Shown: positions 1 through 64,000 of the stretch, piece after piece | Position numbering within the stretch: position 1 is the first letter of the stretch | Layout: each line of letters begins with the position of its first letter | Assembly: GCF_946886895.1 (NCBI RefSeq) | Contig: NZ_CAMPJO010000001.1 | Coordinates: 310,001 to 374,000 of the forward strand | From: an uncultured Marinobacter sp. | GTDB taxonomy: Bacteria; Pseudomonadota; Gammaproteobacteria; Pseudomonadales; Oleiphilaceae | Direction of reading: 5' to 3' | Length of the DNA: 64,000 nucleotides | The notes under the pieces: model-generated | What the model saw: only the letters and a program-made list of their open reading frames with translations | The model's database searches: none | What the model was told of the DNA's origin: nothing | Translations under genes and position numbers: made by a program

Positions 1-1114
1 CTTCGCCTACCTTGTAGTCGCCCACATCGTGAACGTCCAGGCCCAGCCAGTGGCCGGTCCGGTGCATAAAAAAGGGCTTGTACGCTTCATCGGCAATGGC
101 GTCGTCAACACTGCCGGACAGCAGCCCGAGGTCAATCAGACCGCCGGTCAGCACCCGCAGGGCCGCCTCGTGGGGCTGGTTCCAGTGATTGCCGGGGCGG
201 ACGGCTTCAATGGCCTGGTATTGGGCCGCGAGCACCACCTCATACAATGCCCGCTGCTCGGCACTGAACCGGCCGCTGACCGGAAAGGTCCGGGTAATAT
301 CCGAGGCGTAGCATTCGTATTCACAACCGGCGTCGATCAGCACCAGTTCGCCTTCGTTCAGCGGCGCGCTGTTCTCGATGTAGTGCAGGATACAGCCATT
401 GGTGCCACCGCCAACGATCGACGGGTAAGCGGTGGAGCGGGCTCCGTGATCCATGAAGGTATGGATCAGTTCCGCCTCAAGGTTGTATTCATAACCGCCC
501 TGGCGGGCCCGTTTCATGGCCCGGCAATGCGCCTCGGCACTGATGCTGGCCGCCTTCGCCATCACTTTGACTTCACTGGCACTCTTGTAGAGACGCAAGT
601 CGTGGAGCAGGTGTTCCAGGGCAACAAACTCGCCGGGCGGATGGGCACCACTTTTGACCTTGCTGCGGATGAGTTTGACCCAGTCCATCACCCGGGTATC
701 GAACTGCTGATCCTTGCCCAGCGGGTAATACACCCGGCTTCGCCCTTCGATCATGCCGGGCAGGATGTCGTCAATGTCGGTAATCGGGAAGGCGTCGTCG
801 AAGCCGAATCGTTCGATAGCCCCTTCCGGCCCCACCAGAAAGCCGTCCCAGAGTTCTTTCTCGGGGTTCCGCTCCTTGCAGAACAGCACCGACTCGCCGT
901 GTTCACGGCCCGGAATCAACGCCAGCACGGCCTCGGGCTCGCCAAACCCGGTCAGGTACTGGAAATCACTGTCCTGGCGAAACGGGTGCAGCACGTCACG
1001 ATTGCGCACCCGCTCCGGTGCCGCGGGAATAATGGCAATGCTGTCCGGGGCCATGCGCTCCATCAGTTTCCGACGGCGCTCGGCAAATTCCTTAACCGGT
1101 ATCATGGAGGGCAT
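1..1114 (-). CDS. pepP: Xaa-Pro aminopeptidase (PepP), 3' end cut by the window
   Basis: Cytosolic metallopeptidase that removes the N-terminal residue from peptides with proline in position two. The reading frame is open from 1114 to the left edge, about 371 residues of a family usually near 440. The N-terminal aminopeptidase-P domain is followed by the pita-bread fold, with metal-ligand aspartates around residues 258-270 (LIDAGCEYECYASDITRTFP) and the HRTGHWLG histidine motif near residue 350. In-frame ATGs lie at 1135, 1114 and 1105; 1114 is preferred because GGGAG lies 6 bases upstream. It follows ygfB by about 30 bases on the same strand, the usual order in Pseudomonas-like genomes, so co-transcription is likely. 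The long plus-strand frame across this region is a shadow. Confidence 0.95.
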   Translation of the reverse strand, partial: MPSMIPVKEFAERRRKLMERMAPDSIAIIPAAPERVRNRDVLHPFRQDSDFQYLTGFGEPEAVLALIPGREHGESVLFCKERNPEKELWDGFLVGPEGAIERFGFDDAFPITDIDDILPGMIEGRSRVYYPLGKDQQFDTRVMDWVKLIRSKVKSGAHPPGEFVALEHLLHDLRLYKSASEVKVMAKAASISAEAHCRAMKRARQGGYEYNLEAELIHTFMDHGARSTAYPSIVGGGTNGCILHYIENSAPLNEGELVLIDAGCEYECYASDITRTFPVSGRFSAEQRALYEVVLAAQYQAIEAVRPGNHWNQPHEAALRVLTGGLIDLGLLSGSVDDAIADEAYKPFFMHRTGHWLGLDVHDVGDYKVGE

Positions 1115-1146
1115 AAGGTCTCCCGCAGTAGGCATAGGCGCCCCGC

Positions 1147-1746
1147 TCAGTGCAGGGTCGGTGATTCAGAGGCCGGCTTTTCCGGGGCATTGAACTCGGT
1201 GAACACCGCCAGGGCTCCGAGCCGGACATATTCGGTAATTTCCAGCAACTGCTGTTCGCTTTCATCATCCGCGTCTTCGTCATCCGACAGCTGGCTGATG
1301 GCCACCAGGTCTTCGATCAGTTCGCGGATTTCGTCCGGCGCCTGCCCCAGGAATTCCCCGGCGGCCAGGGCCATGCCTTCCAGAAAGCCCCGCACCCAGG
1401 ACACCAGGGCCTCCAGGCGCTGCTCGATGGCGTAGTCATCATCCGGCAGCAAAGGGTGGAAACTCATGTCGGCGGATTTCAAGAACTCGAGGGTCTGTTC
1501 GTAGGCTCTGTTCATGAATGGCGCCAGATCCTCCGAATCGTCGGCGCCGCTTTCAGGCAACCCCATGTGCTCGCAGACCATCGTCAGCCATTCCGGCTCA
1601 TTGATCCGGGCTCCTGCCGCCAGCCGGCCGCACAGCACACCGTGCAATTCAGAAGGATGACTGAAGGCCTTGTGGGCGGTAAATACGTTTGCCCAGCGCT
1701 CGAATTCGGCCGCGCGGGCCGCGCCGGAGGTGTCGGTTTCTGACAT
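1147..1746 (-). CDS. ygfB: YgfB/UPF0149 family protein
   Basis: A 199-residue acidic, mainly helical cytosolic protein of the UPF0149 (YgfB/YecA) family. Family traits visible are an HxxLHGVLCG-like segment near the N-terminus (SELHGVLCGRLAAG, about residues 32-45), a central acidic stretch, and the conserved WVRGFLEGM segment around residues 117-125. The biochemical role of the family is poorly defined. It sits directly upstream of pepP on the same strand. In related genomes the zapA-ssrS-fthC group lies next to it; here that group begins about 6.5 kb away because of an inserted block. Confidence 0.9.
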   Translation of the reverse strand: MSETDTSGAARAAEFERWANVFTAHKAFSHPSELHGVLCGRLAAGARINEPEWLTMVCEHMGLPESGADDSEDLAPFMNRAYEQTLEFLKSADMSFHPLLPDDDYAIEQRLEALVSWVRGFLEGMALAAGEFLGQAPDEIRELIEDLVAISQLSDDEDADDESEQQLLEITEYVRLGALAVFTEFNAPEKPASESPTLH

Positions 1747-1891
1747 GAACCAGACGGATCCTGTGTTGCTGAGTGAAGGTTCTATCGTAGCATTCAGTGA
1801 CGATCAAGACACGGTTTCCCTGCCCTGATCCGGAGCCACGGCGAACGACCAGCCGCCGAATGCTTGCAATTCAGATCGGCAAGAGACAATA

Positions 1892-1906
1892 TGTTATAAC
1901 ATAACA
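1892..1906. promoter_or_regulatory. Candidate Zur box
   Basis: The 15-base sequence TGTTATAACATAACA has 6-base inverted halves (TGTTAT / ATAACA) and differs at one position from the core of the gammaproteobacterial Zur operator TGTTATANTATAACA. It ends 20 bases before the start of a histidine-rich ZrgA-like zinc protein, where a repressor would block transcription when zinc is plentiful. The match is seen directly; binding by Zur is inferred. Confidence 0.75.
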
Positions 1907-1926
1907 CTTAGCCGGAGCCCGCCGCC

Positions 1927-2493
1927 ATGAAGTTATCCAGACCCAAACCTTCCCATCTCGCCCTCACCCTGCTGCTGCTGACACCTTCGGCCTCCCTGCT
2001 GGCTGCCGACGCCCTGGCCTCCCATGAACACGGTCACGGCACACTGCAGCTTGCGGTCAGCGGCAACCAGGTTGAGCTGTTACTGCGATCGCCGGCCTAC
2101 AACCTGCTGGGGTTTGAGCACGCAGCCAGCACCGAGGCAGAACGGCAAATCCGTGATCGCGTCATGACGTGGCTGACACAAACGCCCCTGGTCAACACGC
2201 CGGATCAGGCATGCGAAATACACACCAGTAAGTCCCATCAGGACAACGGCAAGGCCAGCCACAATCATCAGGACGAGGGCGAACACCACGACGAGAGCGG
2301 GGCCGGGCATTCAGACATCGAAATCAGCCAGACGCTGACCTGCCAGGGCCTCGGCGATGACCCGGAACTCGGCACCCCCCTGCCGGAACGATTTCCGGAA
2401 CTGGAACACCTGGATATTGAATGGCTCAGCGCCGCTGGTCAGGGCGCCATCCGGCTGGAGCACGGCCAGGCGACATTCCACCTGGCACACTGA
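1927..2493 (+). CDS. zrgA: ZrgA-like periplasmic zinc-binding protein (DUF2796)
   Basis: A 188-residue DUF2796 protein with a signal peptide (hydrophobic run at residues 12-25, cleavage probably after SLLAA). Residues 33-40 (HEHGHGTL) form the family's N-terminal histidine motif. Residues 97-131 form a loop rich in His, Asp and Glu (NHQDEGEHHDE), typical of zinc-handling proteins. In Vibrio cholerae, ZrgA with an ABC transporter is Zur-regulated and takes up zinc. Here a Zur-like operator lies just upstream, and an ATPase and permease follow at 3097-5084. The symbol is by family resemblance. The DUF3299 gene on the opposite strand separates it from the transporter genes. Confidence 0.8.
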   Translation: MKLSRPKPSHLALTLLLLTPSASLLAADALASHEHGHGTLQLAVSGNQVELLLRSPAYNLLGFEHAASTEAERQIRDRVMTWLTQTPLVNTPDQACEIHTSKSHQDNGKASHNHQDEGEHHDESGAGHSDIEISQTLTCQGLGDDPELGTPLPERFPELEHLDIEWLSAAGQGAIRLEHGQATFHLAH

Positions 2494-2505
2494 ATTGACA
2501 CCAGC

Positions 2506-3027
2506 TTACTCCTGATATGGCTCCACACTCCGGGCTGCCATGGCATAGGAAGCGGCACCCACGTCAGTCTCAGTACGGCTGATGACCAGCTTCCCTTCGA
2601 TCCAGACCGGATCGTACAGAGCCTCCAGAGTGAATCCCGGCTCGTAGGTGACGTGGATAATCTGATTCGGAGGTGGCGGCGGCACATGGATACAGGCACC
2701 GTAGTAAGGTACCAGGAAAAACTCCAGAATGCGCATGTCCGCCGTGGTCTTCAGGGGAACCACAAATCCGGGAATGCGGCCCTCGACATTGGCCATCTCC
2801 GGCACCACTCGGCCAGTCATGATTTCATCGGGCAATAACGCCGGCCCGTCGCCCTGGTGTTCAACTTCTGGCATATTTTCCAGCAGCGCCAGATCTTCAG
2901 CGGGCATCAGTTCCAGCCAGTCAAGCTCACGGACCTCCGCCCGTCCGGGGGCAGCCACCAGGAGCATGGCAACCAGGGCCAGGGACAACAGCGTGGGCGA
3001 CAACGCCCGTGAAACAACCATCTTCAT
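2506..3027 (-). CDS. DUF3299 periplasmic protein
   Basis: About 173 residues with a signal peptide (hydrophobic residues 10-30 ending in GRA). The mature part has DUF3299 features: a central IPGFVVPL segment, a FFLVPYYGACIHVPPPPPNQ motif containing the conserved cysteine, histidine and proline run, and a C-terminal beta-rich region. DUF3299 proteins often occur with DUF2796 (ZrgA) and MacB-like ABC genes, so a role in zinc uptake or metal delivery is plausible; the activity is unknown. ATG 3027 is chosen over GTG 3039 because AGGAG is too close to the GTG. It is convergent with zrgA (12 bases between stops) and divergent from the ATPase gene, so it is not in one transcript with them. Confidence 0.8.
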   Translation of the reverse strand: MKMVVSRALSPTLLSLALVAMLLVAAPGRAEVRELDWLELMPAEDLALLENMPEVEHQGDGPALLPDEIMTGRVVPEMANVEGRIPGFVVPLKTTADMRILEFFLVPYYGACIHVPPPPPNQIIHVTYEPGFTLEALYDPVWIEGKLVISRTETDVGAASYAMAARSVEPYQE

Positions 3028-3096
3028 CGGTTCAGGCACTCCTGAGTGTCAGGTTCCGGAAAAACGTCATCATACACCGGGTAAGCCGTCATCAAC

Positions 3097-3813
3097 ATGA
3101 CCAGCCAGACAGATTCAGCCGCCACGGATTCCGGCGATCATTCGATCGCCGTGCAGAGTCACAGCCTCGGTTTCCGCTGGCAACAACGCCAGCGCGCCTT
3201 GTCGTTTCCCGATGTCACACTGAACCAGGGCGAGCACCTGTTCATTCATGGCGCCAGTGGCACTGGCAAAAGCACCCTGCTCAGCCTGCTCGCAGGCATG
3301 CTGCAACCGGCCAGCGGGCAGGTACGCCTGCTTGGAACCGACCTGAACCCGCTCAGCGCCGGGGCCCGGGACCGATTCCGGGCCGACTATATCGGCGTTA
3401 TTTTCCAGCAATTCAACCTGGTGCCCTACCTCAGCGCGCTGGCCAACGTCACCCTGCCGTGCCAGTTATCAATGCCGCGCAGGGCCGCTGCGGAACCCGA
3501 CCCGGAACAGGAAGCCCAGCACCTGCTCACGGCCCTGGCCATCCCGGACGATCACTGGCACCAAAAGCCCGGCCGCCTGAGCATTGGCCAGCAACAGCGG
3601 GTCGCCGCCGCGCGGGCGTTGATCGGGGCACCCAGGCTGATCCTGGCCGACGAACCCACCTCGGCGCTGGACACCGGCAACCGGGACCGGTTTCTTGAGC
3701 TCCTGCTCACCCTGGCACACAGGCGCAACACCTCGGTGCTGTTCGTCAGCCATGATCCGTCGCTGGCCCGGCATTTTCACCAGCAGATCGAACTGGAGGG
3801 CCCCGCGACATGA
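3097..3813 (+). CDS. ABC transporter ATPase, LolD/MacB type (ZrgC-like)
   Basis: A 238-residue nucleotide-binding subunit. Walker A is GASGTGKST (about residues 51-59), the Q-loop is in GVIFQQFNLVPYLS (about 102-115), the signature is LSIGQQQR (about 163-170) and Walker B is LILADEPTSALD (about 183-194), followed by the switch histidine in FVSHDPS. This is the subfamily that powers FtsX/MacB-type permeases rather than classical importers. Its stop overlaps the start of the permease gene by 4 bases (ATGA), so the two are translationally coupled. Proximity to the Zur-box zrgA-like gene suggests the zinc system described in Vibrio, but sequence alone does not give the substrate. Confidence 0.88.
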   Translation: MTSQTDSAATDSGDHSIAVQSHSLGFRWQQRQRALSFPDVTLNQGEHLFIHGASGTGKSTLLSLLAGMLQPASGQVRLLGTDLNPLSAGARDRFRADYIGVIFQQFNLVPYLSALANVTLPCQLSMPRRAAAEPDPEQEAQHLLTALAIPDDHWHQKPGRLSIGQQQRVAAARALIGAPRLILADEPTSALDTGNRDRFLELLLTLAHRRNTSVLFVSHDPSLARHFHQQIELEGPAT

Positions 3814-5084
3814 AGATACATCTGGCGCTGTCCCTGGCCCTGCACAGCCTCTGGCACCGAAAAAAAGTCCTGGCCCTGGTCTGCCTGACCCTCACCCTCA
3901 GCGTTACCCTGCTGCTGGGCATCCAGTACCTGCGCACCGAGGTGAAACAGTCCTTTACCAGCACCATCAGCGGCACCGACCTGATCGTCGGCGCCCGCAG
4001 CGGGCAGTTGAACCTGTTGCTTTACTCCGTGTTCCATATCGGTGACGCCACCAACAATATTCGCTGGTCCACGGTGACGGACCTGCAAACGGACCCCCGC
4101 ATCGACTGGCTCATTCCGATCTCCCTCGGAGACAGCTATCAGGGCTACCGGGTCGTCGGCACCAGCCTGGCGTTCGCCGAACACTTTCGTTATGGCTCGG
4201 GCGTGCCACTGACCCTGGCCGACGGCCAATGGTTTGAGGGCGTCTTCGACGTGGTGCTCGGCGCTGGCGTGGCCCGGGCGCTCAACCATAACACCGGGGA
4301 TCGGATAGTCCTGTCTCACGGTGGTGGCCGCACCAGTTTTTCCAACCACGACGACACCCCCTTTACCGTGACCGGCATACTGGCGGCCACGGGGACACCG
4401 GTGGATCAGGCGGTCTACATCAGCCTTGGCGGCATGGAGGCCATGCATGTGGGCTGGGAATCCGGGGTCGCCCTACCCGGCAGGACACTGACACCGGAAC
4501 AGGCCAAAGGCCGAACCTTTACTCCTGAGGCCATTACGGCCGCGTTTGTCGGGTTGGAACGCCCGATTCTTACTTTCCAGTTGCAGCGGGAGATTAACCA
4601 GTATGCCGCCGAGCCCCTGTCAGCCATTCTCCCCGGAGTTGCCCTCAGCGAACTGTGGCGCCTGATGGGACAGTTCGAGCGGGCGCTGCTGGGCATTACC
4701 GGCTTTGTGGTGGTCACCAGCCTGATCGGCCTGATCGCGGTGTTACTTACCCTCCAGGCCCAACGCGCCCATGAAATTGCCATACTCCGGGCCACCGGCG
4801 CCTCACCAGCGCTGATCGCCTCCCTCTATGTGATCGAGTGCCTCGCGCTGTCGCTGACCGCCTGCATTCTGGCCCTGGCCCTCAGCGCCCTCGGCCTGTC
4901 ACTGCTGGGGCCCTGGCTGCTGGCGCACTATGGCCTGGATATCCACCTGCGGGCTCTCAATGGCACCGAGTGGGGTTTACTGGCGGCAGTTCCGCTGTGC
5001 GCCATAGCCGTGGCCCTGATTCCGGCGCTCAGCACCTGGCGCCAGAGCCGCGCCCTCGGATTTGGCGAGGCCAGTGATCAGTGA
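3810..5084 (+). CDS. ABC transporter permease, FtsX/MacB family (ZrgB-like)
   Basis: A 424-residue membrane subunit with the MacB_PCD-FtsX layout. There is one N-terminal membrane segment (about residues 18-40), a periplasmic domain of about 240 residues with no cysteine pattern, then three C-terminal segments (about 290-320, 345-375, 390-410). The cytoplasmic loop HEIAILRATGASPALI is the typical FtsX coupling motif. It overlaps the ATPase gene by 4 bases. Such permeases couple ATP hydrolysis to events in the periplasm; with zrgA and the DUF3299 gene nearby it is probably part of a Zrg-type zinc uptake system. Confidence 0.87.
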   Translation: MKIHLALSLALHSLWHRKKVLALVCLTLTLSVTLLLGIQYLRTEVKQSFTSTISGTDLIVGARSGQLNLLLYSVFHIGDATNNIRWSTVTDLQTDPRIDWLIPISLGDSYQGYRVVGTSLAFAEHFRYGSGVPLTLADGQWFEGVFDVVLGAGVARALNHNTGDRIVLSHGGGRTSFSNHDDTPFTVTGILAATGTPVDQAVYISLGGMEAMHVGWESGVALPGRTLTPEQAKGRTFTPEAITAAFVGLERPILTFQLQREINQYAAEPLSAILPGVALSELWRLMGQFERALLGITGFVVVTSLIGLIAVLLTLQAQRAHEIAILRATGASPALIASLYVIECLALSLTACILALALSALGLSLLGPWLLAHYGLDIHLRALNGTEWGLLAAVPLCAIAVALIPALSTWRQSRALGFGEASDQ

Positions 5085-5284
5085 CGGACATCACGCCTGG
5101 CCATGTTTCAGTCAGGTAGTTGGCATTAAGGCTACCATGATTGGATGCTATTGGAATTGAGGGAAGAACAGGCCCTGGTCTGCCGTCCAAAACGACATTG
5201 CCAATCAATCAACGATTCGCTACGGTAAGCCCCGGTTGCTGGCCAGGAGGCCGCCTGTTGATTGCCACATAAGGACATGCCCCC

Positions 5285-7507
5285 ATGAGCTACCGTCTCA
5301 CGGATGTGACGGACCTCCCGCGTTCCCCCGCCACTCTGCTGACCATGGTTCACCCCATGAGCGCGGTGGAGATTGTTGGCCATACACTCAATCCCTACAC
5401 CACAAACCGCGATGCCATTGAGAACCTTGATCCGCGACAGCACCGGGACGAGTTACTGGAACAGTTGGCGACCGGTGAGCGGTTATTATTTGATGCCAGC
5501 GGCGCCAGCCCGGGGATCTTCCGGTATCGCCGTGCCGAAGTGGATGCCCTGGTCACCAACCTGCCACCCCGCCTGACCCAGGCCCTGAACCATCACTGGG
5601 ACGGTAAGGCGACGGGTGGCATAGCCCCGGTATCGTTGAAGAGTGACAGCCTGCCGCCCGCCATTGAACCGGAGTACCAGCCTCCATCGCCCATCCCGAA
5701 ACCCGGCCCTGCACAAGGCGCCCAGGTTCTGGACCTGATTTACCGCTGGCCCGACGGCGCGGGCGTGGCAGGTGCACCCTATGCGGTTGAGGGCCTGAAC
5801 AGCCAAACGTCCGGTTATCTGGACAGCACCGGCCAGGCCCACGTAACCGGGCTGGCAGACCCAGTGGTCGATGTCCGCTTTGGAAAACCCGCCCCGGCCG
5901 GAGAACTGAACATCCTGCGCCGCCAGCTCCAGGCCGAGATGGACGGAATCCTTGCCCGCGAACGCAGGGAAGCGGATCGCCTGGATGATGCGACAGAGCC
6001 TTTGCCGTTAACGATCAAGGCCGGTGTTCATTTCGTCCACGGCTTCCTGGGGCTGTGGGACAGTGCCGTGGGGTTGATCGCCAACAATCTCGCCATCGCC
6101 AACCTGACCCATCTGGGCTACTACAGCCGTGCACTGCAATCTGCCTGGAACGCCACCCGGGACGCCTCCGATCAGGCCTGGCTGGATAGCTTCAAGCAGA
6201 ATTTCGACGAGACCAACAAACAGGCGCTGGTCGACGCCCTGGGCTTCGACCCGGACGCCATCACCCGCGAACAGTTGGCCGAAGCCTACGAGGTCACCAA
6301 CGTGTTACTGGCCGACCGGGAGTCCCGCGAGATGCTGGGCCGCTTTGCCGTCGACCTTGCCCAGGTACAGGACAGCACAGAACTCAGCTACTTTGCCGGT
6401 GGGCTGACCTTTGAAACCGTGCTGGCCATCCTGCTCGCCAGTGCCGGTGGTGCCGGGCTGGCAGCGGCGGCCCCCCGCTACCTGCGTAAACTGGCTCCAT
6501 TGGGAGAGACCTTGCGCAAGCTGGCGGCACGGTTAAAAATCACCTACCAGACCCGGTACCACTACAATGTGGACACCGGTACCGTGTGCGAAAGCACCTG
6601 CCGCACCCGGCCCGAAGGCGTGGAACTCAGACCACGCGACCTTGCCAGCCGTCGCCTGGACGTTAACAGCATCAAGGAGGCCCTGGCCGCCCTGGCCGCT
6701 TCCCGTAGACGACTGATCACCCGTGGCGGTTACACCCCAAAGTACACCCAGGAAGAACTGGCCATACTGGCCAGCCGGGGCCTGGACAACGACCGGTTTA
6801 TCGTCCGCCTGGTGGAACAGCGGCACGTGGATGGCTACAAACAGCCCGAAGGCGCCATGGCCGGCAACCTGGGGCGGTCCGGCCCCGGCGGCGAGGTGCG
6901 GTTCTGGTCCACCACCCTGGACCAGATTGAACCCTCCGATACCTGCCCCCGGCTCATTGCTCAGCAATTGGGGGTGAAATACGACCCCGAGGCCATGTAC
7001 AGACTGGCGATTATCGACAAGGACGCGGCAACGGAGAAGGCCGGGGCGAAAACCCTGATTCCGACCTTCGATAACCTCAAGGCCCATGTTCGGGAGAATG
7101 TGGACGGGTACGCCGATAAAGACGAACTGCTGGATGTGTTGATGACGCCGGAGTACCAGGTCAGATATGAGAAGATTATTGAGGGGATGGGGGGTGCGGA
7201 GTGGAAAGACACAGAGCGCCGGGAGTTATATTTGGCTACTCAAGGACTTGATGGGAGGGAAACGGAGCTGTTTGAAGCTCGCTTTGACGTCCAGAAGAAT
7301 ACTGGCGCTAACCAGCATTTTCTGGGCAATGGCCTAACCAAACACACCGAGCTTTCGCGGGACGGCAAAGTCATCCATGGGGCTCTGGAGACTTATACAG
7401 TGGAGAAGAACCCGCAAACCTTCCGTACCATGACCAACGGCGGCAATGGTGGGCCGGAGGCCTATGTCGAACTCGTTGATCTCACCCCGCTCGAATTTGG
7501 AGAATGA
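5285..7507 (+). CDS. Polymorphic-toxin-like protein, unrecognised C-terminal domain
   Basis: A 740-residue protein without signal peptide or PAAR motif; start supported by AAGGA 9 bases upstream. Residues 1-130 are unrecognised. Residues 148-205 include a beta-type module ending in a VVDVRFGKPAP phrase that I associate with secretion-linked effectors. Residues 240-400 are a helical pre-toxin-like region with a hydrophobic stretch at about 372-392 (LAILLASAGGAGLAAAA). A VCESTC pair lies near 433-437. The last 260 residues, starting near RLVEQRHVDGYKQ, would be the variable toxin tip; I could not assign a catalytic fold. Base composition becomes more AT-rich from about 7140 through the next gene, as expected of an exchanged tip and immunity gene. 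It is followed after 1 base by a small acidic protein gene. The toxin role and the delivery route (perhaps type VI) are inferred. Confidence 0.6.
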   Translation: MSYRLTDVTDLPRSPATLLTMVHPMSAVEIVGHTLNPYTTNRDAIENLDPRQHRDELLEQLATGERLLFDASGASPGIFRYRRAEVDALVTNLPPRLTQALNHHWDGKATGGIAPVSLKSDSLPPAIEPEYQPPSPIPKPGPAQGAQVLDLIYRWPDGAGVAGAPYAVEGLNSQTSGYLDSTGQAHVTGLADPVVDVRFGKPAPAGELNILRRQLQAEMDGILARERREADRLDDATEPLPLTIKAGVHFVHGFLGLWDSAVGLIANNLAIANLTHLGYYSRALQSAWNATRDASDQAWLDSFKQNFDETNKQALVDALGFDPDAITREQLAEAYEVTNVLLADRESREMLGRFAVDLAQVQDSTELSYFAGGLTFETVLAILLASAGGAGLAAAAPRYLRKLAPLGETLRKLAARLKITYQTRYHYNVDTGTVCESTCRTRPEGVELRPRDLASRRLDVNSIKEALAALAASRRRLITRGGYTPKYTQEELAILASRGLDNDRFIVRLVEQRHVDGYKQPEGAMAGNLGRSGPGGEVRFWSTTLDQIEPSDTCPRLIAQQLGVKYDPEAMYRLAIIDKDAATEKAGAKTLIPTFDNLKAHVRENVDGYADKDELLDVLMTPEYQVRYEKIIEGMGGAEWKDTERRELYLATQGLDGRETELFEARFDVQKNTGANQHFLGNGLTKHTELSRDGKVIHGALETYTVEKNPQTFRTMTNGGNGGPEAYVELVDLTPLEFGE

Positions 7508-7508
7508 C

Positions 7509-8057
7509 ATGAGTTATCCAAAACTGACTTCATGGCCCTTCATTGACCCCGAGTCGCCGCCTGAAGGCTATTTGAAGGTTGGCGAAAGCACGGACCGGGC
7601 CCGTATTAGTGCCGATTTGGTTCCAGTCTGGCATTTTTTTGCTTCCGGCCAATATTTGATCATTGTCAAAAAGGTATGGGTACAGTTAGATGCGTCTGAG
7701 CCGGGACAATACTCCACGCGACAATACGAATATCCAATCGCTGGAGCCCGTTGGTTTGTGGACACCGTGGAGCGATTTTTCCTGCCCCCGGATCACCCTG
7801 ATGCCGTGCCTCCTGACAAGTTCAATATGCGTGGCGAAGTGAATGGCGAAACTCTGGGCGTGACCCGGGGAGCCTGGTTCGGGGGCGAACACATTCCCGG
7901 ATACTCCTTCGACAACCTCAACCGCTACGAACACAGTACTCTCTTAACTCGCAGCCGCTGTCAGATGTTCGAAATGGGCGATCCCTGGCTGTTCGAGGAC
8001 GGGCTGTTCGATTTATTCAAGGAGATTGCGCGGCGGCATGAGAACGGGGAATTCTGA
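7509..8057 (+). CDS. Putative immunity protein for the preceding toxin-like protein
   Basis: A 182-residue cytosolic, acidic, aromatic-rich protein with no signal peptide or membrane segment and no family I can name. ATG 7509 has GGAG 7 bases upstream, inside the end of the toxin-like gene, so the two genes are almost certainly coupled. Visible segments are a PVWHFFASGQYLIIVKKVW strand region and an acidic tail (MGDPWLFEDGLFDLFKEIAR). Codon use and AT content match the 3' end of the toxin-like gene rather than the surrounding genome. The immunity role rests only on position, size and composition. Confidence 0.5.
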   Translation: MSYPKLTSWPFIDPESPPEGYLKVGESTDRARISADLVPVWHFFASGQYLIIVKKVWVQLDASEPGQYSTRQYEYPIAGARWFVDTVERFFLPPDHPDAVPPDKFNMRGEVNGETLGVTRGAWFGGEHIPGYSFDNLNRYEHSTLLTRSRCQMFEMGDPWLFEDGLFDLFKEIARRHENGEF

Positions 8058-8060
8058 CTG

Positions 8061-8174
8061 GTGCCATCGGCTTTGAAACCAACTCAGGAAAAGAAGCAAA
8101 TCATGGCCAGATTATTGACCACCAACTTGCTGAATGCCATCCGCCTGGCTCGCCATGACAACCCTGTAAATTGA
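8061..8174 (+). pseudogene. Short reading frame, possible gene remnant
   Basis: A GTG-initiated frame of 37 residues beginning 3 bases after the putative immunity gene, with internal ATG at 8103. Its peptide contains KPTQEKKQIMARLLTTNLLN and ends in NPVN. The helical, orderly look and the abrupt stop suggest the N-terminal stub of a larger protein lost at the right edge of the accessory block. I do not recognise the family, and it may be non-coding. Confidence 0.25.
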
Positions 8175-8234
8175 CCGACTTACTGTGCACACTTATAGTT
8201 AGTCTCAATTTCCACAACCAATGCTGGGCACGTC

Positions 8235-8441
8235 ATGGAACAGTCCGAAGTTAAAGCATTAGCGGACAAGCTGGACAGACTGATTACCCACTGCCAGAAA
8301 CTGGAGCGCGACAACGCCACGTTGCGGGCACTGCAGGATGACTGGAACCGGGAACGGGCTCAGTTGATGCACAAGAATGATCTTGCCAAAAACAAGATCG
8401 AAGCCATGATTGGCCGCCTGAGGGCCCTGGAGCACCACTGA
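8235..8441 (+). CDS. TIGR02449 family coiled-coil protein (ZapB-like)
   Basis: A 68-residue protein that is almost entirely one predicted coiled coil with heptad-spaced leucines (LADKLDRLITHC, LERDNATLRALQDDW, IEAMIGRLRALE). It belongs to the small TIGR02449 family found immediately upstream of zapA in Pseudomonas-like bacteria, and resembles ZapB in size and form. A role in FtsZ-ring organisation together with ZapA is inferred from this pairing. Its stop codon overlaps the zapA start (TGATG), so the two are translated together. Confidence 0.85.
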   Translation: MEQSEVKALADKLDRLITHCQKLERDNATLRALQDDWNRERAQLMHKNDLAKNKIEAMIGRLRALEHH

Positions 8442-8737
8442 TGTCACAGCAATCCACCACCGTTGAGGTGAAGATTCTCGACAAGGAATATCTGGTTGCC
8501 TGCCCGGAGGAAGAGCGCGAAGCCCTGGAACGGGCCGCCCGGCATCTGGACAGCAAAATGCGGGAAATCCGCGCCAGCGGCAAAGTGTTCGGCACAGAGC
8601 GCATCGCCGTTATGGCGGCGCTGAACATCACCCATGAGCTGCTGGAACGGGACACCATGTCGGACGCCACCAGCACCATTCTGAAAGCCATGGACAACAA
8701 ACTCGACACGGCGTTGGGCGATTCTGCCGGCCATTGA
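8441..8737 (+). CDS. zapA: Cell division protein ZapA
   Basis: A 98-residue ZapA: it binds FtsZ in the cytosol and promotes bundling of protofilaments at the division ring. The family layout is visible: an N-terminal globular part with VEVKILDKEYLVACPEEER (about residues 7-25), the LERAARHLDSKMREIR helix (about 28-43), and a C-terminal helix containing NITHELL. Length is normal for the family. It is followed by the 6S RNA gene, the conserved order in gammaproteobacteria, and read-through from zapA may contribute to ssrS expression. Confidence 0.95.
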   Translation: MSQQSTTVEVKILDKEYLVACPEEEREALERAARHLDSKMREIRASGKVFGTERIAVMAALNITHELLERDTMSDATSTILKAMDNKLDTALGDSAGH

Positions 8738-8787
8738 GCCATCGCGCAGCGAAGAACCGGGGTTTATGAGAGGCTCACAAACAGGTG

Positions 8788-8818
8788 TTGCAATCCGCCC
8801 CTGCCCTACCCGTATAAT
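8788..8818 (+). promoter_or_regulatory. Probable sigma70 promoter of the 6S RNA gene
   Basis: TATAAT at 8813-8818 lies 7 bases before the predicted RNA 5' end at 8826. A possible -35 element, TTGCAA, is at 8788-8793 with a 19-base spacer, slightly long. The -10 is a consensus match and its position agrees with the RNA end deduced independently from base pairing. Confidence 0.65.
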
Positions 8819-8825
8819 GAACCGA

Positions 8826-9000
8826 CTTCCTGGGTTGTTCGCTGGTCGGATACGTCCTCGAGCCGATGCGCATTACCCAGGTGGCTACTCTAGGGCATTG
8901 TGAGCACGTCCCCGACAGGGGAAAGCCTAATATGTCACAGCGGCCACCGACCTTGAACTTTGGGTTCAAGGGCAACATCCGATAACGGCAGCCCGGGAAG
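8826..9000 (+). ncRNA. ssrS: 6S RNA
   Basis: About 175 nt between zapA and fthC, the conserved place for ssrS. The ends pair: CTTCCTGGGTTG (8826-8837) with CAGCCCGGGAAG (8989-9000), with two G-U pairs. The characteristic 3' half is present: ACCTTGAACTTTGGGTTCAA followed by GGGCAACA, close to the E. coli and Pseudomonas 6S sequence. 6S RNA mimics an open promoter and sequesters sigma70 RNA polymerase in stationary phase. The 3' strand of the closing stem contains the GGGAAG that is also the likely ribosome-binding site of fthC. Confidence 0.92.
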
Positions 9001-9007
9001 CTTTATT

Positions 9008-9643
9008 TTGAGCCAGCCTATCGCCCCCCAACCCTTCGAAGAGCATCCGGACACCCCGTCACGGGACCTGCTACGAAAGCAACTGCGCAAGCAACGGCGT
9101 TCGCTGTCGTTCGAACAGCAACTGCGAGCTTCCGAACACCTTGCCCTGAATCTGCAAACGAATCCGGACCTTCTCCGCGCCCGGCATATCGCCATATACC
9201 TGCCCAATGACGGCGAAATCGATCCCCACCCGTTCCTGGACATTGCCCGCCGCAGGGGTGTGCGCTTCTACCTGCCGGTCCTGCATCCGATCCACCCCGG
9301 CAGACTGGTGTTCAGTCCGTACGACGATGGCGTCGAATTGATGGCGAACCGCTTCGGCATTCCGGAACCCATGTTCAGGGAAGGCTTGCGCCGCCCGGCC
9401 TGGGCCCTGGACGCGGTTCTGTTTCCATTGGTGAGCTTTGACGAGCAAGGCGGAAGACTGGGGATGGGAGGGGGCTTTTACGACCGAACCTTTGCCTTCA
9501 GCCGGGTACGCCCGAGGCTGGCTCCCATGCTGATCGGCCTGGCGCACGATTTCCAGAAGGTGAAAAAGCTGCCTGTGCAGCCCTGGGATGTGCCCCTGCA
9601 CAGCGTGGTGACGGATGAACAGCGTTACCGATTCAACGGCTGA
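9008..9643 (+). CDS. fthC: 5-formyltetrahydrofolate cyclo-ligase
   Basis: A 211-residue enzyme (YgfA/MTHFS) that converts 5-formyl-THF to 5,10-methenyl-THF with ATP. Family motifs are RKQLRKQRRSLS near the N-terminus, YLPNDGEID in the first third, and the C-terminal GGRLGMGGGFYDRTF motif that binds ATP and folate (about residues 151-165). TTG 9008 is taken as start because GGGAAG lies 7 bases upstream; an in-frame ATG at 8960 would place the first 16 codons inside 6S RNA. Transcription from the ssrS promoter through the gene is the usual arrangement. Confidence 0.92.
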   Translation: MSQPIAPQPFEEHPDTPSRDLLRKQLRKQRRSLSFEQQLRASEHLALNLQTNPDLLRARHIAIYLPNDGEIDPHPFLDIARRRGVRFYLPVLHPIHPGRLVFSPYDDGVELMANRFGIPEPMFREGLRRPAWALDAVLFPLVSFDEQGGRLGMGGGFYDRTFAFSRVRPRLAPMLIGLAHDFQKVKKLPVQPWDVPLHSVVTDEQRYRFNG

Positions 9644-9786
9644 TTCAATGCCTGAGCTGTGCCAACAACGGCGCTGGCCTTCGCCGATTTGTCTTCAGAG
9701 GCCTGCAAAGAGGTAAATCCGGTAATCACCAGGCCGACCGCAAATATCAGCACGATAGCGCGAATGATGTCCGGCTTGCCGCCCAT
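9625..9786 (-). CDS. Small single-pass membrane protein
   Basis: A 53-residue frame on the minus strand. Residues 7-25 form one clear membrane segment (IIRAIVLIFAVGLVITGF), followed by a polar tail containing LQASEDKSAKASA. AGGA lies 9 bases before the ATG. Its last 19 bases overlap the 3' end of fthC tail to tail. The codon pattern and coherent hydrophobic segment argue for a real gene, and I believe similar small proteins occur beside fthC in Marinobacter-like genomes, though this was not searched. Function unknown. Confidence 0.6.
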   Translation of the reverse strand: MGGKPDIIRAIVLIFAVGLVITGFTSLQASEDKSAKASAVVGTAQALNQPLNR

Positions 9787-9936
9787 GACGAAGAGTCCTG
9801 TTCCAGGTAAAGTTAAATCTCAGGTAAATCAGAGAGCTATTCTTGTTATCAAGAATCAGACGAAAGACTAACACCGATCTGAATTTTTACAATTTTTGAC
9901 AGATTAAAATTCGGTAAGCTTGTTCCGGGTTTGACG

Positions 9937-9964
9937 AACCGGGGAGGGGCTACCCTCCCCGGTT
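9937..9964 (-). terminator. Terminator hairpin after ilvA
   Basis: A perfect 12-bp stem, AACCGGGGAGGG / CCCTCCCCGGTT, with the loop GCTA, starting 11 bases beyond the ilvA stop on the minus strand. There is no strong U-run after it, so it may be a weak terminator or mRNA-end stabiliser. The next 100 bases to the left are AT-rich and hold no gene. Confidence 0.6.
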
Positions 9965-9975
9965 CCCGCACCCAA

Positions 9976-11511
9976 CTAAGAGGACTTCGCGTTACCCTGC
10001 CCCAAAAACAGCTGATAGGCCTCGTTGTCCGTCATGTTTTCGTAGCGGAAACCCACCTTGTCGAGCATCTTCTCGAAGTCCTGCACTTCATCATCTTCCA
10101 CTTGTGCGCCGAGAAGCACCCGGCTGTATGCCGCACCATGATTGCGATAGTGGAACATGGAAATGTTCCAGCGGGTGCCCAATGACATCAGGAACTTCAG
10201 CAACGCCCCCGGGCGTTCCGGGAATTCGAACTGGAAGACTTTTTCGTTGGTGATGGTCGGCGCGTGGCCGCCCACCATGTGGCGAATGTGCTGTTTGGCC
10301 AGATCGCTGTCGGTCAGGTCAACCACCGAATACCCGTTCTCGCGCAATTCCTGCACCAGATCTTCACGGCCGTGCCCCCCCGCCGCAACCTGAATGCCCA
10401 CGAAAATGGAGGCGTTGGTGGCATCGGCGTAGCGGTAGTTGAACTCGGTGATGCTGCGCTTGTGCAGGGCATTGATAAAGGTCTTGAAAGCCCCCGGTTT
10501 TTCCGGAATGGTCACCGCCAGGATGGCCTCGCGCTTTTCACCGACCTCCGTGCGCTCGGAAATGTAGCGCAGGCGGTCAAAGTTCATGTTGGCACCGCTC
10601 AGGGTGGCCACCAGGTTTTCGTTCTCGATCTGCTCCCGCTCAATGTATTTCTTGATGCCGGCTACACCCAGGGCGCCCGCCGGTTCGGCGATGGAGCGGG
10701 TGTCTTCGAACACATCCTTGATGGCGGCGCAGATTTCATCCGTGGAGACGGTGATCACCTCGTCCACGTGGTCCTTGCAAATTTCCCAGGGGTACTTGCC
10801 GATCTGTTTGACCGCCACGCCGTCGGCGAAAATGCCAACCTCGTCCAGCACCACCCGCTTGCCGGCTTTCATGGCCGCCTGCAGGCAGTTGGAATCCTCG
10901 GGCTCAACACCGATCACCTTGATTTCCGGGCGCAGGTACTTGATGTACGCCGCCATGCCGGCAATCAGCCCGCCACCACCGACGCAGATGAAAACGGCGT
11001 GGATCGGCTTGCTGAACTGCCACATGATTTCCATGGCCACCGTGCCCTGGCCAGCGATGACATCGGGATCATCGTAGGGGGGGATATAGGTGTAATCGTG
11101 CTTCTGGATCAGCTCTTGGGCGTGGGCAGCGGCTTCATCGAAGGCATCGCCTTTCAGCACGACTTTTGCGCCATGGTCCCGCACCGAGCGCACCTTGATT
11201 TCCGGTGTGGTCTGAGGCATCACGATCACAGCCTTGATGCCCAGTTTCTTCGCCGCCAGAGCAACGCCCTGGGCATGGTTGCCGGCCGAGGCACAGATCA
11301 CGCCCTTGGCCTTCTGTTCTTCAGAGAGCTGGGCAATCCGGTTGTAGGCGCCGCGAATCTTGAAGGAAAACACCGGCTGAAGGTCTTCGCGCTTGAGCAT
11401 AATGTTGTTGCCAAAGCGCTTGGACAGACTACGGGCTTCAGTCAGGGGTGTTTCGATGGCCACGTCATAGACGCGCGCATCGAGGATCTTCTTGATATAG
11501 CGTTGCGGCAT
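9976..11511 (-). CDS. ilvA: Threonine ammonia-lyase, biosynthetic
   Basis: A 511-residue PLP enzyme that deaminates threonine to 2-oxobutyrate, the first step to isoleucine. The PLP lysine is Lys51 in FSFKIRGAYN, and the phosphate-binding loop is VGGGGLIAG near residue 180. The last 190 residues hold two ACT-like regulatory repeats (EKPGAFKTFINAL and ERPGALLKFLMSL), which mark the feedback-inhibited biosynthetic form; E. coli IlvA has 514 residues. Start at ATG 11511, reading MPQRYIKKILDARVYD; the frame is open further upstream but that part overlaps the divergent rpiA gene. Confidence 0.96.
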   Translation of the reverse strand: MPQRYIKKILDARVYDVAIETPLTEARSLSKRFGNNIMLKREDLQPVFSFKIRGAYNRIAQLSEEQKAKGVICASAGNHAQGVALAAKKLGIKAVIVMPQTTPEIKVRSVRDHGAKVVLKGDAFDEAAAHAQELIQKHDYTYIPPYDDPDVIAGQGTVAMEIMWQFSKPIHAVFICVGGGGLIAGMAAYIKYLRPEIKVIGVEPEDSNCLQAAMKAGKRVVLDEVGIFADGVAVKQIGKYPWEICKDHVDEVITVSTDEICAAIKDVFEDTRSIAEPAGALGVAGIKKYIEREQIENENLVATLSGANMNFDRLRYISERTEVGEKREAILAVTIPEKPGAFKTFINALHKRSITEFNYRYADATNASIFVGIQVAAGGHGREDLVQELRENGYSVVDLTDSDLAKQHIRHMVGGHAPTITNEKVFQFEFPERPGALLKFLMSLGTRWNISMFHYRNHGAAYSRVLLGAQVEDDEVQDFEKMLDKVGFRYENMTDNEAYQLFLGQGNAKSS

Positions 11512-11662
11512 AGCGGTTCCGGTTTCTGGTTGGTGTGTGATTAATGCCCGGCTGGGAAAAACCAACAGTGTAGAAAGTTTGCACGGCAGGCGTCTATAAG
11601 CAGGCCGGCCCAAAGGGCTATAATGCGTACAAAACCAACACGATCTGCAGCCGGAGCCCCAG

Positions 11663-12343
11663 ATGACCCAGGACGAACTGAAAAAAGCCGTCGCCCAAGC
11701 CGCCATTGATTACATCGCCCCCCGCCTGGAGAGCGACAGCATTATCGGTGTCGGCACCGGGAGCACCGCGAATTTCTTTATCGACATGCTGGCCGGGCTG
11801 AAAAATGAGTTCGATGGCGCCGTCGCCAGCTCCGAAGCCACCGCCGAGCGCCTGAAGAGCCACGGTATTCCGGTGTACGACCTGAACAGCGCCGGCGAAC
11901 TGGAATTTTATGTGGATGGCGCAGACGAAACCAACGACCGCCTGGAACTGATCAAGGGCGGCGGCGCTGCGTTGACCCGGGAGAAAATTGTGGCGGCGGT
12001 TGCCAAAACCTTCATCTGTATTGCCGACGATTCCAAGCTGGTCGGCATTCTGGGCAAATTTCCGCTGCCGGTGGAGGTTATCCCCATGGCCCGCAGTCAT
12101 GTTGGCCGGGAGATCGTCAGACTGGGCGGCGATCCGGTATACCGGGAAGGCGTTGTGACCGATAACGGCAATATCATTCTCGATGTCCACAACATGGATA
12201 TTTCCCAGCCGATCCGGGTTGAGGAACGACTCAACAACATCGTAGGCGTGGTAACCAACGGCCTGTTCGCCCGCCGCCGGGCCGACCTGCTATTGCTGGG
12301 CACCAAAGACGGTGTAGAGACCCTCAGCGCTGAAGGCGCCTGA
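11663..12343 (+). CDS. rpiA: Ribose-5-phosphate isomerase A
   Basis: A 226-residue isomerase that interconverts ribose-5-phosphate and ribulose-5-phosphate in the pentose phosphate pathway. Conserved motifs are GVGTGSTA (about residues 29-36), the catalytic YVDGADE (about 84-90) and [11 protein letters not shown] (about 97-107). Length matches E. coli RpiA (219). It is transcribed divergently from ilvA; a consensus -10 TATAAT lies at 11619-11624, about 39 bases before the start, without a clear -35. A strong terminator follows. Confidence 0.96.
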
Positions 12344-12367
12344 GCCGGCCACAGGGTACACAGCCGT

Positions 12368-12392
12368 GCTGGCCTTTCGGGCCAGCTTTTTT
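12368..12392 (+). terminator. Rho-independent terminator of rpiA
   Basis: Stem GCTGGCC / GGCCAGC (12368-12374, 12380-12386), loop TTTCG, followed directly by six T. A typical intrinsic terminator 25 bases after the rpiA stop. Confidence 0.88.
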
Positions 12393-12411
12393 ATTGCCGG
12401 AAAACAAACAA

Positions 12412-12429
12412 ACCAAGCGCTTGCTTGGT
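12412..12429. promoter_or_regulatory. Palindromic operator candidate before the acyl-CoA dehydrogenase
   Basis: ACCAAGC-GCTT-GCTTGGT, an 18-base sequence with perfect 7-base inverted halves, 56 bases before the acyl-CoA dehydrogenase start. The size and symmetry suit a TetR-family repressor, the type that commonly controls fatty-acid degradation genes. No such regulator gene is adjacent, so the binding protein is unknown. Confidence 0.5.
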
Positions 12430-12484
12430 GTCGGAAATTGCGCGACACTGCCTCCCATTGATTCCGATCACAGGGAGCTTCGCC

Positions 12485-13624
12485 GTGTCCGACTATTTCA
12501 ACGAAACTCACGAACAGGTGCGCCAGACAGCCCGGAAGTTCATCGACACTCATGTTCTGCCACACATCGATGACTGGGAAGAAGCCGGAGAATTCCCCAG
12601 GGACCTTTACAGGAAAGCCGGCGAAGCGGGCCTGCTGGGCATTGGTTTCCCAGAAGCCTTGGGTGGCGTCGGTGAAGGCGACATCTTTCTGAAAGTGGCG
12701 GTTTCCGAAGAGCTCATGCGCTCCACCTCCGGCGGCCTGGTTGCCGGCCTCGGCTCGCTGGATATCGGACTGCCGCCGGTGGCCAGATGGGCCAAAAAGG
12801 ACGTCCGTGAACAGGTTGTTCCGCCCGTGCTGCGGGGCGAAAAAATCGCAGCCCTTGCCATCACCGAACCCGGCGGCGGCTCGGACGTGGCCAGCCTCAA
12901 GACCCGGGCCGTGAGAGACGGCGACCACTACATCGTCAACGGCAGCAAAACCTTCATCACCAGCGGCCTGCGCGCCGACCATTACACCGTCGCCGTGCGC
13001 ACCGGGGGCGACGGCCATGGCGGCATCAGCCTGCTGCTCATTGACCGGGACATGCCCGGCTTCTCCACCGGCAGGAAACTCCGCAAAATGGGCTGGTGGG
13101 CCAGCGACACCGCGGAACTCTTCTTCGAGGACTGCCGGGTGCCCGCCGACCGCCTGATTGGCGCCGAAAACGCCGGCTTCATTGCCATCATGAGCAATTT
13201 CCTGTTCGAGCGCCTGAGCCTGTCCATCATGGCCTATATGACCGCCCAGCTCGCCTACGAGGCGGCTTTTGAATATACCCGGCAGAGGCAGGCGTTCGGT
13301 CGAAACCTTGCAGGCTTCCAGGTCACCCGGCACAAACTGGTGGATATGGCGACCCAGATCGACATCGCCCGGGAATACACCTACCGCTGCGCGGCCCTTA
13401 TTCAGGCGGGCAAAAACCCGATCAAACAGGTGGCCATGGCCAAGAACTTCTCGGTCGGCGTCTGCGAAAACGTCACCCGGGAAGCGGTGCAACTCTTCGG
13501 CGGCATGGGCTACATGCGGGAAACCGTTGTCGAGCGCCTGTACCGGGACGCCAAAATTCTCTCCATCGGCGGTGGCACTACGGAAATCATGAAAGAGCTC
13601 ATTGCCAAGCAGATCCTGCTGTAG
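12485..13624 (+). CDS. Acyl-CoA dehydrogenase
   Basis: A 379-residue FAD enzyme of the acyl-CoA dehydrogenase family, catalysing alpha-beta desaturation of an acyl-CoA and passing electrons to ETF. Three domains are visible: the N-terminal helices, the middle domain with AITEPGGGSDVASLKT (about residues 124-139) and the TFITSGL substrate-side motif, and the C-terminal domain with FEYTRQRQAFG (about 260-270) and LFGGMGYMRE. The C-terminal YEGT catalytic-base region reads IGGGTTEIM, so the base must be elsewhere, as in the isovaleryl-CoA and long-chain branches. GTG 12485 is chosen because AGGGAG lies 7 bases upstream. Substrate not assignable. Confidence 0.9.
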   Translation: MSDYFNETHEQVRQTARKFIDTHVLPHIDDWEEAGEFPRDLYRKAGEAGLLGIGFPEALGGVGEGDIFLKVAVSEELMRSTSGGLVAGLGSLDIGLPPVARWAKKDVREQVVPPVLRGEKIAALAITEPGGGSDVASLKTRAVRDGDHYIVNGSKTFITSGLRADHYTVAVRTGGDGHGGISLLLIDRDMPGFSTGRKLRKMGWWASDTAELFFEDCRVPADRLIGAENAGFIAIMSNFLFERLSLSIMAYMTAQLAYEAAFEYTRQRQAFGRNLAGFQVTRHKLVDMATQIDIAREYTYRCAALIQAGKNPIKQVAMAKNFSVGVCENVTREAVQLFGGMGYMRETVVERLYRDAKILSIGGGTTEIMKELIAKQILL

Positions 13625-13641
13625 CCTTTTAGTTTGGGGGA

Positions 13642-13751
13642 GGGGCCATGTCAGTGTTTGTTCCAAAACACGCTACGAGCACATCCATGTGCGCTTGTTT
13701 CGGGCCGTCCTTGGCCCTCAACAGTTTTGGAACAAACACTGACATGGCCCC
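13642..13751. repeat. Long inverted repeat with conserved core (element 1)
   Basis: Arms 13642-13669 and 13724-13751 are perfect 28-base complements (left arm begins GGGGCCATGTCAG). They flank a 54-base core (13670-13723). The complement of the core contains GGGCCAAGGACGGCCC and GCACATGGATGTGC, each able to form a small hairpin with GGA in the loop. The same core, with different arms, recurs at 62788-62841. With element 2 it fills most of the 443-base gap between the acyl-CoA dehydrogenase gene and ppa; I see no coding potential in that gap. Confidence 0.9.
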
Positions 13752-13834
13752 CGCGACCTGAGGTGCAGACCGCCTGCGTTACACCACAAAGTTGCCAATC
13801 ATCAAATCCTGGACGGCATTGCTGAAAAGTCAGG

Positions 13835-13945
13835 GCGGCTATCTGGAAGGGCATTCCGAAAACGTGGAGCGCCAGGGATGGCGCGACCGAGCCCTACAGG
13901 GATGTATTCACGGGCGTTTTTCGGAATGCCCTTCCAGATAGCCGC
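13835..13945. repeat. Long inverted repeat with related core (element 2)
   Basis: Arms 13835-13862 and 13918-13945 are perfect 28-base complements (left arm begins GCGGCTATCTGG) and share no similarity with element 1. The 55-base core (13863-13917) has GCGCCAGGGATGGCGC and CTACAGGGATGTATT in the same order and spacing as the paired GGA hairpins of the other elements, so the core appears to be a diverged relative of theirs. It lies 83 bases after element 1. Confidence 0.88.
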
Positions 13946-13989
13946 TTGCACCATACCCAGCAGCAACCATCAGACATACCAAGGTTTAG

Positions 13990-14018
13990 TTTCGAACTGC
14001 AGGAGACTCCCGTATAAT
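13990..14018 (+). promoter_or_regulatory. Probable promoter of ppa
   Basis: TATAAT at 14013-14018 with TTTCGA at 13990-13995, 17-base spacer, 49 bases before the ppa start. The -10 is consensus, the -35 weak. Confidence 0.55.
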
Positions 14019-14067
14019 TGCGCCCACTTTTTAAACGCAGTTAAACGCACTTCATAAAGGATCGCAC

Positions 14068-14595
14068 ATGAACTTCGACAACATCCCCGCAGGCAAGAAC
14101 CCGCCGGAGGACATCTACGTTGCCATCGAAATCCCGGCCAACAGCTCCCCGGTGAAGTACGAACTGGACAAAGACATGGGCGCCCTGCTCGTCGACCGTT
14201 TCATGGCCACCCCTATGTTCTACCCGGCCAACTATGGCTTTATCCCGCACACCCTGGCCGACGACGGCGACCCCCTGGACGTGCTGGTGGTTACCCCCTA
14301 CCCGGTGCAGGCCGGTTCGGTGATTCGCTGCCGCCCGGTGGGTGTTCTGAACATGGAAGACGAAGCCGGTGGCGATGCCAAGCTGGTTGCGGTTCCCCAC
14401 GACAAACTGACCACTTCCTACAAGAACGTGCAGGAAATCGACGACCTGCCGCAACTGCTGCGGGATCAGATCCAGCACTTTTTTGAGAACTACAAGACCC
14501 TGGAGCCGGGCAAGTGGGTCAAGGTGCAGGGCTGGGACAACGCCGCTGCCGCCAAACAGGCCATTGTCGATTCGATCAACGCCTACAAAGGCTGA
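14068..14595 (+). CDS. ppa: Inorganic pyrophosphatase
   Basis: A 175-residue family I soluble pyrophosphatase, hydrolysing diphosphate to two phosphates with Mg2+ in the cytosol. The signature aspartates are in [10 protein letters not shown] (about residues 66-75), with further conserved residues in [12 protein letters not shown] (about 52-63) and in the C-terminal [16 protein letters not shown]. Length equals the E. coli enzyme (176). It has its own promoter and terminator, so it is monocistronic. Confidence 0.97.
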
Positions 14596-14610
14596 CAAGA
14601 CCCCAGGCAC

Positions 14611-14643
14611 AAAAAAACCGGGCTCGCATGCCCGGTTTTTTTT
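14611..14643. terminator. Bidirectional terminator between ppa and the DUF2333 gene
   Basis: Stem CCGGGC / GCCCGG (14618-14623, 14630-14635) with seven A before and eight T after, so it works on both strands. It lies 16 bases after the ppa stop and 21 bases after the convergent DUF2333 gene. Confidence 0.9.
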
Positions 14644-14663
14644 GTGTCGAAGCCCCAGTCTCA

Positions 14664-15716
14664 TCAACCCCGGGACAGCAGATCCCGCATGTCACTGATC
14701 GCGGCACTGGCCCGCGACAGGTAGGCCGCCATGGTCAGTGAATGGTTGGCCAGAACACCAAAGCCATTACCGTTCAGCACGACCGGGCTCCACATGGGCC
14801 CCTGTGCACCCTCGAGCTCGATGATCACCTGCTTGACACTGGCCATGGCATTCTTGTCTCGCAGCACCTTGCGGAAGTCCACTTCAATGGCACGGAAAAT
14901 GTGCAACAGGGCCCAGGAGCTTCCCCGGGCTTCGTAGAATACGTCGTCAATCTGGGTCCAGGGTGTTTTCACATCAATGGCCCCGGTTTCTTCCTGCAGG
15001 GGATTGTCCATATCCACGTTCGCCACCGCGTCGGAGACCGAGGCCTTGCCAACACTTTCCCCCAGCGTTCGGGACAGGCTTCCAAGCCGGGTTTCCAGAT
15101 CCGCCAGCCAGTTGCCGAGGTTGTCCGCCCGGGCAAAGAACTGGGCGTTGGCCTGTTCCGGGTTGGACAATCGGTTGAGGTAGCGTTTCAGGGCCTCAAT
15201 ACCGCGGCGGTATTCCGCTTCGGTGGACGGTATCGCCCAGCTTCCGCTGTCAAAATGGAACTGCGGTTCCGCAATGGTCAGGTCCGGGTCCTCGGCGGAC
15301 TGGCTCTGGGACCGGGCGATATCCCGGCGCATGGCCCGGGACAGGTCCCGGAGCTGTACCAGTACGCCGAACTCCCAGTTGGGCATGTTGTCCAGCCACA
15401 GGCCCGGCGGAAACAGGTCGTTGGAGAGGTAGCCACCTGGCTTTTCAAGCAGGGTTTCAGCGATGCGGATCATGGTCGCCGTGGTCGCAAAGCCGGTAAC
15501 CGGTTCACGCTCCATGGCATTGGCGACGGAGCGGGTGTGTTCACGCACCGAGAACGCGTCGGGCTCACTGCTCCAGTACATACCGAGGATCACCGACACC
15601 AGCAGGTACACCACCAGTAACACCAGGATAAATTTGCCAATCACACCGCGGCTGCCGGCATAATCCCGCACATCGTCTTTCCTGTCCCTGAAATACTGTC
15701 TGATTTTGCCTGGCAT
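14664..15716 (-). CDS. DUF2333 family inner-membrane protein
   Basis: A 350-residue protein with one N-terminal membrane segment (about residues 26-48, FILVLLVVYLLVSVILGMYW) and a large periplasmic helical domain, characteristic of DUF2333. No catalytic motif is visible and the function is unknown. ATG 15716 (MPGKIRQYF) is chosen because the longer frame overlaps the upstream gene. It begins 7 bases after the stop of the LapD-like gene, so both are probably one transcript; co-location with a c-di-GMP receptor hints at a cell-envelope or surface role, which is inference. Confidence 0.85.
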   Translation of the reverse strand: MPGKIRQYFRDRKDDVRDYAGSRGVIGKFILVLLVVYLLVSVILGMYWSSEPDAFSVREHTRSVANAMEREPVTGFATTATMIRIAETLLEKPGGYLSNDLFPPGLWLDNMPNWEFGVLVQLRDLSRAMRRDIARSQSQSAEDPDLTIAEPQFHFDSGSWAIPSTEAEYRRGIEALKRYLNRLSNPEQANAQFFARADNLGNWLADLETRLGSLSRTLGESVGKASVSDAVANVDMDNPLQEETGAIDVKTPWTQIDDVFYEARGSSWALLHIFRAIEVDFRKVLRDKNAMASVKQVIIELEGAQGPMWSPVVLNGNGFGVLANHSLTMAAYLSRASAAISDMRDLLSRG

Positions 15717-15723
15717 ATGACGT

Positions 15724-17724
15724 CTAATCCCCTGTCTGTTGGTTGTCAGCGGCAAATGGCCGACCCAGATGGTACCCCATGGCGCCGTCGATACCCAGGC
15801 CACAGAGTACCGAGTATTCCGCTGCCGTTTCCACCCCGGCGGCAAACACCTTCACGCCCCGGCTGTGGGCGATTGCGAGCACCGACTCCAGGTAGAACCG
15901 GTTGTCGTCGTGGCTGTCGATATCGTGGATAAAGCTGTTATCAATACGCAGAGCCTGGAATCTCAGATTCCGGAGATAGCTGAACGGCACCCTGCCGACA
16001 CCAAACCGGTCCACCAGCACCGGCACGCCCAGGCGCCCCAGAGAACGCATCAGTAAACCCACAGCGGTGCGATGGTGCTGAATGGTGTGTTCGGATATTC
16101 CCAGCCAGAGATTCCTTACCACAGGCCCAGCCCGGGCAAGCTCGTCCAGCAGTTCTCTGCGGAAGGACTCACTGGCCACCGAGGCACTGCCCAGCGACAT
16201 AGCCAGGGGCTGCGCCGGATGCTCGGCCAGCATGGCCAGCACCCGCTGCACCAGCAGGCGGTCGATGCCGGCAATCAGCCCGAACCGCTCCGCCATGGGC
16301 ACGAACACCCCCGCTTTCAGGGGGCCATCGGGGGCCTCGATGCGGGAAAACACCTGATGGTAAACCGGTACCAGCCGGTCTTCATGAACCATCGGCTGCA
16401 GCCACAACGACAGCGTGTCATCGCGAATGGCCCGCTGAATGATCACACGCCAGGTGTCCGGGCTGTGATGGCCGTTGCGGTCCGGGGCCACCTGGTGACA
16501 ACCGGAAACCTCGCCGGTCTGAGCCACCCGCAGGGCTTCGTCGGCCGCCACCATCAGGTCCCGGGCACCATGCCCTTCCCGGGTACTGGCGAGCCCCCCA
16601 TGAACCGCGATGTCCATGGGCGCGGCCAGGTCGGCGTACAGGCCGTCCAGACTTTCCACCAGTTGCCGGCACCAGACGCTGGCATCCGCCGGGAGCACAC
16701 CGGGCAGGAACAGCGCGAACTCGGCGCCAGCCCGGCGACCAGCAAACGCACCCACATGCGCCACCACGAACTCCGACAGCACGCCAGCCACGCGCAACAG
16801 CAGGCGGTCCCCTTCGCTGCGTCCATAGGCCTGATTGAAGCCGGCAAAACCCGCCAGTTGAATCAGCATCAGCACGCCCGGTGCTGCTTTCTCCTCGGAT
16901 TCCACCTCAACTTTCAGGCGCTGATCAAAGGCCGTGCGGCTAGCCAGCCCGGTCACCGCATCTTCGTTACTGACCCGACGCAAGTGCTGGATGAGTTTGG
17001 CCTGGCCCTCGAACAGGTGCCCGAGGTCATCGGCCATCTGGTTCATGGCGTCGGTCACGCGGTTGATTTCACGGGTCGACTGCACCGGCACCCGGCGCCG
17101 GAAATCCCGTTGACCCAACGCCTGGGCCTGCTGCTCCAGATCATGGAGCGGGCGCAGGGTGCGCCTCAGCAAAAGATAGAGCACAAACAGGCCAATACCG
17201 CCAATCACCACGGAGCTGGCTATCAGAACAAGGGTGATACGCCAGAGATCCTGATAGGCACGACCGGGATGACTGATAACCTGCACCGTTCCCAGCCGGC
17301 GCCAGCCCCGGACCACTTCGGCCTCGGCCACGGGCAAAGGCAACTCGGCGACAGAGCGGAACCAGGCCGGAACGGTCACGTCGCTGAGCGCCCGGGCCCG
17401 GCCTGCGATCTGCTCGCCCTGATGATTCCGGTAACTCACCGACAGGTACCGGCCACTGTCAAAAACCGCGTCAATCAGCGACGCGGCGGCTACCGGGTCG
17501 CTGCCATCGATGGCGTTGGACAGTGACAGACCAATAGCCGTGGCGCCGTCACGGGCATGACCCGCCAGCTGTCCGGAAACATAGCTCCGGAAATACCCGT
17601 AACTGGTGGCAAACGCCGCCACCAGCACCGCCACCAACAGGGTGCCGGTAAACACCAGAAGCAGGGACCGCAGCGTTGCCGCGCCCTGCTCCCGACGGTG
17701 AATGCTGGGCTGGTTCCATGCCAT
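15724..17724 (-). CDS. LapD-like c-di-GMP receptor with degenerate GGDEF and EAL domains
   Basis: A 666-residue inner-membrane protein with the LapD layout: N-terminal membrane segment (about residues 18-40), periplasmic LapD/MoxY-type domain, second membrane segment (about 150-175), HAMP, GGDEF-like domain (about 255-400) and EAL-like domain (about 420-666). Both output domains are degenerate: GGDEF reads RAGAEF, the EAL glutamate position reads HQVFSR, and DDFGTG reads VDRFGVG. It is therefore probably a c-di-GMP sensor that acts through its periplasmic part rather than an enzyme. In Pseudomonas LapD binds the protease LapG to protect surface adhesins; no lapG is in this window. ATG 17724 is preferred (GGAG 9 bases upstream); a GTG at 17754 is possible. 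Confidence 0.85.
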   Translation of the reverse strand: MAWNQPSIHRREQGAATLRSLLLVFTGTLLVAVLVAAFATSYGYFRSYVSGQLAGHARDGATAIGLSLSNAIDGSDPVAAASLIDAVFDSGRYLSVSYRNHQGEQIAGRARALSDVTVPAWFRSVAELPLPVAEAEVVRGWRRLGTVQVISHPGRAYQDLWRITLVLIASSVVIGGIGLFVLYLLLRRTLRPLHDLEQQAQALGQRDFRRRVPVQSTREINRVTDAMNQMADDLGHLFEGQAKLIQHLRRVSNEDAVTGLASRTAFDQRLKVEVESEEKAAPGVLMLIQLAGFAGFNQAYGRSEGDRLLLRVAGVLSEFVVAHVGAFAGRRAGAEFALFLPGVLPADASVWCRQLVESLDGLYADLAAPMDIAVHGGLASTREGHGARDLMVAADEALRVAQTGEVSGCHQVAPDRNGHHSPDTWRVIIQRAIRDDTLSLWLQPMVHEDRLVPVYHQVFSRIEAPDGPLKAGVFVPMAERFGLIAGIDRLLVQRVLAMLAEHPAQPLAMSLGSASVASESFRRELLDELARAGPVVRNLWLGISEHTIQHHRTAVGLLMRSLGRLGVPVLVDRFGVGRVPFSYLRNLRFQALRIDNSFIHDIDSHDDNRFYLESVLAIAHSRGVKVFAAGVETAAEYSVLCGLGIDGAMGYHLGRPFAADNQQTGD

Positions 17725-17927
17725 GGAGGGCCGCTCCAGGCCGGCTGAGAACACGCCGGCAATTAGCGATTAGACTGTGACTTGCGCCGCAGAGTTGACA
17801 AACATTTACACAGCGCAACCTACGCCGACAACATTAAACACTATAGACTCTGCAAAAGAACTAAGGTTGAAAAAACGTCCGCGCCGGGGCAGGACGATTC
17901 ACAACGAAAACGACAGGCCGGAGCACA

Positions 17928-19541
17928 ATGAACGACGAAAGCCAGAAAGATAAACTCAGGCAGCATTTCGCGCGCCGTGTAACAACCCAGGCACGGGTTG
18001 TCCTGGACACCTGGCAGAAAATTCATTCTGATCGGAAATCGTCGCCGGCGCACCGGGATGATTTTACCACCGCCACCGACAAGCTTGTGCGTTACGCCCA
18101 GCGATTCGAGATGGCCAGCCATGCCGACGCCGGCCGGAAGATTCTGGAACTTGCCGGGCAGTGGCCCGTCGGCAGCCCCCTCGACGATACGCTTGAGCGC
18201 GCACTGCAGGACGCCATCGAAGCCCTGTCGCACAGCACCCTGCGCCGGACCGACCAGGCCAGTTCGGAGGCCCCGCACCAGTTTCGCCGCACGCCGGTGT
18301 ACATCGCCCTGGCCAATGAAGAAATAGCGGGGCGCCTGATTCGTCAGCTCGAATTCTTTGGCTTCCGCGCCTCGGCGTTCAATTCCGCCGAAGAACTGAC
18401 CGAGGCCTGCGCCCTGCACAAACCCGAAACCATCCTGATGGACGTCAACTTTGGCGACGGAGCCAGCACCGGCATCGCCACCATCGAGCACTTGCAGGAG
18501 CGGCACGACACCCCGATCCCGATCATTTTCATGAGCGACGAGGACGGCACCATCGAAACCCGCTTGCGGGCGTCCCGCTGCGGCGGCGAGGAATTTTTCT
18601 ACCCGGCGGTGGATCCTGGCCAACTGATCGAAAAAATCGAAACCTATACCCACGGCAACACCGTGGAGCCCTACAAGGTACTGGTACTGGATGATTCCCG
18701 GGCCCAGGCCAAGTACATGGAAACCGTACTGAAGAAAGCCGGCATGACCGCCCACATCATTACCGATCCCATGCAGATCATTCACGCGCTGGAGACGTTC
18801 TCGCCGGAAATCATCATTCTGGACATGTACATGCCAGGCTGCACCGGCATGGAAATCGCCCGCGTGATTCGGCAGCAGGACCGTTTCCACAGCGTCCCTA
18901 TCATCTACCTGTCCGCGGAGGAGGACGTCAGCAAACAGCTGCATGCCATGAGCCTTGGCGGTGATGACTTCCTGACCAAGCCGATCGATCCCAAGCACCT
19001 GATTGCCACCATTCATAACCGCGGCCGGCGGGCCCGCTCACTGCTGGCACTGATGATCCGGGACAGCCTGACTGGCCTGTATAACCATACCCATACCCTG
19101 CACCTGCTGGACCAGGAGATTGTCCGGGCCCGGCAGAAGGGGCAGTCGCTGTGTTTCGCCATGATCGACATCGACTATTTCAAGAAGGTGAACGACACCT
19201 TCGGTCACCCCATTGGCGACCGGGTGCTGCGCAGCCTCTCGATGTTCCTGAAACAGCGGCTGCGCAAGACCGACCACATTGGTCGCTACGGTGGCGAAGA
19301 GTTCGCCATCATTCTGCCTGACACCCGCCCCAGCGACGCCCGCAATGTGCTGAACGAAATCCGCGAGCGCTTTTCGGAACTGCAACAGCCTGCCGGCGAC
19401 CGGGAGTTCAATGTCACGTTCAGCTGTGGCGTTGCTGTCTGGAACGATGAATCGTCCCCGGCCCTGTGCGAACGCGCCGACCGTGCCCTTTACGCCGCCA
19501 AGGAACAAGGCCGTAACTGCGTCAGCCTGGCGGAAAGCTGA
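17928..19541 (+). CDS. Response regulator diguanylate cyclase (REC-REC-GGDEF)
   Basis: A 537-residue cytosolic protein. Residues 1-120 are helical and unassigned, perhaps Hpt-like. The first receiver (about 125-240) is degenerate: the acidic pair is replaced (IALANEE) and the conserved lysine is missing, although an aspartate remains in ILMDVNF. The second receiver (about 245-365) is complete: VLVLDDS, phospho-acceptor in IIILDMYMPG, and KPIDPK. The GGDEF domain (about 370-537) has the active GGEEF motif and NDTFGHPIGD, so it should make c-di-GMP. It is divergent from the LapD-like gene, giving a possible maker and receiver pair. A terminator-like hairpin follows. Confidence 0.9.
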   Translation: MNDESQKDKLRQHFARRVTTQARVVLDTWQKIHSDRKSSPAHRDDFTTATDKLVRYAQRFEMASHADAGRKILELAGQWPVGSPLDDTLERALQDAIEALSHSTLRRTDQASSEAPHQFRRTPVYIALANEEIAGRLIRQLEFFGFRASAFNSAEELTEACALHKPETILMDVNFGDGASTGIATIEHLQERHDTPIPIIFMSDEDGTIETRLRASRCGGEEFFYPAVDPGQLIEKIETYTHGNTVEPYKVLVLDDSRAQAKYMETVLKKAGMTAHIITDPMQIIHALETFSPEIIILDMYMPGCTGMEIARVIRQQDRFHSVPIIYLSAEEDVSKQLHAMSLGGDDFLTKPIDPKHLIATIHNRGRRARSLLALMIRDSLTGLYNHTHTLHLLDQEIVRARQKGQSLCFAMIDIDYFKKVNDTFGHPIGDRVLRSLSMFLKQRLRKTDHIGRYGGEEFAIILPDTRPSDARNVLNEIRERFSELQQPAGDREFNVTFSCGVAVWNDESSPALCERADRALYAAKEQGRNCVSLAES

Positions 19542-19550
19542 TCCTCGGTG

Positions 19551-19571
19551 CCCGGCCCCGCCGGGCGTTTT
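19551..19571 (+). terminator. Terminator after the diguanylate cyclase gene
   Basis: Stem CCCGGC / GCCGGG (19551-19556, 19560-19565) with a 3-base loop, then CGTTTT, 10 bases after the stop. The following 240 bases up to aroQ hold no recognised gene. Confidence 0.65.
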
Positions 19572-19812
19572 ACACGCTGCCGTCCTCTATGAAACCAACG
19601 TCGTATAGAACTTTACGGCCCCGTTCACGACAATAGGGCCCATTGTTCGGGCGTGTCCGTTCCGATGTCCATGGCGGCCTTGTTAAGACCAATGGACAAC
19701 ACGGAAGATTGTCAAAAAGTGTTGATCTGAAGAAAACAAGGACGCACCATTGAGGGAACATGCCGTTATTTTCGGCGATCTGGCAAAGAAAGACACTGAG
19801 GCAGACCGACCC

Positions 19813-20253
19813 ATGTCGACAATTCTCGTGCTCCACGGCCCCAACCTCAATATGCTCGGCACCCGCGAGCCCGAGGTGTATGGCCACGAGACACTGGCGG
19901 ACATTGACGACCGGTTGCGCCAGACGGCGGCCGACACCGGCCATCACCTGCTGCACCTTCAGTCAAACGCCGAGTATGAACTGATTGAGCGGATTCACGA
20001 AGCCCGTGCCGAGGGCGTGGATTTTATCCTGTTTAATCCGGCGGCCTTCACCCACACCAGCGTCGCCCTCCGGGATGCCATGCTGGCGTCCGGGATTCCG
20101 TTCATTGAAGTGCATCTTTCCAACGTGCATGCGCGGGAATCGTTCCGCCATCACTCCTATTTCTCCGATATCGCCGAGGGCGTTATCTGCGGGCTAGGCA
20201 GCCAGGGCTACGATCTGGCCCTCCAGGCGGCCTTGCGACGCATTCACCGATAG
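19813..20253 (+). CDS. aroQ: 3-dehydroquinate dehydratase, type II
   Basis: A 146-residue class II dehydroquinase of the shikimate pathway, making 3-dehydroshikimate. Visible motifs are the active-site [17 protein letters not shown] (about residues 8-24, with the catalytic tyrosine), the NPAAFTHTS loop with catalytic histidine partner (about 74-82) and [11 protein letters not shown] (about 98-108). Length is normal. ATG 19813 (MSTILVLHG) is preferred over an upstream ATG at 19750, which adds 21 non-family residues. It precedes accB by 27 bases, the usual aroQ-accB-accC order in gammaproteobacteria. Confidence 0.96.
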
Positions 20254-20280
20254 ACCAGATACAACGGGACTGGATTGACT

Positions 20281-20733
20281 ATGGACATTCGCAAAATCAA
20301 GAAACTGATCGAGCTGCTTGAGGCCTCTGACGTCGAGGAGCTGGAAATTCACGAAGCGGACGATTCCGTTCGCATCTCCCGCCGGCGCGAACCGGCGGCC
20401 GGCCCCCAGTACGTCAGCCACTACCCGGCGCCAGCCCCGCAGTCCGCGCCAGCGCCTGCTCCGGCGGCTGAAGAGCCATCGGCCCCGGCCGCACCGGCGG
20501 GCCACACGGTCAAATCGCCTATGGTTGGCACCTTCTACCGCTCGCCCTCCCCGACGGCCAAAGCGTTTGTCGAAAAGGGGCAGCACGTGAATGTCGGCGA
20601 CGTCATCTGCATTGTTGAAGCCATGAAGATGATGAACCAGATCGAGGCTGACAAAAGTGGCACCATTACGGACATCCTGGTCGAGAACGGCCAGCCGGTA
20701 GAGTTTGACCAACCTCTGGTCGTCATTTCCTGA
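20281..20733 (+). CDS. accB: Biotin carboxyl carrier protein of acetyl-CoA carboxylase
   Basis: A 150-residue BCCP. The N-terminal region [18 protein letters not shown] is conserved, residues 38-75 form an Ala-Pro linker, and the C-terminal biotinyl domain carries the modified lysine at Lys116 in VEAMKMMNQ. It carries the carboxyl group between biotin carboxylase and carboxyltransferase in the first step of fatty acid synthesis. It is followed by accC after 18 bases and forms the accBC operon. Confidence 0.97.
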
Positions 20734-20751
20734 ACTCGGTGATAGCTACTC

Positions 20752-22098
20752 ATGGCCATGTTAGAAAAAGTTCTGATCGCAAACCGGGGTGAAATTGCCC
20801 TCCGGATTCTGCGTGCCTGCAAAGAGCTGGGTATCAAAACCGTGGCGGTACACTCCCAGGTGGACCGGGATCTGATGCACGTGCGTCTGGCTGACGAATC
20901 GGTATGTATCGGCCCCAACACGGCAACCGACAGCTACCTGAACATTCCGACCATCATCAGCGCGGCTGAAGTGACCGATTCCGTGGGGATTCACCCCGGC
21001 TACGGATTCCTGGCCGAGAACGCTGATTTTGCGGAACAGGTCGAAAAAAGCGGCTTCCGGTTTATCGGCCCGAAAGCGGAAACCATTCGCCTGATGGGCA
21101 ACAAGGTGTCGGCCATCAACGCCATGATCAAGGCCGGTGTTCCCACCGTGCCCGGCTCCGACGGCCCGCTCGATGACGACGAAGAGCGGACACTCCGGAT
21201 TGCCCGGGAAATCGGCTACCCGGTCATGATCAAGGCTGCCTCTGGCGGTGGCGGACGCGGCATGCAGGTAGTCCATTCGGAGGCGGCACTGCTCAAGGGT
21301 GTTCAGATTACCCAGAGCGAGGCGAAAAACGCCTTTGGTGATCCGACGGTCTACCTCGAAAAATTCCTGGAAACCCCACGGCACGTGGAAGTTCAGGTGC
21401 TGGCCGACATGCACGGCAACTGCATCCACCTGGGTGACCGTGACTGCTCCATGCAGCGCCGGAACCAGAAAGTGATTGAGGAGGCGCCTGCGCCCAACGT
21501 CAATCCGGAATCCCGGGAGCGCACTCTCAAGGCCTGCACCGATGCCTGTAAGGAAATTGGCTACGTCGGCGCCGGTACCTTTGAGTTCCTGTACCAGGAC
21601 GGCGAATTCTATTTCATTGAAATGAACACCCGGGTTCAGGTTGAGCACCCAGTTTCCGAAATGGTCACCGGCGTCGACATCGTCCGGGAACAGCTGCGTA
21701 TCGCCAGCGGCCTGCCACTGCAGTATACCCAGGACGATATCCGCATTTCCGGCCACGCCATCGAGTGCCGGATCAACGCGGAAGACCCAAAAACCTTCGT
21801 ACCGAGCCCGGGCAAGGTCAAGCACTTCCACGCACCCGGCGGCAACGGTGTGCGGGTCGATTCCCACCTGTACAGCGGCTACACGGTGCCCCCCTACTAC
21901 GACTCCCTGATCGCCAAACTGATCACCTGGGGTGACGACCGGGAAATTGCCCGCCGGCGCATGAAAAACGCCCTGGATGAACTGGTGGTCGAGGGCATCA
22001 AAACCAATCAGTCCCTGCATCGGAAACTGGTGCGCGATGGTGGCTTTAAACAGGTAGACTTCACCATCCACTACCTTGAGAAACTGATACGGGATTGA
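20752..22098 (+). CDS. accC: Biotin carboxylase subunit of acetyl-CoA carboxylase
   Basis: A 448-residue ATP-grasp biotin carboxylase, which carboxylates the biotin on AccB. Conserved parts: the N-terminal [17 protein letters not shown], the ATP-binding glycine loop [11 protein letters not shown] (about residues 159-169), the [12 protein letters not shown] catalytic segment and [13 protein letters not shown] (about 291-303). Length equals E. coli AccC (449). An ATG at 20758, two codons in, aligns with the E. coli N-terminus and is an equally good start. Lies between accB and prmA on one strand. Confidence 0.97.
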
Positions 22099-22100
22099 CG

Positions 22101-22997
22101 ATGCCCTGGATACAACTACAGATCCCGGCTGATCCGGATAACGCCGATCAGCTGGAGGATCTGCTTATGGAGATGGGCGCCGAGGCGGTCTCCATGGAAG
22201 ACGCGGCGGACCAGCCCCTGTATGAACCGGACCCGGGCACCACGCCCCTCTGGAGCCAGACCACGGTGACCGGGCTGTTCCAGTCCGACCGGGACATCGA
22301 ACAACTGTGCGCCAGTGTCCGGGATGCCTGGCACCAGGCCACCCAACAGGACCTGCCGGAGATCAACGTTACCCTGGTGGAAGACAAGGACTGGGAGCGG
22401 GCCTGGATGGACGACTTCCAGCCGCTGAAATTCGGGGAGCGCCTGTGGATTGTGCCCAGTTGGCATGAGGCGCCAGACCCTGGCGCCGCCAACCTGATGC
22501 TGGATCCGGGCCTGGCGTTCGGCACCGGCACCCATCCCACCACCGCCTTGTGCCTGGAATGGCTGGACGGCCAGGAAGTGCAGGGCAGACAGGTGATTGA
22601 TTACGGCTGTGGCTCTGGCATTCTTGGCCTGGCCGCCCTGTTGCTCGGTGCAGATCATGTCACCGGCGTTGATACCGACCCCCAGGCCCTGGAGGCCAGC
22701 CGTGAGAACGCCCGCCGCAATGGCGTGGAGGAGAACCGGCTGGACCTTTACCTGCCTGAGCAGGCACCGGCTGGAAAAGCCGACATGGTGCTGGCCAACA
22801 TCCTGGCCCAGCCGCTGATCGGCCTGGCGCCCCACCTTGCCACACTCACCCGCCCTGGCGGCGACCTGGTGCTATCCGGCATCCTGTCGAACCAGGCCCG
22901 CGAGGTAATGGCTGCCTACGAGCCCTGGTTTGTCATGGACGAACCGGAGCAACGGGAAGAGTGGATACGCCTCACAGGTCGACGCAACGACAGATGA
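22101..22997 (+). CDS. prmA: Ribosomal protein L11 methyltransferase
   Basis: A 298-residue SAM-dependent enzyme that trimethylates ribosomal protein L11. The N-terminal substrate-recognition domain (about residues 1-90) is followed by the methyltransferase domain with DPGLAFGTGTHPTT (about 136-149), the SAM loop DYGCGSGILGLA (about 169-180) and the NPPF-like motif read here as ANIL (about 233-236), which is the PrmA form. Starts 2 bases after the accC stop, so it belongs to the accBC-prmA transcript. Confidence 0.95.
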   Translation: MPWIQLQIPADPDNADQLEDLLMEMGAEAVSMEDAADQPLYEPDPGTTPLWSQTTVTGLFQSDRDIEQLCASVRDAWHQATQQDLPEINVTLVEDKDWERAWMDDFQPLKFGERLWIVPSWHEAPDPGAANLMLDPGLAFGTGTHPTTALCLEWLDGQEVQGRQVIDYGCGSGILGLAALLLGADHVTGVDTDPQALEASRENARRNGVEENRLDLYLPEQAPAGKADMVLANILAQPLIGLAPHLATLTRPGGDLVLSGILSNQAREVMAAYEPWFVMDEPEQREEWIRLTGRRNDR

Positions 22998-23059
22998 CGA
23001 AAGCCGTGTGAACGACTAAACTCCGACACTCGTAGCCTAGTCGCTTTCAGGAACGACGC

Positions 23060-24298
23060 ATGACCCAGAGCAGCCTGCAGACCCAATGCCCAAAATGCCA
23101 GACCCGCTTCCGGGTTACCGACGAACAGCTTGGTATCGCCAAGGGCAAGGTGCGTTGCGGTAATTGCATGGACGTGTTCAACGCCATTGATCATCAGGTG
23201 CTCCCGGCCAGCAGCAAACCCCAGCCCGCCACCAGCAAGCCCGCTACTTTTGACAGTGATGGCATTGAGGAAGATTTTGTTTTCGCCGATAACCCTGAAG
23301 AAGACGCGGCGGAAGGCCCCTATACCGGCACCAAACTGACGTTTTCCGACGATGAGCTCAGCGACAGCTTCCGCAGCTTCGACGAACGGGACGAACCAGG
23401 CTTTCAATCCGACGACGACCCGGACGATGCCGAACAGGTGGACGAGAGCTGGGCCGAGGCCATGCTGCAGGAAGACCGGCCAGCGGGCAAAACCGATATC
23501 GGCGCCACCGGTAAAAAAACACCGCCACCCGGCCGCCCGGAAGCCCCCGCCCGGCGCCCAGAGGGGCCGACACCGGAAGCTGCTCCCGAGGAACCGCTGT
23601 CGGAGCCGGTCTTTCGGGAACCGGAACCGGCGCTGGACGCCGGGCCCCGGGTCGACGACACCGCCGATACCCGCGCTGACCCGTTTGGCGACGATCTGGG
23701 ATTCGAGCTGGACGACGAACCCCACAGACCCGCACCCGCAGACAGCTTTCACGCCGACCAGCCCTTTGGTGACCTGAGACGGGAGCCGGTATCCGTCGAT
23801 TCCGGCGGCCGGGGAACGTTTCGCACCATGCTCTGGACGATCATCGTGCTGGCACTGCTGGGGGTCTTGGTGGCTCAGGTAACCTGGTTCCAGTTTGACC
23901 GGCTGTCCGCAATTCCGGAGCTGCGCCCGTTTTACGAAAAAGCCTGTCAGTTGGCCGGGTGCGAACTGAAGCCCCTGATCAATGTAGAAGCCATTCAGAG
24001 CCGTAAGCTGGTTGTGCGCACGGACCCGGAAAACCGTAATCAACTGGTGGTGGACGCGGTGATTATCAACCGCGCCGACTTCGAACAGCCCTTCCCGGCC
24101 ATCGCCCTGACGTTTTCAAACCTGAACGGTGATGTGGTCGCCCAGAGCGTCTTTACCCCGGACGAGTACCTGGCGGGCGACGGCAAGACATTGACAACCA
24201 TGCCGCCGGAGACCCCCGTGCGCATCGCCATCAGTATCCGCGATCCGGGCCGCGACGCGGTTAATTACAATATTCTGTTCCGTCCCTACTCGCCCTGA
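23060..24298 (+). CDS. MJ0042-type zinc-ribbon and DUF3426 membrane protein
   Basis: A 412-residue protein. The N-terminus has the MJ0042 zinc ribbon with two CxxC pairs (Cys10/Cys13, Cys33/Cys36), followed by a long acidic, proline-rich disordered linker (about 50-250), one membrane segment (about 256-278, LWTIIVLALLGVLVAQVTWF) and a C-terminal DUF3426 domain outside the membrane. Function unknown; this gene stands between prmA and dusB-fis in many Pseudomonas-like genomes. A hairpin with an A/T stem follows about 65 bases after the stop. Confidence 0.88.
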   Translation: MTQSSLQTQCPKCQTRFRVTDEQLGIAKGKVRCGNCMDVFNAIDHQVLPASSKPQPATSKPATFDSDGIEEDFVFADNPEEDAAEGPYTGTKLTFSDDELSDSFRSFDERDEPGFQSDDDPDDAEQVDESWAEAMLQEDRPAGKTDIGATGKKTPPPGRPEAPARRPEGPTPEAAPEEPLSEPVFREPEPALDAGPRVDDTADTRADPFGDDLGFELDDEPHRPAPADSFHADQPFGDLRREPVSVDSGGRGTFRTMLWTIIVLALLGVLVAQVTWFQFDRLSAIPELRPFYEKACQLAGCELKPLINVEAIQSRKLVVRTDPENRNQLVVDAVIINRADFEQPFPAIALTFSNLNGDVVAQSVFTPDEYLAGDGKTLTTMPPETPVRIAISIRDPGRDAVNYNILFRPYSP

Positions 24299-24362
24299 CC
24301 CCAACTCCGGGCAAACGGAGCCCGGCCGGTCTACACCGGACAGCACAAAAGTCAACCAGAAA

Positions 24363-24390
24363 GGGCGAAAAATAATCAGATTTTTCGCCC
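24363..24390 (+). terminator. Hairpin between the DUF3426 gene and dusB
   Basis: A perfect 10-bp stem, GGGCGAAAAA / TTTTTCGCCC (24363-24372, 24381-24390), with an 8-base loop. The T-rich arm lies in the stem rather than after it, so termination would be partial. It lies in the region expected to hold the dusB-fis promoter. Confidence 0.5.
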
Positions 24391-24517
24391 CGTTGCCCCT
24401 TCAATCATCCAGCCCCCGGCGGTATCATTAGCGCCCTTCGGAATCCGGATCGGTCATTAATTGAACAACCGCTCAGGTCCGATCCTTGCTAAACCCGCTG
24501 TGACACGGACTCAGATC

Positions 24518-25516
24518 ATGCTGCCAACGGCAAAAATCGGGCCGTACACCTTGCCCAATCCATTGATTGTTGCGCCCATGGCCGGCGTGACAGACCGCCC
24601 GTTCCGGCTGTTGTGCCGGAGACTGGGTGCCGGCCTGGCCGTGTCGGAAATGGTTATAGCGGACAGCAAGCTCTGGCATACGCGCAAGTCCAGGACACGC
24701 CTGAATCACGAAGGCGAACCGGAGCCCCGCTCGGTACAGATTGCCGGCGGTGATCCGCAGATGATGGCCGATGCCGCACGACAGAACGCCGGGTTCGGAG
24801 CCCAGATCATCGATATCAATATGGGCTGTCCGGCCAAGAAAGTCTGTAACAAGGCCGCCGGATCCGCACTGATGAAGGATGAAGCGCTGGTTCGGGACAT
24901 TCTTGAGGCGGTGGTCAATGCGGTTGATGTTCCGGTGACCCTCAAGATGCGCACGGGCTGGGACCGGGATAACCGCAACGCACTGGTCATCGCCCGGATG
25001 GCCGAGGATGCCGGCATTCAGGCGGTGGCCATTCATGGCCGGACCCGCGCCGACAAATACGAGGGCAGTGCGGAGTACGACACCATTGCGGACGTGAAAT
25101 CCCGCATCGGCATTCCGGTGTTTGCCAACGGTGATATCAGCTCACCGGAGAAGGCCCGGGATGTGCTCCGGTACACCGGCGCCGATGGCTTGCTGATCGG
25201 CCGTGCCGCCCAGGGCAGCCCCTGGATCTTTCGGGAGATCCGGCACTTCCTGGAAACCGGCCGCCACATGCCGGCACCGGCTCTGGACGAAGTGGAGCAG
25301 ATCCTGAGCGAACATCTGCAGGCCCTACACAGCTTCTACGGCGACACCATGGGTGTGCGCATTGCCAGAAAACATGTGGGCTGGTATCTGCAATCCCATG
25401 ATCCGGGTAAACAGTTCCGTAAACGCTTCAACGTCATCGACAATGCGCTGGAGCAGAAAGACACGATTCAACAGTACTTTGCAGGCTTACGAAATGGAGA
25501 GGTATTCGCAGCATGA
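24518..25516 (+). CDS. dusB: tRNA-dihydrouridine synthase B
   Basis: A 332-residue FMN enzyme that reduces uridines in the tRNA D-loop. Visible are the FMN-barrel start [13 protein letters not shown] (about residues 18-30), the catalytic cysteine in [12 protein letters not shown] (Cys about 110), TLKMRTGWD, and the [13 protein letters not shown] phosphate-binding region (about 170-182). ATG 24518 ([12 protein letters not shown]) is taken; the upstream extension has no family similarity. Its end overlaps fis by 4 bases, the dusB-fis operon known from E. coli, where DusB is needed for efficient Fis translation. Confidence 0.96.
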
Positions 25517-25830
25517 GCGCTGAGACTTTGGCAAACGATAACCTGAGCACCCCGGCCAACGATGATATCCATCAGTTGCAGACAGTGAACAGCAGCGGCA
25601 ACACCGTCACCCTGCGTGACAGCGTTGAGGTTGCCCTGAAAAATTACTTCGCCCAGTTGGACGGCGCGCCGGTCACTGAGGTCTACCAGTTGGTGCTTTC
25701 CGAAGTGGAAGCCCCACTGCTGGAGCAGGTGATGAAGTACACGCGCAACAACCAGACCAAGGCGTCCACCATGCTGGGCCTGAACCGCGGCACCCTGCGC
25801 AAGAAGCTGAAACAGTACGGTCTGCTATAA
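25513..25830 (+). CDS. fis: DNA-binding protein Fis
   Basis: A 105-residue nucleoid-associated protein that bends DNA and activates rRNA and other growth-rate genes. The C-terminal helix-turn-helix (about residues 78-103) is the conserved Fis form ([20 protein letters not shown]), and the dimer helices lie before it. E. coli Fis has 98 residues; the N-terminus here is slightly longer. The ATGA overlap with dusB shows translational coupling. Confidence 0.97.
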
Positions 25831-25933
25831 TCCAGACACCCTGACGCAAGGAGCCTCTGAACAGCTCCATGGGGCCTCCCGAACACCCTTCGCGAGGCCC
25901 TTGTTCGTTCATCCCCAGCGAAGAAAGTGACCC

Positions 25934-27514
25934 ATGGCAAACCAGGCTAACACCTCCGTCCGTCGCGCACTGATCAGCGTAAGTGATAAAACCGGCATCG
26001 TCGATTTCGGACGTGCCCTGACCGAGCGTGGCGTTGAGCTGCTCTCCACCGGCGGCACCTACCGCCTCCTGAACGAAAACCGTATTCCGGTCACGGAAGT
26101 CTCCGATTACACCGGTTTCCCGGAAATGATGGATGGCCGGGTGAAAACCCTGCACCCGAAGATTCACGGTGGTATTCTCGGCCGCCGGGGCACCGATGAT
26201 GCCGTCATGTCCGAACATGGCATCAACGCCATCGATATGGTGGTGGTAAATCTGTACCCCTTCGAGCAGACCGTCGCCAACCCGGATTGTGACCTGGCCA
26301 CCGCCATCGAAAACATCGACATCGGCGGTCCGACCATGGTTCGCGCAGCGGCCAAGAACCACAACGATGTGTCGATTGTGGTGAATGCGTCCGATTACAA
26401 CCGGGTTCTGAAAGAGCTGGACGCCAACGACGGCCAGTTGAGCTACGGGACCCGTTTTGATCTGGCGGTCAGGGCGTTTGAGCACACCGCCGGCTACGAT
26501 GGCGCCATCGCCAACTATCTGGGCGGTCGCACGCCAGACAATGACAACGCCGACTTCCCCCGAACCTTCAATGCTCAATACGTGAAGGTACAGGACATGC
26601 GCTACGGCGAAAATCCGCATCAGCGCGCGGCCTTCTACGCCGAGCGCAATCCGAAGGAAGCCTGTGTGGCCACCGCCAGACAGCTGCAGGGCAAGGATCT
26701 GAGTTACAACAATGTGGCCGATACGGATGCCGCCCTGGAGTGCGTGAAACCCTTCGCGGACCCCGCCTGCGTGATCGTGAAACACGCCAACCCCTGCGGC
26801 GTCGCCATTGGCGCCGACATCCGCCAGGCCTATGACCTGGCCTTTGCTACCGATCCCACCTCGGCCTTCGGCGGTATTATTGCGTTCAACCGGGAACTGG
26901 ACGCGGAAACCGCAAAAGCGATCATCGACCGCCAGTTCGTGGAAGTGATCATCGCCCCGACCATCGCACCGGAAGCGGTGGAACTGGTCGCTGCCAAAAA
27001 GAATGTGCGCCTGCTGGCCTGTGGCGAGTTTGACGGCGAGCGCGCCCGCTCCATGGATTACAAGCGCGTGACTGGCGGCCTGCTGGTACAGGACCGGGAT
27101 CTGGGCATGGTCGCCATGAAAGACGTCAAAGTGGTGACCCAACGCCAACCGTCCGAACAGGAACTCAATGACTTGCTGTTTGCCTGGGAAGTGGCGAAAT
27201 ACGTCAAATCCAACGCCATTGTTTACGCCAGGGCCGGTCGCACCATCGGCGTGGGTGCCGGCCAGATGAGCCGGGTCTACAGCGCAAAAATCGCCGGCAT
27301 CAAGGCCGCCGATGAAGGCCTGGAGGTGAAGGGCTCGGTGATGGCCTCTGATGCCTTCTTCCCGTTCCGGGACGGCATTGACGCTGCCGCATCCGCTGGC
27401 ATTACCGCCGTTATCCAGCCTGGCGGCTCCATGCGCGACCAGGAAGTGATCGATGCGGCCAACGAACACGGCATCGCCATGGTCTTCACCGGTATGCGTC
27501 ATTTCCGGCATTAA
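25934..27514 (+). CDS. purH: Bifunctional AICAR formyltransferase/IMP cyclohydrolase
   Basis: A 526-residue enzyme for the last two steps of IMP synthesis. The N-terminal MGS-like IMP cyclohydrolase domain (about residues 1-195) starts with [20 protein letters not shown], and the larger formyltransferase domain holds the catalytic KHANPCGVA lysine-histidine pair (about 280-288) and the C-terminal [12 protein letters not shown] segment. Length agrees with E. coli (529). It is followed by purD after a 116-base gap that contains a long inverted repeat. Confidence 0.97.
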
Positions 27515-27530
27515 GGGAAGATTCGGGAGT

Positions 27531-27613
27531 GTCGGATTACGCCTTTGGCTAATCCGACCTACGACCTGACACTCGAATACAGTAGGTCGGATTAGCCAAA
27601 GGCGTAATCCGAC
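27531..27613. repeat. Inverted repeat between purH and purD (BIME/REP-like)
   Basis: Two perfect 32-base complementary arms, 27531-27562 and 27582-27613, separated by 19 bases. Each arm is itself palindromic at its ends (GTCGGATTA...TAATCCGAC). The arm resembles the widely dispersed proteobacterial repeat GTAGGTCGGATTAGCC followed by GTAATCCGAC, as I remember it. It starts 16 bases after the purH stop and ends 17 bases before purD, so it would form a large hairpin in a purHD transcript. Confidence 0.88.
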
Positions 27614-27630
27614 AAAACAGGAATACGCTC

Positions 27631-28917
27631 ATGAATATTCTCGTAATCGGCGCCGGCGGCCGTGAACACGCCCTGGCATGGAAAGCCGCCCAGTCACCCA
27701 ACGCGGATCGTGTGTTTGTCGCACCCGGCAATGCCGGCACGGCCCGTGAACCGGGCCTGGAAAACGTCAACATCGACGTGATGGACCTGAACGGCCTGGC
27801 AGACTTTGCCGCCGCCAACCACGTGGGCCTGACCATTGTCGGTCCCGAAGCCCCGCTGGTGGCTGGTATTGTCGACCTGTTCGAGGAGCGCGGCCTGCGG
27901 GTGTTCGGCCCCAGCGCCGGGGCCGCCCAACTGGAAGGCTCCAAGGCCTTCACCAAGGACTTCCTGGAGCGTCAGAAGATCCCTACCGCCGCCTATGGCA
28001 ATTTCACCGATGTCGACCAGGCACTGGACTACGTACGTCAACAGGGCGCACCCATCGTGGTGAAAGCGGATGGCCTGGCTGCCGGCAAGGGCGTCATCGT
28101 TGCCATGACACTGGCAGAGGCGGAAGACGCCATTCGCGACATGCTGGCCGGCAATGCCTTTGGCGAGGCGGGCAGCCGTGTGGTTGTCGAGGAGTTCCTG
28201 GAGGGTGAGGAAGCCAGCTTCATCGTCATGGTCGACGGCGAGCATGTATTGCCCATGGCCACCTCCCAGGACCACAAGCGTGTCGGCGATGGGGATACCG
28301 GCCCCAACACCGGCGGTATGGGCGCCTACTCTCCGGCCCCTGTCGTCACGCCTGATGTGCACCAACGCATTATGGACGAAGTGATCTACCCGACCGTCCG
28401 TGGCATGGCCGCCGAAGGCCATGCCTACAAAGGGTTCCTCTATGCCGGCCTGATGATCGACAGCCAGGGTGTTCCCAAGGTTATTGAGTTCAACTGCCGC
28501 TTCGGCGACCCGGAAACCCAACCAATCATGCTTCGGATGAAGTCCGATCTGGTTGAACTCTGCGATGCCGCCATTGATGGCAAGCTGAACCAATGTCCCT
28601 CTGAATGGGACGACCGCGCTTCCGTTGGCATCGTTCTGGCGGCCGGAGGCTACCCGGGCAGCTACCACAAGGGCGACGTTATCTCCGGTCTGCCTGAAAC
28701 CGAGATCAACGGCGAGAAAATATTCCACGCTGGTACCCGACTCCATGGCGACCAGGTAGTCACCAACGGCGGGCGGGTACTCTGCGCCACCGCCCTGGGC
28801 AATACCGTGACTGAAGCCCAGAAACGCGCCTATGAACTGGCCTCCCAGGTCCGTTGGGAAGGCGCATTTTACCGAAAGGACATTGCCTATCGGGCCATTG
28901 CCCGCGAGCAGTCCTGA
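27631..28917 (+). CDS. purD: Phosphoribosylamine-glycine ligase
   Basis: A 428-residue ATP-grasp enzyme, joining glycine to phosphoribosylamine in purine synthesis. Motifs: the N-terminal MNILVIGAGGREHALAWK, the ATP-grasp segment VKADGLAAGKGVIVA (about residues 143-157), and the GDPETQ metal-binding motif (about 292-297). Length matches E. coli (429). It lies downstream of purH, as in enterobacteria, with the inverted repeat between. Confidence 0.97.
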   Translation: MNILVIGAGGREHALAWKAAQSPNADRVFVAPGNAGTAREPGLENVNIDVMDLNGLADFAAANHVGLTIVGPEAPLVAGIVDLFEERGLRVFGPSAGAAQLEGSKAFTKDFLERQKIPTAAYGNFTDVDQALDYVRQQGAPIVVKADGLAAGKGVIVAMTLAEAEDAIRDMLAGNAFGEAGSRVVVEEFLEGEEASFIVMVDGEHVLPMATSQDHKRVGDGDTGPNTGGMGAYSPAPVVTPDVHQRIMDEVIYPTVRGMAAEGHAYKGFLYAGLMIDSQGVPKVIEFNCRFGDPETQPIMLRMKSDLVELCDAAIDGKLNQCPSEWDDRASVGIVLAAGGYPGSYHKGDVISGLPETEINGEKIFHAGTRLHGDQVVTNGGRVLCATALGNTVTEAQKRAYELASQVRWEGAFYRKDIAYRAIAREQS

Positions 28918-28921
28918 ACCG

Positions 28922-29011
28922 ATGACACTGAATAACTACAACGAATTCGGGCTGATTGTTGCCAGTATTGCGCTGGCCAGTCACCTGCTGGAGAGAACCG
29001 CGACGGATTAA
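28922..29011 (+). other. Short reading frame after purD, uncertain
   Basis: A 29-residue frame from ATG 28922, 5 bases after purD, with a partly hydrophobic middle (FGLIVASIALASHLL). It overlaps the last bases of the convergent EgtB-like gene by 4. Too short to identify; it may be the N-terminal stub of a lost membrane protein or non-coding. Confidence 0.2.
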
Positions 29012-30375
29012 CGCGCACAGGTCCGGAACCCGGTATAGACATCGTTCCGAAGCGGCAGGTAGGCCTGCCGGTAGGTTCCGCGTATCAGGCAGGAAGACGT
29101 GGCACAGCTGCCGCCCCGGGAGACCTTGTGGTCACCGAACTGCAGCGTGGACATAAAAGGGTACATATCGACCTTGAAGCCGTCGTAGGGAAAGAACTGG
29201 CTGCTGGTCCACTCCCAGACCGTGCCGATCATCTGGCGGCCGCCAAACGGACTGTCCCCCTCCGGAAAATCAGACACCGGGTTCCGTGCCATGGCCCGGC
29301 CGTTGAGATCGGCACGCCGCTCATCCGGCGCGGCATTGCCCCAGGGGAAACGCCGGAACGGCTTGCCCGGGCGATTGCCAAGGGCGGCGGCTTCCCACTC
29401 AAACTCTGTCGGTAGACGGCGCCCCGCCCACTGGCAGTAGGCTTCCGCCTCCCAATAGGTCACATGGGTGACCGGCGCATCCGGCACCAGGGGTTGCCAC
29501 CGGTCAAATACCCGCTCCTGCCACTGATCTTCATGCCAGCGCCAGTACAGCGGGTGGCGAGGTAAACGCAACAGTGGCTCGTCACTGCCATGAACCAGGG
29601 CAACATCGGTTTCGGTCTGCAGCCATTTCTGTCCGCCGAAGGACCACAACCCGGAGCGCTTATAGCCACCATCCTCGACAAATGCCATGAACTGGCGATT
29701 GCTGACCAGGCATTTGGACATGGAGAACGGATCCAGTATTACCGTGAATCCGGGCTTTTCATTATCAAAGGCAAAATCGTCCCCGGCATAACGCGCCGAT
29801 TCACCGGGCATACCGATCAACCATTCCCCGGCAGGAACCAACATGTCGCCATCGTCGGGTTCGCCCGGCGCAGGCCGGTACAGATCCGTCCCGGCGGGCG
29901 CCGGATAGCCCACCGTCTGCCGGCACCAGATCATGGACTCAATGTGCATGTTCTGGTGGTAAACCGCGTACCGGTAGAGGTACAGGGCCTGGTCGGTCAA
30001 TGGCTGAGTTTTTATCCGCTCGGCCACCCGGTCATAGATGACATTGAAGTACGCCAGTGTTTGCTGGCGTCCGGGAAACAGATCCCGGTTCCAGCGGTCC
30101 CGGTGCTCCACATGGAAGGAATCCCAGAGATCGTCCATGGACGGATCATAACTGGGCGTACCGTCCAGCAGGTTGAACACGAACACCTCGTAGAAGAAGG
30201 CGGCGTGGCCCATTTCCCAGAGCGGCGGATTCACGCCAGGATGCCAGGGCACATCCAACCATTCTTCCGGCAGCGAACAAACCAGGCTCTCCGTGCGTTT
30301 TCGCGTCCACTCAAGCTGGCTCAGCAGTTCCGCCCTGACCTGATCGGAGCGTTCAATCGTTGTCATGTTGCCCAT
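29008..30375 (-). CDS. EgtB/SenA-like iron-dependent sulfoxide or selenium C-X bond-forming enzyme
   Basis: A 455-residue protein with a DinB-like N-terminal domain and a C-terminal formylglycine-generating-enzyme (FGE-sulfatase) domain, the architecture of ergothioneine synthase EgtB and selenoneine synthase SenA. Probable iron-binding histidines are in WEMGHAAFFYE (about residue 54) and YHQNMHIES (about 138 and 142). The FGE part has VPAGEWLIGMPGES, RRLPTEFEWEAAA and the C-terminal SRGGSCATSSCLIRGTYRQ. No egtD-like methyltransferase, senB or senC is beside it, so which reaction it performs cannot be decided here. Start codons cluster at 30366-30393; 30375 has AGAGG at suitable spacing. Confidence 0.75.
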   Translation of the reverse strand: MGNMTTIERSDQVRAELLSQLEWTRKRTESLVCSLPEEWLDVPWHPGVNPPLWEMGHAAFFYEVFVFNLLDGTPSYDPSMDDLWDSFHVEHRDRWNRDLFPGRQQTLAYFNVIYDRVAERIKTQPLTDQALYLYRYAVYHQNMHIESMIWCRQTVGYPAPAGTDLYRPAPGEPDDGDMLVPAGEWLIGMPGESARYAGDDFAFDNEKPGFTVILDPFSMSKCLVSNRQFMAFVEDGGYKRSGLWSFGGQKWLQTETDVALVHGSDEPLLRLPRHPLYWRWHEDQWQERVFDRWQPLVPDAPVTHVTYWEAEAYCQWAGRRLPTEFEWEAAALGNRPGKPFRRFPWGNAAPDERRADLNGRAMARNPVSDFPEGDSPFGGRQMIGTVWEWTSSQFFPYDGFKVDMYPFMSTLQFGDHKVSRGGSCATSSCLIRGTYRQAYLPLRNDVYTGFRTCAR

Positions 30376-30522
30376 CATCCACCTCTGCGTCATCCGCCAT
30401 CAGCATACCAGAGACAAAATTCCGGGCGTTAGAGGGTTACCCGCTTCAGACCTTGACCCAAAGCGACCCGGCAACTCCGATACGAATGATTTGATAACCC
30501 GGATTCAGACACAACCAAAAAA

Positions 30523-30578
30523 CGAAACCCCGCACAGGGCGGGGTTTCGGGTTCGAAGCAGGCCCTCTGGCCTGCTTC
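30523..30578 (-). terminator. Terminator and second hairpin after aceA
   Basis: On the minus strand the stem CGAAACCCCGC / GCGGGGTTTCG (30523-30533, 30539-30549) is followed by a run of U (AAAAAA on the plus strand at about 30517-30522), an intrinsic terminator for aceA. A second perfect 10-bp hairpin, GAAGCAGGCC / GGCCTGCTTC (30555-30564, 30569-30578), lies between it and the gene. Confidence 0.85.
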
Positions 30579-30600
30579 AGCAACATCTGAGCCGTATCGG

Positions 30601-32193
30601 TTAACCGAACTGGTTCATGGTGTTGTCTTTGCCACCGGCTTTCAGTGCGGCGTCACCGGCAAAGAATTCCTTGTGGTCGTCACCGATGTTGGAGCCCGCC
30701 ATATCCTGGTGCTTGACGGTGGCGATACCCTGACGGATCTCCTTGCGCTGAACACCAGCAACGTAAGCCAGCATGCCTTCGTCACCGAAGTAGCCTTTGG
30801 CCAGGTTGTCGGTAGACAGAGCCGCCGTGTGGTATGTCGGCAGGGTGATCAGGTGGTGGAAGATACCCGCTTCACGAGCGCCATCGCGCTGGAAGTTAGC
30901 AGTCCACTGATCCGCCAGCTGGCCAAGGTCGGTTTCGTCGTACTTGGCGTTCATCAGGTCCGCACGCTCGTAAGCGGAAACGTCCTTGCCTTCTTCCTTC
31001 CAGGCATCGAATACCTGCTGACGGAAGTTCAGGGTCCAGTTGAAGGACGGGCTGTTGTTGTAAACCAGCTTGGCATCGGGGACCACTTCCTTGATGCGGT
31101 TAACCATGGCAGCGATCTGGCCAACGTGCGGCTTTTCGGTTTCGATCCACAGCAGGTCGGCACCGTTCTGCAGGCTGGTGATACAGTCCAGAACCACACG
31201 GTCTTCGCCGGTGCCCGGCTTGAACTGGAACAGGCCGGATGCCAGACGCTTCGGACGTACCAGCTGGCCCTTCTGCTTGATCACAACGTCACCGTTATTG
31301 ATGTCTTCCGCTTTCTCGATCACTTCGCCATCGATGAAGCTGTTGTACTGGTCGCCCAGATCACCCGGCTCGTTGGTCACGGCGATCTTCTGAGTCAGGC
31401 CGGCACCCAGGGAGTCGGTACGGGCAACGATGACACCGTCGTCTACACCCAGCTCGAGGAACGCCAGACGAACGGCATTGATCTTGGACAGGAAGTCAGC
31501 GTGCGGCACGGTGACCTTGCCGTCCTGGTGACCACACTGCTTCTCGTCGGACACCTGGTTTTCGATCTGGATGCAGCAGGCACCGGCTTCGATCATCTGC
31601 TTGGCCAGCAGGTAAGTCGCTTCTGCGTTACCAAAGCCCGCATCGATGTCGGCAATGATCGGCACAACATGAGTTTCGTGGCTATCGATCTGCTTGATCA
31701 GTTCTTCAGCCTTGGCATTGTCGCCGGCATTCTCGGCTTCTTCCAGGGCACGGAACAAGTGGTTCAGTTCCCAGGAATCGGCCTGACGCAGGAAGGTGTA
31801 AAGTTCTTCAATCAGGCCGGAAACCGCAGTCTTCTCGTGCATGGACTGGTCAGGCAGCGGGCCAAACTCAGAACGCAGGGCGGCAACCATCCAACCAGAC
31901 AGGTACAGGTAACGACGCTTGGTGGTACCGAAATGCTTCTTGATGGACAGCAGCTTCTGCTGGCCAATGAAGCCGTGCCAGCAACCCAGAGACTGGGTGT
32001 ACTGAGACGTGTCCTTGTCGTAGTTGGCCATGTCTTCGCGCATGATCTTGGCGGTGTACTTGGCGATGTCCAGGCCAGTCTTGAACTTGTTCTGGGCGCG
32101 CATGCGAGCGGCGTGCTTCGGGTTGATGGCGTTCCAGGTCGGGTGCTGCTTCAACAGGGAAGCAATCTGGTCAACGTCGTTTGCGTAGGGCAT
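30601..32193 (-). CDS. aceA: Isocitrate lyase
   Basis: A 530-residue glyoxylate-cycle enzyme that cleaves isocitrate to succinate and glyoxylate for growth on acetate and fatty acids. The catalytic motif is KQCGH (in SDEKQCGHQDGK, about residue 219), the variant of the longer Pseudomonas/Acinetobacter-type enzyme (531 residues) rather than the KKCGH of E. coli. Other markers are PIIADIDAGFGN (about 178-189) and NNSPSFNW. ATG 32193 has AGGA 8 bases upstream, and the reading frame beyond it is not family sequence. It probably works with the acyl-CoA dehydrogenase and lipase genes of this window in lipid use. Confidence 0.96.
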   Translation of the reverse strand: MPYANDVDQIASLLKQHPTWNAINPKHAARMRAQNKFKTGLDIAKYTAKIMREDMANYDKDTSQYTQSLGCWHGFIGQQKLLSIKKHFGTTKRRYLYLSGWMVAALRSEFGPLPDQSMHEKTAVSGLIEELYTFLRQADSWELNHLFRALEEAENAGDNAKAEELIKQIDSHETHVVPIIADIDAGFGNAEATYLLAKQMIEAGACCIQIENQVSDEKQCGHQDGKVTVPHADFLSKINAVRLAFLELGVDDGVIVARTDSLGAGLTQKIAVTNEPGDLGDQYNSFIDGEVIEKAEDINNGDVVIKQKGQLVRPKRLASGLFQFKPGTGEDRVVLDCITSLQNGADLLWIETEKPHVGQIAAMVNRIKEVVPDAKLVYNNSPSFNWTLNFRQQVFDAWKEEGKDVSAYERADLMNAKYDETDLGQLADQWTANFQRDGAREAGIFHHLITLPTYHTAALSTDNLAKGYFGDEGMLAYVAGVQRKEIRQGIATVKHQDMAGSNIGDDHKEFFAGDAALKAGGKDNTMNQFG

Positions 32194-32430
32194 GGTCTCA
32201 ATCCTTTCTACGTTGGTTATCTGATCACGTGCGGAAGCGCTTGACGCATCATCCGAAACCGGCGGACTGCTCATTTTTTAAGCTAACCGCTGGCATTGAC
32301 CCTTACTGTAGTGGTTCCGATTTTATAATTGAAATTTATAAGATCTATATTCGGCATTTTTTCAATGAATGCTGGAAATGCCATTTCCGTCACCACGGAC
32401 CACACGCCGAAACGCAGGCAAGTACCGGCC

Positions 32431-34377
32431 TCAGGACTGACACAACACCACCAGGCGATCGCCCGGCTGAAGGTCAAGGTAGTCCTTTCTGGGTGGGTTC
32501 AGGCAAACGTGGCGACCGGAAGCATCCGGCCGATGACGGACAACACCCAGGGCTATCTCGCCCTCCCGGCCCAGAATTTTCTCAAGCAAATGGAAGTCAG
32601 CACTGGCGGGTAACGGGTAATCCGCCGGATCCCGGAACTGGATTTCCGCGCCCCCGACCGTGAACAGTTCATCCAACACCACTCTCAGTTCCCGCCGGAG
32701 CGCCACCTGCGCCAGGACATGGCTCAGAATCATCGGGCTGATCAATATTTCACTGCGATGCCCATACAGGAGCGGGCGATTGTCCGGATCGCTCAGTTCC
32801 ATGATCAGTTGAGGCCGCCGGGCATATTCCGACAGTATGTCCTCCAGTTGCAGATACCCCACCATGGCCCGGGCGTCAGCCTCCTCCCCGGAGGCAAGGC
32901 GGTCGCTGCTAAGCAGGATGATGGTGTCGTAGGCCTCCGGCTGAACCGAGCGCAGCTCACCCTCGACCATGTAATCCGCTTCGATATGGCGACACCGGAC
33001 CCGGGAGTGTTCACCCACGTACTGATGGATGGCCTGCTCCCGCTCGGATCGAGGTACCACCGATACCAGGTCCAGTTCAAAACGGCAGTCATCGTAGCTG
33101 GCAAATTCAGCCACCAGACTCGGTACGCGGCGGTTCCAGCCCAGTACCAGGACACGATGCTCATTCGGGCGCGAAACCCGGGACGTGACCGGGCCCTGGT
33201 CCCGCACCACCTCCGGCAGGGTCGGCCGCTTGGGCTCAGGCTCGGTTTGTGCGTAATCCCGGGCCATCATGATCACCCGGTCGTCCGCTTCGATGCGGGT
33301 GGACGAGGGTGCGACCAGGCGCACTTCCCAACCCCCGGGCGCCCCTCGCAGCAAACCCAGCACAATCGCGTCGGGACGTGCCATGGCCAGCTCGCCCAGC
33401 GACAGTCCCGCCACCGATTCGCCGCCTCGAACGTAGATTTCGTTGCCTTCACCGGCGGTCAGCAGTTCGTTGTAGATTTCCGAGAGCCCCGGATGAAGGA
33501 TGTTCTGCACCATCAATCGGCTGATGGTGGCGTCTCCCGCCACCACCTCGACAGCCCCGGGATAAGCCCGTTCAATCACCGGAAGCTTTCGTACATCCTG
33601 TATTTCCGCCACCACAAACGGCAGCGTGGCTTGCAATTGACGGGCCTGCGCCGAGATCGAGAGCAACGCCTTGACGGTTTCGACGTCCGAGGTGACCAGG
33701 CTGCCGGCCTCGTGGGCCGCGCTGGGCACGATTACCGCCGCCGCATCCAGGCAGGCAACCCGGTGCAAGGCATCCGGCTGGATGGCTGAGCCGGAACGCA
33801 GAATGATCTGCCGGGACTTACGGCCAATGCCGGGTTCCGAGCGTAACTGGTGAACCTGGGCCGCCGAGGCGGTTTCCGACAGCACAACCAGATTCAGTGT
33901 CTGGGCATCGTGCTTTTCCAGGAAACGACGAACCCGGCCAGACGCCCCCAGCAGCTCCGACAACAACGGCAACGTCTGGCTGGTCCAGCCCAGCACGACC
34001 ACATGGTTTTTCAGCGTCACCGGCGTCAGTCCGCGCTCCAGCTCCGCCATTTTCGCGATCAACCAACGGGTCAGGATGGCCACCAGCGTACCCATGAACA
34101 CCACATAACCACTGATGGTCAGCAGGGTTGAGACAAATCGCTGCCAGGTGCCAACATCGTCCCCCAGGTACCCGGGGTCCGTCAGCCGCAAAAAGGCCCA
34201 CCAGATAGCCGAGCCCGCGTCCTCGAACTCTCCCCCCTGGGGCATCACCAGAAGGCCGCCGACGAGCGATATCAGACCGATAAACACACCGACGACCAGG
34301 AGCTGAAAGCCCGCTCCCTTCACCAACTGGCGCTCCACAATAAATTTCAGGCGATCAATTAACCGGAAGGGCAGCAT
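32431..34377 (-). CDS. CASTOR/POLLUX/SYM8-type ion channel protein
   Basis: A 648-residue membrane protein. Two membrane segments (about residues 23-44 and 82-105) flank a pore-like loop AIWWAFLRLTDPGYLGDD (about 57-74), followed by two RCK/TrkA-N-like cytosolic units: one starts at HVVVLGWTSQTLPLL (about 125) and another at HRVLVLGWNRRVPSLV (about 410). This is the layout of the plant CASTOR/POLLUX channels and their bacterial homologues. The ion is not certain (potassium or calcium). ATG 34377 has AGAGGA 5 bases upstream. It begins 43 bases after a SulP transporter fragment on the same strand. Confidence 0.85.
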   Translation of the reverse strand: MLPFRLIDRLKFIVERQLVKGAGFQLLVVGVFIGLISLVGGLLVMPQGGEFEDAGSAIWWAFLRLTDPGYLGDDVGTWQRFVSTLLTISGYVVFMGTLVAILTRWLIAKMAELERGLTPVTLKNHVVVLGWTSQTLPLLSELLGASGRVRRFLEKHDAQTLNLVVLSETASAAQVHQLRSEPGIGRKSRQIILRSGSAIQPDALHRVACLDAAAVIVPSAAHEAGSLVTSDVETVKALLSISAQARQLQATLPFVVAEIQDVRKLPVIERAYPGAVEVVAGDATISRLMVQNILHPGLSEIYNELLTAGEGNEIYVRGGESVAGLSLGELAMARPDAIVLGLLRGAPGGWEVRLVAPSSTRIEADDRVIMMARDYAQTEPEPKRPTLPEVVRDQGPVTSRVSRPNEHRVLVLGWNRRVPSLVAEFASYDDCRFELDLVSVVPRSEREQAIHQYVGEHSRVRCRHIEADYMVEGELRSVQPEAYDTIILLSSDRLASGEEADARAMVGYLQLEDILSEYARRPQLIMELSDPDNRPLLYGHRSEILISPMILSHVLAQVALRRELRVVLDELFTVGGAEIQFRDPADYPLPASADFHLLEKILGREGEIALGVVRHRPDASGRHVCLNPPRKDYLDLQPGDRLVVLCQS

Positions 34378-34420
34378 GGTATTCCTCTTGTTCACGATGG
34401 GTTGATCACCCAAGGGTATA

Positions 34421-34825
34421 TCATCGGGATACTTTGGGACTCAGGAACTCGTCGTGCGATCTGACCAGGGCGCTCATTTCATCAAGCTCCGGCAACGCGC
34501 CTGCCAGAACCACCAGCTTGCCCCAGTAGTGCTCAGGCATGTCGCCAACCGGCAGGCCAAAAAAGTCTCGGATCTGGAGGGTTACGATCACTACGGCAAT
34601 CCCTCCGGTAAACCCCAGGGTGACTGATTCGGGAATGTAGTCAATAAACCGGCCAAGTCGCATCACGGCCATAATGATCAGCAACACTCCCGACATCAGC
34701 GTTGCCAGCAGCAAACCACCCAGCCCGTAGGTCTGGGCGATCCGCAGGGAAAACAGGTGAGCGCGGTGGGGCATGAAGGTCTCGTCTATTGCAATAGGTC
34801 GGGTTAGATTATAGAAAGTCTGCAA
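34421..34825 (-). pseudogene. SulP family anion transporter remnant
   Basis: A 134-codon open frame that covers only a central piece of a SulP/DauA-type permease. It contains YGLGGLLLATLMSGVLL, an amphipathic RLGRFIDYIPESVTLGFTGG segment and IAVVIVTLQIRDFFGL, all hallmark SulP sequence. The N-terminal membrane segments and the C-terminal STAS domain are missing; SulP proteins are normally about 500-570 residues. The first 18 codons (from TTG 34825) look like intergenic sequence rather than protein. It is most simply explained as a deletion remnant just upstream of the channel gene. Confidence 0.75.
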
Positions 34826-34918
34826 ACTTATCGGGGATTATAGATAAGGAAAACCGGGACCGGACTGGCATAACCATTGAAAAAAGATCCCGATCCTCGC
34901 CGGAGCGTCGTAACCAAC

Positions 34919-35923
34919 ATGAAACCTGTCCCGCCCACCCTGCTGCTTTTTGTACTGTTTGCTTTTAACGGGTGCACCGCCATGCCTGCATCCGACAGAC
35001 CGGGCACTCCGCCCCCGCCGCAAACCCAGTACGACGCCCGGATCGTTGAACCGGAAAGTGGCGCCACCCTCACCCCGGAGCAACTGGCCCGTCGCCTGGC
35101 CGATACGGATGTGGTGATTGTCGGCGAGTATCACGGCCACCATGGTTCGCATTTATTGCAGTCCCGGCTACAGACTGCTCTCTATCGGCAGCAGCCCAGG
35201 CAGGTCCTGTCCATGGAACAGTTCAATCTGGACCATCAACCGGACCTGGATCGGTATCTCCAGGGCGAAACCGGGGAAACGGAAATGATCAGGGATGCCG
35301 GCGCCTGGGACAATTACCGGGCCTCCTATCGGCCCCTGGTGGAATTTGCGCGCCAGAAGAGTCTGCCAGTCATCGCTGCCAATGCCCCGGCGGATGTTGT
35401 CCGCTGTGTCGGGCGCAAGGGCCCCTCCTATCTCGACAAAGTTCCCGGAAGCATCCGTCAGGCACTGCCCTCAGAGCCATTCATGGACACCACCGCTTAC
35501 CGTGAGAAGTTTGCAGATGCCATTGGCGCCAGCCATCAGGGCGACGGCACCGTGAACAAACGTATGGAGAACACCTACAAGGCCCAACTGCTCCGGGATA
35601 ACACCATGGCAGCACGAATTATCGAGGCGAGGACCCGGTTTCCGGGGCATCAGGTGCTGCACCTGACGGGCACCTTCCATAGTGAAGACAGACTGGGAAC
35701 CGTGGCATTGCTGAAACAGCGGGCGCCGCAACTCTCTGTTGCCGTCATCAGCCCGGTGTTATGGCCGGCAACAACCCGCAAACCGCCTCTGGAACAAAAT
35801 AGGGCGAAAGGCGACTTCCTCTACTTTATCCAGCCGTTGCCCGACGAGTTCAAGGATCCCCAGCGTGAACGTGAAGCTTTGACGGTTCGCTTCCAGCGTG
35901 CCCCCAGCAACACCTGCAATTGA
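34919..35923 (+). CDS. ChaN family lipoprotein
   Basis: A 334-residue putative lipoprotein. The signal segment PPTLLLFVLFAFNGC ends in a lipobox-like FNGC, a loose fit. The rest is the ChaN (DUF399) fold: VVIVGEYHGHHGSHLLQ (about residues 70-86), LSMEQFNLDHQPDLD (about 100-114), and the C-terminal HLTGTFHSEDRLG. ChaN-like proteins bind haem and are linked to iron uptake. ATG 34919 is chosen over an upstream TTG at 34877. No Fur box is evident in the 93 bases upstream. Confidence 0.82.
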   Translation: MKPVPPTLLLFVLFAFNGCTAMPASDRPGTPPPPQTQYDARIVEPESGATLTPEQLARRLADTDVVIVGEYHGHHGSHLLQSRLQTALYRQQPRQVLSMEQFNLDHQPDLDRYLQGETGETEMIRDAGAWDNYRASYRPLVEFARQKSLPVIAANAPADVVRCVGRKGPSYLDKVPGSIRQALPSEPFMDTTAYREKFADAIGASHQGDGTVNKRMENTYKAQLLRDNTMAARIIEARTRFPGHQVLHLTGTFHSEDRLGTVALLKQRAPQLSVAVISPVLWPATTRKPPLEQNRAKGDFLYFIQPLPDEFKDPQREREALTVRFQRAPSNTCN

Positions 35924-36029
35924 CCAGCCCCCCTTTCCGCCACTGGTGCAAAGCGCTAGTCTTGTCCCTGACCTTCAGGATAGCAGTCTGCCAACAGGCG
36001 CTCCGGTCGAACGACACAGGGATATTCTC

Positions 36030-36740
36030 ATGAAACTTCTTACCGCTCTGGTTCTTGGCATCAGCGCCATTATTGCCGCCTCACTGATCGGCAACGGCCT
36101 CACAGACCTGCGTACCGGCGACCGCTACGTCACCGTCAAGGGTGTTGCCGAGCGGGATGTGAATGCCGATCTCGCGTTATGGCCAATCCGGTTTCTCGCT
36201 ACGGGCAATTCCCTGAGTGAAGCCCAGAACAGGGCCAGGAGCAGCCGCGATGCCATCATGGCGTTCCTGAAACTGCAGGCCATTGACGAAAGCGCCGTTG
36301 AGCTTCAGCGCCTGGACGTGACCGACACCCGGGCAAATCCCTACCAGGGCAATAACGGTGAACAGAAATTCATCATCAGCCAGACCCTGATGGTGCGGAG
36401 CACCGATATCGACAAAATTCGCCAGGCCGCCCAGGGTGTCAGCGAACTGGTGGATTCAGGCGTGGTGCTGTCCTCGGACTACGGCCCATCAGGGCCCACG
36501 TATCTGTTTAACGGGCTGAACGACATCAAACCGGCGATGATTGCCGAGGCCACCGCAGCCGCCCGTGAAGCCGCAACCCAGTTCGCCAAAGATGCCGACA
36601 CAGAGCTTGGCGGCCTGCGCCGGGCCAATCAGGGCGTATTCCAGATTCTCGCCCGGGACCAGGCACCGGGCATCATGGAAGAGCAGCAGCCGGTCAAGAC
36701 CGTTCGGGTGGTCTCAACGGTGGAGTATTACCTCCGATAA
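36030..36740 (+). CDS. SIMPL domain protein (DUF541)
   Basis: A 236-residue protein with an N-terminal membrane anchor or signal (LLTALVLGISAIIAASLIG) and one SIMPL/DUF541 domain: YVTVKGVAERDVNADLALW (about residues 32-50) and the KPAMIAEATAAAREAA helix (about 169-184). The biochemical role of this periplasmic domain is unclear; oxidative-stress links have been reported for E. coli YggE. ATG 36030 is the start; the frame extends upstream without a better one. Confidence 0.85.
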   Translation: MKLLTALVLGISAIIAASLIGNGLTDLRTGDRYVTVKGVAERDVNADLALWPIRFLATGNSLSEAQNRARSSRDAIMAFLKLQAIDESAVELQRLDVTDTRANPYQGNNGEQKFIISQTLMVRSTDIDKIRQAAQGVSELVDSGVVLSSDYGPSGPTYLFNGLNDIKPAMIAEATAAAREAATQFAKDADTELGGLRRANQGVFQILARDQAPGIMEEQQPVKTVRVVSTVEYYLR

Positions 36741-36749
36741 CCGGCAGGA

Positions 36750-37814
36750 TTACTGGGTCGCCACCATCTCGTCGGTCACCTGATATTCCCCGGCCAGCCA
36801 GCGCAGAATCTCGTTGGCTGCGGGGTGATCAAAGGCATCGTAGGTGTGCTGCAGGCTCCGCCGCTTTTCGTCGCTGATCCGGCCCAGACCGGCATCCTGC
36901 AACACCAGCAGATCGGCGTGGATTTGCGCCGCCAGTTCCCTGCCGAGCACCTCCCGGGCCACATGGCGGAACGCCCGACCATACTCGTAGGAGGGCCCCA
37001 ACCGGTACGACTCCGCCAGGGTGATGGCCGGGATGGCAGTCAGGGCTGGCTGCAGGGCCGGGTTGATGCCATGGCCGGCCAGGTGGGCAGCATTGGCTGC
37101 CGGCCTTCCGGTAAAGGCGCGCAGATGCAGGTGCTGTGACATCCGGTCGCCGTCGTTGACCGGGTAATTATCCCAGAGCACCGGCTTGCGACCGAGCAGA
37201 TCCCCGACCCGCTTCAGGTGCCCCGGCGAAATTTCCCGGGAACAGACTTCCTCTCCGGTCCAGAAAATATTGACCGAGTGGTCCAGCCGGCGCCCCAGGG
37301 TTTCCAGATAATCCGCCGGACGTTCCCCGAACACCCGGTCCAGCACCGGATCGTCGGAGTAGTAGCTCGGGCAAACACTCACCGTCGTCGCCTCGGTGCG
37401 CGCCCCAACCCAGTGCACAATGTCCGCCTGGGTATCCGCCAGGTCCGGTGTATCAGAACGCATGTCATCGAACAGAATAGCCAGCTCATCGATCCCTATC
37501 CGGTCCAGCAATGCCAGTTTTCGGGCCAGCGCCTCACGGGCCGCACTGTCAAAACAGTTGAAGATCTCGAACGGGCTGAGACCAACGCCGAACCTCAGCC
37601 CCTCATGCCGGCAAAAGCGGGCAAAATCCGCCAGCTCCGACGCCATGGCGGGGGGATGAGGGTCTTGCCAGCGGCGTCTCAGAAAGGCATCGGCCTTGGG
37701 CGCGTACAGGTAGAATCCGTAACCATGGGGGGCCAGCGTGCGCACCAGTTGCCGCCGCTCCTGCCAGTTCCACATGGGCCCGTAGAACCCCTCGATGATC
37801 CCCAGCGTTGTCAT
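36750..37814 (-). CDS. GH84-type beta-N-acetylhexosaminidase domain protein
   Basis: A 354-residue single-domain protein of the O-GlcNAcase (NAGidase, GH84) family. The N-terminus LGIIEGFYGPMWNW is the family signature, the catalytic aspartate pair is in ILFDDMRSD (about residues 113-121), and VLWDNYPVND (about 216-225) lines the active site. It has no signal peptide and lacks the accessory domains of secreted clostridial and Bacteroides enzymes, so a cytosolic role on GlcNAc-containing fragments or on modified proteins is possible. It is convergent with the SIMPL gene, 9 bases between stops. An unusual gene for this kind of genome. Confidence 0.8.
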   Translation of the reverse strand: MTTLGIIEGFYGPMWNWQERRQLVRTLAPHGYGFYLYAPKADAFLRRRWQDPHPPAMASELADFARFCRHEGLRFGVGLSPFEIFNCFDSAAREALARKLALLDRIGIDELAILFDDMRSDTPDLADTQADIVHWVGARTEATTVSVCPSYYSDDPVLDRVFGERPADYLETLGRRLDHSVNIFWTGEEVCSREISPGHLKRVGDLLGRKPVLWDNYPVNDGDRMSQHLHLRAFTGRPAANAAHLAGHGINPALQPALTAIPAITLAESYRLGPSYEYGRAFRHVAREVLGRELAAQIHADLLVLQDAGLGRISDEKRRSLQHTYDAFDHPAANEILRWLAGEYQVTDEMVATQ

Positions 37815-37912
37815 CGCCGTCTCCCGGTCTTATCAATGAATAACCAAGTAAGCTAGTATACGCTTCTTTTTTTCGGTAACCCTCCATGCTCCAGCCCACC
37901 GAACGCTTGGCG

Positions 37913-37947
37913 ACACGGCCTACGACCTATGTCGTACACCACCGTGT
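37913..37947. promoter_or_regulatory. Nested palindrome upstream of the TRAP operon
   Basis: TACGAC-CTAT-GTCGTA (37921-37936) inside outer inverted arms ACACGG / CCGTGT (37913-37918, 37942-37947), 112 bases before the dctP-like gene. It could be an operator; no adjacent regulator gene suggests which protein binds. Confidence 0.4.
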
Positions 37948-38058
37948 TTTTGATTCCGTTCACTATCGATACTTGCTAACTTGAACTAGCCTAATGAGTT
38001 ACCCGCCCCTATCAGGGGGGATGCTCGACCACAAAAACGATAAGAGGATTGAAGAGCA

Positions 38059-39135
38059 ATGAAGATCCGTTCTGTTCTTTCCGCGGCTGTGCTGGCAGTG
38101 GCAACCACCTTTGCTTCCACACAGGCGCTCGCCCAAGACACAATCACCCTGCGTCTGGCAGAGACCTGGGGTCCCAATTTCCCGATTTTTGGTGATGCCA
38201 CCAAGCGCATGGCGAAACTCGCCGAAGAGATGTCAGGCGGTCGCCTGCGCATCCGGATCGATTCCGCCAACAAACACAAGGCACCGTTCGGCGTGTTCGA
38301 TATGGTCAAGGCCGGCCAGTACGACCTGGGCCATTCCGCCTCCTACTACTGGAAAGGCAAGGTGCCGGAAACCCTGTTCTTCACCAGCATGCCGTTTGGC
38401 ATGACCGCCATTGAACAGTATGCCTGGTTCTACCATGGCGACGGCATGGAACTGATGCAGGAAGTTTACGCACCCCATAACATGCTGTCGTTCCCGGGGG
38501 GCAACACCGGCGTTCAGATGGGCGGCTGGTTCCGCAAGGAAATCAAGTCCCTGGACGATCTTCAGGGCCTGAAGATGCGGATTCCGGGCTTTGCCGGCGA
38601 AGTCTTTGCTGAAGTGGGTGTCAGCCCGACCAACATCCCACCCGGAGAACTCTATACGGCCCTGGAACGCAACACTATCGATGCAGTTGAGTGGGTGGGT
38701 CCTGCCCTCGACCTGCGTCTGGGCTTCGAGCAGATCGCCGACTATTACTACACCGGCTGGCACGAGCCAGCCACCGAGCTACAGTTCCTTGTGAACAAGG
38801 ACACCTGGGACGAATTGCCGGAAGATCTGCAGGCCATCCTGAAGACCGCCATGCGAGTCTCAGCCTATGATATGCTGGTGCACTCTCAGCATGCCAATGC
38901 TGAAGCCTGGGCTAACATCAAGGAAGAGCACCCGAATATTCAAATCAAGCAATTCCCGGCAGATGTATTCGAGGCCATGTACGAAGCCAATAACAAGCTG
39001 TTGAAAGAGGCGGCGGAAGGCAACGAGCAAGCTGCGCGTATTATCGAGTCTCAGGAGGAATACCTCACCAAGACCCGCGCCTATACGGACATTTCGACAC
39101 GCGCCTACCTCAACACCATGGCCGAAGTCGAGTAA
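38059..39135 (+). CDS. TRAP transporter substrate-binding protein (DctP/TakP family)
   Basis: A 358-residue periplasmic binding protein with a signal peptide (residues 1-26, cleavage after QALAQ). The DctP fold is recognised from LRLAETWGPNFPIFGDATKR at the mature N-terminus, KMRIPGFAGEVFAEVG (about residues 173-188, including the conserved arginine that binds the carboxylate) and NTIDAVEWVGPALDL (about 210-224). The EWVGP segment resembles the 2-oxoacid-binding TakP branch, so an organic acid substrate is likely; the exact one is unknown. It precedes the two membrane subunits. Confidence 0.9.
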   Translation: MKIRSVLSAAVLAVATTFASTQALAQDTITLRLAETWGPNFPIFGDATKRMAKLAEEMSGGRLRIRIDSANKHKAPFGVFDMVKAGQYDLGHSASYYWKGKVPETLFFTSMPFGMTAIEQYAWFYHGDGMELMQEVYAPHNMLSFPGGNTGVQMGGWFRKEIKSLDDLQGLKMRIPGFAGEVFAEVGVSPTNIPPGELYTALERNTIDAVEWVGPALDLRLGFEQIADYYYTGWHEPATELQFLVNKDTWDELPEDLQAILKTAMRVSAYDMLVHSQHANAEAWANIKEEHPNIQIKQFPADVFEAMYEANNKLLKEAAEGNEQAARIIESQEEYLTKTRAYTDISTRAYLNTMAEVE

Positions 39136-39154
39136 GATAGCGGCTGTTACGGAG

Positions 39155-39187
39155 CCGGGATCGCTCTCTGAGTGGTCCCGGTTTTGT
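39155..39187 (+). terminator. Intercistronic hairpin between TRAP binding protein and membrane subunits
   Basis: CCGGGA / TCCCGG (39155-39160, 39176-39181) with additional inner pairing, followed by TTTTGT. A partial terminator here would give more binding protein than membrane subunits, the usual ratio in TRAP systems. Confidence 0.6.
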
Positions 39188-39235
39188 CGTTTATAGCAAT
39201 TGAAAATCGCCAATTTCGTTGGCGGAGGATTTGTA

Positions 39236-39781
39236 ATGCGCTGGATTATCAAACTGGACGAGGGCCTGGCCCGACTGTCCAATCTCTGTGGCTGGGTGGC
39301 CTGTGTCGCCATGATACTGATGGCCGCCAACGTGTTTTATGACGTTGTTTCCCGCTACGCGTTCAACGAAGTATCAATCGGTATGCAGGAAATGGAGTGG
39401 CACCTGTACTCCGTGGTCTTCATGCTTGGCGTTCCCTACGCAATGCGCACCGACGGCCATGTTCGAGTGGACGTGCTCTATACCAAGTGGACCAACAAAA
39501 CAAAGGCCTGGGTAAACCTGATTGGAGCGTTGATATTCGTGATCCCATTTGCTTATCTGATTGGCATCTTTGGCTACGACTACACGCTGGATTCCTACAA
39601 TCTAGGCGAGAGCAGCGGCGACCCGGGAGGCCTGTCCCATCGCTGGATTATCAAGTCGGTGATCCCGATTACGGCCTTCTTCATTGCCGTCGCGGGCCTG
39701 AACATGGTCACTTTCGCCTTGCGCGTCATGTCCGGCGAAAAATCCTATGAAGTGGAGCATAGCGGAGGAGGTCTCGCATGA
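39236..39781 (+). CDS. TRAP transporter small permease subunit (DctQ)
   Basis: A 181-residue inner-membrane protein with four membrane segments (about residues 20-40, 55-78, 92-112, 138-160), the DctQ layout. The conserved EMEWHLYSVVFMLG segment spans about residues 50-63. ATG 39236 follows GGAGG by 7 bases and is preferred to the upstream TTG at 39200. The stop overlaps the large permease start by 4 bases. Confidence 0.9.
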   Translation: MRWIIKLDEGLARLSNLCGWVACVAMILMAANVFYDVVSRYAFNEVSIGMQEMEWHLYSVVFMLGVPYAMRTDGHVRVDVLYTKWTNKTKAWVNLIGALIFVIPFAYLIGIFGYDYTLDSYNLGESSGDPGGLSHRWIIKSVIPITAFFIAVAGLNMVTFALRVMSGEKSYEVEHSGGGLA

Positions 39782-41073
39782 TCGGTATGATTATGTTCGC
39801 AGTGGCCCTGCTGATGCTCATGGTCGGCTTTCCGGTGGCGTTCACCTTTGGTGGCGTCGCACTGTTCTTCGGTGTCTTCGCCGAGGGCATGGATTTGTTC
39901 GCTTTCATGCCATTCCGGATCTGGAGTGTCATGCAAAACAAGGTACTGATGGCGGTGCCGCTGTTCATCTTTATGGGCGTGGTTCTCCAGAGAACCCGAC
40001 TGGCAGAGCAGTTGCTGACCTCCATGGGCCGACTCTTCGGCGGCCTTCCTGGCGGTCTGGCAATCTCCACCATTCTGGTTGGCGCCCTTCTGGCGGCTTC
40101 CACCGGTGTTGTCGGCGCAAGTGTGGTGGCGATGGGGTTGATTTCATTACCGGTCATGCTGGCACACAAATACGATAAACGCCTGGCGACGGGCACTATT
40201 TGCGCGTCTGGCACTCTCGGTCAGATAGTACCGCCCTCGATTGTCCTGATTATTCTCGGGGACGTGCTGGGATTGCCCGTTGGCGACTTGTTCAAGGCTG
40301 CCATCTGGCCGAGCGTGGTACTGGTCGGGCTCTATATCACCTACATTCTGGTTCTGACCCGGCTCCGACCCAGCCTGGCCCCCGCCATGCCCAATGACAG
40401 CGGCAACTCCCGCAGCAAGGACATACGGGACGCCCTGCTGGCCATCATCCCACCACTGGCGCTGATCGTGGTTGTTCTCGGGTCCATCTTCACCGGCATC
40501 GCGACACCCACGGAGTCATCGGCGCTTGGTGGTGTGGGCGCAGTGGTTCTGGCCATCATTTATCGTCAGTTTTCATTCCAGATGGTCTGGGATGCGTCCA
40601 AAGACACCGTAAAAGTGACCGCTATGGTATTCGCCATCCTGATCGGCGCTACCGCTTTCTCCATGGTGTTCAGCTATACCGGCGGTGACTACCTGTTGGA
40701 AGACTGGTTGCACATGCTGCCGGGTGGTCAGTGGGGCTTCATCATTTTGTCCATGCTGGTTATCCTGGTCCTCGGTTTCTTCATCGATTTCGTGGAGATC
40801 ACCTTCATCATCGTGCCGATTCTTGCGCCAATCGCTGAAGCCATGGGCATCAACATGCTCTGGTTTGCCATCCTGATTGCCATGAACCTGCAGACCAGCT
40901 TCCTGACACCACCGTTCGGGTTCTCGCTGTTCTACCTGAAGGGCGTGGCACCTCCGGAAGTCCGGACCGTGGATATCTACCGGGGCATCGTGCCCTTTAT
41001 CCTGATCCAGATACTGGTGCTGGCCCTGATCGTGGTCTTCCCCGAGTGGTTCGGAATGAGCGCCACTTACTGA
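39778..41073 (+). CDS. TRAP transporter large permease subunit (DctM)
   Basis: A 431-residue protein with about twelve membrane segments. DctM motifs include VGFPVAFTFGGVALFFG near the N-terminus, the GASVVAMGLISLPVM segment (about residues 112-126) and EITFIIVPILAPIAEAMGIN (about 341-360). It is the sodium-coupled channel of the importer. Overlap with dctQ (ATGA) shows coupling; a strong terminator ends the operon. Confidence 0.93.
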   Translation: MIGMIMFAVALLMLMVGFPVAFTFGGVALFFGVFAEGMDLFAFMPFRIWSVMQNKVLMAVPLFIFMGVVLQRTRLAEQLLTSMGRLFGGLPGGLAISTILVGALLAASTGVVGASVVAMGLISLPVMLAHKYDKRLATGTICASGTLGQIVPPSIVLIILGDVLGLPVGDLFKAAIWPSVVLVGLYITYILVLTRLRPSLAPAMPNDSGNSRSKDIRDALLAIIPPLALIVVVLGSIFTGIATPTESSALGGVGAVVLAIIYRQFSFQMVWDASKDTVKVTAMVFAILIGATAFSMVFSYTGGDYLLEDWLHMLPGGQWGFIILSMLVILVLGFFIDFVEITFIIVPILAPIAEAMGINMLWFAILIAMNLQTSFLTPPFGFSLFYLKGVAPPEVRTVDIYRGIVPFILIQILVLALIVVFPEWFGMSATY

Positions 41074-41088
41074 CCAGGCTACGCGACG

Positions 41089-41116
41089 AAAACCGGGCCA
41101 TCTGGCCCGGTTTTCC
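41089..41116 (+). terminator. Terminator of the TRAP operon
   Basis: AAAACCGGGCC / GGCCCGGTTTT (41089-41099, 41104-41114) with loop ATCT, 15 bases after the stop; the T-run is partly in the stem and continues as CCGTTTT. Confidence 0.85.
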
Positions 41117-41257
41117 GTTTTCCCTCCCGGCGCCAACCTGACAAATCCTGAACATTTTCTATACTTACACACGGAATGCCGGTACCCGGCCATGCTGTCC
41201 GGGCTTCGCCACCGGCGTTAACAGTGATGTTGAGGGTAAATAGGGAGGTCAGGATTC

Positions 41258-42571
41258 ATGAACCAGGGTAGCGCCCGGAAAGTCCCGCAAACCGAACAGC
41301 CAGAGAAGTCCAACATCCTGAGTTTGCCGCTGGAAGAGACCCAGGCAGACCGGGAGCCTCACAGCTACGAACGCTGGCTGGTGGCGAAACTGATGCGCAT
41401 GGCGGGCTCACCCCCCATTCAGTTCCGGCTGTGGAATGGCGAGGTCATTGATCCCGGTGACCAGGAGCCCCGCTTTACACTGCACCTGAAAGATCCCAAA
41501 GCCCTGTACACCCTGGTGTCCAATCCCAACCTCGCCTTTGGTGATCTGTACAGTGCCGGCCGGCTGGACGTGGATGGCGACCTGCCCGAGCTGATGGAAG
41601 CTCTGTACCGGAGCGTGCACCAGGCACGTCAGAAATGGCCCCGCTGGCTGGAGGCCCTGTGGCGGAACCACAGCCCCCGGGCCACTGGTTTGTCTGAGGC
41701 CCGGGAAAACATTCACCACCACTACGACTTGGGCAATGCGTTCTACCAGCTCTGGCTGGATCAGGCCGAGATGCAGTACACCTGCGCCTACTACGAAACC
41801 CCTGACCTGACCCTGGAACAGGCCCAGCTCGCCAAGCTGGAACACGTGTGTCGCAAACTCCGCCTCAAACCGGGGATGACCGTGGTCGAGGCCGGTTGTG
41901 GCTGGGGCGGTCTGGCCCGCTACATGGCTCGTCACTATGGCGTAAAAGTGCATGCCTACAACATTTCCCGGGAACAACTGGCCTATGCCCGTGAACAGGC
42001 CCGGGCGCAGGAGCTCGACCACCTGGTGGAATATGTTGAGGACGACTACCGCAACATTCAGGGCCAGTACGATGCGTTTGTCTCCGTCGGCATGCTGGAG
42101 CACGTGGGCAAAGAAAACTACCAGGCCCTGTCAGAGCTGATCCGGCGATCCCTGAAACCCGACGGGCTTGCCCTGCTCCACAGCATCGGCCGTAATCGCC
42201 CCATGTTGATGAACGCCTGGATCGAGAAACGGATTTTTCCCGGTGCCTATCCGCCAAGCATCGGGGAGTTCATGACAATCTGCGAGCACGGCGACTTTTC
42301 CGTGCTCGACGTGGAAAACCTGCGATTGCATTACGCCCAGACCCTGAGCCACTGGATGGACCGGTTCAATGCCAGTGCCGACGAGGTCACCACCATGTAC
42401 GATGAGCACTTTACCCGGGCCTGGCGGATGTACCTGGCCGGTTCCATTGCCGCCTTCCGGGCGGGCTCCCTGCAATTGTTCCAGGTGGTGTTCAGCCACG
42501 GCGACAACAACCGGCTGCCCCAGAGCCGTCAAGACCTCTATGCCTGCCCCGCCGCACCGGAGAGCCCCTGA
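41258..42571 (+). CDS. Cyclopropane-fatty-acid-synthase family methyltransferase
   Basis: A 437-residue SAM-dependent enzyme of the CFA family. The N-terminal lipid-binding domain (about residues 40-140) is followed by the methyltransferase domain: HHYDLGNAFYQLWLD (about 153-167), MQYTCAYY, the SAM motif VVEAGCGWGGLARYMA (about 209-224) and SVGMLEHVG (about 271-279). It acts on unsaturated acyl chains of membrane phospholipids. Its last base is the first base of the next gene (TGATG), coupling it to a flavoprotein. That pairing suggests a modified acyl product rather than plain cyclopropane rings, but this is inference. Confidence 0.88.
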   Translation: MNQGSARKVPQTEQPEKSNILSLPLEETQADREPHSYERWLVAKLMRMAGSPPIQFRLWNGEVIDPGDQEPRFTLHLKDPKALYTLVSNPNLAFGDLYSAGRLDVDGDLPELMEALYRSVHQARQKWPRWLEALWRNHSPRATGLSEARENIHHHYDLGNAFYQLWLDQAEMQYTCAYYETPDLTLEQAQLAKLEHVCRKLRLKPGMTVVEAGCGWGGLARYMARHYGVKVHAYNISREQLAYAREQARAQELDHLVEYVEDDYRNIQGQYDAFVSVGMLEHVGKENYQALSELIRRSLKPDGLALLHSIGRNRPMLMNAWIEKRIFPGAYPPSIGEFMTICEHGDFSVLDVENLRLHYAQTLSHWMDRFNASADEVTTMYDEHFTRAWRMYLAGSIAAFRAGSLQLFQVVFSHGDNNRLPQSRQDLYACPAAPESP

Positions 42572-43704
42572 TGGATTACTACGACCTGATCATCGTCGGG
42601 GCCGGGCCGGCCGGCTCGTCCCTGGCCAGGGCACTGGACGACAGCGGCAAGCGCATCCTGGTCATCGACAAACAGGACTTCCCCCGGGACAAGACCTGTG
42701 CCGGCTGGGTCACGCCGTCGGTGATGGACACTCTGAGGATCGACCCGGAGGCGTACGGCACCGGCCGCACACTCCAGCCCATCCGGCGCTTCCGTATCGG
42801 TATGATGGGCCAGCCGGCGGTGGAGAACGATCATGGCGATGTGGTCAGTTACGGCATTCGCCGATGTGAGTTCGACGATTACCTGCTCAGCCGGGTCAAT
42901 GGCCCGAAGCAGCTTGCCACCCCGGTGAAATCCATCGTCCGGAAGGGCGGAAACTGGGTTATCAACGATACCTGGGAAGCGCCCCTGGTGGTCGGTGCCG
43001 GAGGCCATTTCTGCCCGGTGGCACAGCTGCTCGGAGAGGGCCCTGGCAGCCACGAGACCGTGGTGGCTGCCAAGGAAGTCGAGTTTGAAATGACATCCGG
43101 GCAGGCCTCGGTTTGCGAGGCTCGGGGCGACACCCCTGAGCTCTGGTTCTGCCGTGATCTCAAGGGCTACGCCTGGGTATTCCGCAAAGGCAATTACCTG
43201 AACATCGGGCTGGGACGGGAAGACAACCACAAATTGACCAGCCACTTGCAGGCCTTTGTGGATGACATGAAATCCGCCGGGCGGATTCCTGCGGATCTGC
43301 CAGGGCGTTTCAAGGGCCACGCCTACCTGCTCTATGGCCACGCAGAACGGCCGCTGGTGGACGATGGCATCCTGCTGATCGGGGATTCCGCCGGGCTCGC
43401 CTACACCCAGAGCGGCGAAGGTATCCGGCCCGCCATCGAATCCGCCCTCATTGCGGCGGATGTGATTCGCCAGGCTCCGGACTTCTCAGCCTCATCACTG
43501 CAGGCGTATGGCGAAGCCATTGCCGAACGTTTCGGTAATCGCGCTGTCGATGCAGAGCAGGGTTGGCAGGTGCCCGACTGGGTCAAAATGCCACTGGCCA
43601 GCACCCTGATGCGGTCTCACTGGTTTACCCGGAAAGTGGTGACAGAGAACTGGTTCCTGCATCAGGAAGTGCCGCCCCTGAACGTTGCAGTATCACCCCA
43701 TTGA
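42571..43704 (+). CDS. FAD-dependent oxidoreductase, geranylgeranyl-reductase-like
   Basis: A 377-residue flavoprotein. The N-terminal dinucleotide fold is YDLIIVGAGPAGSSLA (about residues 4-19), the second FAD motif is GILLIGDSAGLAYTQSGEG (about 268-286), and the CAGWVTP cysteine segment near residue 49 is typical of the geranylgeranyl reductase/halogenase-like group that acts on lipid double bonds. Coupled to the CFA-like methyltransferase by a 1-base overlap. A joint role in methylating and then reducing or oxidising acyl chains is plausible; the substrate is unknown. Confidence 0.82.
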   Translation: MDYYDLIIVGAGPAGSSLARALDDSGKRILVIDKQDFPRDKTCAGWVTPSVMDTLRIDPEAYGTGRTLQPIRRFRIGMMGQPAVENDHGDVVSYGIRRCEFDDYLLSRVNGPKQLATPVKSIVRKGGNWVINDTWEAPLVVGAGGHFCPVAQLLGEGPGSHETVVAAKEVEFEMTSGQASVCEARGDTPELWFCRDLKGYAWVFRKGNYLNIGLGREDNHKLTSHLQAFVDDMKSAGRIPADLPGRFKGHAYLLYGHAERPLVDDGILLIGDSAGLAYTQSGEGIRPAIESALIAADVIRQAPDFSASSLQAYGEAIAERFGNRAVDAEQGWQVPDWVKMPLASTLMRSHWFTRKVVTENWFLHQEVPPLNVAVSPH

Positions 43705-43740
43705 CGTCAGGAACCAGCGTTATTGCACCGGAACTCCGGC

Positions 43741-44214
43741 TCAGTGACCGAGGTAGCTCCGATACATCCACACGGTCTTCTCCTGCTGGGAAATGTAGTC
43801 GCTCATCAAGGCGACCGTGCCCTCGTCCTCGGCATCGCCAGCAAGGCTCAGCAGTTCGCGCTGCTTACCTATCAGCTTGGCAAAGCTGTCCACAATATTC
43901 TCCATGGCGTCTTTGCCATCGGAAACGTCCTTGCGTTCGGGCACTTCGGACCGTTCGATGTAGGTGCTGTAGGCGTGGGCGGGACGATGGCCCAGTGTTA
44001 GCACCCGCTCGGCAATCTCGTCGATTTTCAGCAGTAGATCGTCGTAAAGCTCTTCGAATTTCACGTGCAGCTCAAAGAAGTTGTCACCCTTGATGTTCCA
44101 GTGGTAGCCGCGCACGTTCATATAGAAGATCTGGTAGTTCGACAACAGATCGTTCAGAGAATCGGCAAGTGTTGCCGTTTTTTCGGTATCCAGACCGATG
44201 AAGTTCTTACCCAT
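43741..44214 (-). CDS. dps: Dps family ferritin-like DNA-protection protein
   Basis: A 157-residue Dps/miniferritin, forming dodecamers that oxidise and store iron and protect DNA in starvation or peroxide stress. Ferroxidase residues are in YHWNIKGDNFFELHVKFEELYDD (segments YHWNIKG and HVKFEELYDD, about residues 37-60), with the conserved ERVLTLGHRPA after. It lacks a lysine-rich N-terminal tail, so DNA binding may be weak. A possible OxyR-type half-site lies about 134 bases upstream. Confidence 0.93.
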   Translation of the reverse strand: MGKNFIGLDTEKTATLADSLNDLLSNYQIFYMNVRGYHWNIKGDNFFELHVKFEELYDDLLLKIDEIAERVLTLGHRPAHAYSTYIERSEVPERKDVSDGKDAMENIVDSFAKLIGKQRELLSLAGDAEDEGTVALMSDYISQQEKTVWMYRSYLGH

Positions 44215-44347
44215 AACGTGTCTCCTTGACAGTTAATGAAATATTACTGGCCCGACTATACGTCAGGTTACTGAAAAACCGGAAGTTTAGTTCATCAATG
44301 TCGACGATAGCGCAGCTCAATCCCCGCTTCCGCAGGGCACTGATTAA

Positions 44348-44362
44348 ATAGTGTTTGGCTAT
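44348..44362. promoter_or_regulatory. Possible OxyR-like half-site
   Basis: ATAG-N7-CTAT, the tetranucleotide pair used in OxyR operators, in the region between dps and the DUF2061 gene. The adjoining second half is poor (CCAA-N7-TCAT on the same spacing). A weak prediction supported mainly by its position near dps. Confidence 0.25.
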
Positions 44363-44445
44363 CAATTTCCCAAATACAATTCATTTAACAATAGTTCTCA
44401 CCCGGCATTTAATGGAACCCATACAGATTAACCCTTGGGTGACAC

Positions 44446-44721
44446 ATGAGTACGCTGAAGCTATTCCTGCACAATCATGGCTCGAATGGAGACCGGTCCC
44501 TTATCAAGACGCTGACTTTCGCGTTGACTCATTTCACGGTCGCCTTCACCGTTGCCTATTTGCTCACCGGCGACATCGTGGTGGGCGGCCTGATCGCCAT
44601 GGTAGAGCCGGCCATCAACACCGTTGCCTACTTCTTCCATGAAAAGATCTGGGCTCGACGGCAGGGGAATACAAGGGCAGCAGCGGAAACCTTAAGCCAT
44701 CGCCAGGCTTACACCTGCTGA
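44446..44721 (+). CDS. DUF2061 membrane protein
   Basis: A 91-residue protein with two membrane segments (about residues 23-42 and 44-62). The DUF2061 motif is clear: SLIKTLTFALTHFTVAF, then VGGLIAMVEPAINTVAYFFHE with the conserved glutamate and HE. Function unknown. Its end lies 7 bases from the convergent dihydrolipoamide dehydrogenase gene. Confidence 0.85.
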   Translation: MSTLKLFLHNHGSNGDRSLIKTLTFALTHFTVAFTVAYLLTGDIVVGGLIAMVEPAINTVAYFFHEKIWARRQGNTRAAAETLSHRQAYTC

Positions 44722-44728
44722 TCGGGAC

Positions 44729-46171
44729 TCATACACCCGGCCCGCAATCGGTGCAGCCCTCCTCCGGCGCCGGGCCGATGCTGAGGTTACGGTTCAGATC
44801 TTTTAAGGCTGTTCGCAGCCCTTCTTCAATAACCGGATGATAAAACGGCATGTCCAGCATCTCGCTGACCGTCAGCCGCCGCTGGGCCGACCAGGCGAGC
44901 AGGTGGGCAACGTGTTCGGCCGCCGGACCAAACATTTCCGCGCCCATGAACAGGCCGCTGCCATGCTCGCCGTATACCCTGAGCAGGCCACGGTTCTTGC
45001 CGATAACGCGACTCCGGCCCTGATCCTCAAAGGACACCTCGCCCACGGCAAAACACCCGTTGCAACGATCGTCGACCTGACTGATGGTGAGCCCCACCGT
45101 GGCGATCTGCGGGTCGGTGAACACCACCGCCAGCGGCGTCCGCCGCAGGCCTGCGCGCACATCCGGGTAAGACGCGGCATTATCGCCGGCGATCCGGCCC
45201 TCGTCCGCCGCTTCGTGCAGCAACGGCAGGTTGTTATTGGCGTCACCGGCGATGAATACGTGGCTCTGGCCACAGCGCAGGGTATGGGGATCAAACAGCG
45301 GTGTCCCCTTTTCATCCAGCTCGATGTCCGCATTCTGGATATCCAGCCCATCGACATTGGGCCGGCGCCCGGTCGCCGCCAGCAGGTAATCAAACACCTC
45401 GGTTTTCTCGCCATCACGGCCATTGGCAAACGTAATGGCCACGCCATCGGCAACCCGTTCAACCTGTCTGACGTCTGCTTCCGGGTCCAGGGGGAACTCC
45501 TCATTGAAAGTTTTCAGGGCATAGTCGCGGATGGTGTCATCCTGGATCGGCCCCACGGCACCGCCAACCCCGAACATCCGCACCCGCACGCCGAGCCGGC
45601 TCAGGGCCTGCCCCAGTTCCAGACCAATCACACCCGGGCCAAAAACCGCCACCGAGCCCGGTAGATCCTGCCACTCGAAGATGTCGTCGTTGACCACCAG
45701 GCGATCCTTGGCCTCTTTCAGAAATCCGGGGATGTTTGGCCGGGAACCGGTGGCAATGATAATCCGCCGGGCATGAACCTCTGTCTCTTTGCCCACCACC
45801 AGCCGGTTCGGGCCGACGAACCGGGCATGGCCCATGAGCCGATGCGCTTCGGGGAATGTCTCCACCGAGCGGATCACGGAATCCACGAAGCGGTCCCGCT
45901 CGGACCGCACGCGCGCCATGACCCGCTTGCCATTGATTGTCACGCCGTTGGCAGACACACCGAAGAGCTCGCCGAGCCGCATCTGACTGGCATTGTCGGC
46001 CGCCGCAATCAGCAGTTTGCTGGGCATGCACCCGACCCTGGCACAGGTGGTTCCATACTGGCCTGCTTCAATCAGTACCACCTTGTCCGTGGCTTTGCGC
46101 ACGCGCTGATAGGCCACCATACCGGCGGTTCCGGTACCGATAATGGCTACGTCTGCTTCTTGCTTATCCAT
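44729..46171 (-). CDS. Dihydrolipoyl dehydrogenase family flavoprotein
   Basis: A 480-residue pyridine nucleotide-disulfide oxidoreductase. FAD motif VAIIGTGTAGMVAY (about residues 8-21), redox-active disulfide Cys43-Cys48 in GTTCARVGCMPSK, NAD motif SVAVFGPGVIGLELGQ (about 178-193), second FAD motif VFIAGDANNNLPLLHEAADEG and the C-terminal dimer motif with catalytic His-Glu, FYHPVIEEGL (about 446-455). It is separate from any 2-oxoacid dehydrogenase operon and is a standalone paralogue. The C-terminus carries an extra CTDC (Cys473/Cys476), unlike standard Lpd. Confidence 0.85.
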   Translation of the reverse strand: MDKQEADVAIIGTGTAGMVAYQRVRKATDKVVLIEAGQYGTTCARVGCMPSKLLIAAADNASQMRLGELFGVSANGVTINGKRVMARVRSERDRFVDSVIRSVETFPEAHRLMGHARFVGPNRLVVGKETEVHARRIIIATGSRPNIPGFLKEAKDRLVVNDDIFEWQDLPGSVAVFGPGVIGLELGQALSRLGVRVRMFGVGGAVGPIQDDTIRDYALKTFNEEFPLDPEADVRQVERVADGVAITFANGRDGEKTEVFDYLLAATGRRPNVDGLDIQNADIELDEKGTPLFDPHTLRCGQSHVFIAGDANNNLPLLHEAADEGRIAGDNAASYPDVRAGLRRTPLAVVFTDPQIATVGLTISQVDDRCNGCFAVGEVSFEDQGRSRVIGKNRGLLRVYGEHGSGLFMGAEMFGPAAEHVAHLLAWSAQRRLTVSEMLDMPFYHPVIEEGLRTALKDLNRNLSIGPAPEEGCTDCGPGV

Positions 46172-46344
46172 ACCACAGTCTCCTCACAGGCAGTCCCGGC
46201 CCTGGGAACAGGGGGAAGGATCGGCCGGGCCTGATCCCAGTATAGAAGCGGGGGCAAGTTTCACCTGCTCCGTGAAAAAAACACCGTTTGCGCCTACGCT
46301 GTGAGCGTTCTTCAGATAAAGGTGAACGTACCGGAGATGACAAC

Positions 46345-47016
46345 ATGCAGAATTACTGGCCGGAGTTTCTGACCGTCGCCCTGGTCCACTTGCTGGCAGT
46401 GGCAAGCCCGGGGCCCGATTTCGCCGTAATGCTCAGGCAGGCCCTCTTCCAGAGCCGGAGCAATGCCCTGCTGACCGCCCTCGGCGTTGGTGCCGGGATC
46501 CTGGTGCATGTCAGCTACTCGTTGCTGGGCATCGGCCTGCTGATCCAGCAATCCATCCTGCTGTTCAGTGTGCTCAAGGTGATGGGAGCGCTGTACCTCA
46601 CCTGGATTGCCATCCAGTGCTTGCGGGCCAGGGCCGGCGGTATTCATGTGGAGACGACGCCACAGACCCGTCAGTCCGGACTCGCGGCGCTTCGCCTGGG
46701 TTTTCTGACCAACGCCCTCAACCCCAAGGCAACCCTGTTCTTCGTATCGCTGTTCTCCGTGGTGATCAGCCCAGGCACACCCATTGCCCTGCAAGCCGGC
46801 TACGGCCTGTACATGGCCGTGGCGACCGGGCTCTGGTTTGCCATGGTGGCGGTTTTCTTCACCCTACCCCGAGTGCGCAGAGGCTTTAACCGCTTCGGTC
46901 ACTGGCTGGACCGATTCATGGGCGGCATTCTGCTGCTACTGGCCGGCCAGTTGCTGTTGTCTACAGTGAGCGGATCAGAGCCTCCGTCTGGGCCCACCCC
47001 AGGCACGGATCGGTAA
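46345..47016 (+). CDS. LysE/RhtB family exporter
   Basis: A 223-residue inner-membrane protein with six hydrophobic segments. The LysE motif is VASPGPDFAVMLRQAL near residues 21-36, with FLTNALNPKATLFFVSLF about residues 131-148. Members export amino acids or their analogues; the substrate is not assignable. ATG 46345 (MQNYWPEF) follows GGAG by 9 bases. Its last 56 bases overlap the convergent DAHP synthase gene, tail to tail. Confidence 0.88.
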   Translation: MQNYWPEFLTVALVHLLAVASPGPDFAVMLRQALFQSRSNALLTALGVGAGILVHVSYSLLGIGLLIQQSILLFSVLKVMGALYLTWIAIQCLRARAGGIHVETTPQTRQSGLAALRLGFLTNALNPKATLFFVSLFSVVISPGTPIALQAGYGLYMAVATGLWFAMVAVFFTLPRVRRGFNRFGHWLDRFMGGILLLLAGQLLLSTVSGSEPPSGPTPGTDR

Positions 47017-48013
47017 TCGAGCAGCCGTAACGCAAATCTTCGCCATCATCCTGACGGCCCGGTTGCAGGAAGCTCTCCAGCATGAGTCCGCGAATATGGT
47101 GGTTGCCGGCTCGGCGCTGGGCCATGACTTCCCGGGCAATCCCCAACTGACGCTCCGCCTGCTTGCAGGCATTATCGTGGCTGCAGTCCACCATCACGGC
47201 GGTTGACAGGCCGGCGTTGGCCAGCGCACTGATCGCCTGGTCAATGCTGCCGGCATCGTAGTTGGTGAGGCCCCGGCCACCCCGCAGAACCAGGTGCGTG
47301 TCCGGATTGCCTCCCGTGGTAATCATCACCGGCGCGCCGGTGGCCGACACCCCCAGATGGTGGTGAGGATGGGCGGCTGACTTCATGGCATTGGTGGCTA
47401 CGGCAATGCCGCCATCAGTGCCGTTCTTGAAACCGGTGGGCATCGGCAGGCCACTCACCATCTCCCGGTGAATCTGAGACTCGGTGGTGCGGGCCCCAAT
47501 GGCCGTCCAGCTCACCAGGTCGCCAAGGTAATCCATGGCCAATGGGCTCAGCGCTTCCGTCGCCAGGGGCAACCCCATAGCCGCCAGATTGAGAAGCAGA
47601 CGGCGGGAACGGCGCAGCCCCTGATTCAGATCACCAGCCCCGCTACGTTCGGGATCGTACAGCAGCCCCTTCCAGCCAACCGTGGTCCGGGGTTTTTCCA
47701 GGTAGGCCCGCATGACGATCAGGAAGCGGTCACTGACGTGATCGGCCAGCGCCTTGAGCTTCTCCCCGTACTCCAGGGCCGCCACCTCATCGTGGATAGA
47801 GCAGGGCCCCACCACCATCAGGGTCCTGTCATCGGTGCCCCGCAGGATCTGCCGGATCGCGTGCCTCTGTTCACTTACCCGACGTACGATAACGTCACTC
47901 GCCGGCAGTTGCTGTTTCAGCTCCGCCGGGGTCGGCAGAGCCACTTCCTGCCGATTCAGAGTCAAAGACTCCGCTGTCTGGCCTGTCAGTTCGGTGCTCA
48001 AGGGCATGTTCAT
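46961..48013 (-). CDS. 3-deoxy-7-phosphoheptulonate (DAHP) synthase, type I
   Basis: A 350-residue first enzyme of the shikimate pathway, joining PEP and erythrose-4-phosphate. Family motifs: VVGPCSIHD (about residues 68-76), MRAYLEKPRTTVGWKGL (about 100-116), IGARTTESQIHREMVSGL (about 172-189), GFKNGTDG (about 194-201) and the CSHDNACK metal-binding segment (about 259-266). Length equals E. coli AroG/F/H (348-356). ATG 48013 or 48007 are the likely starts. An aromatic-codon leader peptide and terminator hairpin lie upstream, so attenuation by aromatic aminoacyl-tRNA supply is expected. Which isozyme is unknown, so no symbol is given. Confidence 0.94.
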   Translation of the reverse strand: MNMPLSTELTGQTAESLTLNRQEVALPTPAELKQQLPASDVIVRRVSEQRHAIRQILRGTDDRTLMVVGPCSIHDEVAALEYGEKLKALADHVSDRFLIVMRAYLEKPRTTVGWKGLLYDPERSGAGDLNQGLRRSRRLLLNLAAMGLPLATEALSPLAMDYLGDLVSWTAIGARTTESQIHREMVSGLPMPTGFKNGTDGGIAVATNAMKSAAHPHHHLGVSATGAPVMITTGGNPDTHLVLRGGRGLTNYDAGSIDQAISALANAGLSTAVMVDCSHDNACKQAERQLGIAREVMAQRRAGNHHIRGLMLESFLQPGRQDDGEDLRYGCSITDPCLGWAQTEALIRSL

Positions 48014-48044
48014 GTCAGTGTTCCCGTTTCCCTGCGTCAGAATC

Positions 48045-48080
48045 AAAAAGCCCCGGCTGGGCTACCAGTCGGGGCTTTTT
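48045..48080 (-). terminator. Attenuator terminator upstream of DAHP synthase
   Basis: On the minus strand AAAAAGCCCCGACTGG - TAGC - CCAGCCGGGGCTTTTT: a 16-bp stem with one mismatch and a terminal U-run, lying 31 bases before the DAHP synthase start and 64 bases after the leader peptide stop. A second hairpin (GGCAGCC / GGCTGCC, about 48090-48117) lies between. Its position inside the leader fits a regulated attenuator rather than a gene-end terminator. Confidence 0.85.
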
Positions 48081-48144
48081 GAGTCCGGTGGCAGCCTGGG
48101 TTTTCTGCCGGGCTGCCTTCCTCGTTATTCGGTCGATGAAGATC

Positions 48145-48204
48145 CTATGGGCGGCCCCGGCTCTGGCTAAAATAAAAGCCATAACCAAACCACCAAAAAA
48201 ACAC
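48145..48204 (-). CDS. Aromatic-codon leader peptide of DAHP synthase
   Basis: A 19-codon frame from GTG 48204 that reads V-F-F-W-W-F-G-Y-G-F-Y-F-S-Q-S-R-G-R-P. Nine of its first twelve codons encode Phe, Trp or Tyr, the three end products controlling this pathway, which is far beyond chance. It ends 64 bases before the attenuator. The codons just after the aromatic run contain AGCCGGGGC, the same nine bases as the 3' arm of the terminator, so when a ribosome stalls on aromatic codons this segment could pair with the 5' arm and prevent termination. The frame is open further upstream without an ATG; the GTG start has only a weak GGCGGG site. It lies in the 356-base gap between the DAHP synthase start (48013) and the secretin-domain gene (48370); the rest of that gap holds the shared promoter area. 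Confidence 0.75.
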   Translation of the reverse strand: MFFWWFGYGFYFSQSRGRP

Positions 48205-48369
48205 AGCCGAACCCGCCGCGTTCAGTTTCTCACCGAAAGCTTGCAGAACATTCAATTGACAGGTCGAGTGTGTGGTCTTCATGCTTTCCAATATATACCC
48301 CCGGTTTTTCACTTGGCAACCCGCAGACCGGATTTTTTTGATATTTCCCAGTGAGGATGGACCCCGGAC

Positions 48370-49158
48370 ATGACTCAATCGCTTCGGCAGTATTCCGTGT
48401 TTCTGATACTCAGCCTGGCCGCAATCCTGCTTGCAACCCCCGCCCAGGCCCAGACAGAAGTCAGGACCTACAGCCTGGAAAACCGCCCGGCCGACGATGT
48501 TGCCGGCCAGATCCGGGAACTGTACCAGGGCGCCCCAATGACGGTCACCGCTCAAGGGCAGCAGTTGGTCGTGCGGGGCGAGCCCCGCTTACTGGATGAA
48601 ATCGGCACCCTGGTGGATACTCTGGACGTAGCCCCGGTGCAGATGCGGATTACCGTGCGCACCCGGGAAGACTTCGGCGGAAAACAGTCCGGCGGCGGAG
48701 TCACCACATCCGGCAACGGCGTGGGTGTCACCGTGGAGCGGCGTGAAATCAGCACGGGCAGCAGCCGGGAGCGCACGCTGATGATGCAGGATGGCCAGAC
48801 CGCACAGATCAGCTCCGGCCAGATCCGCACACTGCCCTTCGCCATTCAAGGGGGCCGCAACCCGGCCGCCCTACTGGAGCAGGTGGAAACCCGGAGCGGA
48901 TTCCTGGTCAGCCCCCGGAAGATCTCGGATCAATCCATTGATCTGAGCATTGTGTCTTTTGAAGAGGATCCCGCGCAGTTGGAAGGCTACCAGACCGAGG
49001 CCCTGATCACCCAGAGGCGGGTCAAACCGGGGCAATGGGTATCGCTGGGGAGCACCTCCACCCAAACCGCTGACAGCCATGCCGGGTTGGTCTACCGGGC
49101 CAACAGCAGTCAGTCACAGAGCCACAGTTTCGAAGTTCGGGTGGAACTTCTTCCCTGA
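48370..49158 (+). CDS. Secretin N-domain-like periplasmic protein
   Basis: A 262-residue protein with a signal peptide (residues 1-27, cleavage after TPAQA). The mature N-terminus EVRTYSLENRPADDVAGQIRELY (first 16: EVRTYSLENRPADDVA) and LVVRGEPRLLDEIGTLVDTLD resemble the NolW-like/N1 domains of secretins, followed by a beta-rich region with a TLMMQDGQTAQISSGQ strand-turn segment (about 138-153). It lacks the pore-forming secretin domain. It could be a secretin fragment protein or a pilotin-like partner; no secretion cluster is nearby. Convergent with the DnaJ-domain gene. Confidence 0.65.
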   Translation: MTQSLRQYSVFLILSLAAILLATPAQAQTEVRTYSLENRPADDVAGQIRELYQGAPMTVTAQGQQLVVRGEPRLLDEIGTLVDTLDVAPVQMRITVRTREDFGGKQSGGGVTTSGNGVGVTVERREISTGSSRERTLMMQDGQTAQISSGQIRTLPFAIQGGRNPAALLEQVETRSGFLVSPRKISDQSIDLSIVSFEEDPAQLEGYQTEALITQRRVKPGQWVSLGSTSTQTADSHAGLVYRANSSQSQSHSFEVRVELLP

Positions 49159-49185
49159 GCCACGGCACTGGCCGGGATAAGGGGG

Positions 49186-49677
49186 CTACCCCCGTCGCCG
49201 GGCCAGCAGCACCTGTTTCGCCTCGTTGATCCGGGCCGCCAGGTAATCGTTACCGCCCCGGTCAGGATGGAGTTTCTGAATCAGCCGCCGATGAGCCATG
49301 ATAATGTCTTCGTCCGGGCAGTCGTCGGCAACCCCGAGGATGTCGCAGGCTTCCTTTACCGACATGCTGTCGCTGGCCTGGCGCCCGGAAGGGGGCTGAC
49401 GCTCGGCCCGGGCCTGGCCAGCGCCGAACAGGCGGCTGAGCACCGGCGCGAATTTCAGTAACACGGGCAGTTTCCGCAACAGGGGGATCAACGCCGCCAC
49501 CGCTGCCGTGAGTACATGCACCCGACCGGTCAACACCATGAATAGCAACAGGGCACCGGCGATCACCAGGACAACCTTCCAGGTTGCTGCCTTCTTGCGC
49601 TCGGGAGACAGTGCACCCCATTGCTTCAGTATCACAAACACCGCGGCAGCCAGTGCGATTCCCAGAATCCACTGCAT
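49186..49677 (-). CDS. Membrane-anchored J-domain protein
   Basis: A 163-residue protein with N-terminal membrane segments (about residues 3-18 and 30-48, maybe a third near 52-65) and a C-terminal J domain (about 105-163) with HPD at 137-139 in KLHPDRGGND. The type-III J-protein layout with the domain on the cytosolic side suggests that it recruits DnaK to the membrane. ATG 49677 (MQWILGIAL) is taken; an upstream start adds 15 unrelated residues. Confidence 0.85.
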   Translation of the reverse strand: MQWILGIALAAAVFVILKQWGALSPERKKAATWKVVLVIAGALLLFMVLTGRVHVLTAAVAALIPLLRKLPVLLKFAPVLSRLFGAGQARAERQPPSGRQASDSMSVKEACDILGVADDCPDEDIIMAHRRLIQKLHPDRGGNDYLAARINEAKQVLLARRRG

Positions 49678-50045
49678 AATTGATCCCCAGACCCTTAATG
49701 ATCGTAATTCTGTCATTGGCATAGCTTACTATGCCAGTATTGCATCACGATTCGCGGCCCGTCCGAATGCATGCGGGGCCCGAGGCGAGGCGCCTCCCAA
49801 AAATGTTGGAGGCCCGGGATGGCCGGAAACAAGCAAACAGGGAATCTGCGCAGTAGAAACCCCTACAACCCGGTGACAACCCACACCCGTATTTTGTAGG
49901 ATGCTATTCTTTGGGAAACGTGAATATTTCCCGTATTTCAACAGTCTGTTGTAAAGCAAGAGATCGGCAAGGGATCGCAGATCACCAGCCTCCCTATAGA
50001 ATCTTGCCCCATAAAAACCGGACCCAGAATTCCAGGACCTGAACT
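49678..50045. other. Intergenic region between the J-domain gene and the RND operon
   Basis: 368 bases without a gene. It holds a solo copy of the palindromic-repeat core at 49804-49834 and an AT-rich part (about 49895-50000) where the RND operon promoter must lie; no consensus promoter or palindromic operator for a local repressor is evident. Confidence 0.6.
49804..49834 (+). repeat. Solo, armless copy of the palindromic-repeat core
   Basis: TGTTGGAGGCCCGGGATGGC continuing with CGGAAACAAGC matches the first 31 bases of the core in the element at 62758-62871 (62788-62818) with two or three differences. GGCC-CGGGAT-GGCC keeps the GGA loop. The second half is replaced by AAACAGGGAATCTG, which again has GGA. 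No complementary 28-base arms flank it. Confidence 0.7.
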
Positions 50046-51146
50046 ATGCGTACCGCTTCCCGCTTCCTGATTGTCATCATTTTCCTCGGCGTCGCACTCG
50101 GTGGCATCTTTGGCTACAAGTTCTACCAGTTCGGCCAGATGCAGGAGCAGATGTCCCAACCCCAACCGCCCACCCTCATTTCGGCAACCAAAGCCCGGAC
50201 GGAACGCTGGACTCCGGCCATCAAGGCGGTGGGCAGCATTAAAGCCGTAAATGGCATCGAAGTCGCCAACGAGGTCCCGGGCGTCATTGAGAGTATCAAT
50301 TTCGAATCCGGTGACACGGTCAAACAGGGCGATGTGCTAATTCGACTGAATGCCGCCATCGATGAGGCCGCCCTGCGCACTCGCCGGGCCGAAGCCCAAC
50401 TGGCGAAGCAGGAATTCGAACGGGTCTCTGATCTGCTACCGAAACGGGCAGTATCCCAGTCGCAGTACGACGAAGCCAAGGCAAACCTCGATGCAGCCAT
50501 TTCCAGGGTGAGCGAGGCCGAAGCGCGGCTTGGCAAAAAAATCATCCGGGCACCGTTCGATGGGACACTGGGTATCCGGATGGTCGATCAGGGCGAGTAC
50601 ATTCCCACCGGCACTCCGATTGTTGAAATCAATATGCTGAATCCGATCTACGTCGATTACACCCTGTCTGAAAAAAATCTACCGAACGTGGCTACGGGCT
50701 ACCCGGTGGTGGCCACGGTAGCGGCGGTTCCGGAACAGACGTTTGAAGGCGAGGTCAGCGCCATCAATACGTCGGTCAACCCGGAAACTCGTACCGTGCG
50801 GATTCGCGCCACTCTGGACAACCCTGAAAGCCAGCTTCGTCCAGGCATGTTCGCAACCATCCAGACCCGGCAACCGAAAGATAACGAGGTGGTGACAGTG
50901 CCGCGCACGGCCATTTCCTACAACACCTATGGCGACTTCGTGTTTGTGGTTGAACAGAACGACAACGGTGATCTGGTGGTAAACCGACGCACGATTACCA
51001 CCGGGGAAACCCGAGACGCCCGAGTCGCGGTGCTGTCTGGCCTGAAGGCCGGCGAAACCGTGGTTGCAAAGGGTCTGCTTCGTCTGCGGGCCGGCCAGAA
51101 GGTCGAGATCCAGAAAGACGAGCAACCGCAGGAGGCGTCTGAGTAA
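50046..51146 (+). CDS. RND efflux periplasmic adaptor (membrane fusion protein)
   Basis: A 366-residue HlyD/AcrA-type adaptor with an N-terminal membrane anchor (about residues 7-27). Order of domains: lipoyl half (VPGVIESINFESGDTVKQGD, about 80-99), coiled-coil hairpin (about 105-160, ARLGKKIIRAPFDGTLG closing it), beta-barrel (VDYTLSEKNLP) and membrane-proximal domain. It links the inner-membrane pump to an outer-membrane channel. Its last base is the first of the pump gene. No outer-membrane factor is in the operon, so a TolC-like protein encoded elsewhere is needed. Confidence 0.92.
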   Translation: MRTASRFLIVIIFLGVALGGIFGYKFYQFGQMQEQMSQPQPPTLISATKARTERWTPAIKAVGSIKAVNGIEVANEVPGVIESINFESGDTVKQGDVLIRLNAAIDEAALRTRRAEAQLAKQEFERVSDLLPKRAVSQSQYDEAKANLDAAISRVSEAEARLGKKIIRAPFDGTLGIRMVDQGEYIPTGTPIVEINMLNPIYVDYTLSEKNLPNVATGYPVVATVAAVPEQTFEGEVSAINTSVNPETRTVRIRATLDNPESQLRPGMFATIQTRQPKDNEVVTVPRTAISYNTYGDFVFVVEQNDNGDLVVNRRTITTGETRDARVAVLSGLKAGETVVAKGLLRLRAGQKVEIQKDEQPQEASE

Positions 51147-54100
51147 TGCGATTCACCGACATTTTTATCCACCGTCCCGTCCTGGCGACGGTGATCAGCC
51201 TGCTGATACTGCTGCTGGGCGCCCGGGCGGCCATGGAAATGGAAATCCGGCAGTACCCTGAGCTGGAAAGCACCACGGTTACCGTTACCACGGCTTACCC
51301 CGGCGCCAGTTCGGACCTGATCAAGGGATTTATTACCACACCCCTGCAACAGGCCATCGCCGAAGCCAGTGGTATTGATTACCTGACCTCCACCAGCTCC
51401 CAGGGTACCTCTACCATCGAAGCCAAGATGGAGCTCAACTACGACGCCAATGCGGCACTCGCGGAAATCCAGGCGAAGGTGGCCAGCCAGCGAAACGTGC
51501 TACCCGCCGAGGCCCAGGACCCGGTTATCACCTCCACTACCGGGGATTCCACGGCGCTGATGTACATCGCCTTTTACAGTGAAGAACTGGCAGTTCCCCA
51601 GATCACCGACTATCTCACCCGAGTGATTCAACCCAAGCTGCAGGCCCTTTCCGGCGTGGGTAAGGCCCGCCTGTTTGGCCGCGAGTTCGCCCTGAGGGTA
51701 TGGCTGGATCCGGAGCGGCTGGCGGCGGTGGACATGACACCTCAGGAAGTGATTGCCAAACTCCGCGCCAACAACTATCAGGCGGCGGTCGGCAACACCA
51801 AGGGTACCTACACTGAAATCAGCATGACCAGCGACACCGACGTGGCCGATCCGGACAAGTTCCGCAACCTCGTGGTCAAGCAGTTTGAAGGCTCCCAGAT
51901 CCGCCTCCAGGACATCGCACGGGTCGAGCTCGGTTCCCAGACCTACGATCAACTGGCCCTGTACAAGGGACAGCCGGCCACTTATGTCGCCATTGAACTG
52001 GCGCCGGGTGCCAACCCGCTGACCGTGGCCGGGTTGGTCAAAGCAGAGCTGCCGGGAATCCGTGAGCAATTGCCGTCAGGCCTGAAGGCGCGTCTCGCTT
52101 ACGACGCGTCAGACTTCATCGAAAACTCCATCAGCGAGGTGATCAAGACTCTGCTGGAAGCCTTGGTCATCGTACTGGTGGTGGTATTCCTGTGCCTGGG
52201 TTCCATGCGGGCCGCCATTGTACCGTCAGTGGCGGTGCCCCTGTCCCTGATCGGGGGCGCCTTCATCATGCTGGCCTTCGGCTTTTCGCTGAACCTGCTG
52301 ACGCTACTGTCCATGGTGCTGGCCATCGGCCTGGTGGTGGATGACGCCATCATCGTCGTGGAAAACGTGCACCGGCACATCGAGGAGGGCGAATCCCGCT
52401 TCCAGGCCGCCATCAACGGCGCCCGGGAGATGGCCGTTCCCATCATCGCCATGACCACCACGCTGGTGGCGGTGTACGCCCCGATCGGTTTCATGGGTGG
52501 CCTGGTCGGTTCCCTGTTCACCGAATTCGCCTTCACCCTGGCCGGTGCCGTGGTGATTTCCGGCATCGTGGCTCTGACTCTGTCGCCCATGCTGTCAGGC
52601 AAGGTGCTCAAACCCCATGGCAATCCGGGCCGGTTCGAGCAACTGGTGGAACGCACCTTTAACGGGCTCGCCAACGGCTACAAATCGGCCTTGACGTCGC
52701 TGATGCAGACCAAATCCGTGGTGGTGTTCTTTGCCGTGGTCGTTCTTGGCTCTATCTACTTCATGGTGATGATGAGCCAGAGTGAGCTGGCGCCCACGGA
52801 AGACCAGGGGATCCTGTTCTACCAGGGACTCGGACCGCAGACCTCGACCCTGAAGTACCTGCAGGAACACGGTGACGAGATCCAGAACCGCATGTCGACG
52901 GTGCCGGGCTACGAAGAAGACTTCATGATCATTGGCATCACCAGCCCGAACGCGGTGTTTGGTGGCTTCAAGATGGCGCCCTGGAGCGAACGGGAGATGT
53001 CCCAGTTTGAGGTCCAGCCCAAGCTGGCCGCCGAGCTGAGCAAGGTAACCGGCCTGCAAACCGCGGTATTCCCCCGTCCGTCGCTGCCCGGCTCCGGTGG
53101 CGGCCTGCCCTTCCAGTTCGTTATCACCACCGGTAACAGCTACGAGCAACTGAACCAGGTGGCCGACGACCTGCTGGGCAAGGCCATGGCCAGCGGTAAC
53201 TTCATGTTCCTGCAGAAGTCCATCAACTTCGACCGGCCCATTACCCGCATCAACGTGGACCGGGATCGCGTCGCGGACCTGGGCCTGTCCATGCAGGACA
53301 TCGGCCAGACCCTGTCGAGCATGCTCGGTGGCGGTTATATCAACCGCTTCAATATGGAAGGCCGGTCGTATCAGGTAATCCCCCAGGTCGACCAGCAATT
53401 CCGTCTGGACGAGCAGAAGCTGAACGACTACCAGATCCGCGCTGACAACGGTGAGTTGGTGCCGCTGGGCAGCGTGGTGAGCTTCACCCACGACGTTGAA
53501 CCGTCGAACCGGACCCAGTTCAACCAGCAGAACTCCCTGACCCTTCAGGGGGTTGTCATGCCAGGCGTGGCCGCGGGCACTGCCATGGATTACATGGAAA
53601 AGACCGCCGCCGAGGTCTTCCCGCAAGGCTTCAGCTACGACTACACCGGCCAGAGCCGGCAGTTGGCAACCCAGGGTAGTGCCCTGGTCGTGACCTTCTT
53701 CCTGTCGCTGCTGGTAATCTACCTGGTACTGGCGGCTCAGTTTGAAAGCTGGCGCGATCCGTTCATCATCCTGGTCTCGGTCCCCATGTCTGTGGCCGGT
53801 GCCATGACGTTCATCGTGCTCGGCTTCGCCACCATGAACATCTACACTCAGGTGGGGCTGATCACGCTGATCGGGGTGGTGTCCAAAAACGGCATCCTGA
53901 TTGTCGAGTTTGCCAACCAGTTGCAGAAAGATCGCGGGCTGAACAAGTTCGAGGCGGTGATTGAAGCGGCTGCGATCCGGTTACGGCCAATCATCATGAC
54001 CTCCCTGGCACTGATCTTCGCCATGGTGCCGCTGCTGATTGCCATTGGCCCGGGCGCGGAAAGCCGCTTTGCCATCGGTCTGACCATCAGCGCCGGCCTG

Positions 54101-54226
54101 GGTATCGGCACCCTGTTCACGGTATTCGTACTGCCCGCGTTCTACATTCTGCTGGCGCGGGACCACAACGCCCCGGCGGATGATGACGACACCGGCGAAG
54201 AGCGCGCTCCGGTCTCTGCCCACTGA
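51146..54226 (+). CDS. RND multidrug efflux transporter (HAE1 family)
   Basis: A 1026-residue AcrB/MexF-like proton-driven pump with twelve membrane segments and two large periplasmic loops. N-terminal MRFTDIFIHRPVLATVISLL is the canonical start. The paired proton-relay aspartates of segment 4 are in GLVVDDAIIVVEN (about residues 396-408), and GVVSKNGILIVEFANQLQ (about 910-927) is the matching segment-10 region with the conserved lysine. The substrate range is unknown. It is co-translated with the adaptor and followed by a hairpin terminator. Confidence 0.94.
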   Translation: MRFTDIFIHRPVLATVISLLILLLGARAAMEMEIRQYPELESTTVTVTTAYPGASSDLIKGFITTPLQQAIAEASGIDYLTSTSSQGTSTIEAKMELNYDANAALAEIQAKVASQRNVLPAEAQDPVITSTTGDSTALMYIAFYSEELAVPQITDYLTRVIQPKLQALSGVGKARLFGREFALRVWLDPERLAAVDMTPQEVIAKLRANNYQAAVGNTKGTYTEISMTSDTDVADPDKFRNLVVKQFEGSQIRLQDIARVELGSQTYDQLALYKGQPATYVAIELAPGANPLTVAGLVKAELPGIREQLPSGLKARLAYDASDFIENSISEVIKTLLEALVIVLVVVFLCLGSMRAAIVPSVAVPLSLIGGAFIMLAFGFSLNLLTLLSMVLAIGLVVDDAIIVVENVHRHIEEGESRFQAAINGAREMAVPIIAMTTTLVAVYAPIGFMGGLVGSLFTEFAFTLAGAVVISGIVALTLSPMLSGKVLKPHGNPGRFEQLVERTFNGLANGYKSALTSLMQTKSVVVFFAVVVLGSIYFMVMMSQSELAPTEDQGILFYQGLGPQTSTLKYLQEHGDEIQNRMSTVPGYEEDFMIIGITSPNAVFGGFKMAPWSEREMSQFEVQPKLAAELSKVTGLQTAVFPRPSLPGSGGGLPFQFVITTGNSYEQLNQVADDLLGKAMASGNFMFLQKSINFDRPITRINVDRDRVADLGLSMQDIGQTLSSMLGGGYINRFNMEGRSYQVIPQVDQQFRLDEQKLNDYQIRADNGELVPLGSVVSFTHDVEPSNRTQFNQQNSLTLQGVVMPGVAAGTAMDYMEKTAAEVFPQGFSYDYTGQSRQLATQGSALVVTFFLSLLVIYLVLAAQFESWRDPFIILVSVPMSVAGAMTFIVLGFATMNIYTQVGLITLIGVVSKNGILIVEFANQLQKDRGLNKFEAVIEAAAIRLRPIIMTSLALIFAMVPLLIAIGPGAESRFAIGLTISAGLGIGTLFTVFVLPAFYILLARDHNAPADDDDTGEERAPVSAH

Positions 54227-54243
54227 TCCCGGTATCATCCGGG

Positions 54244-54271
54244 GCCCGGCCACCCCATGGGTGAGCCGGGC
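54244..54271 (+). terminator. Terminator after the RND operon
   Basis: GCCCGGC / GCCGGGC (54244-54250, 54265-54271) with inner ACCC/GGGT pairs, followed by a C/T-rich tract, 17 bases after the stop. Confidence 0.65.
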
Positions 54272-54358
54272 AGCCTTTCCTTTCCCCCGACCTGTCCATT
54301 AGGGTAATCTGGCGCTGCATCCCGACACTCATAGCCACAGCAGATCAGCGACCCTACC

Positions 54359-54673
54359 GTGACTCTCGGAACTCTCTTCTGGTTATTTACCGCCGGCTTT
54401 GCCATCTGGTACTGGTGGCGTGCCAAGGCCATCAAGGACTCCGTCCTTCAGGCCGCCCGACGCTATTGCAACACCATGGACGTGATGCTGCTGGACGATG
54501 CCGTCTACCTGCGCGGCCTCTGGTTCAGGCGCGATGACCGGGGTCAGCTCCGGGTGTGGCGCCGCTTCCTGTTTGACTTTACCTCCACCGGAGAGGAGCG
54601 GTACACCGGCCGGGTGATCATGCTGGGCCACCGGATCCTGCACATGGAACTGGAACCCCACCGGTTTTCCTGA
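54359..54673 (+). CDS. DUF3301 family protein
   Basis: A 104-residue protein starting at GTG with one N-terminal membrane segment (LGTLFWLFTAGFAIWYWW) and a small cytosolic domain with the DUF3301 sequence: AARRYCNTMDVMLLDD, RGLWFRRDDRGQLRVWRRF, FDFTSTGEERYTGRVIMLG. Function unknown; conserved in gammaproteobacteria. Confidence 0.85.
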   Translation: MTLGTLFWLFTAGFAIWYWWRAKAIKDSVLQAARRYCNTMDVMLLDDAVYLRGLWFRRDDRGQLRVWRRFLFDFTSTGEERYTGRVIMLGHRILHMELEPHRFS

Positions 54674-54817
54674 GGCGTCGGCCACGCTCTCCAGCTGCCG
54701 TGCAGCCTCCCCCAAATGGGCGATTCCAGACACCACCATTCCCACGAATAATCGAACACGCATCGACGACCGACGGCCGCAACCTGCTGCCGCGTACAAA
54801 AACAACAGGAGTCAACC

Positions 54818-55744
54818 ATGCGTATCCGATTCACCACAGCAGTCATGCTGGGGCTGGCCATGCTGTCCGCCTCGTTTCTCAGCCACGCCGGTTACACCCA
54901 GACCCGGCACCCCATCGTCCTGGTCCACGGCGTCACCGGCTTCAACACCATCGGCGGCCTGATCAACTACTTCCATACCATCCCCTGGAACCTGGAGCGC
55001 AGTGGCGCCCGGGTGTATTCCGCCAGCGTGTCTTTCGTCAACAGCAGTGAGGCCCGGGGCCAGCAGCTTGCCAATTACATCAATGGCCTGGGTCACGCCA
55101 AAGTCAACCTGATGGCGCACAGCCAGGGGGCCCCCACCTCCCGCGTCGCGGCATCCCTGATTCCCCACAAGATTGCCTCGATCACCTCCATTGACGGCGT
55201 CAACAAGGGCTCCAGAGTTGCCGACGTGGTGCGCGGCATTCTGCCTCCGGGCAGCTCGGTGGAGGGCGGAGCCGACGCCATTGCCAACGCTCTCGGCAGC
55301 CTGGTGAACGCGTTGTCCGGGTCCGATAACCCTCAGGATGGCCTGGCGGCGCTGGAGACACTGACCACTCCCGGTACCACCCGGTTGAACAATGCCCTGG
55401 GCTGGAAGGGCGTCAATCGCTGGTCCTGTTCCGGCACCAATGAAAATGTGTGGATCGGCGGCCACCGGATCAAGTTTTTCTCCTGGACCGGACGTGGCGT
55501 CTGGACCAACGTGTTCGATGCCACCGATCCGTTCCTGGGCATCACCTCCCTGGCCTTCGGCAGCGAGCCCAACGACGGGCTGGTTGGGGTCTGTTCCACC
55601 AAAATGGGGAACGTGATCGGTACCCACTACGACATGAACCACGTCGACGCCATCAATCACCTGTTCGGCGCCCGCTCGGTCTGGACCAACCCGGTCTCGC
55701 TCTACCGCTCCCAGGCCAACCGGCTCATGAACCGGGGACTGTGA
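54818..55744 (+). CDS. lipA: Secreted triacylglycerol lipase, family I
   Basis: A 308-residue lipase like Pseudomonas LipA. Signal peptide residues 1-24 (cleavage after LSHA). The oxyanion HG motif is in IVLVHGVTGF (about residues 33-42), the nucleophile serine is in MAHSQG (about 99-104), the acid Asp is in EPNDGLVGV (about 249-257) and the histidine in DMNHVDAIN (about 271-279); two cysteines (CSGT and VCSTK) can form the conserved disulfide. It is exported by Sec, folded by the foldase encoded next, then secreted, usually by type II secretion. Its product feeds the glyoxylate pathway genes seen elsewhere in the window. Confidence 0.94.
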   Translation: MRIRFTTAVMLGLAMLSASFLSHAGYTQTRHPIVLVHGVTGFNTIGGLINYFHTIPWNLERSGARVYSASVSFVNSSEARGQQLANYINGLGHAKVNLMAHSQGAPTSRVAASLIPHKIASITSIDGVNKGSRVADVVRGILPPGSSVEGGADAIANALGSLVNALSGSDNPQDGLAALETLTTPGTTRLNNALGWKGVNRWSCSGTNENVWIGGHRIKFFSWTGRGVWTNVFDATDPFLGITSLAFGSEPNDGLVGVCSTKMGNVIGTHYDMNHVDAINHLFGARSVWTNPVSLYRSQANRLMNRGL

Positions 55745-55751
55745 GGCAGCC

Positions 55752-56867
55752 ATGAGACATCGTCCGTCCGTTCACCGTCGGTGGCTCATGCCGCTGGCAC
55801 TGTCGGCCCTCGTGGCCGGCGGTGTCACCTGGGTAACCTGGCCAGCCGTCCCGCTGGAAACGGCCAGTACCCTTCCAGACAGGGCATTCGACAACCGGCA
55901 GCCTCCGCCACCGGACCAACCGTCACCCACCGGGGCGGCGGCACCAACCCCCGATTCCGCTCCGGGCGCCCAGGCGATGGCCACCTACCGGACGCCCGAC
56001 AGCCTGGGCGAACAGCCCTTCGCCAGCTCGCTGGCAGGCACCTCAATCGACGGGGCCCTGCGAGCCAACGCCAACGGCGATCTGATCATTGATCTCGGCA
56101 CCCGGGACTTCTTCGACTACTTTCTGAACACCGTCGGGGAAGTACCACCGGAAGTCGCCCTCGACAGAATCCGGCAACTGGCTGAAAACCACCTGCCCCC
56201 CGCGGCTGCCAAACAGGCCATGGCCATACTGGCGCAGTACCTGGAGTACAAACAGCGGGCCGTAATGCTCCAGAGCACACCGCTGGATCCCGCCCGCCAA
56301 CAGGACCCGGCCTATCAACAGGCAATGCTGCGACAAGCCTTTACCGACCTGCAGCAACTCCGGCAAACGCTGTTCAGTGCCGACGCCCATCAGGCCTTCT
56401 TCGGCCTGGAGGAAGCCTATGGCGAATACACGCTGGCGCAGATAGCCATTCAACAGCGGGACGACCTCACGCCCCGGGCGAAGGAAGCACTGATTAACTG
56501 GCACCGCAGCCAGCTACCCACGCCTTTGCGACAAACCGAGGTGCACCTGCAAGAGCGCCAGGAACAATCCCGCCAGCGCGCGGAAATCCTGCGTACCGCC
56601 ACAACGCCCGAGGGTGCCGGGCAGAAGCTGGTCGAGTCAGGCATGGCGCCGGATGAGGCACAGGATGTCACCCGCTACCTGAAGGACAGGCAAGCCTTTC
56701 AGGCCCGCTTCGACCAGTACCAGGCTTCACTGTCCCACCTCAACGACGCAGGCCTGAGCGAACCGGACCGGGCCGAACAGCAAACACAGCTGCTTGAGCA
56801 GTACTTCCCGGAGCCACAACAACAGACCTGGGCTCGCCTGAAAATGCTTGATAGCAACGCACAATAA
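55752..56867 (+). CDS. Lipase-specific foldase (LifO/LipB)
   Basis: A 371-residue steric chaperone. One N-terminal membrane anchor (about residues 11-30), an Ala-Pro linker (about 45-75), then the all-helical foldase domain: the RXXFDY motif is in IDLGTRDFFDYFLN (about 114-127), which contacts the lipase, and the long helices with LEYKQRAVMLQ. It starts 7 bases after lipA, so the pair is an operon. Without it LipA would not fold in the periplasm. Confidence 0.92.
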   Translation: MRHRPSVHRRWLMPLALSALVAGGVTWVTWPAVPLETASTLPDRAFDNRQPPPPDQPSPTGAAAPTPDSAPGAQAMATYRTPDSLGEQPFASSLAGTSIDGALRANANGDLIIDLGTRDFFDYFLNTVGEVPPEVALDRIRQLAENHLPPAAAKQAMAILAQYLEYKQRAVMLQSTPLDPARQQDPAYQQAMLRQAFTDLQQLRQTLFSADAHQAFFGLEEAYGEYTLAQIAIQQRDDLTPRAKEALINWHRSQLPTPLRQTEVHLQERQEQSRQRAEILRTATTPEGAGQKLVESGMAPDEAQDVTRYLKDRQAFQARFDQYQASLSHLNDAGLSEPDRAEQQTQLLEQYFPEPQQQTWARLKMLDSNAQ

Positions 56868-56942
56868 TGTGCGTTGCCGCCCGTCTTCCCGGGGCAATGC
56901 CCTCTAAACTGTCAATCGCCAGACCGACACAGGCCGGTTTAC

Positions 56943-58316
56943 ATGACAGAAAAGACCATCCGGACTCAACAGGCCGAGGGTTTTCGCAGGTTGAAGTTCC
57001 GACCTGAACTGGAACAGCCATTCCGCCAGAGCCGGGCGGCACTGATCCGCGAACGGGCACGACCGGTATCCCTGGCGGCGCTGATGCTGTTTGCCGCCTA
57101 CACGGTGATGGATCTCACCATGCTTCCGACCCGGTTGGCCAGCGTAACCGTAGCCATCCGGCTGGGAGTGACGGCACCGGTGATCGCAATCATCGGCTGG
57201 CTGTCCTTCCGGCACCGCCCGGGCGACCTGGCCTTCGAGCAACTGTACGGTCTCGCCTACCTGATCGGTGGCCTGAGCGTGGTGGCCATTATCGGCGCTG
57301 CCCGGGTGCAGGGCGTTCCGCTGCCCTACGAGGGCCTGCTGCTGATGCTGATGTTCGGGTACTTTGCCATGGGGCTTCCGTTTGTCAGCGCGTCCCTGGC
57401 TTCCGCCCTGATTATCCTGGGCTATGGGATGACCGAATGGATCACCGGGCAGGAAAGCCGGCAACTGATGATCAACCTGTTCTTCATACTCACCGCCAAC
57501 ACCGTCGGCATGGTGGGTGCCTGGCTCAGTGAGTACCGGCACCGGGCCCACTTCCTGGACCAACAACTGATCCGCCTGCTGCGCGACCACGCCGAAGCGG
57601 AAAGCGCCCGCAAGACCCACCTGATCACCGTCGCCAGCCACGACCTTCGCCAGCCGCTCAATGTCATCGGACTGACTCTGGAAAACCTGGCGGGCGGACA
57701 ACTGGGCGCTGAGGAGCGCAGCCTGGTCGGTCGGCTGACGCGAACGGTGGCCCGCTTCCGGCACCTGCTTGGCACGGTACTGGACATCTCCCGGATCAAC
57801 GAAGGCATGGTGCATGCCGAAAACGAGTGCTTCGAGCTGACCGAATTACTCCGCCAGGTGGTGGACCTGACCGTGGATCAGGCGGAAGCCCAAGGTGTGC
57901 GCCTGGTACTGGATGAACCGGAGACTACCCTGCAGGTCCGGGCTGACCCTCAACTGCTGCTTCGGGTGCTGCAGAATCTGGTCATCAACGCACTGGATCA
58001 CAGCGGCGGCGACCTCGTGACCCTGGCGGCCGATACCCGTGGCCGGACCATCCGCATTGACGTTGCCGACAACGGCGTGGGGCTGGACGCCAGTCTCCGT
58101 GACGCCGCCTTCTCGCCGTTCGTGCGGGGCACCCACACGCCAGACCAGGCCGCCGGGCTCGGATTGGGGCTGGCCATTGTCTACGAGCTGACCGGGCTGA
58201 TGGGGGGCCAGTGTGGCGTCGAGGACCGGCCAGGTGCCGGTAGTTGCTTCTGGGTGACCTTGCAGGCCGCCGCTCGCCCCGGCTTTATAGCCAGCCCTGC
58301 AGGCGAGCCTGGCTGA
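56943..58316 (+). CDS. Sensor histidine kinase
   Basis: A 457-residue inner-membrane kinase. The N-terminal half has about six membrane segments with short loops (about residues 45-190) and no large sensor domain; the kinase part has the phospho-histidine in ASHDLRQPLNVIG (His about 231), N box INALDHSGGD, G1 VADNGVGLD and G2 GLGLGLAIVYEL. The stimulus is unknown. It follows lipAB on the same strand, and its 3' end overlaps the convergent response regulator gene by 32 bases, suggesting a cognate pair. ATG 56943 is used. Confidence 0.9.
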   Translation: MTEKTIRTQQAEGFRRLKFRPELEQPFRQSRAALIRERARPVSLAALMLFAAYTVMDLTMLPTRLASVTVAIRLGVTAPVIAIIGWLSFRHRPGDLAFEQLYGLAYLIGGLSVVAIIGAARVQGVPLPYEGLLLMLMFGYFAMGLPFVSASLASALIILGYGMTEWITGQESRQLMINLFFILTANTVGMVGAWLSEYRHRAHFLDQQLIRLLRDHAEAESARKTHLITVASHDLRQPLNVIGLTLENLAGGQLGAEERSLVGRLTRTVARFRHLLGTVLDISRINEGMVHAENECFELTELLRQVVDLTVDQAEAQGVRLVLDEPETTLQVRADPQLLLRVLQNLVINALDHSGGDLVTLAADTRGRTIRIDVADNGVGLDASLRDAAFSPFVRGTHTPDQAAGLGLGLAIVYELTGLMGGQCGVEDRPGAGSCFWVTLQAAARPGFIASPAGEPG

Positions 58317-58950
58317 CGCACTCGGTGCGGTTGTGGACCCCCAGATGCAAGAATATGGCCTTGAGATGGGTCTTCACGGTGTGCTCGGTCAGGTTCAGGC
58401 TCTGGCAGATGCGCTTGTTCGGAAACCCCTGCGCCAGCAACGCCAGCACCTCCGACTGCCGGGGTGTCAGCGGTATTGCCGTGGCCTTCGCTGGCTGCCA
58501 GCCGCCGGGGAAATAGAGGTGGCCCCGGCTGATGGCCCGGCACATGGCCACCAGAGCGGAGCGGCCGGCGGACTTTGGCAGGAACCCCCGGGCACCCGTC
58601 GCCCGGACAGCACGAACAGTGGTTTCGTCTTCGGCACTGGAGATCACCACCACGGCCCGTGGTGCCTCCGGGCCCGCCATTCTCGGCAATAACGCCAATC
58701 CGGTTTCGCCCTGCAGCGTAATGTCGAGCAGCACCATATCGACCCTGTCCAGCACCGCCAGCCGATGCAGGGCCTCGTCAACCGTGGTCGCCACCACCAC
58801 ATCGGACGCCAGCGCAGCTTGCCGCATCAGCCCGGCAAGGCCCTGGGAAAACAGAGGGTGATCGTCAACGATTAAGACCCGCTCCATGGGCAGTTGGCAT
58901 TCCCTGGCACGGTCCGGCAACTGATCCGGTGCCACAACGGATTGATTCAT
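58285..58950 (-). CDS. Response regulator, NarL/LuxR family
   Basis: A 221-residue regulator. Receiver domain: acidic pair VLIVDDHP (about residues 25-32), phospho-acceptor Asp76 in VLLDITLQGETG and Lys126 in FLPKSAG. The C-terminal LuxR-type helix-turn-helix (about 155-215) has LTPRQSEVLALLAQGFPNK and TEHTVKTHLKAIFLHLG. ATG 58950 with GGGG upstream is taken; ATG 58887 (MERVLIVDD) is a shorter alternative. Tail-to-tail overlap with the kinase gene makes it the probable partner. Confidence 0.9.
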   Translation of the reverse strand: MNQSVVAPDQLPDRARECQLPMERVLIVDDHPLFSQGLAGLMRQAALASDVVVATTVDEALHRLAVLDRVDMVLLDITLQGETGLALLPRMAGPEAPRAVVVISSAEDETTVRAVRATGARGFLPKSAGRSALVAMCRAISRGHLYFPGGWQPAKATAIPLTPRQSEVLALLAQGFPNKRICQSLNLTEHTVKTHLKAIFLHLGVHNRTECVSQARLQGWL

Positions 58951-59064
58951 GGGTATACCCCGCATTCTGTGTATTTTTGTCACTGCGGAGCCGCCACTAT
59001 AAGCGAGCAGGAGGTCCCGCTCTACGGCCTGCTTCCCACTTTCAGATCAAACCCGGTACGGCCA

Positions 59065-59093
59065 CTGAAATACTGTTGTCACATTTCTGTCGC
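59065..59093 (+). promoter_or_regulatory. Pho-box-like direct repeats
   Basis: Three 7-base units on an 11-base period: CTGAAAT (59065), TTGTCAC (59076) and CTGTCGC (59087), with 4-base spacers ACTG and ATTT. The last 18 bases agree with the PhoB box CTGTCAT-N4-CTGTCAC in most positions. It lies 45 bases before a PstS-like gene, the expected target of phosphate-starvation control. Confidence 0.6.
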
Positions 59094-59137
59094 ATTCTTC
59101 TGGTCATGCTAATTCCCTGTTATTTTGAGGTTTTCAG

Positions 59138-60472
59138 ATGAGAAGCATCGGATATTTTCCAGCCAGGCTGTGCCGCGCCCTGGTGGCAGGCGGGACCCTG
59201 ATGGCCGGCAGCGCCGGCGCCACGGACCTTGAGATTCATGGCTCCAACACCATCGGCGCCACCCTGGCCCCGATGCTGGTCGAGGGGTTTCTTGAGCACC
59301 GGACCGGGAAGGCGGTGCAGGTCACCGGCAACGGCAGGGACAACGAATCGGTGTTACGCACGACCGGTAGCGACGACCCGATTCAGGTGCTCGTCGCCGC
59401 CCATGGCTCCAGCACCGGCTTCAAGGCCCTGGCATCGGGCGCCGCCGATATCTGGGCGTCGTCCCGGCCGGTCCGGACCTCGGAAGTGACCCACTTGTCA
59501 GACCGTGCCGACCTGACCGCCCTGGATAATGAGCACGTTATTGCCATCGACGGCCTGGCCATTCTGGTGCATCCCTCGAATCCGGTCAGCCAGCTCAGCA
59601 TCGAGACCCTGGCGAATGTCTTTGCCGGCAATATCCGGAACTGGTCGGAACTGGGCGGTGCGGATCGCACCATCCGCCTCTATGCCCGGGATAACCGCTC
59701 CGGAACCTGGGACACCTTTGAAAGCCTCGTGCTCGGTGATGACCACACCCTGGCCGCCACGGCTCGCCGCTATGAATCCAACGACCGGTTGTCCGATGAC
59801 GTCAGCAACGACCCCGCTGGCATTGGCTTTGCCGGCCTGGCCTCGGTCCGAAACAGCAAAGTGCTGGCAATCTCCGACGGTAACGCGCCCGCCCTCAAGC
59901 CGAACCAGTTAACCGTCGCCAGCGAAGACTATCCGCTGTCCCGCCGCTTGTTCATGTATACCCCCGGAGACGAGACCCCGGACCTGGCCCGCGCCCTGAT
60001 CCAGTTCGCCCTGAGCAGTGACGGCCAGGCCCTGGTCGCAGACTCCGGCTTCATCTCCCAGAACCCGATCGCGGTGAAGCCGGAACTGGGCGCCAATGTT
60101 CCCGACACCTTCCGGCGACTGACGGAAAATTATCGGCGCCTGACCGTCAACTTCCGGTTCGCGGAGGGTCGCACCCGGCTGGACAACAAGGCCCGCCGGG
60201 ATCTGCAGCGAATGTCGGATTTCCTTGAGCAGGAGCAGCGCAGTGCCGATGAGCTCATGCTGATTGGCTACGCCGACCAGCAGAGCAACGAATTGCGGGC
60301 CCAGATGATTTCCGAGCTCCGTGCCCTCTCCGTGCGTAAGGCGCTGCAGGACAGGGGACTTGGAGCGATCGCCTATACCGGTTACGGGCACTACCTGCCG
60401 GTGGGCTCCGCCGGCGGCGACCAGGGCGCACAACGCAACGGCCGGGTGGAAGTCTGGATCCGGGACCGGTAA
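59138..60472 (+). CDS. PstS-like phosphate-binding domain fused to OmpA C-terminal domain
   Basis: A 444-residue protein with a signal peptide (about residues 1-28). Residues 30-320 are a PstS-type binding fold (LEIHGSNTIGATLAP at the start, the phosphate-binding RSGTWDTFE near residue 187, and GIGFAGLASVRNSKV). Residues 330-444 are an OmpA-like peptidoglycan-binding domain (NFRFAEGRTRLDNKARRDL, LIGYADQQSNELRAQ). The protein would capture phosphate near the cell wall or act as a sensor. No pst permease genes are beside it. A Pho-box-like site precedes it. Confidence 0.85.
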   Translation: MRSIGYFPARLCRALVAGGTLMAGSAGATDLEIHGSNTIGATLAPMLVEGFLEHRTGKAVQVTGNGRDNESVLRTTGSDDPIQVLVAAHGSSTGFKALASGAADIWASSRPVRTSEVTHLSDRADLTALDNEHVIAIDGLAILVHPSNPVSQLSIETLANVFAGNIRNWSELGGADRTIRLYARDNRSGTWDTFESLVLGDDHTLAATARRYESNDRLSDDVSNDPAGIGFAGLASVRNSKVLAISDGNAPALKPNQLTVASEDYPLSRRLFMYTPGDETPDLARALIQFALSSDGQALVADSGFISQNPIAVKPELGANVPDTFRRLTENYRRLTVNFRFAEGRTRLDNKARRDLQRMSDFLEQEQRSADELMLIGYADQQSNELRAQMISELRALSVRKALQDRGLGAIAYTGYGHYLPVGSAGGDQGAQRNGRVEVWIRDR

Positions 60473-60563
60473 TGCCTCGGCAATCACCTATCAGAAACCA
60501 TGACACAGCCCGGTTTGGCTTTCCTATACTGGCAGGGACACTTGCAACCAACAGACCGGGACC

Positions 60564-61859
60564 ATGGACATTCAAAACGACCACCGTTACGCCATCAACC
60601 TCAACGTTCGGGGCATCCAGCCCTCGGCCACCCTGCGCATCAACGAGCTGAGCAATCAGCTCAAATCCGAAGGCAAGGACATCATCAAGCTGGGCCTCGG
60701 GCAATCGCCGTTTCCGGTGCCGGAGCGGGTGGTGGAGGCGCTCCGGGAGCACGCCCACGAAAAGGACTATCTGCCAGTCAAGGGCCTGAAGGGCCTGCGG
60801 GAAGCCATCGCCGGGTACATTAACCGTAGCGAGCGCATGCGCTGCACCTGGGAAGACGTACTGATCGGCCCGGGGTCGAAGGAGCTGCTGTTCATGCTGC
60901 AGTTGGCCTACTACGGTGACCTGCTGATTCCGCGCCCGAGCTGGGTCTCCTACGCCCCGCAGGCACGGATCATCGGCCGGTCCGTACACTGGTTACCGAC
61001 CCATGCCGAGAACAACTGGCAGCTCACCGCCGAGGAACTGGACATCATCTGCCGCGATGACCCGTCACGGCCCAGGATCCTGATCCTCAACTACCCGTCC
61101 AACCCGACCGGCTGCACCTACACCGACGACCAGTTGCTGGCTATTGCCAATGTGGCCCGCAAATACAAACTGATCCTGCTGTCCGACGAGATTTACGGTG
61201 AAGTTCACTTCGAGGGCCGGCATAAGTCCATCGCCCGCTACTACCCGGAAGGTACCATCATCAGCACCGGCCTGAGCAAATGGGCCGGCGCCGGCGGCTG
61301 GCGCCTGGGTACATTTATCTTTCCCCGGGAGCTGCGGCCACTGCAGGACGCCATGGCAATCATCGCCAGCGAAACCTACACCGCCACCAGCGCCCCCATC
61401 CAGCACGCGGCCATTGCCGCTTTCAACGGCGGTGACGACATTGAGGAATACCTCAAACAGTCCCGCCGGGTTCTGAAGGTGGTGGGCGAATACATGCATC
61501 GCCGCCTGAGCGATATGGGCGCGTTTGTCCAGAAGCCGGAGGGCGCGTTCTATCTGTTCCCGGACTTCTCCGGGTTCCGGGAACAGCTCGCGAAGAGGGA
61601 TATCAAGACCAGCCAGGCCTTCTGCCAGACCCTGCTGGAAAATACCGGCGTCGCCATCCTGCCGGCCAGCGACTTCGGATTCGTGCCGGATCACCTGGCG
61701 GCCCGCCTGGCCTTTGTGGATTTCGACGGCGCCGAATCCCTGAACCTGGCCGGCGGCGATTACGGCAATCAGGAACTGGGTGATGACTTCGTCAAGCAGG
61801 CGTGCCCGCGGTTGGTGAAAGCCATGGACAAGATGGAGCAGTGGTTACACAGCCTCTGA
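60564..61859 (+). CDS. PLP-dependent aminotransferase, class I
   Basis: A 431-residue fold-type I aminotransferase. The PLP lysine is in STGLSKWAGAGGWRLG (about residue 238), with NYPSNPTGCTY (about 173-183) carrying the conserved Asn, LSDEIYGEVHF (about 210-220) the Asp and Tyr, and FVDFDGAESL the C-terminal part. It belongs to the aspartate/alanine-type group; the amino donor and acceptor cannot be assigned. It follows the PstS-OmpA gene by 91 bases and has its own upstream space. Confidence 0.9.
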   Translation: MDIQNDHRYAINLNVRGIQPSATLRINELSNQLKSEGKDIIKLGLGQSPFPVPERVVEALREHAHEKDYLPVKGLKGLREAIAGYINRSERMRCTWEDVLIGPGSKELLFMLQLAYYGDLLIPRPSWVSYAPQARIIGRSVHWLPTHAENNWQLTAEELDIICRDDPSRPRILILNYPSNPTGCTYTDDQLLAIANVARKYKLILLSDEIYGEVHFEGRHKSIARYYPEGTIISTGLSKWAGAGGWRLGTFIFPRELRPLQDAMAIIASETYTATSAPIQHAAIAAFNGGDDIEEYLKQSRRVLKVVGEYMHRRLSDMGAFVQKPEGAFYLFPDFSGFREQLAKRDIKTSQAFCQTLLENTGVAILPASDFGFVPDHLAARLAFVDFDGAESLNLAGGDYGNQELGDDFVKQACPRLVKAMDKMEQWLHSL

Positions 61860-61915
61860 TTCTGCCGTGTTAGACTGGCGCCCTCACTCTCTGACGGGAT
61901 ATCAACGGGGGCGCC

Positions 61916-62752
61916 ATGTCTGATTCTGTGACTCTGCTCGAGATTACCGACTTTGCCGAAGACCTGGCTCACGAAGCCGGCGAGCTGATCCGCCGCGAGC
62001 GGGACGGCAAGGCCCTGCGTACCGATTACAAACACCAGACCGAACTGGTGACTCACGCCGATGTCATGGCCGATGAGTTCATTACCGGCGCCATCCGCAA
62101 GCGTTTCCCGGGCCATCGAATCCTCTCCGAAGAAACCATGCCGGACCTCAGCCAGGCCGAGGAACTGGACACGCCACTGTGGATTGTGGATCCCATCGAC
62201 GGCACGGTGAACTATGCCTACGGCCACCCGCAGGTGGCGGTCTCCATTGCCTATGCCGAAAAAGGCCGGGTACAGGTAGGCGTGGTGCACGCACCGTTTC
62301 CCGGCGAAACCTTCCGGGCAACCCGGGGCGAAGGCGCCACTCTCAACAGCCGCCCAATCCGTCACAGCGGCGCCACGGTTCCGAGGGATTCGCTGTTTGC
62401 CACCGGTTTTCCGTACACCAAGGACAGCCTGGAACCCTTGATTAAACGCCTGGATGCGATGATTCACCAGTGCCGGGACCTTCGCCGCATTGGCTCGGCG
62501 GCCCTGGACATCTGCTGGGTGGCCTGCGGCCGGCTGGATATCTACTACGAGAACGTCAGCCCCTGGGACTTCGCCGCCGCCCGCCTGATCGCCCTGGAAG
62601 CCGGCGCCACGGCCGGCCACTTCAGCGAGGTGCCGGACGGTTACCCGGCCGACCTCTGGGGCCGCGACATCCTGATTTCGGCACCGGCGGTGTGGGCGCC
62701 GGTTCGTTCCATTCTCCGTTCGGCTTCCGGGTATGAGGGATCTATCGGATGA
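61916..62752 (+). CDS. Inositol monophosphatase family protein
   Basis: A 278-residue Mg2+-dependent phosphatase fold. Metal-binding motifs: ILSEETMP (about residues 68-75), LWIVDPIDGTVNYAYG (about 87-102), and SPWDFAAARLIALEAGA (about 215-231). The substrate may be inositol phosphate, histidinol phosphate or PAP-type nucleotides; sequence alone does not decide. It is convergent with slmA, and a long inverted repeat lies in the gap. Confidence 0.9.
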   Translation: MSDSVTLLEITDFAEDLAHEAGELIRRERDGKALRTDYKHQTELVTHADVMADEFITGAIRKRFPGHRILSEETMPDLSQAEELDTPLWIVDPIDGTVNYAYGHPQVAVSIAYAEKGRVQVGVVHAPFPGETFRATRGEGATLNSRPIRHSGATVPRDSLFATGFPYTKDSLEPLIKRLDAMIHQCRDLRRIGSAALDICWVACGRLDIYYENVSPWDFAAARLIALEAGATAGHFSEVPDGYPADLWGRDILISAPAVWAPVRSILRSASGYEGSIG

Positions 62753-62757
62753 GCCAG

Positions 62758-62871
62758 AAGGGAGCGGTGGGATTGCTCTGCACAGAATGTTGGAGGCCAT
62801 GGATGGCCGGAAACAAGCGCACATGGACGTGCTCGTAGCGGTTCTGTGCAGAGCAATCCCACCGCTCCCTT
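62758..62871. repeat. Long inverted repeat with conserved core (element 3)
   Basis: Perfect 30-base complementary arms, 62758-62787 and 62842-62871 (left arm begins AAGGGAGCGGTGG), flank a 54-base core (62788-62841). The core matches the complement of the core of element 1 (13670-13723) closely, while the arms are unrelated to it. It holds GGCCATGGATGGCC and GCACATGGACGTGC, both with GGA in the loop. Its place between convergent genes suits a terminator-like role; it leaves about 44 bases before slmA. Confidence 0.9.
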
Positions 62872-62915
62872 ACGCCAAAACCCTCAGGCTACAAAGCAGA
62901 AGCCAACTCCCAAAG

Positions 62916-63503
62916 TCAGCCCCAAACACCCTCGGAAACCAACCCCCAGTTCTCCTCAAAATCATTCGAAGGCAACCGCGAAAACGACGACCGCACAAAC
63001 CGCTGGATTCGGCCCTCAACAAACACCAGGACAAAATCCGCGCCCCGGGCGGCACTGGTTCGTGGCCGCAGGCCCTGGCGGATGTCGCCTTCTTTGAGGG
63101 TCTGGCGTACCTGGGTTTCCAGGCGCTCGAAGAACTGCGACGCACGTTTGCGCAGCGTGTCGTTTTCGCCCATCAGGGCATCGCCGGTCAGCACGCAACA
63201 CAGCCCCGGGTTGCGCTCAGCGAACACCAACACCAGGTGCACCAGTTGCTGAAGGCGAACCCGAACATCCTCCTGCTCCTGCAGGATCACCTGGCAGCGG
63301 GAGAACACCGCTTCTTCGGCGAACTCGATCAGAGCCTCGAACATTTTCCGCTTGCTTGGAAAGTGGCGATACAAGGCGGCCTCGGTGACACCCACGGATT
63401 TGGCCAGGCCGGCCGTGGTGATGCGGGCGCCCGGGTCGGTTTCTAGGAGTTCCACAAGGGCATGGAGAATCGCCTCGCGGCGACTGGGTTTCTGATCAGT
63501 CAT
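62916..63503 (-). CDS. slmA: Nucleoid occlusion factor SlmA
   Basis: A 195-residue TetR-fold protein that binds specific chromosomal sites and blocks FtsZ-ring formation over the nucleoid. The helix-turn-helix is ITTAGLAKSVGVTEAALYRH (about residues 28-47), followed by FPSKRKMFEALIEF; ERNPGLCCVLTGDALMGE (about 95-112) is the SlmA-specific middle region. Length agrees with E. coli SlmA (198). It begins 91 bases after thiG in transcription order, so it may be read separately. Confidence 0.92.
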   Translation of the reverse strand: MTDQKPSRREAILHALVELLETDPGARITTAGLAKSVGVTEAALYRHFPSKRKMFEALIEFAEEAVFSRCQVILQEQEDVRVRLQQLVHLVLVFAERNPGLCCVLTGDALMGENDTLRKRASQFFERLETQVRQTLKEGDIRQGLRPRTSAARGADFVLVFVEGRIQRFVRSSFSRLPSNDFEENWGLVSEGVWG

Positions 63504-63593
63504 GGCAGGACAGCAGCGCTCTGATTTATCGTTGTCGGGGCCGGTCGTTTAGTGCCGGCCCTCGGTTATCGTTAGTCCGGATTGTGCCCGAGA

Positions 63594-64000
63594 TCAGAAG
63601 AAGGTGCCATCGATGGGCGACGAGGCGCTGGCGTATCGTTTCTTGGGCATACGGCCAGCCAGGTAGGCTTCCCGGCCTGCCTCGATGGCCAGACGCATGG
63701 CGTGGGCCATTTTAATGGGGTCTCTGGCCTGGGCAATGGCGGTGTTCATCAGTACGCCATCGCAGCCCAGCTCCATGGCGATGGTGGCGTCCGAGGCGGT
63801 GCCCACGCCGGCATCCACCAGCACCGGGACCTTGGCATTTTCGACAATCAGCCGGATGTTGTACCGGTTCTGAATGCCCAGGCCCGAGCCGATGGGGGCA
63901 CCCAGCGGCATGATCGCGATACAGCCCATCTCTTCCAGGCGTTTGGCGAGCAGCGGGTCGTCGGAGCAGTAGACCATCACCTTGAAACCGTCCCGGATCA
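63594..64000 (-). CDS. thiG: Thiazole synthase ThiG, 5' end cut by the window
   Basis: About 135 C-terminal residues of ThiG, which forms the thiazole phosphate of thiamine from DXP and ThiS thiocarboxylate. The family tail is clear: [40 protein letters not shown] and [17 protein letters not shown]. The frame is open to the right edge. ThiG normally has about 260 residues, so roughly half is missing. thiS probably lies beyond the window. Confidence 0.96.

Follow-up and report, generated by a model that had tools for sequence, protein, structure and literature searches.

A dispersed family of TwoAYGGAY-like hairpins at gene 3′ ends in Marinobacter, with candidate CsrA-docking loops

Introduction

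REP, BIME and REPIN sequences are high-copy intergenic palindromes that lie near gene 3′ ends, often with inverted neighbours, and REPs are conserved in sequence throughout. The CsrA/RsmA loop consensus is (A/U)CANGGANG(U/A). In the passages of PMC4333381 on sponge RNAs, CsrB/CsrC/RsmX-Y-Z carry GGA hairpins that present CsrA sites. TwoAYGGAY RNA (RF01731) appears among the RNAs listed in PMC2864571, and the lines devoted to it in PMC4333381 describe an outer stem of low conservation that carries two AYGGAY hairpins, and predict that CsrA binds it.

The present study followed up three palindromes in a window of 64,000 nucleotides of Marinobacter DNA, the whole stretch analysed. The original prediction described a conserved core enclosed by perfect arms that differ between loci and knew of no description of this design. 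That the design is undescribed is not supported, because TwoAYGGAY has the same plan and, in the lines of PMC4333381 cited above, a predicted CsrA link. For dispersed elements of this kind, no description was found in the literature searched by title and abstract opening, a scope outside which most subscription journals lay. Each palindrome is, in our view, probably (roughly 0.6) one of many scattered structured RNAs of the TwoAYGGAY kind, and a candidate CsrA docking site at a gene end.

Elements in the window

Element E1 (13642..13751) has its GGA strand on the minus strand, and its arms (13642-13669 and 13724-13751) enclose a core of type A (13670-13723). Reading of the sequence and folding placed its hairpin 1, GGCCAAGGACGGCC, at 13703..13716 (-) and its hairpin 2, GCACATGGATGTGC, at 13679..13692 (-). 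E3, the divergent neighbour of E1, lies at 13835..13945 with its GGA strand on the plus strand (arms 13835-13862 and 13918-13945, core 13863-13917) and has another core type. Its hairpin 1, GCGCCAGGGATGGCGC, at 13869..13884 (+) and hairpin 2, GCCCTACAGGGATGTATTCACGGGC, which has a one-sided bulge, at 13891..13915 (+) were also located from sequence and fold. E2 (62758..62871, GGA strand plus) again has a type A core (62788-62841), between arms at 62758-62787 and 62842-62871. The position of the core pattern and the fold placed hairpin 1 of E2, GGCCATGGATGGCC, at 62795..62808 (+), and hairpin 2, GCACATGGACGTGC, was read from the sequence at 62819..62832 (+); the minimum-energy fold draws the latter slightly otherwise and the centroid lacks it.

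An inverted-repeat search of the window (arms of at least 20, distance of up to 300) returned seven repeats. The arms were 28 nt in E1, 28 nt in E3 and 30 nt in E2, around cores of 54, 55 and 54, respectively, and all were 100% complementary; the three palindromes with perfect arms of 28-30 are confirmed at the positions given above. Among the remaining repeats, only 27530-27614 has 100% complementary arms. This different perfect palindrome has 33-nt arms and a 19-nt loop, and contains ...GTCGGATTA...TAATCCGAC...; by eye, several loci (L193, L196, L197, L201-L203, L229, L231) have relatives of it in the stretch that separates two divergent elements.

A covariance model (R1), built from 53 elements, recognised E1 at 13641-13752 (-) with 114.5 bits, E3 at 13834-13946 (+) with 94 bits and E2 at 62759-62870 (+) with 117.5 bits. 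A 24-position core pattern gave three window matches at up to three mismatches, whereas 100 shuffles averaged 0.00. The extra one among these three, at 49811..49834 (+), is a decayed copy without an intact 3′ half (remnant about 49776-49870). It keeps the first hairpin and the beginning of the second, and has no R1 match.

Fold and relation to TwoAYGGAY

Folding predicted that the core forms two hairpins with ANGGAY hexaloops. Hairpin 1 reads CCANGGAYGG in 123/134 copies and hairpin 2 reads ACANGGAYGT in 117/134, and comparison of the copies establishes a conserved core. Both strands folded far below shuffles (z about -11), and the 28-bp stem can form on either strand. An extension of the stem into the flanks was rejected: the folds of 142 elements with 40-nt flanks looked the same as those with swapped flanks.

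At the gathering level, the Rfam scan of the window returned 6S (SsrS) RNA only, at 8824-9003 (+) with 91.4 bits, and no CsrB/CsrC/RsmX-Y-Z family; 12 further loci gave no match at this level. The best Rfam match of E1 was TwoAYGGAY with 33.2 bits, under the gathering cut-off of 43. The two hairpins with AYGGAY-type loops that belong to this family were present, with ANGGAY in both. A variable outer stem around both hairpins was also found, although the part of this result that comes from set A1 (53 rows) is biased, as are all A1 counts, because its rows were picked for at least 24 perfect arm pairs. One element of another genome (G197:C7, about 20006-20137) scored 66.7 bits with R1 and 44.6 bits with RF01731, above the RF01731 cut-off. 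This cut-off was exceeded in 13 genomes, of which only G197, G310 and G342 also belong to the 48 with an R1 match.

The present elements and RF01731 share a long, poorly conserved outer stem that encloses two AYGGAY-loop hairpins, and both are multi-copy in some gammaproteobacteria, with RF01731 matches of up to at least nine per genome. They differ in that E1 falls under the family cut-off. Moreover, the arms of RF01731 elements begin alike within a genome (three genomes; seven distinct elements, from 10 delimitable loci of 24, three of them duplicates), whereas those in Marinobacter differ from locus to locus, measure about 28 bp and pair perfectly. We read the family as a form of the TwoAYGGAY kind that abounds in Marinobacter.

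Size and spread of the family

Comparison assigns E1-E3 to a dispersed family of RNA-like hairpins across Marinobacter genomes, in which a typical copy consists of an arm of ~28 bp, a core of 54-58 nt and the complementary arm. An exact 31-base core pattern occurred in at least 118 genome stretches; among the matches listed, 117 were from Marinobacter and one was from a Rhodopirellula MAG. The contig with the latter label (L018, NZGD01000124.1) bears a Marinobacter-type element and is probably mis-binned. The 118 loci and the window contained 299 inverted repeats (arms of at least 12, spacers of 0-130), 142 of them with a spacer of exactly 54. In the 181 elements drawn from these repeats, the arm length was 27-30 in 118 when one mismatch was bridged, and the near-constant arm length that had been claimed was thereby borne out.

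In each of 10 Marinobacter genomes, R1 found from at least 24 to at least 114 copies per genome (150 candidates scored per genome). It found 16 copies in one Marinobacter contig of 387,809 bases that was read whole, which extrapolates to about 170 copies per genome. A survey of 274 gammaproteobacterial genomes, the Marinobacter centre G001 among them, in which 13 candidates were scored in nearly every genome under stricter filters, gave an R1 match at E <= 1e-4 in 48. Two class-sample genomes outside this centre, G213 (11 copies) and G310 (nine copies), have the same plan. Mean arm identity was 46% in G213 (highest 71%) and 54% in G310 (highest 89%), and mean core identity, for comparisons between cores of the same length, was 95% in G213 (n=14) and 85% in G310 (n=36). 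The claim that arms differ while cores are alike therefore extends to these genomes. Phage or plasmid cargo was considered and rejected: with the 55-base core of E3, phage sequences yielded no match and plasmids a single record, that of Marinobacter adhaerens HP15.

Strand bias of stem pairing

Non-Watson-Crick pairs were counted at 27 stem positions in 134 copies. As read on the GGA strand, 86 were G·U, nine were A·C and 56 were other pairs; these counts, like those of elements and gene contexts, are not independent because the loci were fetched by core pattern with orthologous sites included. G·U outnumbered A·C in every gene context that had such pairs. In elements antisense to both neighbours, the ratio was 13 to 1 for singles and 5 to 0 for paired elements. 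The bias was absent (20 to 37) at the outermost two positions of the model, which most stems do not reach. Imperfect pairs lay mostly toward the outer end of the stem, and the perfection attributed to the arms is to this mild extent reduced. A set of 29 more distant elements (20 G213/G310 copies and 11 other loci, minus two repeats) had 817 Watson-Crick, 12 G·U, two A·C and six other pairs.

Since G·U is far above A·C whatever the direction of the neighbouring genes, the GGA strand must pair. A symmetric mutation process or a function of double-stranded DNA would not yield a bias of 86 to 9. Comparison across the copies thus points to a pairing constraint on one strand in every gene context, and the strong selection for pairing that had been suggested is supported by this bias and by the both-sided changes among orthologues described below. 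Most simply, the pairing GGA strand is RNA. Single-stranded DNA, a less simple reading, would likewise favour G·T over A·C.

Placement at gene ends and flanking signals

The elements are placed at gene 3′ ends. R1 gave 153 hits, 62 of which make 31 neighbouring pairs less than 600 bp apart, and the GGA strands of these close neighbours were divergent in 31/31. Gene calls came from a home-made caller. Among 29 classified pairs, 15 lay between convergent genes, 14 between codirectional genes and none between divergent genes, versus 46 convergent and 120 divergent regions in a background of 389 intergenics. The 91 singles comprised 30 codirectional sense, 21 antisense, 16 convergent, 10 divergent and 13 edge cases, and one inside a predicted gene. 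GGA-sense codirectional singles were within 60 nt past the upstream stop codon in 25/30 cases, and GGA-antisense singles were within 40 nt of a stop codon in 20/21.

This position near stops, the excess of convergent pairs and the ability of either strand to form the 28-bp stem would also be expected of a 3′-end RNA structure with no CsrA role, namely, a two-way terminator or a barrier to exonuclease or read-through in the manner of REP/BIME. However, TTTT was absent from the first 12 nt past the stem in all 149 flanks (0/149), and hence the elements are not usual intrinsic terminators. Such a structure also leaves unexplained the conservation of the CANGGAYG loops and the one-strand bias, which was seen in both element orientations. 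We regard this explanation as unlikely, while it is the strongest of the rivals. The family does resemble REP/BIME/REPIN as high-copy palindromes at gene 3′ ends with inverted neighbours; unlike in REPs, sequence is conserved in the core only, and what the stem retains is its pairing.

Short tags accompany the stems at fixed distances. As part of a CCCCAAAC-N4-CAGGCTAG-like tag, AGGCT occurred 13-17 nt past the 3′ arm in 44/153 copies; three control stretches gave 2, 4 and 9. In pairs, this tag yields an outer inverted TAGCCTG...CAGGCTA. The outer flanks of L207 are complementary over about 24 nt. Before the 5′ arm, no TATAAT peak and no clear promoter were found, and ATATC clusters near -18. 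Of 143 flanks, 83 exceeded the threshold for a tag resembling TCTCAGAAGTTTG, and in 56 of these 83 it begins at -16 to -13. We take both signals as leads only. A weak tag like GACTATATCTCAGAAGTTTG, also at a fixed distance, lies within about -20 to -1 upstream of the 5′ arm and may be a promoter or start-site signal.

Possible docking of CsrA

We return to the preferred reading, a TwoAYGGAY-kind RNA element with candidate CsrA docking. Hairpin 2 matches the CsrA/RsmA consensus fully in 117/134 copies, and hairpin 1 matches the CANGGANG part only, with C for the first A/U and G for the last U/A in 123/134. We propose that the GGA strand would fold into a stem of ~28 bp that ends in a junction bearing two hairpins, whose ANGGAY hexaloops resemble CsrA/RsmA sites, that the folded strand would act as RNA, and that a CsrA dimer may bridge both loops. 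The copies would then be docking sites at gene ends that jointly titrate CsrA; alternatively, docking may tie mRNA ends and antisense read-through to CsrA. If this reading holds, the core is conserved and the arms vary because recognition depends on the sequence of the core, while the stem needs only to pair. Sequence conservation in the core, together with conservation of pairing in the stem, would explain conserved cores with locus-specific perfect arms without any special transposition. However, in many copies the GGA strand runs antisense to the gene next to it, which counts against a CsrA-docking RNA, as do the E1 score under the Rfam cut-off and the lack of gathering-level matches in the 12 further loci. 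The presence of the CsrA family PF02599 (44/48 genomes with the element versus 191/226 others) likewise does not track the element and gives no clear signal of co-occurrence.

We speculate, with considerable doubt, about a genome-wide CsrA docking or sponge system of at least ~100 two-site hairpins per genome in many gammaproteobacteria, in which stems would be renewed by template switching, with only pairing inherited, and cores would be exchanged. The GGA hairpins are of the CsrA-site type found in CsrB/CsrC/RsmX-Y-Z. In contrast to these few independent sRNAs with many sites each, many two-site elements are here scattered at gene ends. If the loops bind CsrA, its sites would lie at many gene ends, beyond a few sRNAs, and the titration of CsrA would be pictured anew. 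Whatever the function, many stems of one design, with a known strand, in each genome provide a data set on the origin of paired changes in RNA stems.

Arm changes among orthologous loci

The arms of different loci had been described as unrelated. Most unrelated loci indeed shared none, and the best agreement among 16 copies of one contig (G002:C2) was 19/28 bases. Recent transposition was rejected for these copies (120 comparisons) and for the three window elements (three comparisons), in which none was seen. However, a weak positional consensus, counted from the core, runs through the 181 elements, with A at -2 in 98% (n=181), C at -7 in 89% (n=181) and G at -17 in 82% (n=161 long enough). 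Arm sharing was found in a mild form: orthologues share arms, and two of the nine G310 copies have 25/28 arm bases in common.

Two syntenic sites were traced in relatives. DNA searches for both matched 124/124 Marinobacter genomes somewhere in the query, and 29/30 loci at the first site and 43/50 at the second were examined. Recognisable paired arms were kept among orthologues in five groups of 22, 21, 6, 17 and 13 elements, of which group E2+a also includes one duplicate (L209 = L232, same place) and three elements from the E- side. Nearest-neighbour steps gave 167 changed pairs when elements with more than two mismatches and steps of more than six changes were left out. Both sides had changed in 113 (59 transition and 54 transversion pairs); the rest were 31 one-sided and seven two-sided G·U, 14 one-sided mismatches (two A·C) and two others. 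A second set of 40 loci, which partly overlaps the sites of the five groups, had 52 both-sided changes in 86 (32 transition and 20 transversion), with 20 G·U, five A·C and nine others. Per-site difference in this set was 1.7% in cores, 5.2% in arms and 17.1% in flanks, the flanks being compared ungapped. The paired changes keep the arms complementary, and comparison within a locus thus reveals arms that drift as pairs.

Template switching within the hairpin, by which one arm is copied onto the other, had been named as an active process, and the near equality of transversion (54) and transition (59) pairs is compatible with it. So are indels mirrored in both arms (L124 vs L130 at E1 and L193 vs L204 at E2-), which depend on the alignment; moreover, the two E1 copies have different core types. 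The portion of PMC8794818 concerned treats template switching as a known mechanism for RNA stems, with both-sided changes and stems kept perfect as here, in reconstructed histories of RNA genes rather than in a dispersed repeat. Unlike the stems in that portion of PMC8794818, the present stems have a one-strand bias, which points to selection. The bias of 86 to 9 is unexpected from a strand-symmetric process, and a recombinant copy, L200, retains eight mismatches in 28. It is very improbable that the perfect arms arose mainly by template switching with selection minor; template switching may contribute beside selection on pairing.

At the E1 site, core types switch back and forth along a tree built from flanking coding DNA, whose 30 rows comprise 10 of type A, 11 of type B and nine with neither. 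Its starred branches force at least three changes for A and at least four for B, on a tree in which most forks are weak and one locus counted as A (L149) has unrelated arms. This alternation may reflect whole-locus exchange between species. In L200, the two arms match two different neighbour types. Cores appear exchangeable because of this recombinant and the alternating core types, and several loci without elements at one or both syntenic sites imply that gain or loss is frequent.

Core exchange, recombinant copies, divergent pairs, the short tags outside the stem and the similar arms of two G310 copies could also be accounted for by mobility or site-specific recombination in which one strand is recognised as folded single-stranded DNA, in the manner of IS200/IS605, REPIN or attC; copies of such an element would be dispersed as well, and the strand bias is also possible for DNA. 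However, no arms are shared within the set of 16 copies from a single contig, and the genes in the 32 spacings of 300-6000 bp between elements look by eye like ordinary metabolic and housekeeping genes. The sites are also old, with the same loci occupied across species, and we consider this origin improbable, somewhat less so than arms made mainly by template switching. At the second syntenic site, L183 and L189 show an apparent collapse of a divergent pair, in which a deletion between the second hairpins left half of each element, and L185 looks like a similar collapse.
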